From Acidithiobacillus sp. (lineage in GTDB: Bacteria; Pseudomonadota; Gammaproteobacteria; Acidithiobacillales; Acidithiobacillaceae): a stretch of DNA of 64,000 nucleotides. The notes beneath the pieces are model-generated. The model saw nothing but the letters and a program-made list of their open reading frames with translations, had not been told where the DNA came from and ran no database searches. Positions 1 to 64,000 of this stretch are shown here, piece after piece. The stretch's first letter is position 1. The number at the start of each line of letters is the position of its first letter. The stretch covers positions 1-64,000 of the forward strand of contig JAQVDS010000011.1 of NCBI GenBank assembly GCA_028697715.1, read 5' to 3'. Position numbers and translations under genes: made by a program.

Positions 1-51
1 AACCGCCTCCTAAGCGGTAGGTCGTACGTTCGATTCGTATCTGGGGCGCCA
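1..51 (+). tRNA. tRNA-Arg (anticodon CCT), 3' part
   Basis: Only the 3' portion is in the window. Bases 2-6 and 14-18 form a 5-bp anticodon stem around the 7-base loop at 7-13, with CCT at 9-11, which reads the arginine codon AGG. A T arm (GTACG/CGTAT stem, loop TTCGATT) follows at 24-40. The acceptor strand CTGGGGC, discriminator G and an encoded CCA end at 51. The 5' half lies outside the window. Confidence 0.88.
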
Positions 52-677
52 TAGTAAACAATAAGTTACGAATTTGCATTGCATGCCTCTCTAATTTATG
101 CCCCACCCTGGCGGCATAGTTGCGTCAAGTTCAAGGCGACAGCAGTGGATCCGAGGATCAAGACCATGTGCCAACCAGACCCCAATGCAAAGCCCAGAGA
201 TACCCCCGGCGGTCGCCGTTGGAGAAATCCAGACGGATAAGGACAAGAAATATCTTTACCGTACTGATAAATCATCTTGTTAAAAAGAAAACTGCGCATT
301 TGTACCAGATTTGATACGTCCTCAGAAAAACCTCCACATAGCGATGCATCTTCCCTGGCTGCATGTTCCAAATACGTCAACTGGTCTAACAGCAAAACCT
401 TTCTAGACCTTGACAGGACACCGTTTTCTCTGGTTTCATCCGCACATTGGCGTGATCGGAGATTGCGACCTGGGCCATACATCACCAGAACTCCTATCCT
501 CTGCCCTCGCTGCATCCCCAACGAGATTGTCGGCGGTTTTCGATCCGGGGCACGTGCTTGGTCGAGGAATAGTATGCCATTCGCGCAATGCCATGCTGAT
601 GATTCGGGCCGGTCAAAGACATATACGAGCGAGAGGCAGCTCTTCGTGCTTCCCTCGCCACATCTAAGGATGGAGAG
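52..677. other. Long stretch without a convincing gene
   Basis: About 625 bases between the tRNA and the sugar transferase gene. Open frames exist on both strands, the longest being 96-854 on the minus strand, but their translations are rich in Arg, Ser, Cys and Pro and I recognise no domain. Several overlap each other and run into the next gene. I see no clear terminator after the tRNA and no strong promoter. It could be decayed coding DNA or the leader of the downstream gene. Confidence 0.5.
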
Positions 678-2159
678 TTGCCAGTGACAACCGTGAAATC
701 CACCGTCAGAACCGAACACAGTCTTCCCTGGCAGCGTCTGGTGCCCTACTTCCTCGGCATAGCGGACGCGCTGGCTCTCTTCGCCGCGTTCTATTTCGCG
801 CGCATTTCGCATGCGCTGTACTACGGTATTGACCCCCTGCAAGTACTCCTGCACTGGTGGGGCGAGATCGTTCAGGTAAACATCCTGTTATTCTTTTTGC
901 TGGCGGCCACGGCCATTCTGGCCTTTGCCTACAAAGGCCATTACGCCCGGCGCAAGGCCTTCTGGGACGAAATGGGGGAAATGGTCGGGGTGTTGACGGT
1001 ACTCGTCGTCCTCAACGCCTCCTTGGCGTTTGTTGGCAAGTGGCCGATGTCGCGCCTGTGGCTCTTCTCCACCTGGGGATTGGCTTTCCTGTTCTTGCCG
1101 GCCAGTCGGCTGGTAATGCGGCGCATCCTGTATCATCTCAACGCATGGAATCGCCCTGTGGTGATCGTCGGTTGCGGGCAGAACGCCGCGGAAGCCATTC
1201 GCGCCCTGGACAGCGAGCCACTTCTCGGCTATGAGGTGCAACGGGTACTAGTGCCGGAAGGTGCAACGCCACCCGGCGATGGTTTTCCCGCCCGCGCTCC
1301 AATCCAGACCCTGGACAATAATCCACTGGAGACCCTGGCCCGGCTGGGCGACCCCCATGTGATTCTGGCCTTGGACATGGACCAGTGGGAGGCGCAGGAG
1401 CGGCTGATCCGCACCCTCAGCTTCAGTTACCGTAACCTGACCATTGCCCCGCCCCTGCGCGGCTTACCTCTCTTCGGGCTGGAAACCATGCATTTCTTCA
1501 GCCATGAAGTGCTCATGCTGCGGGTACGCGACAACTTGGCGCGGCCGGCATCGCAATGGATGAAACAGTTTTTCGATCTGTTGGCTACCAGCCTGATTGT
1601 GCTGATGCTGGCGGTACCAATGCTGGTGATCGTCTTGCGCATTCGCCGCGAAGATGGAGGTCCTGCCTTTTTCGCTCAAGAACGCATAGGCAAGGACGGC
1701 AAACCCTTCCCGTGCCTGAAGTTTCGCAGCATGGTGGTGGACGCTGAACAAAAGCTGAATATCTATCTGGATGAGCACCCTGAAGCGCGGGCCGAATATG
1801 AGCGCAACTACAAGCTGCGGAATGACCCCCGAGTCACGTCCATCGGGCGCTTCCTGCGCCGGACCAGCCTGGACGAGCTACCGCAGATCTTCAATGTCTT
1901 GCGCGGCGAGATGAGTCTGGTTGGTCCGCGCCCCCTCCTCGAAAAGGAACGTTCCCGCTATGGCGAGGGTATCCACCTCTACACTCAGGTGCGCCCCGGC
2001 ATCACCGGACTCTGGCAGATCAGCGGTCGCAGTAACACCACCTTTGCCGAGCGGGTACACCTCGACGCTTGGTATGTGAAGAATTGGTCCCTTTGGTACG
2101 ACATCGTCATCCTACTGCGCACCGTCAAGGTCGTGTTCCGGCGGGAGGGTGCGTATTGA
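678..2159 (+). CDS. wbaP: Undecaprenyl-phosphate hexose-1-phosphate transferase, WbaP type
   Basis: An inner-membrane polyisoprenyl-phosphate sugar-1-phosphate transferase that would start an exopolysaccharide or O-antigen repeat unit by moving hexose-1-phosphate from a UDP-sugar to undecaprenyl phosphate. The N-terminal 150 residues hold about four hydrophobic helices. A central CoA-binding-like region follows, then another helix near residue 305 and the conserved bacterial sugar transferase domain (roughly 295-493). That domain contains [29 protein letters not shown] and [12 protein letters not shown]. The TTG at 678 has AGGA 7 bases upstream. A GTG six bases later is an alternative. Galactose specificity is typical of WbaP but cannot be read from the sequence. 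The gene lies some 6 kb from the pel cluster on the other strand, and Pel synthesis is not known to need a lipid-linked initiator. Confidence 0.85.
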
Positions 2160-2330
2160 GCGGGCCGTCTACGATAGCCCCGTCATTGGCCCCACAGTTC
2201 GCTCCAGGGAACAGATACCCGCTCCGGGGCCTTTATCAGAAAACGCAGACATTCCTGACTTGCACTATCCTATAGGCGTGTCCGGTTATCGAAGATACGT
2301 ATTCATGAACCGCACGGGGAGGTGTGCAAA

Positions 2331-4907
2331 ATGGCAGTGGAACACGACCCAAAAGAATGGGAACAGATGGCGCCCGAAGCTGCTTTTCAGGCGCTCGACA
2401 GCAACGAAAAGGGGCTCAGTGCCGCAGAGGCGACACAACGACTACAGCAGTATGGCGAAAATGCCTTACATGAAAAGGAAATTCCCCTGTGGCACCGGCT
2501 GCTCTCCTACTTTTGGGGCCCTATCCCGTGGATGATCGAAGTCGCCGCGGTGTTATCCGCCATCAATGACGACTGGAAGAGCTTTTTTGTAATCTTCGCC
2601 ATGCTGCTGATCAACGGTGGCATTGGCTTCTGGGAGGAAAAAGGCGCTGCCGACGCCCTCAAGGCCCTAAAAAACCAACTAGCGCTCAAAGCGCGTGCTC
2701 TGCGTGATGGCCAGTGGCAGGAAATCGATGCCGGCACCCTGGTACCGGGGGATGTCATTCGGGTGCGCCTGGGAGATGTGCTGCCCGCCGACGTCAAACT
2801 CTTTTCCGGCGACTATCTTGCCGTCGATCAATCGGCGCTGACCGGCGAATCGCTGCCCGTCAACAAAAAGCCCGGGGCGGTGGCCTACTCCGGAACCATC
2901 GCCAAGCAGGGTGAGATGCTCGCCCTGGTCTATGCCACCGGCAGCAAGACCTTCTTTGGCCGCACGGCCAGCCTGGTCCAGAGGGCGGCCCCCGTTTCCC
3001 ACTTTCAGAAGGCCGTGCTTGGCATCGGCAATTTCCTCATCATCCTTGCCCTGGTCCTGTCGACGATCCTGATTATCGTCGAGCTGGTACGGGGGCTGCC
3101 GTTTTTGGAGCTACTGGCCTTCATTCTGGTCGTCGTCGTGGCGTCCATTCCTGTCGCCATGCCTGCCGTGCTGTCCGTGACCATGGCGCTGGGAGCCTTA
3201 GCCTTGTCGCGCATGAAAGCGATCGTCTCCCGCCTGACCTCCATTGAGGAAATGGCCGGGGTCGATATTCTCTGCTCGGACAAGACCGGCACTCTGACGC
3301 AAAACAAGATCACCCTGGGAGATACCGTGCTCTTTCAGGCCAAAGAGGAGCAGGAGGTGATTGTTGCCGCTGCTCTGGCCTCCCGCGCCGAGGATGCCGA
3401 TGCCATCGATCTAGCCGTGCTGGCTGGCCTCCAGGATAAGGCCAAGCAACTGCAAGGGTTCCAGCAGGACAAGTTCATCCCCTTCGATCCCGTTTCCAAG
3501 CGCACGGAAGGACAAATCCAGGGTCCGGACGGCAAGCACTTCCGCACCTCCAAGGGTGCTCCCCAAGTTCTCATGGATATGGCCAAACTAGACGGTGATG
3601 CGCGCAGCAAGGCAGAAAAGGCGGTAGAAGACTTTGCCGCCAAGGGCTTCCGCACCCTGGGGGTCGCCCGCTCCGATGATGACGGTGCCAGCTGGCAGTT
3701 TCTGGGCATTCTCTCGCTCTTCGATCCGCCACGGGTTGATTCCAAGGACACCATCATCGAGGCGCAGCAGCATGGCATCGAAGTCAAGATGGTGACCGGT
3801 GACCATCAGGCCATCGCCAGCGAAATTGCTGGACAATTAAATCTCGGCACCCGCATCCTGACCGTCGACGAACGCCTGTCGAAGTACGCCGAAACCGGGC
3901 AGCTCGCAGATGGCTTGGGTGCGGAAATCGAAAAGGCCGATGGCTTTGCGCAGGTATTCCCCGAGCACAAATATGCCATCGTCAAGGTCTTGCAGCAGCG
4001 CGGACATATCGTCGCCATGACGGGCGATGGCGTGAATGACGCTCCCGCACTCAAACAGGCGGATGTCGGCATTGCCGTGTCCGGCGCGACCGACGCTGCC
4101 CGTGCGGCCGCGGCGTTGATCCTCACGGCTCCGGGCCTGAATGTCATCGTCAAGGCGGTAGAGGAAGCACGGCGCATTTTCGAGCGGATGATGAGCTACA
4201 CCGTTTATCGCATCGCCATGACCCTCGATATCCTCTTTTTTGTCGTCATCACCATGCTGATCTTCAATTCCTACCCGCTCACGGCGATCATGGTAGTGCT
4301 TCTTTCCTTGCTCGATGACATCCCCATCATGAGCATTGCCTGGGATCGTACTGCGGTGCAGGAAAGTCCGGTGCATTGGGAGATGGCGCGGGTACTCAGT
4401 CTAGCCTCTATGATGGGCCTGCTGGCTCTGGGCGGTACCCTGGTGCTGTACCTGCTGGGCCGCTTTGCTTTTCAGCTGCCCAACTGGGAACTGCAAACCC
4501 TGATGTTTTTGCAACTCATCGCCGGCGGGCATTTGATGCTCTTTCTGACGCGCACCCGTGGCCCTTTCTGGAAGCCACCCTATCCAGCCCCCATCCTGCT
4601 GCTTGCCATCCTCGGTACGCAGATCTTTGGCATTGCCATCGTCGCCTTTGGCTGGTTGATGCCGGCCATTCCCTGGGTGGCGATTGGCCTGGTCTGGGCC
4701 TACAACATTGTGTGGATGTTTGTCGCAGACTTCGCCAAGCTCGCCATCCATCGTGCCATGGATCACCGGCAAGGGCATCAGCTGCGTTTTCTCAACACCC
4801 TCAATCGCTCTCTGCATCCCATGATTGCCGAGATCGAGGCGGGAGATGCCGCGCTGCGACGCCAAGTACAGGGCCTCTTGCACGCGCAAAAAGATCAGGA
4901 AAAGTAA
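2331..4907 (+). CDS. Plasma-membrane proton-translocating P-type ATPase (type IIIA)
   Basis: An ATP-driven cation pump of the fungal/plant H+-ATPase class, expected to expel protons and support pH homeostasis in acid. Visible are the cation-ATPase N-terminal region (1-70), the actuator motif TGES, the phosphorylation motif DKTGT with Asp317, and the hinge TGDGVNDAPALKQADVG. About ten membrane helices are present, and the C-terminal helices follow TVYRIAMTLDILFF. There are no heavy-metal-binding domains and no CPC motif, so copper or cadmium transport is unlikely. I chose the ATG at 2331 because GGGGAGG lies 8 bases upstream. An in-frame GTG at 2322 overlaps that site. The flavoprotein gene begins 30 bases downstream and is probably co-transcribed. 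Confidence 0.87.
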   Translation: MAVEHDPKEWEQMAPEAAFQALDSNEKGLSAAEATQRLQQYGENALHEKEIPLWHRLLSYFWGPIPWMIEVAAVLSAINDDWKSFFVIFAMLLINGGIGFWEEKGAADALKALKNQLALKARALRDGQWQEIDAGTLVPGDVIRVRLGDVLPADVKLFSGDYLAVDQSALTGESLPVNKKPGAVAYSGTIAKQGEMLALVYATGSKTFFGRTASLVQRAAPVSHFQKAVLGIGNFLIILALVLSTILIIVELVRGLPFLELLAFILVVVVASIPVAMPAVLSVTMALGALALSRMKAIVSRLTSIEEMAGVDILCSDKTGTLTQNKITLGDTVLFQAKEEQEVIVAAALASRAEDADAIDLAVLAGLQDKAKQLQGFQQDKFIPFDPVSKRTEGQIQGPDGKHFRTSKGAPQVLMDMAKLDGDARSKAEKAVEDFAAKGFRTLGVARSDDDGASWQFLGILSLFDPPRVDSKDTIIEAQQHGIEVKMVTGDHQAIASEIAGQLNLGTRILTVDERLSKYAETGQLADGLGAEIEKADGFAQVFPEHKYAIVKVLQQRGHIVAMTGDGVNDAPALKQADVGIAVSGATDAARAAAALILTAPGLNVIVKAVEEARRIFERMMSYTVYRIAMTLDILFFVVITMLIFNSYPLTAIMVVLLSLLDDIPIMSIAWDRTAVQESPVHWEMARVLSLASMMGLLALGGTLVLYLLGRFAFQLPNWELQTLMFLQLIAGGHLMLFLTRTRGPFWKPPYPAPILLLAILGTQIFGIAIVAFGWLMPAIPWVAIGLVWAYNIVWMFVADFAKLAIHRAMDHRQGHQLRFLNTLNRSLHPMIAEIEAGDAALRRQVQGLLHAQKDQEK

Positions 4908-4937
4908 AGATTCCGAAGTACACAGGAGGGAAGACAG

Positions 4938-6329
4938 ATGGCGGAACAAACTACGGATGTCTTGATCATTGGTGGCGGCCCCGCAGGCATGATGTGCGGG
5001 ATCACCGCAGCGCAGTTTTCTCCGCATAAAAAAGTTCTGGTGGTACGCCCGGAAGGCGACGCAGTCATCCCCTGTGGCATTCCCTACATCTTCGGCACCC
5101 TGGGCGGCACCGACGAGGATATGGCAGGTCGCGCGCCGCTACTGGCGGCAGGTGGCCAATTGCAGATCGGCAAGGTCAAGCAGGTGGATCGGCAGCAGCG
5201 TACGGCCAGCCTGGATAATGGCGATCTCATCCACTGGGAGCGCCTGGTTCTCGCCACCGGTGCCGACAATTTCATTCCCCCCATCCCCGGCCTCGATCTC
5301 GCGGGGGTATTCAGTATCCAGAAGGACTACAACTATCTCGATCAACTCTTCAGCACCCTGATCCCCAAGGTCAAGCGCCTGGCGATCATCGGCGGGGGCT
5401 TCATTGGTGTGGAATTTGCCGACGAGATCCGCAAACGGGGTATTGAAGTGCATATCATCGAGATGATGCCACATCTGATGCAAGCGGCCTTCGATCTCTA
5501 TGCCTGTACCGCAGTCGAAAAACAGTTGCAAAAACATGGGGTACAGATCCATACCGGCTGCAAGGTAGAGGCAGTAATCGCCGACGCCTCGGGCAAACAG
5601 GTCGCCGGGGTGCAGATCGCCGGGCAGGATCTTCTGCCCGTCGATGCGGTATTGGTCGCTATCGGCACCCGTCCTCACACCCAGCTGGCGCAGGACATGG
5701 GCCTTACCCTGAGTCGCTCGGGGGGAGTATGGGTAGACGCCTTTCAGCGCAGTCGCGAAGACCCGCACATTTTCGCCGTGGGTGACTGTGCGCACAAACA
5801 GGATTTTTTTACCCGCAAGGCCAGTCACGCCATGATCGCTTCGCAGGCCGCCGCCGAAGGACGCATTGCCGGGATGAATCTCTATGGATTGCGGGAGCTG
5901 CGTTTCAATGCGGGCTCGGTCAGCGTCTATGCCAGTGAAATCGATGGCTTGGCCTTTGGCGTTGCCGGCATGACCGAGCACCAGGCAGAACAGGAAGGCT
6001 TTCCCATCCTCGTCGGCGAGGCCCGCTTGCCTGATCATCATCCGGCGGCCATGCCCAATACCACGGAGATCTACTGTCGTGTCATCTTCGCCCGCGACTC
6101 CCTACAGCTATTGGGAGGACAAATACTGGGCGGTACCACGACTGGCGAGCTCGTCAATACCATTGGCCTTGCCGTACAAATGCGCGCTACCGCACCCGAC
6201 CTGGCGAGCATGCAATTCGGCAGCCAACCGCGCCTGACACCGTCCCTGCATCCCTTGGTTGCCGCTACCGGCGATGCCCTGCACAAACATTTTCAAGGAC
6301 AGCACCCCTGTGTGGACTCGCCCACCTGA
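4938..6329 (+). CDS. FAD-dependent pyridine nucleotide-disulfide oxidoreductase (CoA-disulfide reductase/Nox type)
   Basis: A soluble flavoprotein of the NADH oxidase / CoA-disulfide reductase / persulfide reductase group. The FAD Rossmann motif GGGPAG is at the N terminus and the NAD(P)H motif GGGFIGVEFA in the middle, followed by the FAD-binding VGDCA. The C-terminal dimerisation domain is present. The family's single redox cysteine is Cys46, in PCGIPY. This favours the Nox/CoADR clade over two-cysteine glutathione or lipoamide reductases. Substrate is unknown; in a sulfur oxidiser, CoA-persulfide or a low-molecular-weight disulfide is plausible. GGAGG precedes the ATG, and the gene sits directly behind the H+-ATPase. 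Its end faces patB, 18 bases away. Confidence 0.8.
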   Translation: MAEQTTDVLIIGGGPAGMMCGITAAQFSPHKKVLVVRPEGDAVIPCGIPYIFGTLGGTDEDMAGRAPLLAAGGQLQIGKVKQVDRQQRTASLDNGDLIHWERLVLATGADNFIPPIPGLDLAGVFSIQKDYNYLDQLFSTLIPKVKRLAIIGGGFIGVEFADEIRKRGIEVHIIEMMPHLMQAAFDLYACTAVEKQLQKHGVQIHTGCKVEAVIADASGKQVAGVQIAGQDLLPVDAVLVAIGTRPHTQLAQDMGLTLSRSGGVWVDAFQRSREDPHIFAVGDCAHKQDFFTRKASHAMIASQAAAEGRIAGMNLYGLRELRFNAGSVSVYASEIDGLAFGVAGMTEHQAEQEGFPILVGEARLPDHHPAAMPNTTEIYCRVIFARDSLQLLGGQILGGTTTGELVNTIGLAVQMRATAPDLASMQFGSQPRLTPSLHPLVAATGDALHKHFQGQHPCVDSPT

Positions 6330-6347
6330 ATCCGGGATGAGCCCCGC

Positions 6348-7514
6348 TCAGGCCTGCGCAGCTGCCGCCTTGCGCAGCAGGTCCAGGCCGTGTGCCAAGA
6401 GCTTTCGCGACGTTCCAAAGTTGAGGCGGACGAAACCAGATCCACCCTCACCAAAGGACGGGCCCCAATTCAGGCCCAGGCCGGCATCGAGGATCCTCGC
6501 CTCGATTTCTGCATCGCTCAACCCCCAGGCACGGAGATCCAGCCACGCCAAATAGCCAAAATCCGGCTTCCGAAAGCCAATCTCTGGCAGCTGCTCCTGC
6601 AAAAAGGACTCCAGAAACTGGGCATTATCACCAAGGTAGCTCTGCAAGGCCTGCAACCACGGCCACCCCTCCTGCCAGGCCGCACGCAGGGCGGCCTTGG
6701 CGAAGGTGTGGGTACCGAGGATACCGCTACGCCGGAGTTCGTCCACAAACTGGGCTTTGGCTTCGTCACCCCGGAGCCATGCTACCGCCCCTCCAAGCCC
6801 TGCAATATTGAAACTCTTGCTTGCCGAGGCGAAGACGATGGCGCGGGGATCCAGTTTTCCCATGGGGGTGTGGACCTGGTCGGGACGGCTGAGGTCGGCA
6901 TGAATTTCGTCACTGACAATCCGTACCCCATGGCGCTGACAGAGGGAAACCAACTGCTGTAACTCCTCTGGCGTCCACACCCGACCCACCGGATTGTGCG
7001 GGGAACAGAGCAGCAACATCCGCGCCTGCGGCAGTTGTGTCGCCAAGGACGCAAAGTCGATTTCGTAGCGAAGGACAGCATCCTTGCGCAAGGGTACAGA
7101 GACCAAGCGTCTGCGCTGCCCCGTTACGGCGGCAAAAAATGGGGGATAGATCGGTGGCATAACGATGATCCCATCGTCCGGCCGGGAAAATGCGCGAACC
7201 GCCGCATTCAGCGCCGGCACCACTCCCTGGACCGGGATAACCTCGTCTGTCCTGACCGTCCAGGAATAGCGTTTGCACCACCAGTCAGCCGCCGCTTCGT
7301 GCACCGTTTCGTCATGATCCGGATACCCCAACACCGGCTCTACCAGACGCTGTTCCAGAGCACGCAAAATTTTGGGCGCGACCGGGAAATCCATATCGGC
7401 AACCCACATCGGAAATACCGGCCTGCCGAATGTCTGTCGCGCTCCCGCCCATTTGACACTATCCGTATGCCAGCGGTCGACAACTGTATCAAAATCAAAT
7501 TGCGTTTCACGCAT
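6348..7514 (-). CDS. patB: PatB/MalY-type cystathionine beta-lyase (PLP aminotransferase fold)
   Basis: A cytosolic PLP enzyme that cleaves C-S bonds, for example cystathionine to homocysteine, pyruvate and ammonia. The 388-residue protein carries the clade signature MWVADMDFP near residue 35, the PLP-lysine motif SASKSFNIAGL, and a C-terminal Arg motif in GFVRLNFGTS. The open frame extends 30 codons further upstream, but the ATG at 7514 has AGGAAA about 7 bases ahead and matches the usual family start (MRETQFDFD). The gene is convergent with the flavoprotein. It probably serves methionine/homocysteine metabolism, consistent with the methyl-cycle genes 15 kb away, but is not in their operon. 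Confidence 0.83.
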   Translation of the reverse strand: MRETQFDFDTVVDRWHTDSVKWAGARQTFGRPVFPMWVADMDFPVAPKILRALEQRLVEPVLGYPDHDETVHEAAADWWCKRYSWTVRTDEVIPVQGVVPALNAAVRAFSRPDDGIIVMPPIYPPFFAAVTGQRRRLVSVPLRKDAVLRYEIDFASLATQLPQARMLLLCSPHNPVGRVWTPEELQQLVSLCQRHGVRIVSDEIHADLSRPDQVHTPMGKLDPRAIVFASASKSFNIAGLGGAVAWLRGDEAKAQFVDELRRSGILGTHTFAKAALRAAWQEGWPWLQALQSYLGDNAQFLESFLQEQLPEIGFRKPDFGYLAWLDLRAWGLSDAEIEARILDAGLGLNWGPSFGEGGSGFVRLNFGTSRKLLAHGLDLLRKAAAAQA

Positions 7515-7762
7515 GCGTGGTTTCCTGAGCTGATCGAGATGTCCTATAGCCATCTTTGGGCCCAGGTACGAAAAAGCCATCCCGTGCGGCCCTACTTTAC
7601 CCAAGCGATCATACCAGCCGGGGGACGAAAAGGCCTAGTTCCCAATCTTTCACCAAGCCGAATTCAAGGCCGGAGCAGTCCGACCACAGGAATTGCCCGC
7701 GGAACCCGCAGCGGAGCATCCGTATTCCGCAAAAGCTTAGCAGGCATGACGTTAGAACTCCC

Positions 7763-8058
7763 TCAATGATCTGCATACCAGGCCCGGATTGCACAAAGAC
7801 CATTGGCCAGCGGCGTCTCCGGCACCCATCCTAGATCCAGATGGACGCGCTCGATTTCGAGGTATTTTATGGCTGGTTTGCTGCGTGTATCCCCGCGAAA
7901 AAAGCGACATCGGCGATGGAAGTCGCCGTATCGGTACCGAAATTGAAGGCCTTGCCACGGTGGTCCGCTAAAGGTTCGTCCGGTTTCAGGTAGGCATCCG
8001 CCATATCGGCAATATATAAAAAAACATCTGCGAGAGGCAGATTACAAAGCCAAGCCTA
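7763..8058 (-). pseudogene. Remnant of a second NAD-dependent epimerase gene (C-terminal part, frameshifted)
   Basis: Two frames on the minus strand give adjacent pieces of an epimerase C terminus. The upstream piece reads ADMADAYLKPDEPLADHRG, then KAFNFGTDTATSIADV. After a frame change come GDTRSKPA and ERVHLDLGWVPETPLANGL, ending RAWYADH and a TGA at 7765-7763. The usual 20-30 residues between these blocks are missing, so a small deletion with frameshift is likely. No start codon, NAD-binding motif or active site survives. It begins directly after the stop of the PelX-like gene. Bases 7515-7762, between this remnant and patB, show no gene that I can support. Confidence 0.75.
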
Positions 8059-8061
8059 CAA

Positions 8062-8985
8062 TTATGCTGCAGAACAGCGCTCTAAAAGGGTGCGCAGACC
8101 GCGGTTTAGAGGAATATTTGCTCGTCCAAGGACCTGCTGCATACGACTCACATCCGCCTGGGAATGACGGATGTCACCGGACTGCCGGAGCACCCGTTGC
8201 ATCTCTCCCTTACCAAGATTCAGCTCGATCAGAAGTTCAGCTAGCTCTCCAATAGTTGTCGCCCTACCACTAGCGACATTGACGACACCGTTGACGGCAC
8301 TCCTCAACGCCGCCAGATTTACGCGCGCGACATCGGCAACATGAATAAAATCGCGCTCCTGAAGCCCATCCCCGCGCACCGTGAGCGGCCGCCCGTTCTG
8401 GAGTTGATCGATAAAGCGCGAGATTACCCCACTATAGGGCGAACGAGGGTCCTGTCGTGGTCCGTACACATTGAAGTAGCGAAGACCAAGCTGAGACAGA
8501 CCATACAAGCGCCCAAACAACTCCGCATAGAGCTCATTACTGTACTTTTCCAAGCCATAGGGCGAGATGGGGCGTAGCGGAGCCGTTTCTTGCAATGGCA
8601 ACACCTCTGGATCACCGTAGACTGCCGCCGAAGACGCGTACACCACTCGCACTGAATAGCGACGTGCCTGCTCCAACACCCGCACGAATCCGACGATATT
8701 CTGCTCAGCGGACTGCACAGGATCCTCCAGACTACGCTGTACGGAAACCTGAGCAGCGAGATACAAGACCGCACTCACCTCGGTAAAGGCCACCTGCAGT
8801 ATTGTTGCATCCTCGACACTCCCAGCGATGATTTCCAGCTGCGGATGGCCTTTTGGTAGATTTTCACGACGGCCGGTGGAAAAATCGTCGAGAACTCGCA
8901 CCGCGTAGCCTTCCGCCAGCATGTGGTCCACCGAATGAGAGCCGATAAAACCAGCACCACCAATCACCAGTATACGCTCACTCAT
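8062..8985 (-). CDS. pelX: UDP-sugar 4-epimerase, PelX-like
   Basis: An extended short-chain dehydrogenase. The NAD motif GGAGFIGSH is at residues 9-17, the catalytic SSA at 118-120, and Tyr143 and Lys147 are in SPYGLEKYS. The 307-residue length fits UDP-glucose/UDP-GlcNAc 4-epimerases. Known Pel systems can carry PelX, a UDP-GlcNAc C4-epimerase that makes UDP-GalNAc for the polymer. The position after pelG suggests that role, though GalE activity is possible. AGGAG lies 9 bases before the ATG at 8985. An ATG at 8994 directly abuts it and is less likely. The gap to pelG is 194 bases, so the gene may have its own promoter. Confidence 0.75.
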   Translation of the reverse strand: MSERILVIGGAGFIGSHSVDHMLAEGYAVRVLDDFSTGRRENLPKGHPQLEIIAGSVEDATILQVAFTEVSAVLYLAAQVSVQRSLEDPVQSAEQNIVGFVRVLEQARRYSVRVVYASSAAVYGDPEVLPLQETAPLRPISPYGLEKYSNELYAELFGRLYGLSQLGLRYFNVYGPRQDPRSPYSGVISRFIDQLQNGRPLTVRGDGLQERDFIHVADVARVNLAALRSAVNGVVNVASGRATTIGELAELLIELNLGKGEMQRVLRQSGDIRHSQADVSRMQQVLGRANIPLNRGLRTLLERCSAA

Positions 8986-9179
8986 TATTTTCATCTCCTA
9001 TGAATAAGTACCACCTTGGACCTCAAGAGTGCAACACTCCTTATATGCTTCCTACATGGGCGAACTTCTGATTAATGGACCGACCCTCTTGCACTACTCA
9101 CTACCCGCTGTTTTTGCGATTTCCCCGATACTCAACTAGAAAACGTCAGAGCTTCTCTTTTCTCACTCATCACCAGCGT

Positions 9180-10550
9180 TCAACGTGCGCGGATAAAAGT
9201 CAGATAGTCAATCCGCTCAAGATCGCGAGCGAGAAGATAAATTCCTAGCGTATCCACCAAAAACAGTGCGGTGACGAATCCCATACCATAGAAAAATGGC
9301 CCCGCACGCAATGTCAACCAGGTAAAAACCAGGTTACCGATAAAAAACAACACACTCAATATCACCACCCGAAAACGCAAATCAAGATAAAAATAGACAT
9401 TCAACAGGCTCATAAGCAAGAGCTGCAAGCTTACGCCGACAACATCAAACTCAAAAATTCTGGCATAGTTCTGTGAATAGCCCAAAACCTGCAGCAGTTG
9501 CGGCGTAAAGGCAAAAGCGAGGAGAACCGTTACCCCTTGGATTTTGGCGATATCCCATAGTCCGGCTCGCGTCGCCATGATCATGCCGATCTTGGCGGTG
9601 TACAACTCCGCAAAAGTTCCACCCTCAACAATCGCTCGATTGTACGATTGGTATGCCTCTACGAAATCGGTTTCCAGACGGAACAGAAACACCGCGAGAC
9701 CCGGCACGATGGTGAGATAACTGAGAAAAATGGGCACATCATAGATCGGTGAAGCGTGTAGTGGGCCGATAATCTGCTCACCAGTTGCCGAATCAAACCA
9801 AAAAAGAAACTTATCCGCCCAAATGGCCGCATTGAAAGCCAGTCCAACCAGAGAAAGTGACCAAAACAAGCGGTTGGCAGGTTTTTTCGGCCATTGCAGA
9901 TACCCCGGGAACTCTCTTATAACGGTGATACCCAGGCCTAACAACAGAATCATTTGGCCCACCGAGAATGCTGCAAGGTAGCCCGGCAATCCCCAATGGC
10001 GACCCTCAAAAAATCCCAACAATATGACCGTTGCATAGGCGAGTAAATACCAACTTACTAGCGCTTTGTAGTCCTTCAGGCTGGTGCCCATGATCGTCAG
10101 CACCCATACGCCACAGAGTTCGACAAAACTGAATCCCATGAGAATCTGGTAAACCAGAGACGTCCCCTGAAAAAAAATCAGCAGGACCAGGATTGCGAAT
10201 ACCGCGCCCGGAACAATTGCCGTTACCAGCATGGTGAGCAATATCGTCACCACAGAACGTGCCTGCCGTGCAAAAAGCATATCGGCGATATATCGGGTAA
10301 ACAGCAATTGCATTGGCCCGGTAAAAATGAGCGATACTGCAATCAGGTAAGTGACAGAGACCTGGAACTGAATGATGGGTAACGTTGCCGCTCGATCGCT
10401 GACAGCTAGGAAACCAAGGAGCAGTATTCCAAAAATCGATAGCAGCCATGGTCCAGATGAGACAATGCCGGCGTACCCATAGGCCTCGATCAGCGCCAAG
10501 TAGGTATTTCGGCGCAGAATACGACGCAACTCAAAGCCAATGCCGGCCAT
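9180..10550 (-). CDS. pelG: Pel polysaccharide inner-membrane transporter PelG
   Basis: A polytopic membrane protein of 456 residues, the same length as Pseudomonas PelG, with about 12 hydrophobic helices resembling the MATE/Wzx flippase fold. The N terminus MAGIGFELRRIL is typical of PelG. It is thought to form, with PelD, PelE and PelF, the synthase-transport complex that passes the polymer across the inner membrane. It starts 2 bases after the end of pelF, so translation is probably coupled. It is the last core pel gene, followed by a 185-base gap before the epimerase. Confidence 0.93.
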   Translation of the reverse strand: MAGIGFELRRILRRNTYLALIEAYGYAGIVSSGPWLLSIFGILLLGFLAVSDRAATLPIIQFQVSVTYLIAVSLIFTGPMQLLFTRYIADMLFARQARSVVTILLTMLVTAIVPGAVFAILVLLIFFQGTSLVYQILMGFSFVELCGVWVLTIMGTSLKDYKALVSWYLLAYATVILLGFFEGRHWGLPGYLAAFSVGQMILLLGLGITVIREFPGYLQWPKKPANRLFWSLSLVGLAFNAAIWADKFLFWFDSATGEQIIGPLHASPIYDVPIFLSYLTIVPGLAVFLFRLETDFVEAYQSYNRAIVEGGTFAELYTAKIGMIMATRAGLWDIAKIQGVTVLLAFAFTPQLLQVLGYSQNYARIFEFDVVGVSLQLLLMSLLNVYFYLDLRFRVVILSVLFFIGNLVFTWLTLRAGPFFYGMGFVTALFLVDTLGIYLLARDLERIDYLTFIRAR

Positions 10551-10552
10551 CG

Positions 10553-12052
10553 TTAATTCCTTCTCAGAGACTGGTCGTACAACTGTCGATACGCTGCAAA
10601 CATCTGCTCCTCGCGATACTGACTCTGCACACGTTCAATCGCCTGCTCGCTACAGCGACGCCACTCTGTAGGATTGTCCAGGAGCTCGTATATTGCTTTC
10701 GCCATCGCCTGCGCGTCTGCGATAGGCACTACCTTTCCGGCGGCAAGCGGATGATCTGCGTTCGCGCCGAGGATGAGTCCCCGGCAGGAGCCTACATCGG
10801 TACTGACGACGGGAACGCCCGCAGCAAAACTCTCGAGAACCGACAATGGCAGCCCCTCGCTAATGGAACTCAATACCGTGAGCCGCACATCCTGCAGTAT
10901 CTCAGTGACGGCACGAAAACCCAAAAATTCCACCTGATTCTCCAGCCGAAGATGGCGCAGCAACACCACGCACTCCGCGAAATACTCCTCGTCCTCTTCC
11001 GTGGGGCCAACAATCCAGAAACGGGTACTACGACCCTGGTCGCGGGCAACTGCAGCGGCGCGGATAAAAGTCTTGATATCCTTGATTGGGACCACTCGTC
11101 CAATCAATGCCACAACATCCTGCCTCTCGGCATAGTCTCGGCGACAGGAGACAAATTTCTCTACTGCAATCCCGTTGGGAATCGTTTGCAATTTATCGGG
11201 GCTGGCGCCATCGGCAATCTGCAACGAAATCACGCCACTGTAAAGATTGATGATTTTATGGGCTTGGCTGTAGGCTATTTTACCGAGCAGAGCAAAAAAA
11301 TTGATCCAAAGTTGCCGTAGATAATGAATGTGCCCGGCACGCTCCAAGAATTCTTCGTCTTCCTGGATCCAGCGGGCCAGCATCAGGTCGATACGGCGCT
11401 CCTTGGTATAGATCCCATGCTCGGAAATGAGCAACGGCCGAGCTTGCTGGTGGCTGAGTAGGGCGCCCAAGTAGCCGGCATAGCCGGTTGAGGGACAATG
11501 CATGACCTTAGCCTGGGGCGCATTTTCCATGGCATGCTGAATCACCCAGAGGGGGGCATGCATACCGCGAATCGTCCAAAAATAGTCGACGAAGGGGGGC
11601 TGATCAGGGATCTCTGCATAACGCGCGAGGAAATACTCCCATATCGCTTCGGAATACAAGAAAGTCTGCTGACTTGTCGAAAAGTTATTCGCATAAGCGG
11701 CAAGATCGAGCCCTTCTTGCTTGCCGGCGATACAACGTTTCATTTGCTCGTGGGCAACTTCAACCGACTGCAAATCCGCTCTTTTAGCCCATAATTCAAC
11801 CTTTTTCGGTGGAAGCTCGTTACTGTCATGGAGGAAATATTCGGCAAAATAGTCTACGTTCCCGGGCAATGCATAAGGCGTGGCGGTATATTCGTCACGG
11901 GCACTCCCTAAAAAAATGATGCCAAAACGGTACTCGGGAAACCCCTGCATCATACGATTTATCCAAGATGAGACTCCGCCGCGAACGTAGGGAAAAGTCC
12001 CTTCAAGAATAAGTAGGATATCCACGGATTGGGCCGATGTTCGTGTCATCAT
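10553..12052 (-). CDS. pelF: Pel polysaccharide glycosyltransferase PelF (GT4 family)
   Basis: A cytosolic GT-B fold glycosyltransferase that builds the Pel chain from UDP-amino sugars. At 499 residues it is near the usual ~507. The N-terminal region has LILEGTFPYVRGGVSSW, a PelF hallmark. The C-terminal nucleotide-binding half shows ALIGRVVPIKD and the retaining-GT4 segment SSISEGLPLSVLESFAAG with the E-x7-E pattern. No membrane helix is visible, so it likely acts on the inner face with PelD/E/G. The ATG overlaps the pelE stop as ATGA. Confidence 0.93.
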   Translation of the reverse strand: MMTRTSAQSVDILLILEGTFPYVRGGVSSWINRMMQGFPEYRFGIIFLGSARDEYTATPYALPGNVDYFAEYFLHDSNELPPKKVELWAKRADLQSVEVAHEQMKRCIAGKQEGLDLAAYANNFSTSQQTFLYSEAIWEYFLARYAEIPDQPPFVDYFWTIRGMHAPLWVIQHAMENAPQAKVMHCPSTGYAGYLGALLSHQQARPLLISEHGIYTKERRIDLMLARWIQEDEEFLERAGHIHYLRQLWINFFALLGKIAYSQAHKIINLYSGVISLQIADGASPDKLQTIPNGIAVEKFVSCRRDYAERQDVVALIGRVVPIKDIKTFIRAAAVARDQGRSTRFWIVGPTEEDEEYFAECVVLLRHLRLENQVEFLGFRAVTEILQDVRLTVLSSISEGLPLSVLESFAAGVPVVSTDVGSCRGLILGANADHPLAAGKVVPIADAQAMAKAIYELLDNPTEWRRCSEQAIERVQSQYREEQMFAAYRQLYDQSLRRN

Positions 12053-12951
12053 TTCTGACCTAACCAGAAACGATAGGACGCATTGTAGCGCGGGGAGAGC
12101 AGCATCTCTGGATGCTTTCTGTAAAGCATCTGCAAACGCCGGACATCACGTTGCCGATAAAGCGCTGCCGCCCGATAGGGTGCCAGCACGCTCGGTGCTA
12201 CGTTTGCTTGCTCGGCTTGTTGAAAAAGCTCCATCGCCTGGCCTGCGGCACCCATCTCCAACGCTCGCAGCCCCCGCAGCATGGCTGGCGCCTGCTCTAC
12301 CGCCGGGTCACCAAACCCAGGCCCAGACTTTGCTCCGTCTTTTCTCAGTACCGGATCGGCCAGCTCACGAGAGTCTGTGTGTTCGATGTTCCAATGCAGC
12401 CAGGCTAGATAATCTTGCAGGCGGCGGCGCAAGCGGGGGCTAGAATGGTGTTCAATATCCTGCTGCAGATCTAACAAGAGTTCCGTGTTTTCCTGTTCGC
12501 GCTGATCGAGGGCTGCATAGGCCAGCAAGCGGATTTCTTCAGCCTCGTCAAGTAACGCGGCGCGAAGCAAATGAGTTTGTTCGGCAAAACGGGAGGAAAC
12601 GATCTGGGAAAGCGCCTCTACCCTCTGACCAAGATTCCTGGATCCACCTAGCCGACCTGCCACCGCCCCCTCCGAGGCAGCAGAAATGCGCAAGCGAAAA
12701 TCTCGCGCAGGCGCTGGGACGAGAATCGGCTCGACTTCGGCAAAGTGAATGCGGTGTCGCACGGAACGCAGCGCAATCGCATAGATTAGGGCAAGTACCG
12801 CGCCCAAAAACGGGAGAAAAATGCTGAGCAACAGAAACAGCCGCCACGCTGGCAACCAACCTTGTGACGCCCTCTCTCGTGGCACAATGATGCTCGCCCC
12901 TAACGATGCCGCCAAGGCGACTAAAAAATATAGGATAGCGACCAAGGTCAC
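12049..12951 (-). CDS. pelE: Pel biosynthesis protein PelE
   Basis: Two N-terminal membrane helices (about residues 3-23 and 36-58) precede a cytosolic helical, TPR-like region of about 240 residues, the known PelE layout. PelE binds PelD in the inner-membrane synthase complex. The start is GTG at 12951, overlapping the pelD stop as GTGA. Its own stop overlaps pelF. The sequence itself is weakly conserved, and identity rests on architecture and position. Confidence 0.85.
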   Translation of the reverse strand: MTLVAILYFLVALAASLGASIIVPRERASQGWLPAWRLFLLLSIFLPFLGAVLALIYAIALRSVRHRIHFAEVEPILVPAPARDFRLRISAASEGAVAGRLGGSRNLGQRVEALSQIVSSRFAEQTHLLRAALLDEAEEIRLLAYAALDQREQENTELLLDLQQDIEHHSSPRLRRRLQDYLAWLHWNIEHTDSRELADPVLRKDGAKSGPGFGDPAVEQAPAMLRGLRALEMGAAGQAMELFQQAEQANVAPSVLAPYRAAALYRQRDVRRLQMLYRKHPEMLLSPRYNASYRFWLGQK

Positions 12952-14237
12952 GGCGAATCTCCCTCTTCGAGGAAGGCATGAATCTGGACAACAGCGTCTC
13001 TGCCGTCAAGCTCCAAGGCATCTCTTCGTTGAAATACCTTTTCCCAATCGTTTGAGCATCTTTCCTGGATCTGTGTTTCCACTCGCCGCAGATAGCCCTC
13101 GACCGCACTCTGGCCGGAAAATGGCAGCAGTACCAGCAGATACAGCCCTTTATTACCGCGATGCAGCCACAACACATCCAATCCGCGACGCAGGTTCTGC
13201 ATGCTTCGCACAATCGCCTCCGCTTGCGGGGCATCCCGCAGAACGTAGCGAACACAGAACCCCACATGCGCCACGATTTTTGCCAAACGCTGCAGTTGCA
13301 AAAAATCAACAGCGAACTCTGGTGGGCAATCGGACCAACGTTGCAGTAATTGCTGTGAAAATTGAACTGCGTTGGAATAGTTACACAGGTACTGAAACAA
13401 AACTTCTACGATCTGCAAGTTTTCTCTGCTAATAGCAAAAAAAGACATCTCTTCAATGGCGAGATAATATGCGATCCCGACTTCTTCCCGGTGGACATGG
13501 ACAGACAGATACTGCTGAATCTGTACCAAATCAAGGCCTGCAATATTCTGGCTATGGCCCTCTGCAACAGCCTGGTGCCAAACAGGATCCATCTCATTCA
13601 ACGCGGCGACATCACCGAAGCTCGCCAGCAAGACGGGCTGCGTATTCGCACTGGAGCAAGAATACCAGGCAGCCACTTGGAGTCCGGCAAGCTGATTCAG
13701 AAAATACAAGACCCGGGACACAATCTCCTGGTTCAGTATACCTCGATTGGCAATGAGACTACGTCGCAGATCTTCTAGGACACTACGCACGGAGACGGGT
13801 TTGTAGAGCAGGCTTTGCTCCAGGCGATCGAGGGAGATTCTGGTGACGTAGAGATCATCCGCGAGCTGGCGTAACCGGGTCGCGGTAATTTCTTCCTCGA
13901 GCGCACGCCCGGTCTCACGCCGAAACCAATACGCGCTGAACTCCGCAGCGATGAGGACCACCAACAACGTACCGGCAGCAAGCTCCAGGCTGACTCCCAG
14001 CGGATAGGGATGCCAGAGAAAATTACTTGCCAGGATCACCATGGAAGCCAGTGCCGGCAGGAAGGCGTAACGCAAGGCGATAAGCAAGGGAATCAGCATC
14101 AACCAAGGGAATCCCTGGGTAAACAACAGGGGATCCTGGGGATGCAGAAAGTTACTGAGCAATAATGCACAGATCGGCAACAGAATTGCCTCGAGCCAGC
14201 CCTCGCTCCTTCGTGGCAGCGCCGTCAACATACCCAT
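12948..14237 (-). CDS. pelD: c-di-GMP receptor PelD
   Basis: Inner-membrane regulator of Pel synthesis. The first 105 residues hold four hydrophobic helices, followed by a GAF-like domain (about 150-290) and a degenerate GGDEF domain (about 305-425). The c-di-GMP inhibitory-site motif RxxD is present as Arg351-Gly-Leu-Asp354. An arginine in GYLRR (384/385) sits where the further ligand-binding Arg of Pseudomonas PelD is expected, 34 residues on. No GG[D/E]EF active site is seen, so it should sense rather than make c-di-GMP. The ATG lies 4 bases after the end of pelC. Confidence 0.92.
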   Translation of the reverse strand: MGMLTALPRRSEGWLEAILLPICALLLSNFLHPQDPLLFTQGFPWLMLIPLLIALRYAFLPALASMVILASNFLWHPYPLGVSLELAAGTLLVVLIAAEFSAYWFRRETGRALEEEITATRLRQLADDLYVTRISLDRLEQSLLYKPVSVRSVLEDLRRSLIANRGILNQEIVSRVLYFLNQLAGLQVAAWYSCSSANTQPVLLASFGDVAALNEMDPVWHQAVAEGHSQNIAGLDLVQIQQYLSVHVHREEVGIAYYLAIEEMSFFAISRENLQIVEVLFQYLCNYSNAVQFSQQLLQRWSDCPPEFAVDFLQLQRLAKIVAHVGFCVRYVLRDAPQAEAIVRSMQNLRRGLDVLWLHRGNKGLYLLVLLPFSGQSAVEGYLRRVETQIQERCSNDWEKVFQRRDALELDGRDAVVQIHAFLEEGDSP

Positions 14238-14241
14238 GATG

Positions 14242-14775
14242 CTAGTGTAACGCGCGATTGAGGAGACGCCGGATCAGGCGTTGCGCTACTCCTCCCGTAC
14301 CACCACGTCCCAGGCTTCCGCCGTGGGCACTGCCCACCCCACTCCAAACCACTTTATCGTTGGCAACATCGACTACCCAAAGCGTCATGGCCACTTCCGG
14401 TTCGGCATTGATCCCTGCACGATAATCCCATTCATCGACACTTCCCGCCAGGGCATAGCGAGCTCTAGCAGCGCGCGCCTGACGCAAGGCGTCAGCATAT
14501 TCCCGCTTCCAGTCGCCACCAAGGAGGGCTTCGGTACGGGTATTGATCGGTAGATTTCCGACTACCGGACGCCCCTCACTCTGCAAGGTACCTGCAGCGA
14601 TCGCCGCCGCACGGGCATTGGCCATCGGCGTTTCAGTGTTATTAGCAAAGGGCAGCACTGCCCAGGTGGCTCCCTTGTTGTCCGCGAGCGGGCCGGCAGT
14701 TTGCACATTCATGCCGGCACAACCACTAAGCGAAGCTATCAGCCCTACAGAAACGACCACTGCGCGCCAATTCAT
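14242..14775 (-). CDS. pelC: Outer-membrane lipoprotein PelC
   Basis: A small lipoprotein of 177 residues (Pseudomonas PelC has 172) that forms a periplasmic ring under the outer membrane and guides Pel to the PelB pore. The signal peptide ends in the lipobox LSGC with Cys19. I chose the ATG at 14775, which has AAGGGG upstream, because longer in-frame starts would bury the signal peptide. It follows the barrel gene by 23 bases. Confidence 0.9.
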   Translation of the reverse strand: MNWRAVVVSVGLIASLSGCAGMNVQTAGPLADNKGATWAVLPFANNTETPMANARAAAIAAGTLQSEGRPVVGNLPINTRTEALLGGDWKREYADALRQARAARARYALAGSVDEWDYRAGINAEPEVAMTLWVVDVANDKVVWSGVGSAHGGSLGRGGTGGVAQRLIRRLLNRALH

Positions 14776-14798
14776 CTTGATTTTCCCCTTTTCCATTC

Positions 14799-16271
14799 TT
14801 AAAAATAAAAACGGTACCCGAGGCGCACCATGCGCTGATTCAAAGCCAAGCCATTTCCGCCCTGCCCCTGGGCGAAGCCAATACGCAGTCGATCCGGCCC
14901 AAAGACTGAGGTACTCAAACCTGCATCTAGCTGATATTGCGGGCCAAAGCGGGTATTTTGGTACACACTCAGGGCTAGGTATGGGGTCCAATCACTGACC
15001 ACGGCCCGCTCCCAGGTTCCCCACTGCACTCGCATGCCGATATCGGCATAACTACCGGGCAATACGAGATCCGGGCTACGGGCATCCGGCTGCAAGGCGG
15101 CAGCTAGCACTCCTTCCAACTGCATAACCCGGGTAAGATTGTGATAATCCGCGAAGGGTCCAATCTGGAGTTCCCAAGGGCCGAGATCATGACGCCACGA
15201 CAAGGAGACTTCAGCAAAACGATCGCTGCCCAGCGCGTCTCCATCTTGTCCCTGATATTGCCGCCATCCCCCACCGATATTACCCAGCCAAGAGCCGAAG
15301 CGCTGCGCCCACTGCAGACCAACGCGGTTGACCATGCCTGCCACTGCGAGAACAGGGCTTTGCAAGCTACGATCATGATAGTCGAAGTTTGCCGACAATT
15401 CGCCGCTCTCGGTAGCTTGCCAGGCAAGCGAAATACGCCCACTCACAGTGTTGCGCTCAGCTTGATAGCTTCCCAACAAGCCCTCTATCTGCCAACGCGG
15501 ATCCTGCCAGCGGATACCGACAAGATCGCGGCTACTCCACGAGGGTACGCGCAGCAACTGAGATGCCGCAGACGCAGATTGGGCCAGGGCATCGGCGTCA
15601 AACACCAGACTCCAACGGTCACTCCAAACGATGCGTCCCCGTAGTCGAGGTCCATAGAGGTTGAAGCCATTGAAACTTTGCCAATGGCCTGATAGGTCAA
15701 CGTAACTGACACTCTCCCGCACGGCCTCCAGGTATTGGCGGCGCAGAAGGCGGTCAAACGGATCGATCTGCATAGCCGATAATGCATCCTGCCGCGCTTG
15801 CCGGTAGCGCCCCAGCTCCATCTGCGCCTGCATGTGGTCGCGCACTGGTAGACCCTGCGGGTGCCGCAAGAGACACGCCAGGGCGGGCGTATCGTGGGCA
15901 TGCAGCGCCAAGCTCAATTGCACCCAACGCGGCGTCGGTTGCCGGTTCTTGGCAACCAGGATTTGCGCAAGGCCCCAGTATCCGTGCGCCAGACTCCACG
16001 ATATGGCAGGCAGGAAATCGCCCCGACGTGCTGCGGTCATCAGCACATTGCGCGTCACATTGCCACCGGCGGGCGCCGCGGCCAACGAATCGGCAAGAGT
16101 TCGCAAAGGATCTTGCGCAAAATCTGTCCCAGATGTCGGCTTGGAGGCGGGAACGGCACGACCTGAGGGCTGGGACGAGGTAGCTTTCTCGCCGTTCGCG
16201 CGGGCTAAGGTTGGATACAGAAAAGAGCTTGCCGTCAGCAACGCCAAAACGCCCAGCCCCTTATGTCTCAC
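14799..16271 (-). CDS. pelB: PelB C-terminal part: outer-membrane beta-barrel export porin
   Basis: A 490-residue protein matching the C-terminal half of PelB. It has its own signal peptide (about residues 1-25, ending LARA). A short helical region (about 50-190, TPR-like) precedes a long run of alternating amphipathic strands rich in W, Y, R and L. It ends in GYRFYF, the C-terminal aromatic typical of barrels recognised by the BAM complex. It should form the outer-membrane pore for Pel. The ATG overlaps the stop of the preceding TPR gene (ATGA). In most Pel systems this barrel is fused to the TPR part, whereas here it is a separate gene. Confidence 0.85.
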   Translation of the reverse strand: MRHKGLGVLALLTASSFLYPTLARANGEKATSSQPSGRAVPASKPTSGTDFAQDPLRTLADSLAAAPAGGNVTRNVLMTAARRGDFLPAISWSLAHGYWGLAQILVAKNRQPTPRWVQLSLALHAHDTPALACLLRHPQGLPVRDHMQAQMELGRYRQARQDALSAMQIDPFDRLLRRQYLEAVRESVSYVDLSGHWQSFNGFNLYGPRLRGRIVWSDRWSLVFDADALAQSASAASQLLRVPSWSSRDLVGIRWQDPRWQIEGLLGSYQAERNTVSGRISLAWQATESGELSANFDYHDRSLQSPVLAVAGMVNRVGLQWAQRFGSWLGNIGGGWRQYQGQDGDALGSDRFAEVSLSWRHDLGPWELQIGPFADYHNLTRVMQLEGVLAAALQPDARSPDLVLPGSYADIGMRVQWGTWERAVVSDWTPYLALSVYQNTRFGPQYQLDAGLSTSVFGPDRLRIGFAQGQGGNGLALNQRMVRLGYRFYF

Positions 16272-17914
16272 CGATCACCCCCATCCGTATCGCGTAACTC
16301 CCGAGCACTCTGCCAGGCCGCTTGACGACGCAAGCTCCAGGCTAGTCCGGTCTGGCCAGTGCTGTCCCAGAGGGATGCCTCGTTGAGCAAACGTAGCGCC
16401 CGCGCGCTGGGCGCCGCAGTCGCGGTGTCTGTAAGTAAATACAGAGCCTGCCGGTTCAGATTCAGACGCTCCAGGGCATTACGCACCGCATCGCGCAGGG
16501 CCGGTGCCGGTTGGGCCGTATCCCCCACCAGGACTGCGCGCAACAGGCGTAGTTGGCCGCTGTCGATAAGCATCCACAGCAAATTGTTTTTGGCGACAGT
16601 ATCATCGGGGTTCAGGCGAAGGGCCTGGGCATAGGCATATCCGGCAAGATGGTAGTCAAGACGCGCATTGGCCAATTGCCCCATCGCCAGCCAGTAGGCG
16701 GGAAAATTCCGCAGACCATCAGGGTCGGAATTTGCAACCTCCTGCAAGAGCTGCCCCAAAGTCTGCCAGTGTTTGGCCGCAGCGGCATAATACAACCCCT
16801 CGAAATAAAAAATCGGCAGATGGTATTTGCGCCATCCGAGCATGGCCACCGCCAAAGCCGCCTCGGGTTGTTCGTCACCAGTCAATCGCACCAAACGTTG
16901 CAAATCATATTGATTGGCAGCGCCCAGAAGATAAAGCGTCTTTTCCGCCTGCAATGCGGCATCATGATCATGCAACTCCCAGGCGAGAACGGCATACAGT
17001 TGCCAAAACGGCACATCTTCCAGGGTCGCTTGCCCACGGACGCGCTCCAGCGCGGCAAAGGCCAGACGATAATTGCCCTGCATAGACAACAGGCGCGCCT
17101 CTTCGATCGCTATCGACGGATCGGAACCGTACACTCCTGCTCTGCGCTGCAAAGCGTGCAGACTGGTTTCGATATCGCCCATCTGATAGCTGAGATACGC
17201 CTTTTGATTCAGCAGATAGCGACGCGGGCCGAAACGTTGAAGCGCATAATCAAGGGCCTGCAACGCACGATCTGGTTCACCAAGCTGCCCGTATGCATAG
17301 ATCAGCGACTTCCACTCTGCATCACTGAGCGGCCGGCTGCGCGCCGCCGGTGCCAGCATACTGATGACGATATCCGGTCGCTCCAGGGAAAGCGCCAAGG
17401 ATATAGCCTTCCCCTGGGCAGACACATCGCCATGCGCTGCCAGCCAATGCAACTGACGCAACATCTCCTCGCGCTGACCTAACCAGCCTGCAACCTCGAT
17501 CAGTCTCTGCCGCCACACCCAGTCGTCAGGACGTTGCTGAACAGCCGTAAAAGCCAGTCGGTAAGCATCCTCGAGTTCATGGCTTTGCAAAAAGGCACTA
17601 TAGGCCAGATCGTAGAGCTTTCGCGAATATTTTGCCGGAAAGGGTTGGACCTCCAAGGGCGGATGGTACCAGGATGGCGATACGCCGCCCTGGTCCAAGT
17701 AACTCATTCCCTTTCCCGATTCTTGGCTGGCCTGTAAATCCGCGGCAAAGGCATTCGCAACCTCTTTTTGCTGCAAATATTTCGCCCGCCATTCTGCGTC
17801 GTCAGAAGCCAGGCTACTGGGAGCCTTCCACCAATCCGAGGGCACTGAGGCGGCGAGCGCTGGCAATGCATACCATGCGAGAACGAAGCCGATCGTGAGG
17901 ATGCGAATCTTCAT
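16268..17914 (-). CDS. pelB: PelB middle part: secreted TPR protein
   Basis: A 548-residue helical-repeat protein with the low-complexity Ala/Leu/Gln pattern of tetratricopeptide repeats throughout. It corresponds to the periplasmic TPR scaffold of PelB, which contacts PelA. A cleavable signal peptide is visible at the N terminus (MKIRILTIGF to ALPALAAS). The ATG at 17914 overlaps the preceding stop as ATGA and has AAGAGG upstream. An in-frame start 16 codons earlier would spoil the signal. The signal peptide argues that this is a complete secreted protein and not a fragment of a broken gene. Confidence 0.82.
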   Translation of the reverse strand: MKIRILTIGFVLAWYALPALAASVPSDWWKAPSSLASDDAEWRAKYLQQKEVANAFAADLQASQESGKGMSYLDQGGVSPSWYHPPLEVQPFPAKYSRKLYDLAYSAFLQSHELEDAYRLAFTAVQQRPDDWVWRQRLIEVAGWLGQREEMLRQLHWLAAHGDVSAQGKAISLALSLERPDIVISMLAPAARSRPLSDAEWKSLIYAYGQLGEPDRALQALDYALQRFGPRRYLLNQKAYLSYQMGDIETSLHALQRRAGVYGSDPSIAIEEARLLSMQGNYRLAFAALERVRGQATLEDVPFWQLYAVLAWELHDHDAALQAEKTLYLLGAANQYDLQRLVRLTGDEQPEAALAVAMLGWRKYHLPIFYFEGLYYAAAAKHWQTLGQLLQEVANSDPDGLRNFPAYWLAMGQLANARLDYHLAGYAYAQALRLNPDDTVAKNNLLWMLIDSGQLRLLRAVLVGDTAQPAPALRDAVRNALERLNLNRQALYLLTDTATAAPSARALRLLNEASLWDSTGQTGLAWSLRRQAAWQSARELRDTDGGDR

Positions 17915-18774
17915 GACCTCTTCCCGCTGGGGACACTGCGCAGCAATTCGCGACGCAACCACTCTGCGGCCAGCTGTGGACGACCAGCAGACAGGGCCAA
18001 ATCCGCCATGGCGAGCACCACCTCATAGTCCTGCCATAGCTGGGGTAATTTTTGCAGGGTCGATTGCGCTGCCTGCAAAGCAGCTTTTGCACCTTTTTCA
18101 CCTTCTATCCATCGTATCCCCTGCAAGAACCAATGCTTCGCGCGTTCGCTGTCATGACTCTGTGCCGCAAGCTGCAAAAGGAGCGCCCCGGCTTTGGCCG
18201 GCTGATTGCCCGCTGCCCAGGCATGTGCTGCAGCAAGCTGATCGGCCTCCCGCTCTTGCGAGTCTACTGTGGCGGCCGCCAGCCACGCCTGTGCGCTGAG
18301 ATCATAGGCACCCAGGGCGTAGGCGTCTCGCGCGAATGCTTGCCATTGAGCAAGCGGCCAGGCACCCAGTGCATACAACGCCGCCAACTGCGGCCGCAGG
18401 CCCCGCATCGCCGCCTGACGTCTCGGCGAACCTGCAGGGATGGCAAGCGCCTCCGTTTTGGCAATCCGCCATTGCAGCAAACGCGCCTGACGATACAGAG
18501 GCCCATGCGGGTCGCGCAACACCGGGGCGATTTGCCTTTGCGCCGCACTATACTGACCACTGCGCAACATCAGTTCCGCACTCTCCAGATGCGCCAGCGC
18601 ATCTGCAGCACTCTCCTGAAAAAATAAATGACCATGCCAACCATACTGCCAGGCGACACCGGCGATCACCGCCAGCACGATCGCGACGAAGAGCAACAGG
18701 CTCGCCGGACGGAGCAGATGCGCTCGCCCGCCAGCCTGATCAGCTTGGCGGGCAGTGGACATCGACGCGCACAT
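17911..18774 (-). CDS. pelB: PelB N-terminal part: membrane-anchored TPR protein
   Basis: A 287-residue protein with one hydrophobic helix (about residues 23-44) that would anchor it in the inner membrane. An Ala-rich helical repeat region follows, matching the N-terminal anchor plus first TPRs of PelB. The reading frame overlaps the 3' end of pelA by 35 bases. A second ATG at 18762 is an equally plausible start. The TGA overlaps the next gene's ATG. Together the three PelB parts total about 1,330 residues, a little more than the single-chain Pseudomonas protein (about 1,190). Confidence 0.78.
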   Translation of the reverse strand: MCASMSTARQADQAGGRAHLLRPASLLLFVAIVLAVIAGVAWQYGWHGHLFFQESAADALAHLESAELMLRSGQYSAAQRQIAPVLRDPHGPLYRQARLLQWRIAKTEALAIPAGSPRRQAAMRGLRPQLAALYALGAWPLAQWQAFARDAYALGAYDLSAQAWLAAATVDSQEREADQLAAAHAWAAGNQPAKAGALLLQLAAQSHDSERAKHWFLQGIRWIEGEKGAKAALQAAQSTLQKLPQLWQDYEVVLAMADLALSAGRPQLAAEWLRRELLRSVPSGKRS

Positions 18775-21502
18775 GTAGCGCAGTGCTCTGGATCTTCTCG
18801 GAGCTTGCCACTGTCTTACCGTTCAGACTTACCGAACAACCCTGTACATTGGCGAGCTGGAGCTGTACCGGCACAAAACCATCAAGCTGCGCGGTAAAGC
18901 CGTTGGCATTTTCCTGATACGCGCTGATGGGCGCGTTGGCGCTCCTGATGTACGGTATCTTCGGGGCAGTGGATTGCAGCGCCAAAAGCACAGAGTCGTG
19001 GCCATCCATGTGCACATAGTAAGCGCCGTTCGGCGTATCGTTGTATCCCGCAATGCCCGAGCTGGCCGCGAGATTGGGATAGCCGAGGCTTTTCGGCATG
19101 CGCAGTTCACGCAAGTAGGTGGCATTGCCGATCCAAAAACCATCACCCTGGCGGGCAATGTGGATGGTGAAGAAATTGTTGGCGATATGCGCATAATCAG
19201 CGACATAGACAGGCGTAATGGATTGAGTCAGAACCCAGTCATAGACCTTCTCCAACGCCGAAAGGGAAGCGAGTTTGGTCGCCGTATACCAGTGGGTATA
19301 GATGTCGATCGGCTTCAAGCGATGGGGTTTGTTGGTCATTTCAAATGTCTGGATGACATTGATATATCCCCAGAACGGTCCATGCCATTGGTTGGTAAAG
19401 TAATCCTCATTCGCATCCGGAGCAAAGACCTGCAACCATTTACCGCGGAAGATGCCAATGGGTGGAACCGCAGTAATGCTCGGGTCCTTTTTGCTGATAT
19501 AACTGTCCCCACCATTGATGTTCATCAATCCGGCCCCATACGCAAGGCCCACCACCTGCGCATCAGGTTCACAGTCCCCCGACCACTGATCGATCACGAC
19601 CTGCTTACCAGGTGGCGCGAGGTGTTTATCAATCCACTTGGCGGCACCCACCGCCTCCATGTAGGGACTGAATTTGTAGCCCGGGACTGGCAGATTGATA
19701 CCAGGATAATCTTTCCCGGCTTCAATTGCCGGCCAATTGAAGGGATGCGACCACATATGCGAACCAATTTCCACATAGGGCAAACGGAATACCTCGCGGG
19801 CCATCCGGGTACCCAAGGGCGCGAGCGCCGGATACAGGCCACGGTCACCGGGGAGCAGGTCACCAACGATGATGGAACCCGTAAACGGCAACTTGTATTT
19901 CTCTAGTATCCGGTGCATGTATACCTCACCGGCAATGTGGTAAGGCGGAAATTGTGCTCGGCTGACAAAGCCGTCGCCGTCGGTATGCGCCATGAACAGA
20001 CGCCGTCCACTTTCGGTCGTCGTATCCGGAACAGGCATCGGCGGCAGGCGCAAGGCTTCCCGATAGAGCGCAAAAGGATCGATCAACCAACGGGTGTCCT
20101 TGTTCGGCAGAGTCTTCAAGATGTAGGGCGACAAGACATAACCGCCCCACGGGGTGATGGCTGCTGCATCTTCGCTGCTACCGGAGCTATCGCGTACATG
20201 CAGCCAAATCTGGCTGCCCGCTGAAGCGTTCACGGCGAGAAAATCCCGGGTGCTGGCCTGCACCGGCATTTCGTAGTTCATTTCCTTGGCCGCACTGGCA
20301 ACCTCTGCGGAACTCGCCGTGACAGACTGCGGGCGGGACATTTCCAGCGCCTGATAGAGATCAGCATCCAGGTCGTCCTGAAAATCTCCCATCAGCAGGA
20401 TGGGTATTCCCACCTTTTTCACGCCATGTAACCAGCGCGAGAGACCAGCAACATCGGTCACCGGATCGCCATCATTCCAAAGAACAACTCCCGCGTACTC
20501 CCCCGCGTGAGGGGCTTTCGGCAACCCTTCGGATAGGCGACGGAATACCGGAATATATCCGAGATACTCCAAAGGCATGGCGCCATTGGCGAACGCTTCA
20601 CTGTACTCTTCTGGGCCGGTGCTGTTATACAGGATCAGGACATGGCGTGGCATCGGTTCGCGCAAGCCAGCGCCAACTGCCGTCAGCTCGGCATTGGTCA
20701 CATAGGGGATAAAACCCAGAGCCCGGATCTTCTCGGCATCCTCCCACCAGCCTTCGCGATTGAGCTTGGTCGGCAGATAGTCGATCACAATAGCCGGTAG
20801 GCCATAGGATTGTGCTTTGCGCAGTTCCGTGATAAGCGCCTCGCGGTCGCTTGCCGACACTTCCTGATAGCTTTGGGTAGATTGATTCCATTCGTGGAAC
20901 AGCGACTCTGCCAACACGGCAGACAGATCCTGGTGAATCTGTGGCAGTACTGAAAAGCCCCGATTCGCAATCAATTGTGCTTGCGGATGCGCCGCCTTGA
21001 TGGCCTGAATCAGATCGATGAGCCCCTGTTCCTGCGCGCTCCGTCCCATACCTTTGGTGACTGTCTCATAGGAATCTAGAGTATCCAGGAAAAATCCGCG
21101 GTAGCCCTCCACCCAGATGGGGTCAATGACTTTCTGTAGGAGAAAATCACGACATTGCGCATGCGCGAGATCAATGATTTTACCGCCCCAAGCAGCATTG
21201 CGACCCAGCACGCAGGATTCTGGAAGCTGGGCGTAGCGATCGTCACCCGGGGTCGTTTCGCCAATACTGACATAGGCAAAGACTTTTTGCTGTGGAGAAA
21301 AGGCACTGGGTAGACGATCGCCTCCGGGATTGACGACCACCCAGTCAAAATCGTGGAATGCTGCAGGCGCGGCCCCATCACCATAGTAAAACCCAACACT
21401 AGGCAGGGACGCGGCACTTACAGGCAAGAGGCCCACCCAAAGCAACGTCAAAACCCCAATTACTGCAACAACCTGCGGGAGCTGGAAATAAGCCAAACGC
21501 AT
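18740..21502 (-). CDS. pelA: Pel polysaccharide hydrolase/deacetylase PelA
   Basis: Periplasmic multidomain enzyme that trims and partly deacetylates Pel before export. After an N-terminal signal (1-31) comes a hydrolase domain related to GH114/GH166 with GFFLDTLDSY (Asp140) and VLAESLFHEW (Glu199), the expected catalytic pair. A middle Rossmann-like region (about 285-430) is next. A CE4-like deacetylase domain follows, with HTDGDGF (Asp508, Asp510) and SHMWSHPF (His582, His586), then a C-terminal beta-rich part. At 920 residues it is near the usual 948. AGGGGGA precedes the ATG. It is the first gene of the pel operon. Confidence 0.95.
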   Translation of the reverse strand: MRLAYFQLPQVVAVIGVLTLLWVGLLPVSAASLPSVGFYYGDGAAPAAFHDFDWVVVNPGGDRLPSAFSPQQKVFAYVSIGETTPGDDRYAQLPESCVLGRNAAWGGKIIDLAHAQCRDFLLQKVIDPIWVEGYRGFFLDTLDSYETVTKGMGRSAQEQGLIDLIQAIKAAHPQAQLIANRGFSVLPQIHQDLSAVLAESLFHEWNQSTQSYQEVSASDREALITELRKAQSYGLPAIVIDYLPTKLNREGWWEDAEKIRALGFIPYVTNAELTAVGAGLREPMPRHVLILYNSTGPEEYSEAFANGAMPLEYLGYIPVFRRLSEGLPKAPHAGEYAGVVLWNDGDPVTDVAGLSRWLHGVKKVGIPILLMGDFQDDLDADLYQALEMSRPQSVTASSAEVASAAKEMNYEMPVQASTRDFLAVNASAGSQIWLHVRDSSGSSEDAAAITPWGGYVLSPYILKTLPNKDTRWLIDPFALYREALRLPPMPVPDTTTESGRRLFMAHTDGDGFVSRAQFPPYHIAGEVYMHRILEKYKLPFTGSIIVGDLLPGDRGLYPALAPLGTRMAREVFRLPYVEIGSHMWSHPFNWPAIEAGKDYPGINLPVPGYKFSPYMEAVGAAKWIDKHLAPPGKQVVIDQWSGDCEPDAQVVGLAYGAGLMNINGGDSYISKKDPSITAVPPIGIFRGKWLQVFAPDANEDYFTNQWHGPFWGYINVIQTFEMTNKPHRLKPIDIYTHWYTATKLASLSALEKVYDWVLTQSITPVYVADYAHIANNFFTIHIARQGDGFWIGNATYLRELRMPKSLGYPNLAASSGIAGYNDTPNGAYYVHMDGHDSVLLALQSTAPKIPYIRSANAPISAYQENANGFTAQLDGFVPVQLQLANVQGCSVSLNGKTVASSEKIQSTALHVRVDVHCPPS

Positions 21503-21524
21503 ACGTCCCCCTTATGTATCACTC

Positions 21525-21552
21525 ACATTAGCAAGTAACGCGATAATTGCAA
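21525..21552 (-). promoter_or_regulatory. Possible pelA promoter
   Basis: On the minus strand, TTGCAA (21552-21547) and TAATGT (21530-21525) are spaced by 16 bases, just downstream of the terminator of the previous gene and 22 bases before the pelA ATG. It fits sigma-70 spacing, but both hexamers are imperfect. Confidence 0.35.
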
Positions 21553-21577
21553 GGGAGCGCATCAAGTTCGGCCTCAC

Positions 21578-21604
21578 AAAAAAGCCGAGGACATAGCCTC
21601 GGCT
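21578..21604 (-). terminator. Rho-independent terminator after phosphoribulokinase
   Basis: Read on the minus strand, an 8-bp stem AGCCGAGG/CCTCGGCT with a 6-base loop is followed directly by a run of six T. It lies 27 bases past the phosphoribulokinase stop codon and separates that gene from pelA. Confidence 0.88.
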
Positions 21605-21630
21605 CCCTTGACCCAACTCCCCCTTGGAAC

Positions 21631-22491
21631 TCAGCGCTCCGACAACATCCGCTCAATGCGCGGACCAAGAATCAGCTCCATGGCATAGCCCATTTTGACG
21701 CCGGGCACGACGATGGTGTTTTTCCGTGACATGAAACTGCCAGGAATCATCTGCAGCAAATACGGGAAGTTCTCTTCCTTGTGGTCGCTGAAGCGGATCA
21801 CCACCATGCTCTCATCGGGAGTAGGAATATCGCGAGCGATGAAAGGATTGGAAGTATCCACCAAGGGTACCCGCTGAAAGTTGATATGCGTGCGACTAAA
21901 CTGCGGGGTGATGTGGTGGATGTAATCGGGCATGCGCCGCAGGATGGTGTCGACAATGGCCTCGGCGGAATAACCGCGCTGGGCATTGTCACGATGGATC
22001 TTCTGGATCCACTCCAGATTGACCACCGGCACCACACCGACGAGCAGATCGACATAGTTGGCCACATCGTGCTCTTCGGTTTTCACGCCGCCGTGCAGCC
22101 CCTCATAAAAGAGCAGGTCGGTGCCGGACGGAATGTCCTGCCAGGGCGTGAAGGTACCCGGGGCACTGCCGCGCAGCTCGGCCTCGGCATCATCATGCAC
22201 GTAATAGCGCATCTTGCCGGTGCCGGTCTCGCCATATTGGCGGAAGAGCGCCTCCAAGGAGCCAAAATCGTTCCCCTCGGGTCCGAAATGGCTGATGGTC
22301 TTGCCTTCGGCAGCGGCCTTGGCAATCGCTTCGCGCATTTCGACACGATTATAGCGGTGGAAGCTATCGCCTTCGATCACCACCGGATTGACATCCAGGC
22401 GGTGGAAGATATCGTGAAAGGCATGTTTGACGGTCGTAGTACCCGCGCCCGAGGACCCGGTCACCGCAATGACAGGATGTTTTTTCGACAT
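21631..22491 (-). CDS. prkB: Phosphoribulokinase
   Basis: Calvin-cycle enzyme converting ribulose-5-phosphate and ATP to ribulose-1,5-bisphosphate. The 286-residue protein has the P-loop GSSGAGTTT near the N terminus, EGDSFHRYNR with the catalytic-base region, and the later FYEGLHGG motif, all typical of proteobacterial phosphoribulokinases. The ATG at 22491 has AGGAG 9 bases ahead, and the longer frame upstream lacks a site. No Rubisco genes are in the window, so it is a detached cbb gene. It has its own promoter and a strong terminator. The symbol is a family name (also called cbbP). Confidence 0.92.
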   Translation of the reverse strand: MSKKHPVIAVTGSSGAGTTTVKHAFHDIFHRLDVNPVVIEGDSFHRYNRVEMREAIAKAAAEGKTISHFGPEGNDFGSLEALFRQYGETGTGKMRYYVHDDAEAELRGSAPGTFTPWQDIPSGTDLLFYEGLHGGVKTEEHDVANYVDLLVGVVPVVNLEWIQKIHRDNAQRGYSAEAIVDTILRRMPDYIHHITPQFSRTHINFQRVPLVDTSNPFIARDIPTPDESMVVIRFSDHKEENFPYLLQMIPGSFMSRKNTIVVPGVKMGYAMELILGPRIERMLSER

Positions 22492-22558
22492 GGAACAGCT
22501 CCTTGATAGGCAAAGAAAAGGGGGTAGCACGCAGCGAGCGCGGCAAATTAGCTATGAG

Positions 22559-22586
22559 TGTATATCAGCGCAGCGGAATCGCTCAA
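22559..22586 (-). promoter_or_regulatory. Likely phosphoribulokinase promoter
   Basis: Minus strand TTGAGC (22586-22581) and TATACA (22564-22559) with a 16-base spacer. The -35 overlaps the metF stop codon. The leader to the ATG would be about 60 bases. Confidence 0.45.
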
Positions 22587-23410
22587 ATATTCAGACGTTG
22601 CGCGATGGCGAGCGTAGCCTCTGCCTGGTTCAGGGTGTAAAAATGCAATCCTGGTGCCCCTTCTCGCAGCAGGAGATCGCACTGGCGCGCGACCACATCG
22701 GCAGCCACTTCGCGCTGCGCCTCCGGTTCATCGGCGTGGGCTTCCAGCAGCAGGCGCAAGTAGCGCGGAATCTCTGCCCCACACTGGGCAGAAAAACGAG
22801 CAATTTGCTCAAAATTATGGATGGGCATCACCCCGACCAGAATCGGCACCGTCACCCCGCGCCGCTCCAGCTGGTCACGGAGCTGCAGATAGGCATCGGG
22901 GTTGTAAAAATACTGGGTGATGAGCGCGTCCACCCCAGCTTCGGTCTTGGCGACAAGATAATCTAGATCCGCACGCGCATGCTGCGCCTGTGGATGGACC
23001 TCGGGATAGGCCGAAGCGAAAATCTCGAAGCCACCGAAGTCGCGGATGAAAGCGACCAGATCGCTGGCATGACGGAAGAACCCCGGATTTTCCATACCTT
23101 CCGGCAGGTCACCGCGCAGGGCGACAATCCGGCGCACCCCCCAGTCCCGGTAGCGCTGCAGGAGCTCCCGAATCCCCGCCTCGGTAGAACCGATGCAGGT
23201 GAGATGCGGCACTGCCTCATAGCCATCCTGTTGCTGAATCAGGCGCACCGTGGCCAGGGTACGCTCCTGAGTGGATCCGCCCGCGCCATAGGTAACCGAG
23301 GCATAGGCTGGGCGCAAGGCGGCCAGGGCGGCCATGCTCTCGCGCAAACGCTCTTCGCCCGCCGAATTCTTCGGTGGAAAAAACTCCACCGAGATTTCCG
23401 GCGTCTTCAT
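22583..23410 (-). CDS. metF: 5,10-methylenetetrahydrofolate reductase
   Basis: FAD enzyme that makes 5-methyl-tetrahydrofolate for methionine synthesis. At 275 residues it is a typical bacterial MetF: SVEFFPPK at the N terminus, VTYGAGGS, HLTCIG, and the folate/FAD loop ALRGDLPEG. The ATG shares one base with the ahcY stop (TGATG), so it is co-translated with ahcY and comes under the same riboswitch. Confidence 0.95.
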   Translation of the reverse strand: MKTPEISVEFFPPKNSAGEERLRESMAALAALRPAYASVTYGAGGSTQERTLATVRLIQQQDGYEAVPHLTCIGSTEAGIRELLQRYRDWGVRRIVALRGDLPEGMENPGFFRHASDLVAFIRDFGGFEIFASAYPEVHPQAQHARADLDYLVAKTEAGVDALITQYFYNPDAYLQLRDQLERRGVTVPILVGVMPIHNFEQIARFSAQCGAEIPRYLRLLLEAHADEPEAQREVAADVVARQCDLLLREGAPGLHFYTLNQAEATLAIAQRLNI

Positions 23411-24816
23411 CAGTAGCGGTAGGCGTCGTTCTTGAACGGGCCGTCCACCGGCACGCCCAAGTAGTTCGCCTGCTCTGTGGTCAACTGCGTAATCACCCCG
23501 GCAAAGCCCTCGACCATGTAGCGTGCCACTTCCTCGTCGAGCTGCTTGGGCAGCACATCCACCCGAATCGCCTTGGCCTTTTCCGCAGCCGACAACTTGG
23601 CGAAGCCCGCCTGATAGAGATGGATCTGCGCCAGGACCTGGTTGGCAAAGGAACCGTCCATGATACGACTGGGGTGACCCGTGGCGTTACCCAGATTCAC
23701 CAGACGACCCTCAGAGAGAAGAATCAGGTAGTCATGACTGTCAGGGTTGGGCTTGCTGCCACTGGCGACGTCACGATAGACCTTGTGCACCTGTGGTTTC
23801 ACTTCTTCCCAGGCCCAGGTCTTGCGCATATAGGCGGTATCGATCTCATTGTCGAAATGGCCAATGTTGCAGACCACCGCGCCATTCTTCAGTGCCGCCA
23901 GCATGCGACTGTTGCAGACGTTGAGGTTGCCGGTAGCGGTGACCAGCAGGTCGGTCTGCGCGAGTAGATCTCGATTGATGCAGGCGTCCGAACCGTCATC
24001 CACTCCATCCCGATAGGGGGAAACCACTTCGTAGCCATCCATGCATGCCTGCATGGCGCAGATCGGATCGACTTCCGTAACCCGCACGATCATTCCTTCC
24101 TGGCGCAAGGAAGCAGCGGAACCCTTGCCAACATCACCATAGCCCAGCACCAGGGCGCGCTTGCCGGACAACAAGTGATCCGTAGCACGCTTGATGGCGT
24201 CATTCAGCGAGTGACGACAGCCATATTTGTTGTCGTTCTTGCTTTTGGTTACGGAATCGTTGACGTTGATGGCCGGGATCTTGAGGCTGCCCTCTTTGAG
24301 CATTTCCCAGAGGCGATGGACGCCGGTGGTGGTCTCTTCCGAGACGCCGTGGATTTCGTCCAATAGTTCCGGATGCTTTTCGTGCAGGAGGCCGGTCAGG
24401 TCACCGCCATCGTCGAGGATCATGTTCGGCTTCCAGCCCCCCGGGCCGGTGATGGTCTGCTCCACACACCACCAGTATTCTTCTTCGGTCTCGCCCTTCC
24501 AGGCAAAAACCGGGATCCCCGCCGCGGCAATGGCCGCCGCCGCCTGATCCTGGGTAGAGAAGATGTTACAGGAAGACCAGCGCACCTCCGCCCCCAGAGC
24601 CACCAGGGTCTCGATGAGGACGGCAGTCTGGATGGTCATGTGGATACAGCCGGCAATGCGCGCGCCCTTGAGGGGCTGTTCGGCGCGATATTTCTCGCGG
24701 ATCCGCAGTAAAGCCGGCATTTCCGTCTCAGCAATGCGGATTTCCTGGCGACCCCAGTCGGCCAGGGACAGATCAGCAACTTTATAATCAGCTTGGTCTT
24801 GCAACACGGCATTCAT
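23410..24816 (-). CDS. ahcY: S-adenosyl-L-homocysteine hydrolase
   Basis: Cytosolic NAD-dependent enzyme that splits S-adenosylhomocysteine into adenosine and homocysteine. The 468-residue protein has the NAD motif [10 protein letters not shown], the substrate region [14 protein letters not shown], the segment [14 protein letters not shown] with the essential lysine, and the C-terminal KNDAYRY. It carries the insertion common in longer bacterial forms. AAAGGAG lies 10 bases before the ATG. An SAH riboswitch precedes the gene, so its own substrate should raise expression. Confidence 0.96.
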
Positions 24817-24840
24817 CGGGGTTTATCTCCTTTGAAAGAC

Positions 24841-24912
24841 GAGCGCGGTTGAAGCGAAGACCCGCACCGAGCCTGACCGCCGGACCACGACGGCTGCAGC
24901 GCCCCTCGGTAC
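24841..24912 (-). promoter_or_regulatory. S-adenosylhomocysteine (SAH) riboswitch
   Basis: The metK-ahcY gap on the minus strand shows the SAH riboswitch pattern. It reads ACCGAGGGGCGCTGCAGCC, then GGTCAGGCTCGGT, then TTCAACCGCGCTC. ACCGAG pairs with CTCGGT to close the aptamer, and GGGCGC can pair with the downstream GCGCTC as the pseudoknot. The conserved GCGCTGCA and CAGGCTCGG blocks match the known class. Placement directly before ahcY-metF is the usual context for this ON switch. Confidence 0.85.
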
Positions 24913-24922
24913 AGGTAAAAAA

Positions 24923-26092
24923 TCAGTTCAGACCGGCCGCGGCACGCAAAGCCGCGGCACGATCGGTGCGCTCCCAGGTAAACTCCGGCTCCTCGCGGCC
25001 AAAGTGCCCATACGCGGCGGTCTTGCTGTAGATCGGCCGCAATAGGTCGAGCATCTGGATGATGCCCTTGGGACGCAGGTCGAAATGCTCGCGCACGAGG
25101 GCAGCAATGCGATCGTCGTCAATGACGCCGGTACCAAAGGTATCGACCATCAAACTGACCGGCTGGGAGATGCCGATGGCATAGGCTACCTGTACCTCGC
25201 AACGCTTGGCCAGTCCCGCGGCAACGATGTTTTTGGCGACGTAGCGACCGGCATAGGAGGAGGAACGATCGACCTTGGAGGGATCCTTGCCCGAGAAGGC
25301 GCCACCGCCGTGACTCCCCTGCCCGCCGTAGGTATCGACGATAATCTTGCGGCCGGTCAGACCGCAGTCACCCACGGGTCCGCCAATCACGAAGCGGCCA
25401 GTGGGATTGATGAAATACTGGGTGCCCTTGTGCAACATTTCTGGCGGCAGGACGGGCTTGATAATTTCCTCGCGCACCGCTTCCACCAGATCGCTGTGTG
25501 TCACATCCGGGCTGTGCTGCGTGGAGAGAACCACCGCGTCGATGGCCACCGGGCGGCCATTCTCATAGCGCACCGTCACCTGGCTCTTGGCGTCGGGGCG
25601 CAACCAGGGCAAGCGACCATCCTTGCGCACCAAGGCCTGCCGTTCGGTCAGGCGGTGGGCGAAGTAGATCGGCGTGGGCATCAGCACGTCGGTTTCGTCG
25701 CAGGCAAAGCCAAACATCAGCCCCTGGTCGCCCGCCCCCTGATCCAAATCCAGGCCGGCACCCTCGTCGACACCCTGAGCAATATCGGGCGACTGCTTGT
25801 CGAGAGTCTGTACAACGGCGCAGGAGGCCCAGTCAAAACCCATCTCGGAGGAATCGTAGCCAATCCGGCGCACCGTCTGCCGCGCCACGTCGGCGTAGTC
25901 TACCTGCGCCGTGGTGGTGATCTCACCGGCAAGGACAATCAAACCGGTGGTGATCAGCGTTTCAGCAGCGACTCGCCCCCGCGGGTCCTGCGCCAGGATC
26001 GCATCGAGAATGGCGTCGGATATCTGATCTGCAACTTTATCGGGATGGCCTTCGGATACGGACTCAGAGGTGAAGAGATGGGTTTTGGACAT
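24923..26092 (-). CDS. metK: S-adenosylmethionine synthetase
   Basis: Makes SAM from methionine and ATP. The 389-residue protein contains [16 protein letters not shown] at the N terminus, [10 protein letters not shown], and the P-loop-like [16 protein letters not shown]. The upstream frame continues 25 codons, but the ATG at 26092 is preceded by GAGGAG 8 bases away and gives the standard start. It lies upstream of the riboswitch-controlled ahcY-metF and completes the SAM part of the cycle. Confidence 0.96.
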
Positions 26093-26204
26093 GCGGACGG
26101 CTCCTCGGCTGCAGGCGATGTCAATCGCAGAAAAGTGAGGCAAATATAGCAGAGGGTCCGACCACAAGAAACTGAAAGGCGCTCATTGCAAGCGCGAAAA
26201 ACCC

Positions 26205-26804
26205 TCAAGATCCCGATTGCGTCGGTGCGATAATGGGGAAGGCGCGCTTGCCCTCACTGCCACCCCAGAAGTAGGAAATGCCACCCGTCACCTGGACATT
26301 GTTCAGGGCACCCCCCTGCGCGCGCGGGGTATCAAAGAGGATTTGATCCTGCACGCCAAGGCGCAGGCCGAAATGGTCACCCAAGCGCTGCTCGTAGCCG
26401 AGACCAAAGATCCCCATCGGCGAGGTCCCCCGACCAGCCTGCTGGCTGAAGACGTCGCTCGAAGCACCGATCCCCAAGGAAAGATACGGAGAGGAATCCC
26501 CGGAAAAGACATAGTAGTTACCAAGGATGGAACCACTGTACTGATTGGCATTGCTTTTGTTCTGATCTTGCAGTCGCGCAAAGGCCGACGCCACCTGCGC
26601 CTCAATACCCAGATGCCGCCCCAAACGCTGCCCGACACGCAGACCTACCGTGCCTCCGCCATCCAAATGGCTACCCGACCCAAAGAACGTATCGCCACCA
26701 AACAGGTTGACATAGGGCTGATCCGGGGCAGCCATTGCCGCGGCCGGCAGCACTGCCAGCCCAGCAAACAGCAATCCAGGGAAAAGCCCCAAAACTCGCA
26801 TCAT
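26205..26804 (-). CDS. Outer-membrane beta-barrel protein, function unknown
   Basis: A 199-residue protein with a clear signal peptide (MMRVLGLFPG to AAAMAA). Alternating beta-strand segments follow, with repeated glycine-rich turns (GLRVGQRLGRHLGIEAQV, GLGYEQRLGDHFGLRLGV), the pattern of small OmpA/OmpX-like barrels. No ligand motif is seen. The double ATG at 26804 was chosen because the longer frame would not encode a signal peptide. It lies between metK and a divergent kinase gene and shares the intergenic palindrome with the latter. Confidence 0.65.
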   Translation of the reverse strand: MMRVLGLFPGLLFAGLAVLPAAAMAAPDQPYVNLFGGDTFFGSGSHLDGGGTVGLRVGQRLGRHLGIEAQVASAFARLQDQNKSNANQYSGSILGNYYVFSGDSSPYLSLGIGASSDVFSQQAGRGTSPMGIFGLGYEQRLGDHFGLRLGVQDQILFDTPRAQGGALNNVQVTGGISYFWGGSEGKRAFPIIAPTQSGS

Positions 26805-26814
26805 TCGCACCCGA

Positions 26815-26847
26815 TCACTACATTGTCGTACAATGGCCACATTGTAG
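26815..26847. promoter_or_regulatory. Dyad-symmetric site between divergent genes
   Basis: CATTGT-CGT-ACAATG is a perfect 6-bp inverted repeat at 26821-26835. A third half-site ACATTGT follows at 26839-26845, and outer ACTACA/TGTAGT arms lie at about 26817-26822 and 26843-26848. It lies between the divergent barrel and kinase genes and looks like a transcription-factor site. The protein is unknown. Confidence 0.35.
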
Positions 26848-26904
26848 TCCTCAATCGTGCAAATTACCACTCGTATCCGTTGCAAAAAATCAACAGGAGA
26901 TTCC

Positions 26905-27849
26905 ATGCCGACCCTTATCTGCGGTTCCCTCGCCTTCGACACCATCATGGTCTTTCAGGACCGCTTTCAGGAGCACATCCTGCCCGATCGCGTGCATATG
27001 CTGAACGTATCTTTCACCGTACCCGAGATGCGCCGCGACTTTGGCGGCTGCGCTGGCAACATCGCCTACAACCTCAAGCTTCTCGGCGGCGAGCCGCTGA
27101 TCGTCGGCACCGTTGGCCAGGACTTCGGCCCCTACGCCGAGCATTTGCAGCGCCTTGGCATTGCCTGTAGCCATATTGCGGTTCTCAACGATCAATATAC
27201 CGCACAAGCGTTCATCACCACGGACCTCGATGATAACCAGATCACCGCCTTCCACCCCGGAGCGATGATGCAGGCAGGCAAGAATCGTCTCGCCGGGCGG
27301 ATTCCAGCGGGAAGCCGCTGGGGCATCGTCGCCCCCGATGGACTCGATGCCATGGTGCAACACCTGCACGATCTGCGCAGCGCCGGGGTGCAGACCATCT
27401 TCGATCCCGGCCAGGCATTGCCTCTCTTCGATGGCGACACCCTACGCCAGATGATCAGCGAGGCCGATTATCTCAGTGTCAACGATTACGAGTGCGGCAT
27501 GATCCAGTCGCGCACGGGTTGGGACCTGACAACCCTCCGCGGCAAGCTCAAGGCCTTGATCGTCACCCAGGGCGAGAAGGGTTCGTCTATTTACCAGGGC
27601 GAGGAAGAGATCCGGATTCCGGCGGCCAAGGCCAGTGCCGTCGTCGATCCCACCGGCTGCGGTGATGCCTATCGTGCCGGCCTGCTCTATGGCCTGGAGC
27701 ACGATTTGCCGTGGGCGACCTGTGGCCGCATCGCGTCGCTCATGGGTGCCTATAAGATCGAGGTTGCGGGCACCCAGAACCATCACTTTACACACAACGA
27801 GTTCGTACAGCGTTATCAGGACAGTTTTGGCGAGGCCTTACCTGCCTGA
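26905..27849 (+). CDS. PfkB-family kinase, probable adenosine kinase
   Basis: A 314-residue ribokinase-fold kinase. The N-terminal GGCAGNIAYNLKLLGG is the substrate/lid region, and the C-terminal DPTGCGDAYRAG carries the catalytic base Asp254. CAGGAGA lies before the ATG at 26905. The longer frame upstream has no site. The neighbourhood is metK, ahcY and metF. AhcY releases adenosine, and PfkB kinases in this setting commonly phosphorylate it to AMP, so adenosine kinase is the best guess. Sugar or other nucleoside substrates remain possible. Confidence 0.75.
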   Translation: MPTLICGSLAFDTIMVFQDRFQEHILPDRVHMLNVSFTVPEMRRDFGGCAGNIAYNLKLLGGEPLIVGTVGQDFGPYAEHLQRLGIACSHIAVLNDQYTAQAFITTDLDDNQITAFHPGAMMQAGKNRLAGRIPAGSRWGIVAPDGLDAMVQHLHDLRSAGVQTIFDPGQALPLFDGDTLRQMISEADYLSVNDYECGMIQSRTGWDLTTLRGKLKALIVTQGEKGSSIYQGEEEIRIPAAKASAVVDPTGCGDAYRAGLLYGLEHDLPWATCGRIASLMGAYKIEVAGTQNHHFTHNEFVQRYQDSFGEALPA

Positions 27850-27850
27850 A

Positions 27851-28237
27851 TCAGCTTTCGATGGGCTTATCTTCAGCCTCCCAGACGACCATGCCGCCGG
27901 CGAGGCTGTAGACTTGGGCGAAGCCCATCTGCGCCAGGGTGACGGCGGCAAAGGCGGAACGGGTGCCACTGTCGCAGTAGAGCAAGACTCGGCGTTCCCG
28001 CGCCTGCGACAGTTCCGGGTGCGCCTTGCCATAGTCGAGGTCTGCCAGCGCTTCCAAGTGACCGCGCGGGACGTGATGGGCCCCAGGCAATCGCGCCTGA
28101 TGAAAATCCTCTGCCTCACGCACATCGACGATCAACACGTCTTCGCCGGCATCCAGCCATCCCTCGACCGCATCACAATCAACTTCAGAGATTTGTGCCC
28201 GCGCCTCACGGATAAAGTCTGCCAAGCTTTTTGCCAT
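27851..28237 (-). CDS. Rhodanese-like sulfurtransferase
   Basis: A single rhodanese domain of 128 residues. It has DVREAEDFHQARLPGAHHVP and the active-site loop YCDSGTRS with Cys88, the persulfide-carrying residue. No signal peptide is visible, so it is likely cytosolic. The 5' part (about 1-22) is a helix seen in some stand-alone forms. Its end faces the kinase gene one base away. In a sulfur oxidiser it may carry sulfane sulfur, but this cannot be shown here. Confidence 0.85.
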   Translation of the reverse strand: MAKSLADFIREARAQISEVDCDAVEGWLDAGEDVLIVDVREAEDFHQARLPGAHHVPRGHLEALADLDYGKAHPELSQARERRVLLYCDSGTRSAFAAVTLAQMGFAQVYSLAGGMVVWEAEDKPIES

Positions 28238-28380
28238 ATTTTACCTGCTCCTGAGTCACACCTTTCCGGAGCGGCTACCATGGCGAGGAAATCGACAAAA
28301 GGCAAGCTTGCGGACACTTCTCAAGGCCATAAAAAGGTTCTATGCTGACCTTAAGTCCTGCAGCGAAGAAGGAGTCCGTT

Positions 28381-30891
28381 GTGATACGCAAACGCAGCAA
28401 GAGCGCTGAATGTACCCTTCCCCCCTTGGGCATGGATGCCGAGGCCCTTTGTCAGGACAGCCAACACTATCTCTTCCGCAGCCTGGGCGTTCCCGTCGCC
28501 GAAGCCACTGCCGGCAAGGTTGCGCGTAGCGTCTACACCGCCCTGGGCATGGCTTTGCGCGATCGCTTGGTAGAGCGCTGGAACCAAAGCGAAGAACGGC
28601 GCGCGGAAATGCGAGGGAAACGGGCGTTTTACCTGTCCCTGGAATTCCTGCTCGGACGCAGTCTGAACAATACCCTGCTCAACCTTGGACTCGAAGAGGC
28701 TGCCGAAACAGCCCTGGCCTCCCAAGGCTGGAAATTGGCTGAACTGGCTGAAAAAGAGGCCGATGCCGGCCTCGGTAATGGCGGTCTTGGCCGCTTGGCT
28801 GCCTGTTTTCTCGACAGTTGCGCAAGCCTCGCTCTGCCGGTTACGGGATATGGCATCCGCTACGCTTATGGCATGTTCCGCCAAGAAATCGTCAATGGCG
28901 AGCAGGTCGAAGAGCCCGACCACTGGCTGAAAAATGGCTATCCCTGGGAGATCAGACGCCCAGAGCGGGTACGCCGCGTTTCCTATCGCGGGCGCAGCGA
29001 AGTCTATATCGACGCTGCCGGCAAAAATCGCTTTCGTTGGGTAGATACCCATGATGTCCTGGCTGTGCCCTACGACATCCCCATTCCCGGCTATGCCAAT
29101 GGCGTCGTCAATACCCTGCGCCTATGGCGCGCCGCCGCCACCGACGTCTTCGATCTGGGGGAATTCAATGCGGGGGCCTATCCCGAGGCGGTTGCCGCGA
29201 AAAACGCCGCCGAGCATATCAGCATGGTGCTCTACCCCAACGACAGTAGCGAAAACGGCAAGGAACTGCGTCTGCGCCAGCAGTATTTCCTCGCCTCCGC
29301 CAGCCTGCAGGATGTCCTGGCCGACTGGGTCGCAAAGCATGGGGAAAAATTCTCCCATTTTGCCGAGAAGCATGTCTTTCAGCTCAACGACACCCATCCC
29401 AGCATCTCGGTGGCCGAACTCATGCGTCTGTTGATCGACGAATACGGCCTGGACTGGGACGCCGCCTGGCAGATCACCAGCAGCACCATGGCCTACACCA
29501 ATCACACCCTGCTCCCCGAGGCGTTGGAGCGCTGGCCGGTGCGTCTCTTTCGCCAGCTCCTGCCGCGGGTGCTGGAGATCATCTACGAGATCAACGCGCG
29601 CTTTCTGCGCGAGGTGGCGCGCACCCACCCCGGTGACAGCGGCCTGCTCAGCCGTGTCTCATTGATCGAAGAAGGCCCGGACCCCATGGTACGCATGGCC
29701 AACCTAGCGGTGGTCGGGAGCTTTTCCGTCAATGGTGTTGCCGCGCTGCACACCGAGCTTCTGTGTCGGGAGTTGTTTCACGACTTCTACCAGCTCTGGC
29801 CGGAACGCTTCAACAATAAGACCAATGGCGTCACCCCGCGCCGCTGGCTGCAGTCTGCCAACCCCGAGTTATGCAAGCTGATCAGCGCTAAGATCGGCAG
29901 CGACTGGCAGCAGGACCTGGCCGGGCTACAGGCACTGGCGCCCTTTGCCGATGACAGTCGATTTCGCAAGAGCTGGGCCAAGGTCCGCGCCGCCAACAAA
30001 GCGGCACTCTTTGACGTCATCAGCGAGCAGACCGGGGTGGCAATGATCCCCGGCGCCCTGCTCGATACCCAAGTCAAACGTATCCACGAGTACAAGCGGC
30101 AGTTGCTCAACGCCCTGCATGTGGTACACCTCTACGATCGCATCAAGCGCGGCGATCTGGAAGGGTTCACGCCGCGCAATGTGCTTTTTGCCGGCAAGGC
30201 GGCGCCAGGGTATTTCATGGCCAAGCGCATCATTCGCTTCATCAACGAGATCGCTCGTACCATCGATGCCGATCCCGACACCGATGGGCTGTTGCGCGTG
30301 GTATTCCTGCCCGATTATCGGGTCTCACTGATGGAAAAGATCTGCACCGCCACCGATCTTTCTGAGCAGATTTCCACCGCTGGCAAGGAGGCATCGGGCA
30401 CCGGGAACATGAAATTCATGATGAACGGGGCATTGACGATCGGTACCTTGGATGGTGCCAACATCGAAATTCGTGAGGCCGTAGGTGCCGAGCACTTTTT
30501 TCTCTTTGGCCTGAATGCCGAGGAGGTCGCCCATCTGCACGCGCGGTATCAGCCGCAACACTTCGTCGATGCCGACCAGGATCTGGAGCGCGTCTTGCAG
30601 CTCATCCGCAGCGGCTATTTCAATCCCTACGATTTTGGCCTCTTTGATTGCCTGCTGGATGCTGTACTCTCTCCGCATGATCCCTGGATGGTGCTCGCCG
30701 ACTTCACCAGTTACAAGCAGAAGCAGCAAGAGGTCGCAGAACTATGGTGCGATCAGGACGAATGGCTGCGTTTCAGCATCCGCAATACGGCGGCGAGTGG
30801 GATCTTTTCCAGCGATCGAACCATCCGCGAATACAACGCCGATATCTGGCATCTGACGCCCCTGGTAGCGGAGGGCGCCAGTCTTGGCTAG
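28381..30891 (+). CDS. glgP: Glycogen/starch/alpha-glucan phosphorylase
   Basis: Breaks alpha-1,4-glucan to glucose-1-phosphate. The protein of about 836 residues spans the full GT35 fold: SLEFLLGRSL, DAGLGNGGLGRLAACFLDS, FQLNDTHPS, NGVTPRRWL, and the PLP-lysine segment EASGTGNMKFMMNGALTIGT. I preferred the GTG at 28381, which has GGAG 6 bases ahead. An in-frame ATG at 28342 is possible and overlaps the stop of a short upstream ORF. It is followed by gpmI in the same direction, consistent with feeding glycogen carbon into glycolysis. Confidence 0.93.
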   Translation: MIRKRSKSAECTLPPLGMDAEALCQDSQHYLFRSLGVPVAEATAGKVARSVYTALGMALRDRLVERWNQSEERRAEMRGKRAFYLSLEFLLGRSLNNTLLNLGLEEAAETALASQGWKLAELAEKEADAGLGNGGLGRLAACFLDSCASLALPVTGYGIRYAYGMFRQEIVNGEQVEEPDHWLKNGYPWEIRRPERVRRVSYRGRSEVYIDAAGKNRFRWVDTHDVLAVPYDIPIPGYANGVVNTLRLWRAAATDVFDLGEFNAGAYPEAVAAKNAAEHISMVLYPNDSSENGKELRLRQQYFLASASLQDVLADWVAKHGEKFSHFAEKHVFQLNDTHPSISVAELMRLLIDEYGLDWDAAWQITSSTMAYTNHTLLPEALERWPVRLFRQLLPRVLEIIYEINARFLREVARTHPGDSGLLSRVSLIEEGPDPMVRMANLAVVGSFSVNGVAALHTELLCRELFHDFYQLWPERFNNKTNGVTPRRWLQSANPELCKLISAKIGSDWQQDLAGLQALAPFADDSRFRKSWAKVRAANKAALFDVISEQTGVAMIPGALLDTQVKRIHEYKRQLLNALHVVHLYDRIKRGDLEGFTPRNVLFAGKAAPGYFMAKRIIRFINEIARTIDADPDTDGLLRVVFLPDYRVSLMEKICTATDLSEQISTAGKEASGTGNMKFMMNGALTIGTLDGANIEIREAVGAEHFFLFGLNAEEVAHLHARYQPQHFVDADQDLERVLQLIRSGYFNPYDFGLFDCLLDAVLSPHDPWMVLADFTSYKQKQQEVAELWCDQDEWLRFSIRNTAASGIFSSDRTIREYNADIWHLTPLVAEGASLG

Positions 30892-30928
30892 AATCCGCGG
30901 GTGTCGGAAAAGTTTGTGAAGGAGTCAG

Positions 30929-32458
30929 GTGAGTACATCGTCCGTTCGCCCTGTGGTATTGCTCATTCTCGATGGTTGGGGCTATCGCGAGGCGGCGGAA
31001 GATAACGCCATTGCGCTGGCTCATACGCCGCACTGGGATAGCTGGTGGAAAACCCACCCGCATGCCCTCTTACAGGCATCCGAGGCTTCGGTCGGCCTGC
31101 CCCGCGGGCAGATGGGCAACAGTGAGGTCGGGCACATCAACATCGGTGCCGGCCGGGTCGTCTATCAAGAGTACGAACGGATCAATCGTGCCATCGCCGA
31201 TGGCAGCTTCTACCAGAATGCCGCACTGGTGCAGGCCGTGGATGCGGCCCAGCAACGCGGCAAGGCGGTGCACATCCTCGGGCTGCTCTCTCCCGGTGGG
31301 GTACACTCCCACGAAGATCACCTGATCGCCGGCTTGCGCCTGGCGCGGGAGCGCGGCGCCGAGCGGGTCTATCTGCATGCCTTTCTCGACGGGCGGGACA
31401 CCGCTCCCCGCTCGGCAGCGGCATCCCTGCGGAAAGTAGAAGACGCTTTGGCGCGTAAGGGTGGGCGCCTCGCCACCCTCATCGGTCGCTACTATGCCAT
31501 GGACCGCGACCATCGCTGGGACCGCGTGCAAAAGGCCTACGATCTCATCACTCAGGGCCTTGGCACGGAATATCCGAGTGCCGAAGCCGCCCTGGAGGCG
31601 GCCTATACCCAAGTGGAAAGCGACGAGTTCGTACCTGCAGCGCGGATCGGACCCGCAGCGCGGGTAGAGGACGGCGATAGCATCGTCTTTCTCAATTTTC
31701 GTTCTGATCGCGCCCGCCAGATCACCCGCGCCTTTGTCGAGCCGGACTTCTCCGGCTTCCCGCGTGCGGTCGTGCCGAAACTCTCGGCCTTCGTCACCCT
31801 GACAGAGTACAGCGAGCAGCTGCCCGTGCAGGTAGCCTTTCCACCGAGTCGCTTGCGCAATACCTTTGGAGAGTGGATTTCCCGCTTTGGGATGCGGCAA
31901 CTGCGCATCGCCGAGACCGAGAAATATGCCCACGTGACGTTCTTTTTCAACGGTGGCGAAGAGCAGGTTTTTGAAGGGGAAGATCGCGTTCTCATTCCCT
32001 CGCCCAGCGTCGCCACCTATGATCTGCAGCCGGAAATGAGCGTACGGGACCTGGCGGATCGCCTCATTGCCGAGGTGCAGGCCGGTCAGCATGACGTCAT
32101 CATCTGCAACATTGCCAACCCCGATATGGTCGGACACAGCGGCAAACTGGAGGCCGCCAAGGTTGCGGTGGAGGCCGTAGATCAAGCCCTGGGCCGTATC
32201 GTGCCGGCGGTGCGGGCACGCGGTGGCGAGGTGCTGATCACCGCGGATCATGGCAATGTTGAACAAATGCTCGACCCGGAGACCGGCCAGGCACACACTG
32301 CGCATACCTGTAACCCTGTGCCCCTGCTCTATATTGGCCGCTCCGCCCGCCTGCAGGAAAGCGGCGCGCTGGAGGATCTCGCCCCCACGCTACTGCAACT
32401 GCTCGGCCTACCCAAGGCCCCGGAAATGAGCGGGAAAAGTCTCATCGAGCATACGTGA
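30929..32458 (+). CDS. gpmI: 2,3-bisphosphoglycerate-independent phosphoglycerate mutase
   Basis: Interconverts 3- and 2-phosphoglycerate. The 509-residue protein has LILDGWGYR with the metal-binding Asp, [13 protein letters not shown] with the phospho-acceptor Ser65, the [11 protein letters not shown] loop and the C-terminal TADHGN. The GTG start has AAGGAG 5 bases upstream. Its TGA overlaps the next gene's GTG, starting a four-gene run. Confidence 0.96.
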
Positions 32459-33873
32459 AGGATCTGACCCCCACTGCCGTCCTGCTGGGCAGCGCCCTTT
32501 TCTGGGTAGGCATCGGCCCCGCCCAGGCGAGCAATCTGCCACAGAAAATCCATGAGAACAGGGCCCGTTTGGAGTCCATCCACCAGAATGTGTCGGCGCT
32601 GCAGGCGCAGTTGGCTGATAAGCAGAAAACCCAGGCAGAGCTCCGTAGCGAGATCGCCCAACTCGACCAGCGTATCCAATCCACCCAGCGCCAGCTGCAA
32701 AGCATTCAGAAGCAGCGCCAGCAAACACAACAGGAAATCAGCGAACTGCAAGGTCAGATTGACAAGCTGCAACAAGAATTGCAAACGCAGAAAAAAATCC
32801 TCGCGGACCAGTTGCGCGCCGCCTACATGTTGGGTGGGGAAACCCCACTCGCGGTCTGGCTACAAACGGAAAAGCCGGCCGAAATTGGGCGCCTCAGCGT
32901 CTACTATCGGGCCTTGGCCAAGGCGCGTCTGGAATTGATCGCGAAGACGCAGACAACGAGCAAAGAGATCATCAAGACGCAAGAGCGGAAAAAGCAACAA
33001 GAGTCCCATCTCGCGCAACTGGCAGCGCAGACGCAACATCAGGAAACTACCCTGGAGGCCCAACGGAATCAGCATGCCACACTGGAAGAACAACTAGTGA
33101 AGCGCATTGCCGCCGATCAGGCCAAAATTGCCAATCTGCAAGCCAACGCCAACATTCTCAACGGCTTGGTGCAGCGGCTCTCGGTGCAGTACGCGCAGCA
33201 ACTGGCGGCGGAAAGGGCGGCGGCCGAGGCGGCGGCGCGCAAACGCGCGGCCGAACGTCTGGCGGCAGAACAAGCGGCGGCCCGCGCGGCTGCAGAACGG
33301 CGCGCTGCCGAGCGCGCCGCGGCGCAGGAGCGTGCCCGGATCGCGGCCCAAGCCGCCGCCGAGCAAAAACGTGCCGAACAACTGCAAAAAGAGCTGCATC
33401 AGCCTCCCCCGCCAACGCCGGTGCAAGCTCCGCCAATTGCGACGGTTCCCCCGGTTACGCCCAGTATCGCCCCGCCAGCCAGCGGCGCCGTTGGTCACGG
33501 TAGCTTTCCCCCTCCCGTCAGCGCGCCTGTGCGTCATCTCTTTGGCACGCCGCGGGTACAAGGCGGGCCGAACTGGCAGGGAATCACCTTTGCCGCGCCG
33601 GCGAGCACGCCGGTACACGCCATCGCCCCGGGCATGGTCCTATACGCCGGTCCGTTACGTGGTTATGGCGAGATCGTCATTGTCCAACAAGCCAATCTCG
33701 TTCTGGCCATTTACGGGCATCTGGCTAAGCCCGCCGTGCAGGTCGGCCAGAAGCTGCAAACCGGCAGCCTGGTAGGTACGGTCGGCAGCGGCGGTGAGAT
33801 GGGTGATGATGGCCTCTATCTCGAGATCCGCAGCCAGGGTCACCCGGTCAACCCATTGAATTTCATTCGCTAG
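32455..33873 (+). CDS. envC: EnvC-like murein hydrolase activator
   Basis: A periplasmic activator of cell-division amidases. A signal peptide (about 1-27, ending AQAS) is followed by a long coiled coil rich in Q, E, K and A (30-300) and a Pro-rich linker. A C-terminal LytM/M23 domain (about 350-472) ends the protein. Zinc ligands of active M23 peptidases are missing: the HxxxD region reads GPNWQGITF and the usual LHFE is LYLEI. It should therefore bind and activate an amidase rather than cut peptides. The GTG start overlaps the gpmI stop. Gene order gpmI-envC-ctpA is common in proteobacteria. Confidence 0.88.
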
Positions 33874-33896
33874 CAGTGCAAGGTTCTGGAGCCATG

Positions 33897-35312
33897 ATGA
33901 CGACGCGCATCCTGCAAATCTGTTTACCCGTCCTGACTATCGCGGTCATGGCTCTGGGTCCGGTTCCTGCCCGGGCAGACGAGAGTCAGACCATTCCCCT
34001 CAAGGAAATCCAGACGTTCAGTCAGGTCTTTGCGCTGATCAAGTCGGACTACGTCGCTCCCAGCTCCGACCAGAAACTGATGCAAGGGGCCATCGCCGGC
34101 ATGGTACATGCCCTCGATCCGCATTCCGCCTATCTCACTCCCAAGGAATGGAAACAGATGCAGGTCTTTACCGATGGCCGTTTTGGTGGCGTGGGCATCG
34201 AGATCACCCCGGATCATGGGCTCTTGCGGGTGGTCACGCCCATCGACGGTACGCCTGCCGCGCGGGCAGGGATTCGTGCTGGCGATCTCATCATCAAGAT
34301 CAATGGCAAAGCGGTTGAGGGTCTGGGCCTGCAGAAGGCGGTGGACGAGATGCGTGGCAAGCCGGGTAGCCAGGTCAGTCTCACCCTGCTGCGACCGCAC
34401 AGCAACATCCCCCTGCAAGTCACCCTGACGCGCGCCATCATCAAGGTTCAGAGCGTGCGCTACCAGATGATCGCCCCCGACTACGGCTACCTGCGCATCA
34501 GCCAGTTCCAGGATAACACCGGCAATGCCGTGCAGGCGGCCGTCAAACAGCTCGAAAAAGATGCCAATGGCAAACTGAAAGGACTCATTCTCGATTTGCG
34601 CAACAACCCGGGTGGGGTGCTGCAGGCGGGGGTGGAAACCGCCGACACCTTCCTGAATCAGGGGCTGATCGTCTACACCAAGGGCCGCACCGGGAACAGT
34701 GACATGCGCTTTCGCGCCCATGGTCCCGACCTGTTGCATGGCGCCCCCGTGATCGTATTGATTAACGGGGGGACGGCCTCCGCTGCGGAAATCGTGACCG
34801 GCGCCCTCAAGGATGATGGCCGCGCTTTGGTGCTCGGCAGTCGCAGCTTTGGCAAGGGTTCCGTGCAATCCGTCATCCCTCTGGATAACGGCGGGGCACT
34901 CAAACTGACCACGGCGCTCTACTACACGCCAGCTGGCTGTTCCATTCAGGGGCAAGGAATCGTCCCCAACGTCGCCATCGTCCCCAGCAACCCGGAAGAG
35001 CGGCAAATCGATGCCGCTTTGCTCAAGGAATCGGAATTGGAGGGAATGCTCCAAGCGCCGGACCAGTGCCAGAAGGTTCAGCCACAGTTCCAGATTGCGG
35101 AGCCGACGCCGACCGCCACCACTCAGCAAAAGCAGACGCCGTCCGAGGGTCCGGATCTCGCCACCGATTTTGTGCTGCGCAAGGCCCTGGAGATTCTGCA
35201 GGGCGATGCCGTAGGGGTGATACAGGATGGGAAGTCGGTAAAAAAAGTCATCCCATTACCGACTTATCCCAGTCGGGATAAAAATGCCGACGCCAAGGTC
35301 AAAGCTGCCTGA
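33897..35312 (+). CDS. ctpA: C-terminal processing protease (S41, CtpA)
   Basis: A secreted serine protease acting on envelope proteins in the periplasm. The signal peptide (to PARA) is followed by a PDZ domain (about 85-170, FGGVGIEI and RAGIRAGDLI). The S41 core has GGTASAAEI with Ser295 and FGKGSVQ with Lys320, the expected 25-residue spacing of the Ser-Lys dyad. The ATG at 33897 has GGAG 5 bases upstream. An adjacent ATG at 33894 is too close to it. It lies in the run with envC, whose partner amidases or endopeptidases it may help regulate. Confidence 0.92.
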   Translation: MTTRILQICLPVLTIAVMALGPVPARADESQTIPLKEIQTFSQVFALIKSDYVAPSSDQKLMQGAIAGMVHALDPHSAYLTPKEWKQMQVFTDGRFGGVGIEITPDHGLLRVVTPIDGTPAARAGIRAGDLIIKINGKAVEGLGLQKAVDEMRGKPGSQVSLTLLRPHSNIPLQVTLTRAIIKVQSVRYQMIAPDYGYLRISQFQDNTGNAVQAAVKQLEKDANGKLKGLILDLRNNPGGVLQAGVETADTFLNQGLIVYTKGRTGNSDMRFRAHGPDLLHGAPVIVLINGGTASAAEIVTGALKDDGRALVLGSRSFGKGSVQSVIPLDNGGALKLTTALYYTPAGCSIQGQGIVPNVAIVPSNPEERQIDAALLKESELEGMLQAPDQCQKVQPQFQIAEPTPTATTQQKQTPSEGPDLATDFVLRKALEILQGDAVGVIQDGKSVKKVIPLPTYPSRDKNADAKVKAA

Positions 35313-35906
35313 GTGAGAATGCAGGGGGAGAAGGTGGCGCCGGTACCGAAAGTAGTCATTCCGATTGCCGATGGTTGCGAGGAAATGGAGGTGGTAATTT
35401 GCGCCGACATCCTGCGCCGCGCCGGCGCGGAGGTCTGTCTGGCCGGAGTGGATGGCACGCGTGCGGTCACCGCCTCGCGCGGCGTGCGCCTCCTGCCGGA
35501 TTGCAGTTGGAGCGAATGTGCCGATACGCCAATGGATCTGCTACTGCTCCCCGGCGGTGCGGGTGGGGTGGAGCGCCTGCGGCAATCCGCCAGCCTGCGC
35601 AATAAAATCATCGAGCGTAGCGCCGGTGCTGAGAGAGTCGCGGCCATTTGTGCCGCTCCCTCTTTGCTTGCCGAGCTGGACGTACTGCGTGACAAAAAAG
35701 TGACCAGTTATCCCGGCGCCCTCGATCCGCAGAGCAAAGACTATCAATTTCAGACCGCGACCGTCGTTGTCGATGGTTCGCTTACCAGTTCTCGCGGTCC
35801 GGGGACCGCGATGGACTTCGCTCTCGACCTCGTCGTCCAGCTCTTTGGCCGGGAACGGGGAATGGCGGTGGAAACGGCCTTGCAAAGGCCGTCGGTTTAC
35901 CTTTGA
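35313..35906 (+). CDS. DJ-1/PfpI family protein (YajL-like)
   Basis: About 190 residues with the class I glutamine-amidotransferase-like fold: VVIPIADGCEEME with the conserved Glu, LLLPGGAGG, and the nucleophile elbow AICAAPS with Cys113. Family members act on glyoxal-modified molecules or as redox-dependent chaperones, and the exact activity is unclear. The GTG at 35313 directly follows the ctpA stop. A GTG at 35334 behind AGGGGGAG is an alternative, so the first seven residues are uncertain. Confidence 0.85.
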   Translation: MRMQGEKVAPVPKVVIPIADGCEEMEVVICADILRRAGAEVCLAGVDGTRAVTASRGVRLLPDCSWSECADTPMDLLLLPGGAGGVERLRQSASLRNKIIERSAGAERVAAICAAPSLLAELDVLRDKKVTSYPGALDPQSKDYQFQTATVVVDGSLTSSRGPGTAMDFALDLVVQLFGRERGMAVETALQRPSVYL

Positions 35907-35955
35907 TCCATCCCCATGGATAATGCTTCGTCTCAATCAAACTGAAGGAAAACGC

Positions 35956-36732
35956 ATGAAACTTCGCGCAGTTGTTCTCGCCGGCATGGTCGGTGCTTTC
36001 TCTCTGCCCGTATTCGCTGCGCCAGCGGCCACCGTCAATGGTCATGCCATCGACAACAGCCAGGTGCAGGAAATCATGAGCATGAGCCCGGATCTCGCGA
36101 AAGAGCCCAATGCTCGCGAGCAGGTCATTCAAAATCTTGTCAACATGGAACTGCTGTCGCAGTATGCGGATCAGCACGGCCTGGCCCAGTCCGCCGACGT
36201 GCAGGAGCGCCTGAGCCTGGCCAAGCGGCAGATCCTAGCGGACGCCGCGGTCGAATCCTATGTCAAGGCCCATCCCGTTTCCCAGACCGACATTCAGAAT
36301 GCCTACAACAAATTCGTCGCGGCCATGGGCAAGAAGGAATATGAAGTGCGCCACATCCTGGTGAAGACCAAGGCTGAGGCCGACAAGATCATGGCGGATC
36401 TGAAGTCAGGCCAGAAGTTCTCCAAACTTGCCGAAAAGTACTCCATCGACAAGGGTAGTGCCGCGCACGGTGGCGAGCTCGGCTGGATCGTTCCCGGCAT
36501 GGTGGTACCACCCTTCGCGCAGGCCGTGGAAACGGCGCCCATCGACAAGCCCGTGGGTCCGGTACAGACCCAATTTGGTTACCACATTATCGAAGTGCAG
36601 GCTACCCGACCGGTCACTCCGCCTTCCTTGAGCTCCATGCAGGACCGTATCAAGGCCCAGCTGCAGCAGCAGGAGGCTGCCAAGTTCGTATCGGATCTGC
36701 GGAGCAAGGCTACCATCAACATCACCAAGTAA
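35956..36732 (+). CDS. Periplasmic parvulin-type peptidyl-prolyl isomerase
   Basis: A 258-residue chaperone-isomerase. A signal peptide (to VFAAPA) is followed by a SurA/PrsA-like N-terminal helical region and a rotamase domain (about 125-220) with EVRHILVKT, FSKLAEKYSID, GELGWIVPG and FGYHIIEV. It should assist folding of exported proteins. AAGGAA lies before the ATG at 35956. A terminator follows the gene. Confidence 0.9.
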   Translation: MKLRAVVLAGMVGAFSLPVFAAPAATVNGHAIDNSQVQEIMSMSPDLAKEPNAREQVIQNLVNMELLSQYADQHGLAQSADVQERLSLAKRQILADAAVESYVKAHPVSQTDIQNAYNKFVAAMGKKEYEVRHILVKTKAEADKIMADLKSGQKFSKLAEKYSIDKGSAAHGGELGWIVPGMVVPPFAQAVETAPIDKPVGPVQTQFGYHIIEVQATRPVTPPSLSSMQDRIKAQLQQQEAAKFVSDLRSKATINITK

Positions 36733-36756
36733 TTCTTCGTTACTCTGGCGCTGCAG

Positions 36757-36790
36757 GGGCCGAAGGGGTTTCTCTTCGGCCCTTTGCCTT
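36757..36790 (+). terminator. Probable rho-independent terminator
   Basis: A 9-bp stem GGGCCGAAG/CTTCGGCCC (36757-36765 with 36774-36782) is followed by TTTGCCTT. The T run is short, so efficiency is uncertain. It separates the isomerase gene from clpS. Confidence 0.7.
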
Positions 36791-36846
36791 GCCTGTAGCC
36801 GGATCAGGCGCCACAATGAATGGAGAGAGTTTTTGGGAGTACTGGT

Positions 36847-37155
36847 GTGGCAACGCGAAGAAATCCTCAGCAACCCGTCCTGGAGCGGCAAACGCAGATC
36901 CGCGAGCCGCGCTTGTATCGGGTCTGTCTGCTCAACGATGACTTCACTCCCATGGACTACGTGGTACGCATCCTCGAAGAATACTTTCACAAGAGCCACG
37001 AAGAAGCCTTCCAGATCATGATGGAGGTGCACAATCATGGCAAAGGCATCTGTGGGGTCTACCCCTTTGATCTCGCGGAAACCAAGGTCACCCTGGTCAC
37101 GGCTGATGCCCGTCAGCATCAGCATCCCTTGCGCTGTACCATGGAAAAGGAGTGA
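36847..37155 (+). CDS. clpS: ClpS adaptor protein
   Basis: Small adaptor that hands N-degron substrates to ClpA. The 102 residues contain LYRVCLLNDDFTPMDYV, with the substrate-binding pocket residues, and a C-terminal KVTLVTADARQHQHPL. The GTG at 36847 has GGGAG 7 bases upstream and gives the usual family length. An ATG at 36820 would add nine residues. ClpA begins 3 bases after the stop. Confidence 0.93.
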   Translation: MATRRNPQQPVLERQTQIREPRLYRVCLLNDDFTPMDYVVRILEEYFHKSHEEAFQIMMEVHNHGKGICGVYPFDLAETKVTLVTADARQHQHPLRCTMEKE

Positions 37156-37158
37156 GCG

Positions 37159-39408
37159 ATGATCGACAAGCCCTTGGAACAGTCCATCAATCAGGCATTT
37201 CAGACGGCGCGCGAATTTGGGCATGAGTATGCCTCAGTCGAGCATCTGCTGCTGGCCTTGCTCGACAACCCGGCCAGCCAAGAGGTACTGGATGCCTGCG
37301 GTGCCGATCGCAAGCGCCTCGGGCGCGAGCTCAGAGGATTCCTGAGCAAGAAAATTCCCTCCCTGGGACAGGCCGGCACCGTCAACAGTCAGCCATCCAT
37401 CGGCTTTCAGCGGGTGATTCAGCGTGCCCTCTATCATGTGCAGTCGGCGGGAAAAGATGCGGTCACCGGTGCCAACGTATTGGTCGCTCTCTTCGCTGAG
37501 CGGGAATCCCATGCGGTGTATTTTCTGCAGAAGGAACATGTGTCGCGGATGGATGTGGTTACGTACCTTGCCCATGGGCATCAGCGCGACGATAGCCAGG
37601 AAGAAGGTGAAGAACCAGAAACCGAGAAAGAGCAGAACAAGTCCGGCAAGGATCCGCTGTCTGCGTATACACGCAATCTCAACGCCCTGGCCCGGGCTGG
37701 GCGCATCGATCCGCTCATTGGCCGCGCCCATGAATTGGAGCGCGCGTTGCAGATCCTTGCCCGCAGACGGAAGAACAACCCGCTCTTCGTGGGTGAGCCC
37801 GGGGTCGGCAAGACGGCTATCGTCGAGGGTTTGGCACGTGCCATCGTCTACGGCAACGTGCCGGAGATTCTGGAAAACGCCACCATCTATGCCCTCGATA
37901 TGGGTGCCCTGATCGCCGGCTCCCGCTATCGTGGCGACTTCGAGGAGCGCCTCAAGGCGGTGCTCAAGGCCCTACAACGACAACCCAAGGCCATCCTTTT
38001 CATTGACGAAATCCACACTATCGTCGGTGCCGGTGCCGTTTCCGGGGGGGCCATGGATGCCTCCAACCTGCTCAAACCCGCCCTGGCGGCAGGGGAGCTG
38101 AAGTGTATCGGTGCTACTACCTACCAGGAGTTCCGTCAGCATTTTGAGAAAGACCGCGCCCTCAGTCGACGCTTTCAGAAGATCGACGTACCCGAGCCGA
38201 GCCCGGATGAGGCGGTCGAGGTGCTCCGTGGACTCAAACGGCACTTCGAGAATCACCACCACCTGCGCTATACCGACGCCGCCTTGCGCGCAGCCGTGGA
38301 ATTGTCCATCAAGCATATCCACGACCGGCACCTGCCCGACAAGGCCATCGACGTCATCGATGAGGTTGGCGCCGCCCAGGCCCTGCTCCCGCCGTCGCGG
38401 CGCAAGAAGAGCATCGGCGTTCATGACATCGAGGAGATGGTGGCCAAAATGGCACGTATCCCGGGCAAGTCAGTCTCTCTCGACGACCGCACGGCACTGA
38501 AGAACCTCGAACGCGACCTGGGGCTGGTGATCTTTGGTCAGGATCGTGCCATCCGCGAGCTGAGCGCGGCCATCAAGCTCTCCCGCGCGGGGCTGCGGCA
38601 CGCGGAGAAACCGATTGCTGCCTTCCTCTTCTCCGGCCCCACGGGCGTCGGCAAAACCGAGCTGACCCGGCAGCTGGCACAGCTTTTGGGTATTCCCTTG
38701 CTGCGCTTCGATATGAGCGAGTATATGGAGCGGCATAGCGTGTCCCGCCTCATTGGCGCACCGCCCGGCTATGTGGGCTACGACCAGTCTGGTCTGCTCA
38801 GCGATGCGATTTTGAAGCAGCCGCATGCCGTTCTGCTCCTCGATGAAATCGAAAAGGCGCACCCGGATATCTTCAACGTGCTCCTGCAAGTGATGGATCA
38901 TGGCAAACTCACCGATGCCAGCGGTCGGCAAGTGGATTTCCGCCAGGTGATCCTGGTCATGACCACCAATGCCGGCGCTGAGGAACAGGGAAAGACAGCG
39001 ATCGGCTTCGTCCAGAAGGCGAACGAAACCGGCAAGGAAATGGAGAGCATTCGGCGGATCTTCGCGCCTGAATTCCGCAACCGCCTCGACGCCATCGTGC
39101 CCTTCTCACCTCTGGCGCGGGAGGACATTCTGCACGTGGTCGACAAGCTGCTCATGGAACTGGATGAACAGCTCCTGCAGAAGGGATATAGCCTGGAGGT
39201 CAGCAGCGAGCTGCGCGACTGGCTGGCGAAGAAGGGCTACGATCCGCTCATGGGTGCGCGACCGATGGCGCGTCTGATTCAGGAGGAACTAAAAAAACCG
39301 CTGGCGGAACACATCCTCTTTGGCGATCTCCCCAAGGGCACGCAGATCAGTGCAACGCTGGAAGGAGATAAGGTCGTCCTGCGTCTCCCCGAGACCGCTC
39401 CCGCCTAA
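37159..39408 (+). CDS. clpA: ATP-dependent Clp protease ATPase subunit ClpA
   Basis: A double AAA+ unfoldase working with ClpP. After the N-terminal repeat domain (1-145) come the first AAA module with Walker A GEPGVGKT and Walker B LFIDEIH, and the second with GPTGVGKT and [12 protein letters not shown]. The ClpP-docking IGF loop is seen in TAIGFVQK. At 749 residues it matches E. coli ClpA (758). It lacks the middle coiled coil of ClpB. It lies directly behind clpS. Confidence 0.96.
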
Positions 39409-39851
39409 CGCTGGCGGCGCCAGTAAGGCGCCAGCAGGCGGGCTTCCGGTACCTCTTCGAGAATGGCGGCGGGGATTTCCACGGTCAGGCCAGGACGTGC
39501 GCGGATACTCACCCAAAGCAGATTCATGCGCAGGTTGAGGTCGGCAAAGACCACCCAATTCTGATAGCGCTGCAAGACGCCGCCCACCAGACGCAGGGTG
39601 CGCAGTTGCCGTTCGCTGCTGTAGCGCCGCAAACCGGGGAAGATCATACGAAAGTCGGCAAGCAGGTGGCCGTACTCATCGCGGCTCGGGACCCGCTGCC
39701 ACAACGGCCCGTCGGCCTCCAGCCGGCCCCAGGGCAAGGCAGCAGGCAGAGCAGCGGAGGCCGGGACCAGGAAGGTACCGGCCTGCGCGCAAGGCTTATC
39801 CCGGGAAGCGGGCAACGTCCTTTTGGATGATTTTACGGGCGGCTTCGACAC
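39405..39851 (-). CDS. Hypothetical protein
   Basis: I do not recognise this family. The frame codes for up to 148 residues, rich in Leu and Arg, with no signal peptide or membrane helix. The C-terminal 110 residues (from about PWGRLEADG) look like real protein, while the first 38 overlap the end of ppa by 56 bases and may be artefact. No good ribosome site was found, and a TTG at 39737 is one alternative. Its end overlaps clpA by 4 bases, tail to tail. Confidence 0.5.
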
Positions 39852-40320
39852 CGGACCAATCCTTGAGTTTTACCCATTTGCCGGGCTCGAGATCCTTATA
39901 GTGCTCAAAGAAATGCCGCACCTGATCAAGTAGGGACTGCGGCAAATCCTTGACGTCCCTGATCGCCTCATAACCGGGTGCGATCTTGGCATGGGGCACG
40001 GCAATCACCTTCATGTCCAGGCCGTGCTCATCTTCCATCGTCAACACGCCTACCGGACGGGCACGCAGGACCGTGCCGGGCGCCACCGGCTGCGGGGAAA
40101 CGACCAACACATCCGTGGGATCACCATCGTCCGACAGGGTATTGGGGATGAAGCCATAGTTCAGCGGATAGTGCATGGCGGTAAAGAGAAAACGATCGAC
40201 AAAGACGGCTTCCGACGCCTTGTCGACCTCATACTTGATGCTGGAGCCTTGCGGAATCTCGATGACGACGTTGATATCATCGGGAACGGCCTTGCCGGCG
40301 GGGATTTCCTTCAACTTCAT
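39796..40320 (-). CDS. ppa: Inorganic pyrophosphatase
   Basis: Soluble family I pyrophosphatase that hydrolyses PPi from biosynthesis. The 174 residues include the metal-binding signature DDGDPTD (64-70) and YPLNYGFIP. The ATG at 40320 overlaps the kdsB stop (ATGA). PPi release by KdsB and other synthetases makes the pairing sensible, though ppa is a housekeeping gene. Confidence 0.95.
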
Positions 40321-41093
40321 GCAGAACACTCCTCCTGGATGGAAAATGCGGCCCGCACGCGGGCCAGATCCGCGGGGGTATCGACCCCAATCGGCGGAAC
40401 AACATCGCTACAGCATACCCGAATTCGGTATCCGCGTTCGAGTATCCGCAGTTGCTCCAACGATTCTAGCTCTTCCAGGGCCGAGCGCGGCCAGCGCGCA
40501 TACTCCTGCAGAAAGCCAGCGCGATAGGCATAGAGGCCAAGATGTCGCCAGTGCTGGCCCGTGGGCAATTCGGCGCCTTGCGCCAACGGGTAGCGATCAC
40601 GCTCCCAGGGAATGGGGGCCCGGGAGAAATACAAGGCATCCTTGGCGGCGTTCAGCACCACCTTGACGGCGTGGGGGTCGACCAGTTCTTCCCAGTGGGT
40701 CAGGGGCACCGCCGCTGTGGCTACCATCAGAGCCGGCTCTTCGGCAAGGGCGGCAGCCACCGCATGTATCAGTGTCGCCGGCATTTGCGGTTCATCGCCC
40801 TGCAGATTGACGATGATTTCGTCCGCCGGCAATCCGAGAATCTGAACCGCCTCGGCCAGGCGCTCGCTACCGCAACGGTGACGTGAATCGGTCTGTACCG
40901 CCTCACCGCCATATGCGCGCACTGCCGCCAGGATCTGCTCGTCGTCTGCCGCTACCACCACGCGTCCGGCGCCACTGGTCAAGGCACAACGCCGCACCCT
41001 CTCGATCATTGGCAATCCGGCAATAGGCAGGAGCATTTTTCCCGGAAGGCGGGAAGACGCCATGCGCGCTGGGATGAGAACGGTAAAGCTCAC
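40317..41093 (-). CDS. kdsB: 3-deoxy-manno-octulosonate cytidylyltransferase
   Basis: Activates Kdo as CMP-Kdo for lipopolysaccharide inner core. The 258 residues show [15 protein letters not shown] at the N terminus, the motif [15 protein letters not shown] and NLQGDEP. The start is GTG at 41093, overlapping the stop of the preceding small gene (GTGA). The frame upstream is that gene's shadow. Confidence 0.95.
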
Positions 41094-41272
41094 TTGCTTT
41101 CGCCATCCAACGGCTCCGCCTCTTCCAGCAGGAGGACCGGAATGCCATCGCGGACAGGAAAGCGCAATCTGCAGCGATGACAGCAAAGGGCGCGCTGCTC
41201 TGCGCAAGGCAGGAGGGGGCCTTTACAGGCCGGACAGGCGAGCAGGTCGAGTAAACGGCGATCGATTTTCAC
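41090..41272 (-). CDS. ycaR: Trm112-like zinc-ribbon protein (YcaR)
   Basis: A 60-residue protein with LLDLLACPACKGPL and CHRCRLRFPVRDGIPVLL. The two CxxC pairs would bind zinc, and the layout matches the Trm112/UPF0434 family found between lpxK and kdsB. Function in bacteria is unclear. The GTG at 41272 has GAGGAG upstream and overlaps the lpxK stop. Confidence 0.88.
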   Translation of the reverse strand: MKIDRRLLDLLACPACKGPLLPCAEQRALCCHRCRLRFPVRDGIPVLLLEEAEPLDGESK

Positions 41273-42270
41273 TGTGGACTCCTCAAGGTAGCCAGCCGCT
41301 GATCGAGCCAGTGGTTGAAAGATGGCTCCCAGTGGATGCCGATCTCCAGCACCCAGACCTCCGGGAGACCAGTCAACTGCGCGCATTTTACGGCATCCTT
41401 GCGGGTGATGACGAGGGGAGCGGGTATATCCACCAGATCCTGCTGGCGAAAAACGTGATGGTCGGGGAAGGAATGCAGAGTTACCTGCGCCCCCAGACCC
41501 GTCAATGTCCGCTGAAAACGCTCAGGACGGGCGATACCCGTAACGGCATGGAGGTGGCGATTACGCAACGCCTGCAACGGTAGTTCCTGCACGGGATCGT
41601 GCAGGGGCACCAAGCGCGTAACCTGCTGCTCGAAGCGAAAACAGGGCTGTTCGATACCCACGAGGTCTGCGCTGCCAGCGGCGGCGGGATCGCAGAGCAG
41701 GGCATCGGCGGTCAGCAGAGCCGTTTTCGCCTCGCGCAGGGGACCGGACGGCAGGCAACGCCCATTACCCAGGGGTCTTTCCCCTTGCAGCAGGAGGAGG
41801 GAAAGACTGGGTTGCAGGGCAAGATGCTGAAAACCATCATCGAGAACGACGATGTCGTGCCCAGCATTGGCGGCAGCCAAGATGCCGGCATGGCGGCGGC
41901 GACTGAGAAAGACCGGAGCTATGCTGCGCAGCAGCAGGGGCTCGTCGCCGGCACGGGCGGGAGAATCGTCCGGAAGCACGGCATAGGGCTCCTGCGGTGG
42001 GTGCGCGCCATAACCGCGGCTGATGGCGGCTGGGTGCCAGGAGTGGCGTTGCAGGTAGCGGAGCAAAGCCATCGTCATCGGGGTTTTCGCGCTCCCTCCC
42101 ACGTTGAGATTGCCCACGACAATACTCGGCAAGGCTCCGGGCAGGCGCCTCGCCCGTGCGCGCCGCCGCGCTGCCAAGGCGCAATAGATGGCACCCAAGG
42201 GGCGCAGGAGATCGGCACCGACGCCACCGGCGTACCACTGCCGCTCCAGCTCCTGGCGCCAGCTCAGCAA
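41269..42270 (-). CDS. lpxK: Tetraacyldisaccharide 4'-kinase LpxK
   Basis: Inner-membrane kinase that adds the 4'-phosphate to lipid A disaccharide. Visible are VVGNLNVGGSAKTP, AISRGYGA, AGDEP, VLDDGFQH, and the GNGRCLPSGPLRE segment. The P-loop is unusual: the residue before the lysine is Ala61, where Gly is typical. The start is uncertain. I used the TTG at 42270, giving 333 residues, a normal length; the open frame continues far upstream but there is only a shadow of the preceding gene. No clear ribosome site was seen. Confidence 0.85.
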   Translation of the reverse strand: MLSWRQELERQWYAGGVGADLLRPLGAIYCALAARRRARARRLPGALPSIVVGNLNVGGSAKTPMTMALLRYLQRHSWHPAAISRGYGAHPPQEPYAVLPDDSPARAGDEPLLLRSIAPVFLSRRRHAGILAAANAGHDIVVLDDGFQHLALQPSLSLLLLQGERPLGNGRCLPSGPLREAKTALLTADALLCDPAAAGSADLVGIEQPCFRFEQQVTRLVPLHDPVQELPLQALRNRHLHAVTGIARPERFQRTLTGLGAQVTLHSFPDHHVFRQQDLVDIPAPLVITRKDAVKCAQLTGLPEVWVLEIGIHWEPSFNHWLDQRLATLRSPQ

Positions 42271-42277
42271 AGCGGGC

Positions 42278-43423
42278 TTACCAATCGAAGACCCGTTGCA
42301 GGAACTCCGGCAAGCGCTCCCCGGCCGCGCGACGCTCCTGCCAGAAATAGCGCCGGTAGGCATCGGCCTCTTCCCGCGCCGCAATGGGCTCCGCCAACAC
42401 GGACGCCCAGTGCTGGAGCACCGCGGCGGGCTGGGCCAATTTGCGCGGCTCGGCGGCCAGGGTACTGGGCAGCGCCCATTGCAGGCCCAAGCCCTGACTG
42501 AGAGGACGCCCACCGGCAAAGATTTGCCATAACTGCATAGCACCGACAGCGAGGAGGTGCACAGCGTCACAGGCGGCCGCCAGGGCGGGGTGCCAGCGCG
42601 CTTCGTCCACCCGCAGGATACTGCCCACCTCCACCTGCTCTCGTCGCCACTTGGACAAGACTGGCAGACTCGCTGCTGCACCAGCACCTTCGAGAAAAAG
42701 CAGGCCACGCCGGCGCAGCGGCGAGTTCTGCCAAGCGCTCGTCCAGGCGGTCCAGTCCCCGGGCTGCAGGCCCGTCACCCAAAACAGGGCATCGCCCTGG
42801 CTGCCCAGGATCAGATTACGAAAATTGGGTTCCACCTGCGCTACCGTCACCAGCGTGAGGAAATCCACCGGCTCCTGCAGTCCGACATCACGGGCGAGTG
42901 ACTCCCACTGCTGATATTGCCTCTGACTGCGTGGGTAAACGGCCTCCCAGGGAGTGAGGCCGATAGCCCCCGTGGGTGGGGCGGCGATCGCCAAGGCAGG
43001 GGTATGCTTCTCTTCGAGCAATCTCGCCAGGGCAGGACTGGGCACTCGACCCAAGCCCAGATAGCGCAGGGGACGCAGCCGCTCCAGGGTGGTAGCCAGG
43101 GCACGGGGATGGGCGCTGGGGCCAAAACCGTAGCCGAGACGCTCAATGCCCGCCGTGCTCTCCGGGAACAGCGTCGCATCTTCCCGCTCGAAGGTCAGAA
43201 TCATGCGCAGATCGCGGCGCTTGTCACTGATCGCTCGACAGAGCTCGACGCCCAGCCGCAGATCGTCATGCTCGCTGCCGCCCTGTAACCACAACACGGG
43301 ACCGCGATCCCCAGGTAGCCTCAGTCCCCCCAAGCGGGCGTTGGCCTGGGCCAGACGTCCCGCCCGAGCATCCTGCCAGCTCGCCCAGCGGGCACGCCAA
43401 TAATTGGCTCCGTAATAACTCAT
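42278..43423 (-). CDS. Divergent WaaA/KdtA-like glycosyltransferase
   Basis: A 381-residue protein between a DUF374 acyltransferase and lpxK, where Kdo transferase (WaaA) is often found. The N-terminal half resembles the WaaA N-terminal domain (GPVLWLQGGSEHDDL, ILTFE). However, the canonical HxxSVGE motif is absent (it reads QGGSEHDD), and the C-terminal GGHNPLEPA signature of WaaA is not seen. Activity is therefore doubtful, and it may be a paralogue with another job. The ATG at 43423 overlaps the preceding stop. Confidence 0.55.
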   Translation of the reverse strand: MSYYGANYWRARWASWQDARAGRLAQANARLGGLRLPGDRGPVLWLQGGSEHDDLRLGVELCRAISDKRRDLRMILTFEREDATLFPESTAGIERLGYGFGPSAHPRALATTLERLRPLRYLGLGRVPSPALARLLEEKHTPALAIAAPPTGAIGLTPWEAVYPRSQRQYQQWESLARDVGLQEPVDFLTLVTVAQVEPNFRNLILGSQGDALFWVTGLQPGDWTAWTSAWQNSPLRRRGLLFLEGAGAAASLPVLSKWRREQVEVGSILRVDEARWHPALAAACDAVHLLAVGAMQLWQIFAGGRPLSQGLGLQWALPSTLAAEPRKLAQPAAVLQHWASVLAEPIAAREEADAYRRYFWQERRAAGERLPEFLQRVFDW

Positions 43424-44103
43424 CCCTGCCATCCTTCTTCGACCCGCTCCATTATGCGGTCCGCACGCTGCCGCTGGGCCCGCATCTCGTCCTCCAGCTT
43501 CCGTTGCAGAGCGAGCATCTCGGCCGGGGAGGCGTCGGTCGCAATGTACATCGGCTCCCCCCAAAGCACCACGGCGCGACTACCGGGCAGAGGAAAGAGA
43601 AAGTGGTCCCAACTCGCAAAGCGACGTCCCCAGCGCGCCGAAAAGGTAACCGGAACAACCGGAAGCCCGGTCCAACGCGCCAACTCCAGCACCCCCGCCT
43701 GCAATTGCTCACGGGGCCCGCGTGGGCCATCCGGGGTGATCGCCAGATCGTAGCCTTCCCGCGCCGCGCGCAGCATACCCTTGGCCCCCTTCAAGGCACC
43801 ACGCCGACTGGACCCGCGTACGGCCTCATAGCCCCAGTGCGACATCACCTGGGCGATCAGTTCACCGTCGCGATGCTCGCTGATCAGAATTTTCACCCTT
43901 TGTCCGCCTATCCGCCGGTAGGCCGCCGGAATCAGGGCGAGACGCCCATGCCAGAAAGCCAAAATGATGGGCTGCCCGGATTCGCGCAATGCACGAATGC
44001 GGTCGGCGCCCTCTTCCTGCCAGCGCAGACTTTGGGCAACACCTCTTAGCACCAAGGCAGCCAGCGCGGCGGCGCGGGACTGCCAGCGCCCTGCCAGGCG
44101 CAC
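43420..44103 (-). CDS. DUF374 lysophospholipid acyltransferase family protein
   Basis: 227 residues with one N-terminal hydrophobic segment. The family motifs are LAFWHGRL, ISEHRDGELIA, RGSSRRGALKG, and ITPDGPRGPRE. The HxxxxD-like feature expected of acyltransferases is in SEHRDGE/WHGR. DUF374 proteins are usually near waaA and are linked to lipid A or phospholipid acylation. Substrate unknown. GTG start, 3 bases after exbD. Confidence 0.75.
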   Translation of the reverse strand: MRLAGRWQSRAAALAALVLRGVAQSLRWQEEGADRIRALRESGQPIILAFWHGRLALIPAAYRRIGGQRVKILISEHRDGELIAQVMSHWGYEAVRGSSRRGALKGAKGMLRAAREGYDLAITPDGPRGPREQLQAGVLELARWTGLPVVPVTFSARWGRRFASWDHFLFPLPGSRAVVLWGEPMYIATDASPAEMLALQRKLEDEMRAQRQRADRIMERVEEGWQG

Positions 44104-44106
44104 GGC

Positions 44107-44523
44107 TCAGCGTCCTGCCGGACTCAGGGTCGCGAAACTGATGCGCGTCAAACCTGCCGCCTGGGCCGCATCGAGAACGTCGATCACATACTGCTGAGTG
44201 GCGTCCTTGTCGGCACGCAAGACGATGACACGCTCCGGATCTTCGGCAGCCAGGGCCTTGAGGCGGGGCAGCAGATCGCTCATCGACAGGCCATGGCCGT
44301 CGATGGCCACTTGCCCCGTCGCACTCAGATCGATGGTGATGGGGGTTTTTGGTTCGCCCCTGGCGGCTTGCTGCGCCTTGGGTAACTGCATCGAGATGTG
44401 ACTGTGCCGCACAAAGCTCGTGGTAACCATGAAAAAGAGCAGCAGCACCAGGACGATGTCGACCATGGAGATCACGTTGATCTCCGGCTCCTCATTCCTT
44501 CCACCCCGCGAGCGAAAATTCAT
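44107..44523 (-). CDS. exbD: ExbD/TolR biopolymer transport protein
   Basis: 138 residues with one N-terminal helix (about 19-38) containing the proton-path Asp (ISMVDIVLVLLLFFM), then a periplasmic domain. It partners ExbB to use the proton gradient for TonB- or Tol-dependent work. Start overlaps exbB. Neither TonB nor the rest of the Tol system is in the window. Confidence 0.9.
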   Translation of the reverse strand: MNFRSRGGRNEEPEINVISMVDIVLVLLLFFMVTTSFVRHSHISMQLPKAQQAARGEPKTPITIDLSATGQVAIDGHGLSMSDLLPRLKALAAEDPERVIVLRADKDATQQYVIDVLDAAQAAGLTRISFATLSPAGR

Positions 44524-45137
44524 GATTTTCCGCCTGCCAGCAAGTTGACCAGTTTCAAGACATCCTTCTCGGTAGCCAGCACCAGCACCTCCACACGCCC
44601 GCGGAAATATCGATAAAAGAGCAGACTGGGGATGGCGACGATCAGGCCCGCCGCAGTGGTGATCAACGCCTCGGCTATGCCGCCCGCCAGGGCCTTGGGA
44701 TCGCCCATACCCACCGCACCAATGGCAGCAAAAGCATGCATGATGCCGAAGACTGTACCGAGTAGGCCGAGCAGCGGCGCGACACCGGCAATACTGCCCA
44801 AGAAGTTCAGGTAGCGATCGAGATGCGCCATTTCGTGGCGCCCGGCGTCCTCGACGGCCTCTTTGATGGCATCTCGTGGCTGCCCCACCTGCTGCAGGGC
44901 AACCAGAAGAATACGTGCCAGGGGCGTGTCGTTTTCATAGAGCTGCTTGACGGCTTGCGGCAGTTTCCCCGCTTCCACCATGTCGGCAACCCGCTCGACC
45001 AGACCCGGCGGCACAACCCGCGCCCGCCGCAGCACCCAGAAGCGATTACCGACGATGGCCAGGGCCAGAATCGCGGCCAAAATGAGGATGGGCAGCACAA
45101 AACCGCCCAGGCTGAACAACTCTACGAGATCTCGCAC
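44520..45137 (-). CDS. exbB: MotA/TolQ/ExbB proton channel protein
   Basis: 205 residues with three membrane helices (about 10-30, 110-132 and 153-178). The conserved segment GVAPLLGLLGTVFGIMHAF precedes ALITTAAGLIVAIPSLLFY. With ExbD it forms the proton-driven energiser. The comEC-exbB-exbD-lpxK-kdsB order is a common proteobacterial arrangement. Confidence 0.92.
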   Translation of the reverse strand: MRDLVELFSLGGFVLPILILAAILALAIVGNRFWVLRRARVVPPGLVERVADMVEAGKLPQAVKQLYENDTPLARILLVALQQVGQPRDAIKEAVEDAGRHEMAHLDRYLNFLGSIAGVAPLLGLLGTVFGIMHAFAAIGAVGMGDPKALAGGIAEALITTAAGLIVAIPSLLFYRYFRGRVEVLVLATEKDVLKLVNLLAGGKS

Positions 45138-45170
45138 GCAACACTCCCGCCAGATAACTTACGGGAAGCG

Positions 45171-45179
45171 ACTATAGCA
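45171..45179 (-). promoter_or_regulatory. Possible extended -10 promoter for exbB
   Basis: TGCTATAGT on the minus strand is an extended -10 element 34 bases before the exbB start. No good -35 is seen at the normal distance. Confidence 0.3.
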
Positions 45180-45235
45180 TAAGCACCAGATTTGCCGAGA
45201 ACCTTTCTGTTACGCTTGGTGAGCAAGAGCGGGGA

Positions 45236-47425
45236 TCAGGCCAACTCCCAGTACGGGCGGGGACGCGCGGCCTGTGGCAGATGCAAGCTGCCGTCTTGCC
45301 AATACCAGGACAGCCCTTGGTCTTCGCCGAGATAGCGGATGCTGGCATAGGGGTACTGGTGCAGCAAGGCATGGCGTTGCCAAGCATCCCAGGTATAGGG
45401 TGCAAAAATCAGCTTGGGAGCAATGGCAAAATGTGCGGCAAATAAACGTTTTTCCGTTGCCTCGTCCATATCCCCCAAAATCAATACCCGCCCGGCATCG
45501 AGGCTGAGCACGCAAGGCTGCACTGGGGCGAAGTGCAGGGCTCGGCCACCGGCGATGACACCGCCGGCACACGCACGTAGGGGTCGATTGGCTGCCCCCA
45601 GGCGATTGCCAACCGGAATCAGGGTCTCTGTAGCAGCCGGCAAGGGCTGCGGCAGGCTCAGATCACCAAGCACCCAAACGCGCAGACGACTCTGTCCAGA
45701 TTTCTGCAACTGGGCTGCGAGCAGTGGTGTCAGGGCTCGCTGATCCGGGCGAAGCCAGAGGTTGGCGGTGTAGAGTCCCGTCTCCCGGCCAGAGTGCCAG
45801 AACAACGCCATTCCCTTGCCCACTGGCAGTTCCTCCAGGCGAAAGCCATCCGGCACCGGTCCCGGCGCCAGGAGGGGTACAAAACCGAGATAGGCCAGAT
45901 TCCGTCCCGGCCAGTAGCGCGGCAGCAGGAGCAACGCAAAGAGTATGGCGCTGGCGAGTGCCGCCCAGAAGCGCCCCGGGGTCACCGTCAGCAGGGCCCA
46001 GGGCCAATGGCGCAGCCAGTCGAGCATGGCGGTTACGGCCTGCATTTCCAGGGCCACGAGGCGAAAGAGCAGGCGGTAACCCAGTTCCCAGTCCAGCAGC
46101 GAGAAGGCTGCGCCGAGCAAGGCCAAGGGCACGGCAAGCAGCTCGATCAGCGGTATCACCAGTAGATTAGCCAGCGGCGAGATCAGCGAGATGCTGCCAA
46201 AGAGGAAGGCAAGCAGCGGCAGCAGCAGGATCGAGACCCGCCACTGCGCCGCCAGGGCCTGGCGCCACTGACCTTCCTCCATACCCAGACTGATCAACAC
46301 AGCCACCGCCAGGATCGACAGCCAGTAGCCCAGATCGATGACCTGCCCCGGATCGAGCACGGCCATCATCGCCGCGCTGAAGGCAAGGCCGGACCACGCC
46401 GCATGGCGGCGGCCCAGCAAAGCTGCCACGCTGGCGGCGGTAATCATCCAGGCAGCGCGCTCCCCCGGACTTTGCATGCCCGCCAAGTAAGCATATGTCC
46501 AGGCTACCGGGATGGCCGCCAGGAGCGCCGCCTGCTGCGCTGGCCAACGGCGGACGAGGGCCGGAACACGGCGCCAGAGGGAGCGCCAGAGCCAGAGAAA
46601 AAAGCCGGTGATGACGGCCACATGGGAACCGGAAATCACCAACAGGTGAGCGGTACCTGTATCTCGGTAGATCTGCCAGACGCTTGGGGGAAGCTGGTTG
46701 CCGATACCCACCGTCAGGGCCTGCACGTAACCCGCCCAAACCCGCGGCAGGGCGGCGTTACTGGCCTGTACCACGCGGCTGCGCCATTTTGCGAGCAAGT
46801 CCAGAGGATGCCAGGAAGAGGCTGGCAGGGGCGTGGCGGAGACGATCTTGCCCACACCCAGCAAACCCTGCCAGAAACGCTGGCGTGGCAGATCGACAAA
46901 GGCGCTGTGGCGCAGGGTCTGTAGCGATTCCGAGCGGATTTCCAGGCACCAGCGTTGGCCGGTGATCGGGGCTTCGGGTAGGGCTCCGTGCAGCTCGACC
47001 AGAGAAGGCATACGCGCCATCAGCGCCGCCGGCTCGGCACGCTCCGGCGCCAGGTGGAGACGCCACTGACCGCGCTGCTCCTGCGGGATATCCGCAATGC
47101 GCCCTGTGATAGTCAGCGATTGCCCGGCGGGGAGGATTCTTTCGAGCAAGTGCCGCGCCTGTAATCCAGTAATCAGAAAGGCCAAAGCGACGGCTGCGGG
47201 CAACAGCGCCTGATGCCAGCGCCAGGCCAAGAGGAGAAAAAGCAGTAGCGCTAGGCCGACTGGTAGTTGCGCTGGCAGTACGCTAACGGTCTGAAAGAGA
47301 ATCACACCGGCCAGCAACGCCAGCGACACGGCGAGCAGCCCTGGCCAGGATTTGGACCAGCGCGCGAGACTCGCTAGACTAAGCCCTCTTTGTCCCGACA
47401 GGATTCCCTTTGCACCTGCCCGCAT
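45236..47425 (-). CDS. comEC: ComEC/Rec2-family DNA-uptake protein with degenerate C terminus
   Basis: A 729-residue inner-membrane protein with many hydrophobic helices and the competence domain (about 200-470, with LLVISGSHVAVITGFF). This family moves single-stranded DNA inward during transformation. The C-terminal part (about 520-729) sits where the metallo-beta-lactamase domain belongs, but neither DVGQGD nor the HxHxDH metal motif is present. VGKGMALFWHSG replaces the start of that domain. DNA-degrading activity is thus doubtful. The start overlaps the divergent DUF2062 gene by 16 bases. Confidence 0.82.
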   Translation of the reverse strand: MRAGAKGILSGQRGLSLASLARWSKSWPGLLAVSLALLAGVILFQTVSVLPAQLPVGLALLLFLLLAWRWHQALLPAAVALAFLITGLQARHLLERILPAGQSLTITGRIADIPQEQRGQWRLHLAPERAEPAALMARMPSLVELHGALPEAPITGQRWCLEIRSESLQTLRHSAFVDLPRQRFWQGLLGVGKIVSATPLPASSWHPLDLLAKWRSRVVQASNAALPRVWAGYVQALTVGIGNQLPPSVWQIYRDTGTAHLLVISGSHVAVITGFFLWLWRSLWRRVPALVRRWPAQQAALLAAIPVAWTYAYLAGMQSPGERAAWMITAASVAALLGRRHAAWSGLAFSAAMMAVLDPGQVIDLGYWLSILAVAVLISLGMEEGQWRQALAAQWRVSILLLPLLAFLFGSISLISPLANLLVIPLIELLAVPLALLGAAFSLLDWELGYRLLFRLVALEMQAVTAMLDWLRHWPWALLTVTPGRFWAALASAILFALLLLPRYWPGRNLAYLGFVPLLAPGPVPDGFRLEELPVGKGMALFWHSGRETGLYTANLWLRPDQRALTPLLAAQLQKSGQSRLRVWVLGDLSLPQPLPAATETLIPVGNRLGAANRPLRACAGGVIAGGRALHFAPVQPCVLSLDAGRVLILGDMDEATEKRLFAAHFAIAPKLIFAPYTWDAWQRHALLHQYPYASIRYLGEDQGLSWYWQDGSLHLPQAARPRPYWELA

Positions 47426-47982
47426 TTCTTCGCCTCCCGAGCCGTGAGGAAATCCTCCGCAAACGCCCTCTGGGACGTTTCACGCACTATCTGACCCACA
47501 GTGCCTACTGGCAACTGAAGCGCAGCAATCTGGCCCGGGCAGGCGCTTTGGGCACCTTTATCGGTACCCTACCCTATTTTGGGCACGAACTCACGATTCT
47601 CATTCTGTGTCTGGTCCTGCACCGCTGGCGGCGCATCGACGTCAATGTGCCCCTGGCGATGCTCCTGCCCTTTATCGTCACCGGCCCGCTCACCATCGTC
47701 GAGGTATTCTACGCCTCCTATCAGCTCGGCTACTGGCTTCTGCAGCAGGTGCACCTGGCCCCGGCCATCACCATCCATTATGCCGACATCCAGCGCCTGG
47801 TGCATGGCAACATGGGATTGCTGTCCATGGGAGACCGCCTGTGGCACGCCTACTGGGTCACCTGGATCGGCAGCATTCCCTTGGGTGCCACTCTCGCCGC
47901 CATCGTCTACGCCGGCATACTGCTCGGCTGGCGCGCATGGATCAACTGGCGCCTGTTTCGTCGCCGGCAAAACCGCAACTAG
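47410..47982 (+). CDS. DUF2062 membrane protein
   Basis: 190 residues with about three membrane helices (40-60, 75-95 and 145-165) and the DUF2062 features GTFIGTLPYFGHEL and VPLAMLLPFIVTGPLT. Function is unknown. The TTG start has AGGA 6 bases ahead. It is divergent from comEC with overlapping 5' ends, and its end overlaps lolD tail to tail by 4 bases. Confidence 0.8.
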   Translation: MHLPAFLRLPSREEILRKRPLGRFTHYLTHSAYWQLKRSNLARAGALGTFIGTLPYFGHELTILILCLVLHRWRRIDVNVPLAMLLPFIVTGPLTIVEVFYASYQLGYWLLQQVHLAPAITIHYADIQRLVHGNMGLLSMGDRLWHAYWVTWIGSIPLGATLAAIVYAGILLGWRAWINWRLFRRRQNRN

Positions 47983-48668
47983 GGAGCAGCACTATCCTGT
48001 AGAGCACCATCGCGCAAGTGCAGCACCCGCGCCATGCGTTCCGCCAGGGCGGGCTCATGGGTTACCACCACCATGGCCGTTCCCAGCTCGGCATTGAGGT
48101 CGAGCATCAGCGCGTGCACCGCCTCGGCAGCGGTCCGGTCGAGATTTCCCGTAGGTTCGTCGGCAAGGAGCAAGGCTGGTCGGGTCACCAGGGCACGCGC
48201 CAGGGCCACGCGTTGGCGTTCCCCACCGGAGAGCATCCCCGGCTTGTGCTGATAGCGTTGCCCCAATCCCACCCGATCAAGCAGTTCCTTGGCCCAGGGC
48301 TCGCCTGCGGCCCGCTTCTCCCGGCGGATGAGCAAGGGCAGTAGCACATTCTCCAGGGCAGTAAACTCCGGCAACAGGCGATGCAGCTGATAGACGAAAC
48401 CGATGCTCCGATTGCGCAGGCGACTGCGCTCCGCCTCCCCCAGGCGGTAGAGATCCTGCCCCAACACCTGCACAATGCCATCACTGGGGCGCTCCAGGCC
48501 GCCCATCAGGTGCATCAGCGTACTTTTACCTTGTCCCGAGGCGCCGACGATGCCCAGACGTTCGCCGCGGCGCAGCTCCAGATTGACGTCGCGCAGCACC
48601 TCCAGGCGTCCCGCGCCGAAGCTGTAGCCATGACGCAGGTGTTCCACCTGCAAGACGAGATCACTCAT
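47979..48668 (-). CDS. lolD: Lipoprotein-releasing ABC transporter ATPase LolD
   Basis: 229 residues with Walker A GASGQGKST, signature LSGGERQRVALARAL, Walker B LLLADEPTGNLD and the following switch His. It supplies ATP energy to extract outer-membrane lipoproteins from the inner membrane. It overlaps lolC by 8 bases. Confidence 0.93.
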   Translation of the reverse strand: MSDLVLQVEHLRHGYSFGAGRLEVLRDVNLELRRGERLGIVGASGQGKSTLMHLMGGLERPSDGIVQVLGQDLYRLGEAERSRLRNRSIGFVYQLHRLLPEFTALENVLLPLLIRREKRAAGEPWAKELLDRVGLGQRYQHKPGMLSGGERQRVALARALVTRPALLLADEPTGNLDRTAAEAVHALMLDLNAELGTAMVVVTHEPALAERMARVLHLRDGALQDSAAP

Positions 48669-49905
48669 AGCGCAACGCCTCTGCCGGATCGACGCGGGAG
48701 GCGCGCCAGGACGGATACAGGGTCGCCAGCCAGCTCATCAGCAGGGCGGCGATGGCCACATGCACCACGTCTGCCGGCTCCAGGCGGGAAGGCAACTGAC
48801 TGATGGAATAGACCTCGGGCGAGAGAAACTGCACGTGGAAGAGCTGCTCGATGAAGGGCACGATGGTCGGGATGTTCAGCGCCAGCAACACGCCACCGAG
48901 CACCCCGAGGGCCGTGCCAAAGACGCCGATGATTACCCCCTGCACCATAAAGATCAGCATGATGCTGCGTGGCCGCGCGCCCAGGGTGCGCAGAATGGCG
49001 ATATCCGGCTCTTTATCGGTCACCACCATCACCAGGGTAGCAACGATATTGAAGGCCGCCACGGCAATGATCAGCGACAGGATAACGAACATCACCAGCT
49101 TTTCCATGGCCAGGGCTTTGAAGAAGTTCTCGTGGGTCTGGGTCCAGTCCTGCACGTAAAAAGCGGGCCCCAGGATCTTTTGCAAACGCGCGGCAAAGGC
49201 AGGCGCAGCAAAGGGATTTTGCAGTTGCAGGCGTAGGCCGGTCACCCCGGAGCCCAGGTTGTAGAGCGCCTGGGCGTCAGGGAGGCTGATGTAAGCCATA
49301 CCGCTGTCGTAGGCGTAGATGCCCACAGAGAAGAGCCCAACGACGGTGAACTGGCGCAGGGTCGGCGTCACCCCCAGGGGCGTAACGCCCCCCTTGGGCG
49401 AAATCAGGGTCACCTTGCTACCGATGGTCGCGCCCAGTTGGCGGGCCAGGGCACTGCCCAGGACGATTCCCCAGGGCTGTTTCTGCAAGGTATCGAGGCT
49501 CCCCGCCTTCATATCTTGCGCCAGACGGTTCACCCGTCCTTCCAGCTGCGGATCGATCCCTTCCACTAGGGCCCCACTCACCAGCCCGTCGTGGGAGAGC
49601 ATGGCCTGGGCCTGGACGTAGGGCGCCACTCCGATCACCCCCTGCACCTGCGAGAGATTTTTTTCCGACTCGCGCCAGTCGAGCACCGGCACCCCGTTGC
49701 CCTGCACGATGACATCGGAGGTAACGGCCAGGATGCGGCTACGCAGGGTGTGGTCAAAGCCATTCATCACCGCCATCACGGTGATCAGGGCAGCCACCCC
49801 GATCACCATACCCAGAATGGCCGTGCCGGTAATGAAGGAAATGAAATGGTTGCGCCGTTTGGCGCGGGTGTAGCGCAGCCCCACCCAGAGCTCGAAAGGG
49901 CTCAT
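48661..49905 (-). CDS. lolC: Lipoprotein-releasing ABC permease, LolC/LolE family
   Basis: 414 residues with one N-terminal helix (about 20-48), a large periplasmic domain, and three C-terminal helices (about 270-300, 310-345 and 375-400). The N terminus [22 protein letters not shown] is typical. Only one LolC/E-type gene is seen with lolD, so it may be the single hybrid permease (LolF) used by some proteobacteria, unless a lolE lies elsewhere. The ATG overlaps the lysS stop. Confidence 0.88.
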
Positions 49906-51386
49906 GCCTGCTCGGGCCGCAAATGGGGAAAGAGGATGACCTCGCGGATACTGGGCTGGTCGGCCAGGAGCATCACCAGGCGGTCGATGCCCATGCCCAC
50001 CCCAGCAGTGGGCGGCATGCCATACTCCAGCGCACGGATATAGTCGTGATCGTAGAACATCGCCTCGTCGTCACCGGCCTCCTTGGCTAAGACCTGGGCC
50101 TGAAAGCGTTCGGCCTGATCTTCCGGGTCATTGAGCTCGGAGAACCCATTGGCCAGTTCGCGCCCGGCAATGAAGAGCTCGAAGCGGTCGGTGACTTCGG
50201 GATCGGCGTCATTGGCGCGCGCCAGGGGGCTGACTTCCGTCGGGTATTCGATGATGAAGGTGGGCTGTAATAGTTGCGTTTCGACGGTCTTTTCGAAGAT
50301 CTCGATGAGACGTTTCCCCCAGCCCCAGCCCGCCTGCACCGGCATCCCCAGCTCCTGCAATTTTGCCGCCAGGACTTCGGGATCGCGCAGATTCTTTGCC
50401 CGCAGATCGGGGTTATAGGCTCGCACGGCCTCGGCCACGCTCAAGCGCGCGAAGGCGCCCTCCAGGTCGATCTCCTGTCCCTGATAGACGATCTTCGTCT
50501 GCCCTAATGCAGCCTGTGCTGCTGCACGAATCAGCTGCTCCGTGCGATCCATGGCGATGTGATAATCGGCATAGGCCTCGTACCACTCGAGCATGGTGAA
50601 CTCGGGATTGTGGCGGGTGGAGATGCCCTCGTTGCGGAAATTGCGATTGATTTCAAAGACGCGTTCGACACCGCCGACCACTAGCCGCTTCAGGTAGAGC
50701 TCGGGGGCGATACGCAGATAGAGGGTCATATCGAGGGCATGGTGGTGGGTGACGAAGGGCTTGGCCGTCGCGCCACCGGGGATCGGCTGCATCATCGGCG
50801 TCTCGACCTCAGTAAAGCGCGCCGCTGCCAACCCCTGACGCAACGCCGCCACCGTCGCCGAACGGATCTGGAAGGTGCGCCGCGTCTGCTCGGTAACGAT
50901 GAGGTCCACGTAGCGCTGGCGAAAGCGGGTTTCGGCATCGCTCAGACCATGCCATTTCTCCGGCAGGGGGCGCAGGGCCTTGGCCAGCAATTGCAGGAAA
51001 TGCACGCGCAGGCTCAACTCGCCAGCCTTGGTGCGGAACAGCGTCCCCTCGACCCCGATCACATCACCCAGATCGAGTTCCTTGAACTGCGCGTAGGCAC
51101 CCTCGCCCAGCTCATCGCGGCTGAGAAAGAGCTGCAAGCGACCGCTACCATCCTGGAGATCGGCAAAGCTCGCCTTACCCATCACCCGCCGCGTCATCAG
51201 GCGTCCACCCAGACGGGCGCTGATCGGCTCCTGCTCGAGCGCCGCAGCGTCCATGTCAGCACAGCGCCGTTGCAGATCGCCGGCCTCGGCATCCCGCCGG
51301 AAGGTATTGGGATAGGCACGGCTACCCTCGCGCCAGCGCTGCAGCTTCTCCCAGCGCACCTGCATCTGATCGTTCCGCTCTTCCAT
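49902..51386 (-). CDS. lysS: Lysyl-tRNA synthetase, class II
   Basis: 494 residues: an OB-fold anticodon-binding domain (about 60-170), then the class II catalytic domain. The motifs are FRQRYVDLI (motif 1), [20 protein letters not shown] (motif 2) and the C-terminal [11 protein letters not shown] (motif 3). The ATG follows prfB by 21 bases, the classical prfB-lysS pair. Confidence 0.96.
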
Positions 51387-51407
51387 GCCTTGTCCTCGTT
51401 CCCTGCC

Positions 51408-52506
51408 TCAGAGTCCGGCCTTCAGGGCCGCCTCGATGAAAATATCCAGACCACCATCGAGCACCTTTTGCGTATCGCCCACTTCGACACTGGTACGCAG
51501 GTCTTTGATCCGTGACTGATCCAGCACGTAGGAGCGGATCTGATGCCCCCAGCCGATATCGCTCTTGCTCTCTTCCAACGCCTGCTTTTCCGCTTCCCGC
51601 TTTTTCAGCTCCATCTCGTAAAGCTTGGAGCGCAACATGCGCATCGCCTCGGCGCGGTTCTTGTGCTGCGAACGATCGGCCTGGCAGGCCACCACGATAC
51701 CCGTTGGCACGTGCGTGATACGCACCGCCGAGTCGGTCTTGTTGATGTGCTGACCGCCAGCGCCGCTGGCGCGATAGGTGTCTACATTGAGGTCCGCAGG
51801 GTTGATTTCGATTTCGAAGCTGTCGTCGATCTCGGGATAGATAAAGACACTGGCAAAACTGGTGTGACGACGGTTACCGGAATCGAAGGGCGACTTGCGC
51901 ACCAGACGATGGACTCCGGTTTCCGTGCGCAGCCAGCCGAAGGCATGATCGCCTTTTACGTGGATACTCGCCGATTTGATCCCTGCCACTTCTCCTTCCG
52001 AGACTTCCACCAGCTCGGCGGCGAACCCATGCGCCTCCGCCCAACGCAGGTACATGCGCAGAATCATTTCCGCCCAGTCTTGCGCCTCTGTGCCACCGGC
52101 ACCTGCCTGGATGTCGACGAAACAGTCGGCGGCATCGTGCGGACCAGAGAACATCCGCTGGAACTCCAGCTTCTCCACCGCTGCCAGGGCCTGATCGAGA
52201 TCGGCATCGACGGCTGCCAGAAGCTCCGCGTCATTTTCGCCCAGGGCCAGTTCCAGCATCTCGGCGCTGTCGGCGACCTTGGTGGCGAGCTCATCCATCG
52301 GCCGCACGATGGCCTCTAGGCTGGCACGCTCCCGCCCCAGTTCCTGTGCCTTCTCCGGCTGGTTCCAGATCGCGGGATCCTCGAGCTCCCGTCCGACTTC
52401 TTCTAATCGGCCCCGCTTTTCTTCGAGGTCAAAGATACCCCCTCAGGCCGTCCAAGCGGGCCTGGAGATCGTCGCGCAGGGCGCGTATCTCATTCACTTC
52501 ACGCAT
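51408..52506 (-). CDS. prfB: Peptide chain release factor 2 (with programmed +1 frameshift)
   Basis: Terminates translation at UGA and UAA. The start ATG at 52506 opens a short frame ([10 protein letters not shown] ...) that meets UGA at 52431. Translation then continues one base over into the long frame. With the shift the product is 365 residues, exactly the E. coli RF2 length. The main frame carries the tripeptide anticodon SPF ([11 protein letters not shown]) and the catalytic GGQ ([12 protein letters not shown]). Confidence 0.95.
52428..52443 (-). promoter_or_regulatory. prfB programmed frameshift site
   Basis: AGGGGGTATCTTTGAC on the minus strand: an internal Shine-Dalgarno, then slippery CTT T followed by the UGA stop. 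Low RF2 lets ribosomes slip +1, giving autoregulation. The match to the canonical site is complete. Confidence 0.95.
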
Positions 52507-52679
52507 CGCAAATCCTTGTCTCGTGAGACTCCAGACCATGATCTGCCTGGCGCCAAAGGCGCATAGTATGCGCAAAGATTGCTCTAACGACCAGCACCGA
52601 GAAACATCTGCTACCCGAAGGCACGGATCTGTTTCACCGGATCGCGTTCATTGAAACCGAAGCGAAAGCGTTTCAAGGT

Positions 52680-52699
52680 CGGTCTGGTCAATCAGACCG
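52680..52699. other. Hairpin in the prfB-formylglutathione hydrolase gap
   Basis: A perfect 7-bp inverted repeat CGGTCTG/CAGACCG with a 6-base loop, 76 bases past the hydrolase stop. There is no T run on either side, so it is at best a weak or factor-assisted terminator. The rest of 52507-52774 holds no gene, and should contain the prfB promoter, which I could not place with confidence. Confidence 0.35.
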
Positions 52700-52774
52700 T
52701 CAGGGGAGGACTGCGGGTCGTTTCCAGGACCGGTCCCGTAAACGGACGATGCCGAGCCTGGTGAAGAGACAAGC

Positions 52775-53620
52775 TCACACCTGTAGCGCCGCCGCGTGGT
52801 GCCGCAGGTGCTCTTCCATAAAGCTGGAGATAAAATAATAACTATGGTCATAACCAGCGTGCTCGCGATAGCGGAGCGGCTGCCCGGCCTCGGCGCAGGC
52901 GGCAGAAAAAATCTCCGGCCGCAGTTGTTCTTTTAAAAAGGGATCGGCCAAGCCTTGATCCACCAAAATTTCTCCCGGGAATCTTTGGCGCAGCACTAAT
53001 CTGCTGGCATCCCATTCCGCCCAGGCTTGACGGTCTTCCCCGAGATAACCGGTGAAGGCCTTCTCTCCCCAAGGCACCTGGCCGGGAGCCGAGACGGGAG
53101 CAAAAGCCGAAACGGAACGATAGCGCTGCGGTTCGCGCAGGGCACAGATCAACGCGCCATGCCCACCCATGGAGTGGCCCATGATGCTCGCCCGCGTCGC
53201 ATCCACGGAAAACTCCTGCGCCAGGAGAGCGGGTAGTTCCTCGGTCACATAGTCATACATCTGGTAGTGCTGCTGCCAGGGGGCCTGCGCAGCACGCAGA
53301 TAAAAACCCGCACCCATACCAAAATCCCAATGGGCATCATCACCGGGCAGACGCGCCTCGCGCGGGCTGGTATCCGGCGCCACCAGGATCAGCCCCAGCT
53401 CGGCAGCCCAACGCTGGGCGCCCGCCTTGATGAGAAAGGTTTCCTCGGTGCAGGTGAGGCCAGCGAGGTAATACAGCACGGGCAGCCGCTCTTTCTGTGC
53501 CTGCGGCGGCAGGTAGACTGCAAAGCGCATGGGCGTCTGACAAGCGCTGGAGAAATGACGAAAGCGCCTGACGCTGCCGGCAAAGCAGCGATTTTCGGCA
53601 ACACATTCGAGCTCCATCAT
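52775..53620 (-). CDS. fghA: S-formylglutathione hydrolase
   Basis: 281-residue esterase of the formaldehyde oxidation route, splitting S-formylglutathione to formate and glutathione. It has the alpha/beta-hydrolase nucleophile elbow GHSMGGHG with Ser150, the family segment YLAGLTCTEE, and the acid/His in the C terminus (REHAGYDHSYYF). It lies 5 bases behind the dehydrogenase gene, so the two make one operon. Confidence 0.93.
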   Translation of the reverse strand: MMELECVAENRCFAGSVRRFRHFSSACQTPMRFAVYLPPQAQKERLPVLYYLAGLTCTEETFLIKAGAQRWAAELGLILVAPDTSPREARLPGDDAHWDFGMGAGFYLRAAQAPWQQHYQMYDYVTEELPALLAQEFSVDATRASIMGHSMGGHGALICALREPQRYRSVSAFAPVSAPGQVPWGEKAFTGYLGEDRQAWAEWDASRLVLRQRFPGEILVDQGLADPFLKEQLRPEIFSAACAEAGQPLRYREHAGYDHSYYFISSFMEEHLRHHAAALQV

Positions 53621-53625
53621 CGCCC

Positions 53626-54735
53626 TCAGAAGGTAATGACGCTGCGAATCGACTTGCCTTCGTGCATGAGGTCGAAGGCCTCATTGATCTGTTCAAGCGG
53701 CATCACATGGGTGATGAGGTCGTCGATATTGATCTTGCCATCCATGTACCAATCGACGATCTTCGGCACATCGGTACGCCCGCGCGCACCCCCGAAGGCT
53801 GAGCCGCGCCAGTTGCGTCCGGTCACCAGCTGGAAAGGCCGAGTGCTGATTTCTTCGCCGGCACCCGCCACGCCGATGATCACCGAGGTACCCCAGCCCT
53901 TGTGCGCGCACTCCAGGGCCTGACGCATCAACTGCGTATTCCCCACGCACTCGAAGGTGTAATCTGCTCCACCGCCGGTCAAGCTCACCAGGTAGGGAAC
54001 CAGATCGCCCTCGACTTCCTTGGGGTTGACGAAATGGGTCATCCCAAATTTTTCAGCCAAAGCGCGCTTGCCGGGATTGACGTCGACACCAACGATCATG
54101 TCCGCGCCGACCATCCGCGCTCCCTGGATGACGTTCAAGCCAATGCCGCCCAGACCAAAAACCACCACCTTGCTGCCGGCCTCCACCTTGGCGGTAAAAA
54201 CCACCGCGCCGATACCCGTGGTCACGCCACAACCGATGTAACAAACCTTTTCGAAAGGGGCATCCTCGCGAATCTTGGCTACGGCGATCTCCGGCAACAC
54301 CGTGTAATTGGCAAAGGTAGATGTCCCCATGTAGTGATGCAGCATTTTGCCATTCAGCGAGAAGCGACTGGTGCCGTCGGGCATTAAGCCTTTGCCCTGG
54401 GTCGAGCGGATGGCCTGACAGAGATTGGTTTTGGGATTGAGGCAATACTCACACTCGCGGCATTCCGGGGTGTAGAGAGGGATGACATGGTCACCCGGCT
54501 TGAGCGAACGCACATTGGGCCCGACCTCGACCACCACCCCTGCCCCTTCGTGGCCGAGGATGGCGGGGAAGAGCCCCTCCGGATCGGCCCCGGAAAGGGT
54601 GTAGGCGTCTGTATGGCAAACGCCCGTGGCCTTGATTTCGATCAGCACCTCGCCGCTTTTTGGTCCTTCCAATTGCACGGTTTCGATAGAGAGAGGCTGC
54701 TGGGGGGCGAAGGCTACGGCTGCACGAACGTCCAT
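53626..54735 (-). CDS. frmA: S-(hydroxymethyl)glutathione dehydrogenase (class III alcohol dehydrogenase)
   Basis: A 369-residue zinc-dependent medium-chain dehydrogenase that oxidises the formaldehyde-glutathione adduct. Catalytic zinc ligands include Cys40 (GVCHTD) and His62/Glu63 (GHEGAG). The structural zinc Cys cluster [15 protein letters not shown] is intact. The NAD site is [10 protein letters not shown]. Members also reduce S-nitrosoglutathione. It is divergent from the copper receptor gene. Confidence 0.95.
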
Positions 54736-54763
54736 GGGATCTCCGAAGTTAAGGAATAAAAGA

Positions 54764-54793
54764 AAGATACCATCCGGTATGTAAGCTTGGCAA
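54764..54793 (-). promoter_or_regulatory. Possible frmA promoter with operator-like dyad
   Basis: Minus strand TTGCCA (54793-54788) and TATCTT (54769-54764), spacer 18. ATACC-ATCC-GGTAT (54767-54780) is a dyad lying inside the spacer next to the -10, where a repressor would block transcription. No FrmR-type gene is in the window. Confidence 0.4.
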
Positions 54794-54954
54794 ACTTCGT
54801 CCGAAAAACCGACATATCAGAATATAGCCATTTATTAACTATAAAATGAAAATTTTACTTTATAGATAATCTTGTCTTAAGTACAAATTAAAACTTTCCA
54901 TTCGCCAAAATATTACTTCCAATAGATCATGCAGAAAACCTTGGAGTGAACAAC

Positions 54955-57138
54955 ATGACCCTAAAAACACTCAGATTTGCGATTTATCTGGCGATGATTG
55001 CGGCGAGCGTACGGGCCGGCGCGAAAACCGCCGAGCCCAGCAATATCGACCCCACTCCTCTCCTAGTACAGGTACAGGTGCACAATAGCGCCGAGATCGG
55101 GCAGCAGACGGAAACATTCACGCACCCCGCCAGCGGTGCCGACAGCAGCCACCTGCTCGACTTTGTGAGCGGCGCACAGAGTGTCGCCTCGGGTGGCGTT
55201 TCTGCCTTGCCCTATCTGAATGGCCTGGCGAGCGATAATCTCAATCTGCGGGTGGACGGCATCTCGATTCCTAATGCCTGCCCCAACCAGATGATCCCGC
55301 CCCTGTCGTATCTGCCGCCCAGCCAGATCGGCAAAATCGAAGTCTATCCCACGGTAGCGCCGGTAAGTGTCAGCAACAACGCCATGGGTGGCACGATCCT
55401 GGTTTCCGCAGAGGCACCCATCTTTGCCAGCCCAACACAGAAATATAGCTATGGCGGCAGCGTTGGCGCTTTCTATCAAAGCAATGGCAATATTCATGGA
55501 GAAAATCTCTCCATATATGGCGCCACGCCGCATTTTTCCATTCAGTATGCTGGCAGTCTCAGCCAGGGTGACAATTATCAGGCCGGCAAGGGATTCAAAC
55601 CCGCGACATCCAGTATTCCGGCAAAAACCGTGGGCTCCAGCGCTTTCCGCAGCGAAAACCAGAGCGTGACCCTGGCCGGTCATTGGGATACTCAGGAACT
55701 CACTCTGCGCATCAGTCACCAGCACATTCCCTATGAGGGCTACCCCAACGTGCGTATGGACCTGACCGATAACCAGCAGGCCAGTTTCAATCTGCACTAT
55801 CGCGGTGGCTTTCACTGGGGCTTTGTCGATGCCCGAGTCTACAATGTTCTGATCCAGCACGAGATGAATTTCCTGCCGGACAAAGTCACCGCCATGGCGG
55901 CAGAGATGCCCATGTATTCCCAGGGGGTGAAAAATGGTCTGCGTCTGGAGTTCGGGCTGGATCTCAGCCCACAGGATCTGCTGCGTACCGGCATCGAGGT
56001 TGCACGCTATCACTTGAACGATTGGTGGACGCCAGTGCCGGGTAGCCGGATGATGGGCCCGGATACCTTCTGGAATATCCGCGACGGTCGGCAGAATCAC
56101 TACGATGCCTTTGCCGACTGGTCGCACCATTGGAATCCAGAGTGGATGAGCCGCCTGGGCCTGCGTTTCGCTGCGGTAGACATGAACAGCGGGCCGGTGC
56201 AGGGCTACAACCCTATGATGTATGGGAATCCGGCCATGCCGGGCTCGGTGCCAGGGCAATTCAATGCCGCTGATCGCTCCCGTAGTTTCAGCAACTGGGA
56301 TCTCAGCGCCATTCTCCAGTACCACCCTACTGCCGCGACGGCCCTGGAGCTGGGCTACGCACGCAACGTTCAGGCACCCAGCCTCTATGAGCTCTACCCC
56401 TGGTCCAGCAACCAGATGGCGATGTTCATGAACAGCTTCTCCGGAGATGGCAACGGTTACATCGGCAACCTGCACCTGCGCGCCCAGACCAGCAACACCA
56501 TCAGCGCCAGCCTCCACCTGCAGGAAGTCCACTGGGATCTACGGGTCACCCCCTATGTGAACTACATCCAGAACTACATCGGTGTCGAGCGCTGCCCAAC
56601 GAACTTGGGCGGCGCCTGCACCATCGCCAACCGCGACGCAGAAAGCGGCTTCGTAAACTTGCAATACCGCAACCAGAATGTCCTGATCTGGGGGGTCAAC
56701 CTGCAAGGGCAGACACTACTGCTGCACAGCCAGCAGTGGGGGGACTTTTTCCTCGACGGAAAGATGGCGTATACCCGAGGTGAGAATCTCAGCCTCGACG
56801 TACCGCTCTACCGGATCATGCCCCTCAACGGCAGCCTCACCCTGCACCAGGACTGGGGGCACTGGGAAAACTGGATCCGCGAGACCCTGGTCGCCAGCAA
56901 GACCCGGGTCGATCCCCTGCGCAATGAGCTGCAGACACCGGGCTATGGGCTCCTGGAGCTGGGCACACGCTATCGCTCCGGTCCCTGGCAGGCCAGTCTG
57001 CGCCTGGAAAACCTGCTCAACCAGCTCTACTATCAGCCCCTCGGCGGGGTGTACCTGGGACAGAAGCCATTTGTTTATGGCATCCCGCTACCCGGCCCGG
57101 GGCGGTCGGTGAACCTCGATCTCCGTTATCAGTTTTGA
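54955..57138 (+). CDS. TonB-dependent outer-membrane receptor, OprC/NosA copper type
   Basis: A 727-residue outer-membrane barrel with an N-terminal plug (about 40-160) and a C-terminal FDLRYQF-like end (NLDLRYQF). Like the copper receptor OprC, it has the plug motif CPNQM (Cys109, Met113) and, in the barrel, QHEM with His302 and Met304, the CxxxM plus HxM copper-binding arrangement. The barrel is also Met-rich (NPMMYGNPAM, NQMAMFMNSF). The ATG at 54955 has GGAG 8 bases upstream. It is probably used to take in copper. The upstream gap is AT-rich with a CTATAAA/TTTATAG dyad (about 54839-54865). Confidence 0.78.
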   Translation: MTLKTLRFAIYLAMIAASVRAGAKTAEPSNIDPTPLLVQVQVHNSAEIGQQTETFTHPASGADSSHLLDFVSGAQSVASGGVSALPYLNGLASDNLNLRVDGISIPNACPNQMIPPLSYLPPSQIGKIEVYPTVAPVSVSNNAMGGTILVSAEAPIFASPTQKYSYGGSVGAFYQSNGNIHGENLSIYGATPHFSIQYAGSLSQGDNYQAGKGFKPATSSIPAKTVGSSAFRSENQSVTLAGHWDTQELTLRISHQHIPYEGYPNVRMDLTDNQQASFNLHYRGGFHWGFVDARVYNVLIQHEMNFLPDKVTAMAAEMPMYSQGVKNGLRLEFGLDLSPQDLLRTGIEVARYHLNDWWTPVPGSRMMGPDTFWNIRDGRQNHYDAFADWSHHWNPEWMSRLGLRFAAVDMNSGPVQGYNPMMYGNPAMPGSVPGQFNAADRSRSFSNWDLSAILQYHPTAATALELGYARNVQAPSLYELYPWSSNQMAMFMNSFSGDGNGYIGNLHLRAQTSNTISASLHLQEVHWDLRVTPYVNYIQNYIGVERCPTNLGGACTIANRDAESGFVNLQYRNQNVLIWGVNLQGQTLLLHSQQWGDFFLDGKMAYTRGENLSLDVPLYRIMPLNGSLTLHQDWGHWENWIRETLVASKTRVDPLRNELQTPGYGLLELGTRYRSGPWQASLRLENLLNQLYYQPLGGVYLGQKPFVYGIPLPGPGRSVNLDLRYQF

Positions 57139-57151
57139 GATCGTAGTCCGA

Positions 57152-59422
57152 TCAGCATGCCAGGCGCACCGCAATTCCTTTGGAAGCGGGCGTTTTCGAG
57201 AGCTTGTCGTGCTCCGAGATGGGAATCAGCGGGTTCAGCTCGGGATAATACCCGGCAACGGTACCGCGCGGGATCTCGAAAGATACGAGCTCCAGACCGT
57301 CCACCCGACGCTCTACCTCATCCGCCGCGTCACCGAGCAGCGATACCTTTTGTCCCGGACGCAGACCGGCATCGGCGATATCCGCGGCGTTCATGAGGAG
57401 CACATCGCGCGTACCCTCGATGCCGCGGAAGCGATCGGAATAGCCGTAGACCGTGGTATTGAACTGATCATTGGAGCGCAGGGTGATGAGCCGGTAGCGC
57501 CCCGGTGCATCGGCAAAATCCAGGGCATTGAGGCGTTCCGGCAGAGTAAATTCGGCCTTACCGCTGGGAGTTTTCCAGACCCGCTCGCGCGCCGCGTTGA
57601 CTCGCCAAAAACCTCCGGGCTTCTGAATCCGGGCGTTGAAATCATGGAAATCCTCTGGGTAGGTAGCCGCGATCAGGTCGCGTACCTGGCCGTAGTCTGC
57701 TTGCCAGTCGTCCCAGCGCAGCTTGGGATTGGGGTCCAGGGTCGCCTTGGCAATCCCCGCCACAATCGCCAGCTCCGAGCGCAGCTGCGGCGAGGCCGGT
57801 TCGCGGTGCCCGATGGATGGGTGGATCATGGAGAAGCTGTCTTCAATGGTCACGGTTTGATTGCCCGTCGCCTGCTTGTCGATCTCCACGCGCGACAGGC
57901 AGGGGAGGATGTAAGATTCCTTGCCGGGGTACAAATGGCTGCGGTTGAGTTTGGTCGATACCGTCACCGTCAGCTGCTGCTGTGGCCAGACCTCTTGCAA
58001 GCGGGCGATATCAGGCATTGCCCGGAGCAGATTGCCGCCGAGGCTGATCGTGGCCGCCACCTCGCCGCGTAGCAGCGCCTCGCCAACCTCGACAATGTGC
58101 ATGCCGTCCTTCTGCGGCGGTTCAAAGTCGAAGAGGGCGCGCAGCTTGTCCATGGGAACGAGCACCGCCTTTTCCGCGATGCCCACCGTGCGTTGCCCCT
58201 GCACATTGGAGTGCCCGCGCACTGGACAACAACCGGCACCGGGGCGACCGATATTGCCGCGCAGCAAAAGAAAATTAACCAGCATGCCGACGTTCGTCGA
58301 ACCATGTACCTGCTGCGTCAATCCCATGCCGTATACGCCAATCACCCGTTCGGCAGCCATGTAGACCGCTGCCGCTGCGCGCAGAGCGTCCTCGCTCAAG
58401 CCGGTCTCCGCACAGATGGCCGCCCAGGATGTCGCCCGCAAAAAATCGAAAAAATCCTCGAAGCCATGGGTATGCTCGGCCAGGAACGCATGATCGATGA
58501 CCGTACCACCCTGGGTTTCATCGGCCTCCAGGACCGCCTTGCACAGGCCAGTGAGGGCAGCGATATCGGAACCGGCACGCAATTGATGATATTGATCGGA
58601 GATTTGCGTCTCGTGGCCACTGAGCATATCCGACACGCTACTGGGATCGACGAACGCCACCAGACCCTGTTCCCGCACCGGGTTGAAGGTGATGACCTTG
58701 GCCCCGCGCTTTTTGGCATCCTTGAGGGGATGCAGAAAACGGGGCGAGTTCACGCCCGGATTCTGACCAAAGAAAAAGAAGCAGTCAGCCTCGGCCAGAT
58801 CTTCCCAGATTATCGTGCCCACCGGCGAGCCAATGACGCGCTTGAGACCAACGCTGGTGGTCTCGTGACACATATTGGAGCTTTGCGGCAGATTGTTGTT
58901 GCCATACACGCGGGCCAGTAAGGCGTAGAGGTAGGAGGCTTCCAGACCGGCGTGCCCCGAGGCGTAGAATACCACCTGTTTTCTGGGCAGACGGCGCAGG
59001 GTCAGACCGATGGCAGAATAGGCCTCGTCCCAGGAGACCTCGACATAGCGATCCTGCTCGCGATCGTAACGCAGCGGCGCCGTGAGGCGTCCGGTCTTTT
59101 CGAGTTGGTGGTCGGACCAGTCACGCAGCTCGGTGACGGTATGCGAATCCCAGAATCTGGGCGTGCAGCGTGCCGAGGTGGTGTCCCAGAGGATCGCCTT
59201 GGCGCCATTCTCACAGAATTCGAAGGGATGGTAATTGACCGGCTTGGGCCAAGCGCAGGAGGTACACATACTGCCGCCGGGCTTGTTGAGACGTGCCAGG
59301 GTCTCCAGCGCCGCGGGGGTGGCCCAACTCTCGCCGTAGATATGTACGATACCCTCTACCGATCCCCAGCCACCCGCCGGTGGCTTGGGAAGATTCACCT
59401 GGGATTTCTTTTCCACTGCCAT
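57152..59422 (-). CDS. FdhF/YdeP-type molybdopterin oxidoreductase
   Basis: A 756-residue molybdopterin enzyme of the formate dehydrogenase-like YdeP group, in which E. coli YdeP supports acid resistance. Visible are CTSC (Cys52/Cys55) with Cys69, a possible iron-sulfur site, the family ILWDTTSARCTPRF, FFFGQNPGVNSPRFLHPL, and a C-terminal cofactor-binding domain with RLITLRSNDQFNTTVYGY. No in-frame UGA selenocysteine occurs. The Cys in SNMCHETT could be near the metal. No electron-transfer subunit adjoins it, so its substrate is unknown. Confidence 0.85.
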   Translation of the reverse strand: MAVEKKSQVNLPKPPAGGWGSVEGIVHIYGESWATPAALETLARLNKPGGSMCTSCAWPKPVNYHPFEFCENGAKAILWDTTSARCTPRFWDSHTVTELRDWSDHQLEKTGRLTAPLRYDREQDRYVEVSWDEAYSAIGLTLRRLPRKQVVFYASGHAGLEASYLYALLARVYGNNNLPQSSNMCHETTSVGLKRVIGSPVGTIIWEDLAEADCFFFFGQNPGVNSPRFLHPLKDAKKRGAKVITFNPVREQGLVAFVDPSSVSDMLSGHETQISDQYHQLRAGSDIAALTGLCKAVLEADETQGGTVIDHAFLAEHTHGFEDFFDFLRATSWAAICAETGLSEDALRAAAAVYMAAERVIGVYGMGLTQQVHGSTNVGMLVNFLLLRGNIGRPGAGCCPVRGHSNVQGQRTVGIAEKAVLVPMDKLRALFDFEPPQKDGMHIVEVGEALLRGEVAATISLGGNLLRAMPDIARLQEVWPQQQLTVTVSTKLNRSHLYPGKESYILPCLSRVEIDKQATGNQTVTIEDSFSMIHPSIGHREPASPQLRSELAIVAGIAKATLDPNPKLRWDDWQADYGQVRDLIAATYPEDFHDFNARIQKPGGFWRVNAARERVWKTPSGKAEFTLPERLNALDFADAPGRYRLITLRSNDQFNTTVYGYSDRFRGIEGTRDVLLMNAADIADAGLRPGQKVSLLGDAADEVERRVDGLELVSFEIPRGTVAGYYPELNPLIPISEHDKLSKTPASKGIAVRLAC

Positions 59423-59523
59423 TCTCCCGATTTTGTCTAGACTTTCAGTATAGAGAAGCGGAGAGGATTACGCTGGCCCGCGAGACATATAATTATTCTC
59501 TAATCGTACTTTGTTTAAAAAAC

Positions 59524-61020
59524 CTAAGAATCTGGATGCTCGGCATCCGTGGTCACAGGTAAAGGTGCGCCCTCAGAGGCTAATACCGTCGCCACATCGC
59601 GCGGATAGGTGAACGCCGCGAAAACCATGGCGAGGCCGGCAATCAAGAGAAGAATCAGCAAAAGCAGAAAGGCATGCCCGAGGGCCTCGGCGCCTTGCCC
59701 ATCGCTTTTCTGAAAATATCCAACCAAAAGCCCAATCATCAGCGGCGCCAAACCCACCAGAGTATAGCGCACCAGATTGCGTACACTTTCTGCTCGCCCC
59801 CACAAGCGGGAGTGCATGATATCGAGACGCGCGGCATCCAGAGTTGGATTGGTAGCGCCCAAAAACAAGGCCGCCAGAAAAAAACAAGGCGCCGCCACCC
59901 AGACGCTGGGCAGCAGGAAGGCCGGCAGAAAGGCCAGCACCGTCAGAAAGAAGGACCCCGCTGCCACCCACACCCGTGCCGCGACAATGTGCCGGTGCAA
60001 CAATCGATCTGCGAGCCAGCCACTGAGCAAAACTCCGAAGATTCCGCCACTGCCTAGCCCCATGAACAGGATGCTGGCGGTATCGGCGGGGAGATCGAAG
60101 CGCTGCATAAGATAGAGATCGGCAAACACCAAAAGTCCGGTGAAATAAAAATAACTGGCCGACGAGCCGAGAACGAGAATGATGTTGGTACGAATGGTGA
60201 CGATGTAGCGCACCGCCCGTGTCCACGGCCAGCAGGTCGGATCCTCGTGCATCACCCGGTCGGGGTATGGCGAAATCGCCATCCGACGAATCAGATCGGC
60301 AACCTTGTGGGAACGCGCTGGGGCGGAGTCAGAGCGCGAAAGGCTTGTGGAGCCGGTGGCAATTTTCTCCATCGTATTGCGTTGCGGCTCCCGCAGATAC
60401 CGTCGTATAACGACAACTCCCAATAATCCCAACAATGCCAGGCTCCAAAAAGCAAAACGCCAGCCCAGGAGGTCGGCGACGATACTCGCCACCAGCATCC
60501 CGATTCCGGCACCCAACAACTCACCACCTACAATCAGGCCAAAAATTCTGCCACGCTGAGAGGGCGGAAAGTAATCCCCGGTCAGGGAGGCGACCACCGC
60601 GCCGACGGAGATACCGCTGGCACCGACCACGATCTGCGCCAGCAAGAGCTCCAGATAACCGGGAATGAAGCCGCTGGCAGCCATACCCAGTGCCCAGCTG
60701 CCAGCAAAAATGGCCAGGAGATGCACGCGCTTTCGTCGATCCACCCAGATCCCAGCGATCAGGGTTAGTATCGCGCCAGAGAGCGAGGCTACCGTACCCA
60801 CCAGACCAAATCGCGCGTCGCTGATGTGTAATGTGGCCTCCAGTGCATGGGCCAACGCCCCAAGCGCTGCGAGGTTTGCCGATGCCACTCCCAATACCGC
60901 GGCGAGTATTACCACTACCCGGGCACGATTGGGCAGATGTTGCGAAAAACGATATTCGAGATGCTCGTATTCGGAACAGAGCCAATGTTCCAGGTTGACG
61001 AGATTTTCCCTGTTGATCAT
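59524..61020 (-). CDS. MFS transporter
   Basis: A 498-residue, ~12-helix major facilitator. The loop after helix 2 has GIWVDRRKRVHLL, and the matching second-half loop has GWLADRLLHRH. A hydrophilic ~35-residue N terminus and long central loop are notable. The frame continues upstream as a shadow of copA. I chose the ATG at 61020; no Shine-Dalgarno is visible. TATACT lies six bases before it, which suggests a leaderless transcript. Substrate unknown. It is divergent from copA. Confidence 0.78.
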   Translation of the reverse strand: MINRENLVNLEHWLCSEYEHLEYRFSQHLPNRARVVVILAAVLGVASANLAALGALAHALEATLHISDARFGLVGTVASLSGAILTLIAGIWVDRRKRVHLLAIFAGSWALGMAASGFIPGYLELLLAQIVVGASGISVGAVVASLTGDYFPPSQRGRIFGLIVGGELLGAGIGMLVASIVADLLGWRFAFWSLALLGLLGVVVIRRYLREPQRNTMEKIATGSTSLSRSDSAPARSHKVADLIRRMAISPYPDRVMHEDPTCWPWTRAVRYIVTIRTNIILVLGSSASYFYFTGLLVFADLYLMQRFDLPADTASILFMGLGSGGIFGVLLSGWLADRLLHRHIVAARVWVAAGSFFLTVLAFLPAFLLPSVWVAAPCFFLAALFLGATNPTLDAARLDIMHSRLWGRAESVRNLVRYTLVGLAPLMIGLLVGYFQKSDGQGAEALGHAFLLLLILLLIAGLAMVFAAFTYPRDVATVLASEGAPLPVTTDAEHPDS

Positions 61021-61054
61021 AGAGGTAGTATAAGCGAAAAGAGAATAGACGGCC

Positions 61055-61086
61055 TTGACCTTACAAGCCAGTAAAGGGTTTATCCT
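61055..61086 (+). promoter_or_regulatory. copA promoter with CueR/MerR-like site
   Basis: TTGACC (61055-61060) and TATCCT (61081-61086) are separated by 20 bases, a stretched spacer typical of MerR-family promoters. The imperfect dyad ACCTTAC...GTAAAGGGT (61058-61079) fills the spacer and resembles the copA operators of CueR. The start ATG lies at 61093, about where transcription should begin. Confidence 0.6.
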
Positions 61087-61092
61087 GTAATC

Positions 61093-63567
61093 ATGAACAG
61101 CACATTGACACCCGAATCCATCGATAAGAAGATCGCGCGCACCCCGAGCACCCAGCGCCTGCGCGTGGGGGTAACGGGCATGACCTGTGCCTCCTGCAGC
61201 AGCCGGGTGGAACGGGCCTTGAACAAGGTGGCGGGGGTGGAAGCGAGCGTCAACCTGGCGACGGAAACGGCGGAGATCCAGTTTGATCCGGCGCAAACGC
61301 CCGTCGCCACCGTCGTTGCCGCTATCGAAAAGGCTGGCTACGGCGCCCTCAGCGCCGAAGCGCAATTGGCCGTGGAGGGGATGACCTGTGCATCCTGTAG
61401 CAGCCGGGTGGAGCGTACCCTGCGCCGTCTGCCCGGGGTGCTCGAAGCTGGCGTAAACTTGGCAACGGAGCGCGCGCAGGTCCGCTACCTGCCAAGCAGC
61501 ATCACCGTCGACGAGATGATAGCCGCCATCCAGGCAGCGGGCTACGGCGCCAGAAACCTGGACCACAGCGAGGAGGCGGAGGAAGGCGACCACAAGGCCG
61601 CCCTCCTGCATGCCATGGGCCGTGATGTGGTCCTCGCTATCAGTTTCGCCCTCATCGTTCTTCTTCTGGCGATGGGATCGGCATTTTCGCCCGCTTTTGC
61701 CGCCTGGCTACAGACTAACGCGCCACTGCCCAAATTTTGGGAGGGTGTGCAGTTTATTCTGGCAAGTATCGTGCTGTTCTGGCCCGGACGGCGTTTTTTC
61801 CGCCCTGGTTGGATTGCCTATCGTCACCTATCCCCCGACATGAATTCCCTCGTCGCCACCGGTACCGGCGCGGCCTGGCTCTATAGCAGCCTGGTGCTTT
61901 TTGTCCCCTTCGTCTTTCCCGCCAGTGCTCGTCATCTCTATTTCGACTCCGCGGCCGTGGTCATCGCCGCCGTATTGCTCGGCAAATATCTGGAAGAGGT
62001 CGCCAAGGGACGCAGCTCGGCGGCCATCCGCGCCTTGTTGCAACTGCAGACGAAAACTGCGCGACGCATCGATGCGCAAGGGCAGGAAGAGGAAGTGTCC
62101 GTTACCCAATTGCGTCTCGGCGATCATCTCCTGGTGCGACCCGGAGAGCGTATTCCGGCGGATGGCCGGGTGCTGGAGGGCAGCGCCCATGTCGATGAAG
62201 CAATGCTGAGCGGTGAACCGATTCCGCAAAAACGCGAAGCGGGCGCCGAGGTCTTTGCCGGCACCTTCTGCCAGGATGGACGCCTGCGCATCGAGGTCAC
62301 GCGCTTGGGGAAAGACTCGGTGCTGGCGCAGATCATTGCCCTGGTGGAGTCCGCGCAGAGCGGCAAGTTGCCCATCCAGGGTCTCGCGGACCGGGTGATC
62401 CGCATCTTTTCCCCGCTGGTTCTCGCCATCGCCTTGTTGAGCTTTCTGTTCTGGTCGCTCTACAGCGCCAACGTCAGTCTGGCATTGGCCACGGCCGTGG
62501 CCGTGCTGGTGGTTGCCTGCCCCTGCGCCATGGGTCTTGCCACACCAGCCGCCATCATGGTAGGCACCGGGCGCGCTGCTGAACTGGGGGTCCTCTTTCG
62601 CAAGGGCAGTGCCCTGGAGATGCTCGCCGGAGTCGACACGGTATTGTTCGACAAAACCGGTACCGTCACCCGCGGACGCCCGACCCTGGTCGCTCGCGGT
62701 GGTGCCCAGGAAGCGCTGGCGATTGCGGCGGCGGTCGAGCGCGATTCGGAACACCCCATCGCCCGCGCCATTGTCGATGCGGCACCCGCGCCTTCCCAGC
62801 CGGTTGAGAATTTCCGGGTCGTGCCTGGGCAAGGCGTCGAAGGGCAGTTGGCTGGCACCCAGGTGCGGGTGGGTACCCAGGAGTTTCTGGAGCAGCAGAA
62901 TATCGCCATCCCCGAGGACGACGAACTGCGTATCCAGGAAGCGGCCGGTGCGACTATCGTCTTTGTCGCTCAGGGCAATGCGTATCTGGGGTGGCTGGCG
63001 GTAGCCGATGCCTTACGGGTCGAAGCGCCAGAAGTCTGCACCGCGCTACGTCAGATGGGAATGAATCTAGCCCTGGTGACTGGCGACGGCGCGGCACCTG
63101 CGCGCCGGGTGGCGAAACAACTTGGCATCGAAGAGGTACATGCGCGGATCCTGCCGCAGGACAAGGCCAAGGTCGTCCAGAAGTATCAGGCCCGGGGTCG
63201 GCGGGTTGCCTTCATCGGCGACGGCATCAACGATGCCCCGGCCCTCGCCCAGGCGGATGTCGGGATTGCTCTGGCAAGCGGTACGGAAATCGCCATGGAG
63301 GCCGCCGACGTGACGCTGAGCCACCCCGACCTCGGCACCCTGGTCACCGCTCTACGGGCAGCTCGGCAAACCCTGGGGCGGATTCGCGGCAATCTTTTCT
63401 GGGCCTTCTTTTACAACATCCTCTTGATTCCTCTAGCAGCCGGAGTCTTTTTGCCCTGGGGACTGCAGCTCAACCCCATGCTCGCTGGGGTTGCCATGGG
63501 TTTTTCCTCGATCTTCGTGCTTGGCAACAGCCTGCGCCTGCGGCGCATCCGTGCCTTCGTCGCCTAG
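61093..63567 (+). CDS. copA: Copper-exporting P1B-type ATPase
   Basis: An 824-residue Cu(I) efflux pump. Two N-terminal metal-binding domains carry GMTCASC (Cys32/35 and Cys99/102). About eight membrane helices follow, with the transport motif CPC (Cys476 and Cys478), the phosphorylation motif DKTGT (Asp520), SEHPIA, and GDGINDAPALAQADVG. It protects the cytosol from copper. No clear ribosome site precedes the ATG. Its stop overlaps recJ tail to tail. Confidence 0.95.
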   Translation: MNSTLTPESIDKKIARTPSTQRLRVGVTGMTCASCSSRVERALNKVAGVEASVNLATETAEIQFDPAQTPVATVVAAIEKAGYGALSAEAQLAVEGMTCASCSSRVERTLRRLPGVLEAGVNLATERAQVRYLPSSITVDEMIAAIQAAGYGARNLDHSEEAEEGDHKAALLHAMGRDVVLAISFALIVLLLAMGSAFSPAFAAWLQTNAPLPKFWEGVQFILASIVLFWPGRRFFRPGWIAYRHLSPDMNSLVATGTGAAWLYSSLVLFVPFVFPASARHLYFDSAAVVIAAVLLGKYLEEVAKGRSSAAIRALLQLQTKTARRIDAQGQEEEVSVTQLRLGDHLLVRPGERIPADGRVLEGSAHVDEAMLSGEPIPQKREAGAEVFAGTFCQDGRLRIEVTRLGKDSVLAQIIALVESAQSGKLPIQGLADRVIRIFSPLVLAIALLSFLFWSLYSANVSLALATAVAVLVVACPCAMGLATPAAIMVGTGRAAELGVLFRKGSALEMLAGVDTVLFDKTGTVTRGRPTLVARGGAQEALAIAAAVERDSEHPIARAIVDAAPAPSQPVENFRVVPGQGVEGQLAGTQVRVGTQEFLEQQNIAIPEDDELRIQEAAGATIVFVAQGNAYLGWLAVADALRVEAPEVCTALRQMGMNLALVTGDGAAPARRVAKQLGIEEVHARILPQDKAKVVQKYQARGRRVAFIGDGINDAPALAQADVGIALASGTEIAMEAADVTLSHPDLGTLVTALRAARQTLGRIRGNLFWAFFYNILLIPLAAGVFLPWGLQLNPMLAGVAMGFSSIFVLGNSLRLRRIRAFVA

Positions 63568-64000
63568 CACGGCTCCGCATGGCGAATCTGCAGTTGCAGG
63601 CGCGATTCACCGCGCCAGTCGTTGCGCTCCAGGGCATAGGCGAAACGGACTTGCTGGCCAGCCTGCACGGGCCGCACGCCATCCTCACTGGCAAAGAACC
63701 AGATGGCGTCAAAATCCTCGCCGCCCATACGCAGCGCAAGCTTGAGGTGGCGGCCATCGCCCACCGACCGTAGACTGCTGATCGTCCCTTCCCCAACAAA
63801 GAGGGGTGCCTCCCACTGCCGCCCAAAGGGCTCCAACTCGCTGATTTCCAGCAACTGTTCCATGCTGGGCAGGGTCGGCATAGCGCCATCGGTCCAGATG
63901 CGCGGGCCGCGCGGTTCTTCTCCAAAATGCACCGCCGCTAACTCTGCCCAGGCGCTACGAAAGACATCCAGGGCGCTGCGCCGCAGGGTGACCCCCCCCG
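63564..64000 (-). CDS. recJ: Single-stranded-DNA exonuclease RecJ, C-terminal part
   Basis: The gene enters from beyond the right end. The visible ~145 residues match the RecJ C-terminal OB-fold region (GVTLRRSALDVFRSAWAELAA, LEPFGRQWEAPLF). The catalytic DHH/DHHA1 domains lie outside the window. The protein acts in recombination repair. It stops at TAG, overlapping copA by 3 bases. Confidence 0.8.
   Translation of the reverse strand, partial: GGVTLRRSALDVFRSAWAELAAVHFGEEPRGPRIWTDGAMPTLPSMEQLLEISELEPFGRQWEAPLFVGEGTISSLRSVGDGRHLKLALRMGGEDFDAIWFFASEDGVRPVQAGQQVRFAYALERNDWRGESRLQLQIRHAEPC

Follow-up and report, generated by a model that had tools for sequence, protein, structure and literature searches.

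The genes for a copper-exporting ATPase (copA) and for an MFS transporter lie head to head in this DNA, and the gap between them (61021-61092, 72 bases) reaches from the ATG of the MFS gene (61020, - strand) to that of copA (61093, + strand). How are two genes started from so short a gap, and does copper control one or both of them? The preliminary description had proposed a MerR/CueR-like promoter for copA, copper control shared with the divergent gene, and leaderless starts for both. We followed these proposals through the window (the whole 64,000-nt stretch analysed, G+C 59.3%), its genome (G000, 2.46 Mb), seven relatives of the same genus and a comparison family of 29 genomes, which by inference is Acidithiobacillaceae. 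The genus of the window is presumably 'Igneacidithiobacillus', for which G+C contents of 58.5-59.6% are reported (PMC8528912). On comparative sequence grounds, we consider it likely that 61055-61092 is a copper-inducible promoter of copA that is regulated by a MerR-type protein and yields a leaderless transcript.

Layout of the intergenic gap and the flanking genes

The layout that had been read in the gap was borne out. On the + strand, TTGACC, a 20-bp spacer, TATCCT, six bases and the copA ATG follow one another, and on the - strand TATACT was found at 61032-61027, six bases before the MFS ATG (Table 1). CopA passed the copper ATPase model TIGR01511 (578.7 bits, cut-off 397) and carries HMA domains, while it stayed under the cut-off of the E. 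coli CopA model PRK10671.1 (635.4 of 1316). The MFS protein exceeded none of the curated cut-offs of the 23 families listed.

Table 1. Features of the gap between copA and the MFS gene, with the two flanking genes
Feature	Position	Strand	Remark
MFS transporter gene	59524..61020	-	498 aa; MFS_1 domain
Six nucleotides from MFS -10 box to ATG	61021..61026	-	in G000 and G007 only
MFS -10 box TATACT	61027..61032 (5' end at 61032)	-	hexamer kept in 4/4 species
copA -35 box TTGACC	61055..61060	+	identical across the four species sharing the arrangement
Predicted 22-bp operator dyad, ACCTTACAAGC / CAGTAAAGGGT	61058..61079	+	weak alone; register backed by 19 family promoters
20-bp spacer, MerR-type, of ZntR length	61061..61080	+	length 20 in 24/37 and 19 in 13/37 family copA loci read
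copA -10 box TATCCT	61081..61086	+	TATGAT in G003
Six nucleotides from copA -10 box to ATG	61087..61092	+	length fixed, sequence free; expected +1 is the A of the ATG
copA	61093..63567	+	Cu+ exporting P1B-type ATPase, 824 aa, two HMA domains

Long-spacer boxes precede copA across the family

Neither promoter of the gap appeared in the output of the standard promoter scan, which covers spacers of 16-18 bp only, and the family was read for boxes with longer spacers. Long-spacer boxes (19 or 20 bp) were found at all 37 family copA loci read. At 36 of them the boxes lay no more than 170 nt from the first matched codon, as compared with 160 of 7400 shuffles, and at the remaining locus (L016) they lay just inside the match. 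An alternative box pair with a spacer of 16-18 bp was also present at eight of the 37. These loci are a subset of the copA-like matches. L028, which lacks upstream DNA, and L194, which occupies the position of L014, were left out, and L027, L029 and L030 lie outside the family and so are not counted; no close copA was present in G004 or G012, and G015 contributed a second fragment. Among the additional genes encountered, the second copA genes of G003 (L183) and G007 (L184) have identical 260-nt upstream regions, which looks like recent transfer judging from the sequences, while the main copA genes of these two genomes are 76% and 96% identical, respectively, to that of the window.

The bare boxes, written as TTGACNNT-N18-TANNNT, gave seven matches in the window's own genome and nine in the control, which is not above chance, and they were dropped as stand-alone evidence. 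We then turned to the sequence between the boxes. The set for this analysis consisted of 19 promoters, i.e. the 24 loci with a 20-bp spacer minus four repeated promoters and minus G027, which is one base from G024. When 14 centres were tried, 109 of 209 pairs were formed at the best centre and 70 of 209 at the runner-up, and the best family dyad spans 22 bp at positions 4-25. A palindrome of the ZntR type is thus found for the family set and is weak in the window alone, where 5 of 11 pairs form in the 22-bp register, a value that about 12% of shuffles reach. The copA dyad stands out because 19 related promoters could be aligned, not from the window by itself, and these promoters, like the three copZ sites described below, all belong to related species and cannot be treated as independent. 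The available text of PMC1526738 gives a 19-bp spacer for CueR and HmrR promoters, and for ZntR a 22-bp palindrome inside a 20-bp spacer. By its sequence, the copA site combines the ZntR geometry with a copper gene and departs from the standard CueR type.

The copA ATG coincides with the expected transcription start in four species

Transcription by sigma-70 polymerase usually starts seven bases after the -10 box, and with a gap of six bases the expected +1 of copA is therefore the A of its ATG. The gap measured six bases in all four species that share the arrangement (G000, G007, G002 and G003), and the six bases themselves differ at two to six positions between species pairs, while the -35 box shows no differences. 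In three of the four, a stop codon in the copA frame at -21 precludes a start further upstream, whereas the frame of G003 stays open beyond this point. At the other 33 family loci, the best start lay 30-109 nt after the -10 box. At 31 of these 33, the duplex upstream of the best start reached -5.6 kcal/mol or more in strength, while the four did not go beyond -4.6; the two leadered loci with a weak duplex were L006 (-3.2) and L015 (-4.1). Closer starts were seen at L186, the second copA of G013, where a GTG lies 6 nt after the -10 box but an ATG with a stronger duplex lies at +30, and at L025 (GTG at +11) and L020 (ATG at +15), both of which have a better start downstream. The four CopA proteins have 29 residues before HMA1, about 14 more than the 10 to 18 found at the best start elsewhere. 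We also examined 36 of 80 copA-like loci, 34 of them with a readable HMA start, and found no start 6 nt after long-spacer boxes; five of the 36 were family members again (L043, L044, L047, L050 and L057). A plasmid search returned 27 records with short ATPase similarity.

The preliminary description had also stated that copA has no Shine-Dalgarno sequence. This held at normal spacing, but a 20-nt stretch before the ATG gives a duplex of -4.6 kcal/mol (-3.3 in a tighter stretch). In our reading this duplex arises from the AAAGGG of the operator, 15-20 nt upstream, and thus before the predicted transcription start. A result against the leaderless reading came from a permissive scan, in which 47 of the 49 ORFs of the window, the copA and MFS frames among them, showed a Shine-Dalgarno-like duplex when as many as 12 candidate starts each were considered.

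How much weight can the spacing bear? Across the window, a -10-like hexamer lies 5-7 nt before 51 of 1995 ATGs, and with this background of 2.6% a single case proves little, so that it is the constant distance in four species that carries weight. Three of the four are close (copA identity at least 90%). G003 differs from them at 9 of 20 spacer positions and 2 of 6 positions of the -10 box, and its first copA codons differ so strongly that the coding of these codons rests on the three close species. All four share descent, and the constant distance is one event with its maintenance, not four independent events. As a separate observation, TACACT also stands six bases in front of the ATG of a PelD-like gene in the window (12948-14237, - strand). 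This gene seems to adjoin the end of the frame upstream, and the place thus probably represents an operon junction and not a leaderless promoter.

A MerR-regulated copA whose transcript is not leaderless is an unlikely alternative, though one with evidence of its own. Transcription would then come from an upstream promoter inside the MFS gene, or translation would begin at an internal start, either the TTG of codon 5 or the in-frame ATG of codon 30 (61180). The latter ATG lies within the first HMA motif and has an upstream duplex of -9.7, stronger than that at 61093. We think that this duplex stems from the glycine codons in the motif: the G-rich stretch encodes conserved HMA glycines and, as we read it, occurs in leadered relatives too. 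Moreover, a start at codon 30 would leave HMA1 without its first strand, and the TTG of codon 5 comes without a duplex (+0.4). In a longer transcript the operator AAAGGG could serve as a poor Shine-Dalgarno sequence, and the copA of G003 has an ATG 45 nt after its -10 box, close to the other family starts. Against this alternative also stand the constant 6-nt distance and the promoter scan of the + strand from 58000 to 64000, which within its range of 16-18 bp spacers gave no other candidate. The leaderless start predicted earlier for copA is supported by the persistence of the 6-nt gap despite sequence change and by the more distant starts of the other 33 loci. To judge from these comparisons, the copA promoter is probably of the copper type and its transcript probably leaderless. 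The ATG of G003 (L004) just mentioned is in frame and leaves 16 residues before HMA1; it may be what is left of the ancestral start.

An orphan MerR-type protein is the likely regulator of copA

The MerR-type complement of G000 comprises four full proteins and two short matches (C18). Three of the proteins were set aside: that on C44 is of the mercury type, that on C66 adjoins an ihfA-like gene, and that on C62 has no assigned role. The remaining protein is an orphan encoded at G000:C59:52607-53053, unlinked to copA. Homologues of the C59 protein with at least 61% identity were found in 27 of the 29 family genomes; none was found in G005, which is 61% complete, and only a weak one in G025. Outside the family, a copA-like match lies about 500 nt or less from the homologue in G040, G042 and G049, i.e. 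in three of the four genomes with the best non-family homologues, and the fourth (G041) has one weak copA match only (E 3e-4). CsoR was searched for in G000 and not found there, and is present in G002 and G007. From these data the C59 protein is the likely regulator of copA, which would act by binding the copA site.

The best solved relative of the C59 protein was 4ua1, labelled only 'Regulatory protein', which we take to be a mercury MerR and which came ahead of CueR. The protein stayed under both curated cut-offs, with a score for ZntR (127.6 of 167.95 bits) slightly above that for CueR (124.3 of 147.4 bits). Together with the ZntR geometry of the site (PMC1526738), these two points favour a reading in which the regulator senses another metal (Hg, Zn, Cd or Pb) and the link of copA to copper is secondary. 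We give this reading little credence. According to the accessible text of PMC9909328, the residue at the CueR Ser77 position is the main determinant of the choice between +1 and +2 ions. The Cys typical of divalent sensors is absent from all 27 family regulators, which in the alignment carry Met at the Ser77/Cys79 position, along with a Cys-x8-Cys loop; this Met is neither the Ser of CueR nor the Cys of the divalent sensors. In addition, the targets that we found are copA and copZ. A copper-responsive regulator is accordingly our preferred reading, and the earlier label of a MerR/CueR-like promoter is retained in part: long-spacer boxes across the family agree with a metal-responsive promoter of the MerR type, while the 20-bp spacer and 22-bp dyad and a regulator below both cut-offs speak against CueR in particular.

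A motif derived from copA sites also precedes copZ

We built a motif from the copA sites and searched it, with at most one mismatch, in 19 of the 29 family genomes, using the reversed motif as the control. The search gave 21 matches in 15 of the 19 genomes and none with the reversed control. In G000 the single match was the copA site of the window, and the control again gave none. Seventeen of the 21 matches lie at copA and are circular by construction; one of them belongs to a truncated copA. Three matches precede a short gene with an HMA domain (copZ), namely L212, L213 and L225 in G019, G020 and G022, all with a 20-bp spacer, and the last lies in G018 near a contig end, beside no assigned gene. 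The copZ matches are not circular because the motif was made from copA sites, though the three genes are close relatives. The copZ of G019, the single one of the three tested, passed the CopZ model (99.3 bits, cut-off 85). The presence of a copA-like promoter at copZ suggests, at the sequence level, a small copper regulon in the family, and for a CopZ-like protein of Acidithiobacillus ferrooxidans a role in copper resistance is reported in the available text of PMC5328820. The truncated copA (L211, G022:C1:1977662-1978414) keeps the start, the first HMA domain and the C-terminal part, together with an intact copper-type promoter.

Comparison with known metal-responsive and leaderless systems

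The copA site resembles the CueR/HmrR copA promoters of Proteobacteria in being a long-spacer promoter of the MerR type with a dyad between the boxes and a Cu+ ATPase as its target, and in having copZ as a further target in relatives. It differs from them in its 20-bp spacer with a 22-bp dyad (19 bp in theirs), in an unlinked regulator that scores below the cut-offs, and in the predicted lack of a leader. The regulator shares with CueR the lack of a divalent-site Cys at 77/79 and the two loop Cys, but has Met in place of the CueR Ser. Similarly, the site resembles the ZntR-controlled zntA of Escherichia coli in its 22-bp dyad within a 20-bp spacer, and the regulator scores about equally for ZntR and CueR. 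Unlike zntA, the target here is a Cu+ type ATPase, the regulator has no divalent-site Cys, and the sequence of the dyad is different.

For the leaderless start, the nearest comparison is Cupriavidus metallidurans CH34, in which mapped leaderless mRNAs include copJ, merP and czcI2; leaderless is defined there as a transcript 5' end at most 5 nt from the start codon (both as given in the available text of PMC7563307). The two cases would have in common a metal-resistance gene on a leaderless mRNA and differ in that the CH34 starts were mapped, while that of copA is inferred from sequence. In the accessible portion of PMC7563307, copA is not among the leaderless genes of CH34. Titles and abstract openings of the open literature searched likewise contained no leaderless copA in these bacteria.

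A model for copA regulation and its history

In the mechanism that we propose, a dimer of the MerR family, most likely the C59 orphan, would sit on the 22-bp dyad between the -35 and -10 boxes, where, as long as no Cu+ (or Ag+/Au+) is bound to the loop cysteines of the regulator, the 20-bp spacer would deny RNA polymerase joint use of the two boxes. Binding of the metal would then distort the DNA and realign the boxes. Given the fixed spacing, the first transcribed base would be the A of the copA ATG or one adjacent to it, and the resulting leaderless mRNA would be translated without a Shine-Dalgarno sequence. The ancestral copA, to judge from the comparison, would have been leadered, most often with a Shine-Dalgarno sequence; the lineage comprising G000, G007, G002 and G003 would then have lost this leader and extended the frame to the promoter, adding about 14 residues to CopA. 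Leader loss with extension of the frame to the promoter is the simplest history that the sequences allow us to draw.

A broader proposal, which we put forward as speculative and rather doubtful, is that a MerR-type copper sensor with ZntR-like geometry drives a leaderless copA and that one lineage of extreme acidophiles switched its pump from translation led by a ribosome site to leaderless translation; the pump could then go on being made while copper or acid stress impairs ordinary initiation. If true, a single family would offer a natural comparison of the same copper switch on leadered and leaderless copA, in which the effect of a leaderless start on the metal response would be directly testable. 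It would also point to a copper regulator acting through the 20-bp geometry that has until now been attributed to the zinc regulator, and would provide metal-leaching bacteria with a likely candidate for this role.

The divergent MFS gene

The full version of the earlier proposal, in which both genes are copper-induced from the gap and both are leaderless, now appears improbable. Two observations favour it: the TATACT hexamer is kept in all four species, and the two predicted starts lie 73 bp apart, so that complexes at both would overlap. However, no hexamer 15-22 bp upstream of this -10 box matches TTGACA at more than two of six positions. The distance from the -10 box to the MFS start is 6 nt in G000 and G007, 34 in G002 and 31 in G003, and with the 6-nt gap present in two of four species only, the leaderless start proposed for this gene was not sustained.

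The surroundings of the gene in relatives likewise give no support to shared control. The MFS gene is divergent from copA in four of the eight genomes of the genus. In G001, copA and the MFS gene are on different contigs; there the MFS gene follows a lipoprotein-like frame, and a GGAGG ends 12 nt upstream of its ATG. In the sister genus g2, the locus examined in full (L178) has the MFS gene following MlaD (26.4 bits, cut-off 25.1) and ABC_trans_aux (lipoprotein) genes, and the DNA upstream of the MFS gene in the other six g2 relatives is similar by eye to that of L178. No long-spacer promoter was found within 300 nt of the MFS match in the eight relatives outside the four (seven g2 and G001). 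Shared copper control of the MFS gene is therefore not supported, given the lack of a -35-like hexamer, the result for these eight relatives and the different operon of L178. The copper link of the gene is purely one of position. In the history that we favour, the MFS gene would have moved beside copA in the same lineage in which copA lost its leader; with a weak -10 box only, it may be acted on by the regulator or polymerase through proximity, and copper could lower its expression as well as raise it. Upstream of the MFS gene of G002 (L173), the ATG six bases after TATACT opens a frame of 13 codons that overlaps the MFS start codon; this frame could encode a leaderless leader peptide or have arisen by chance.
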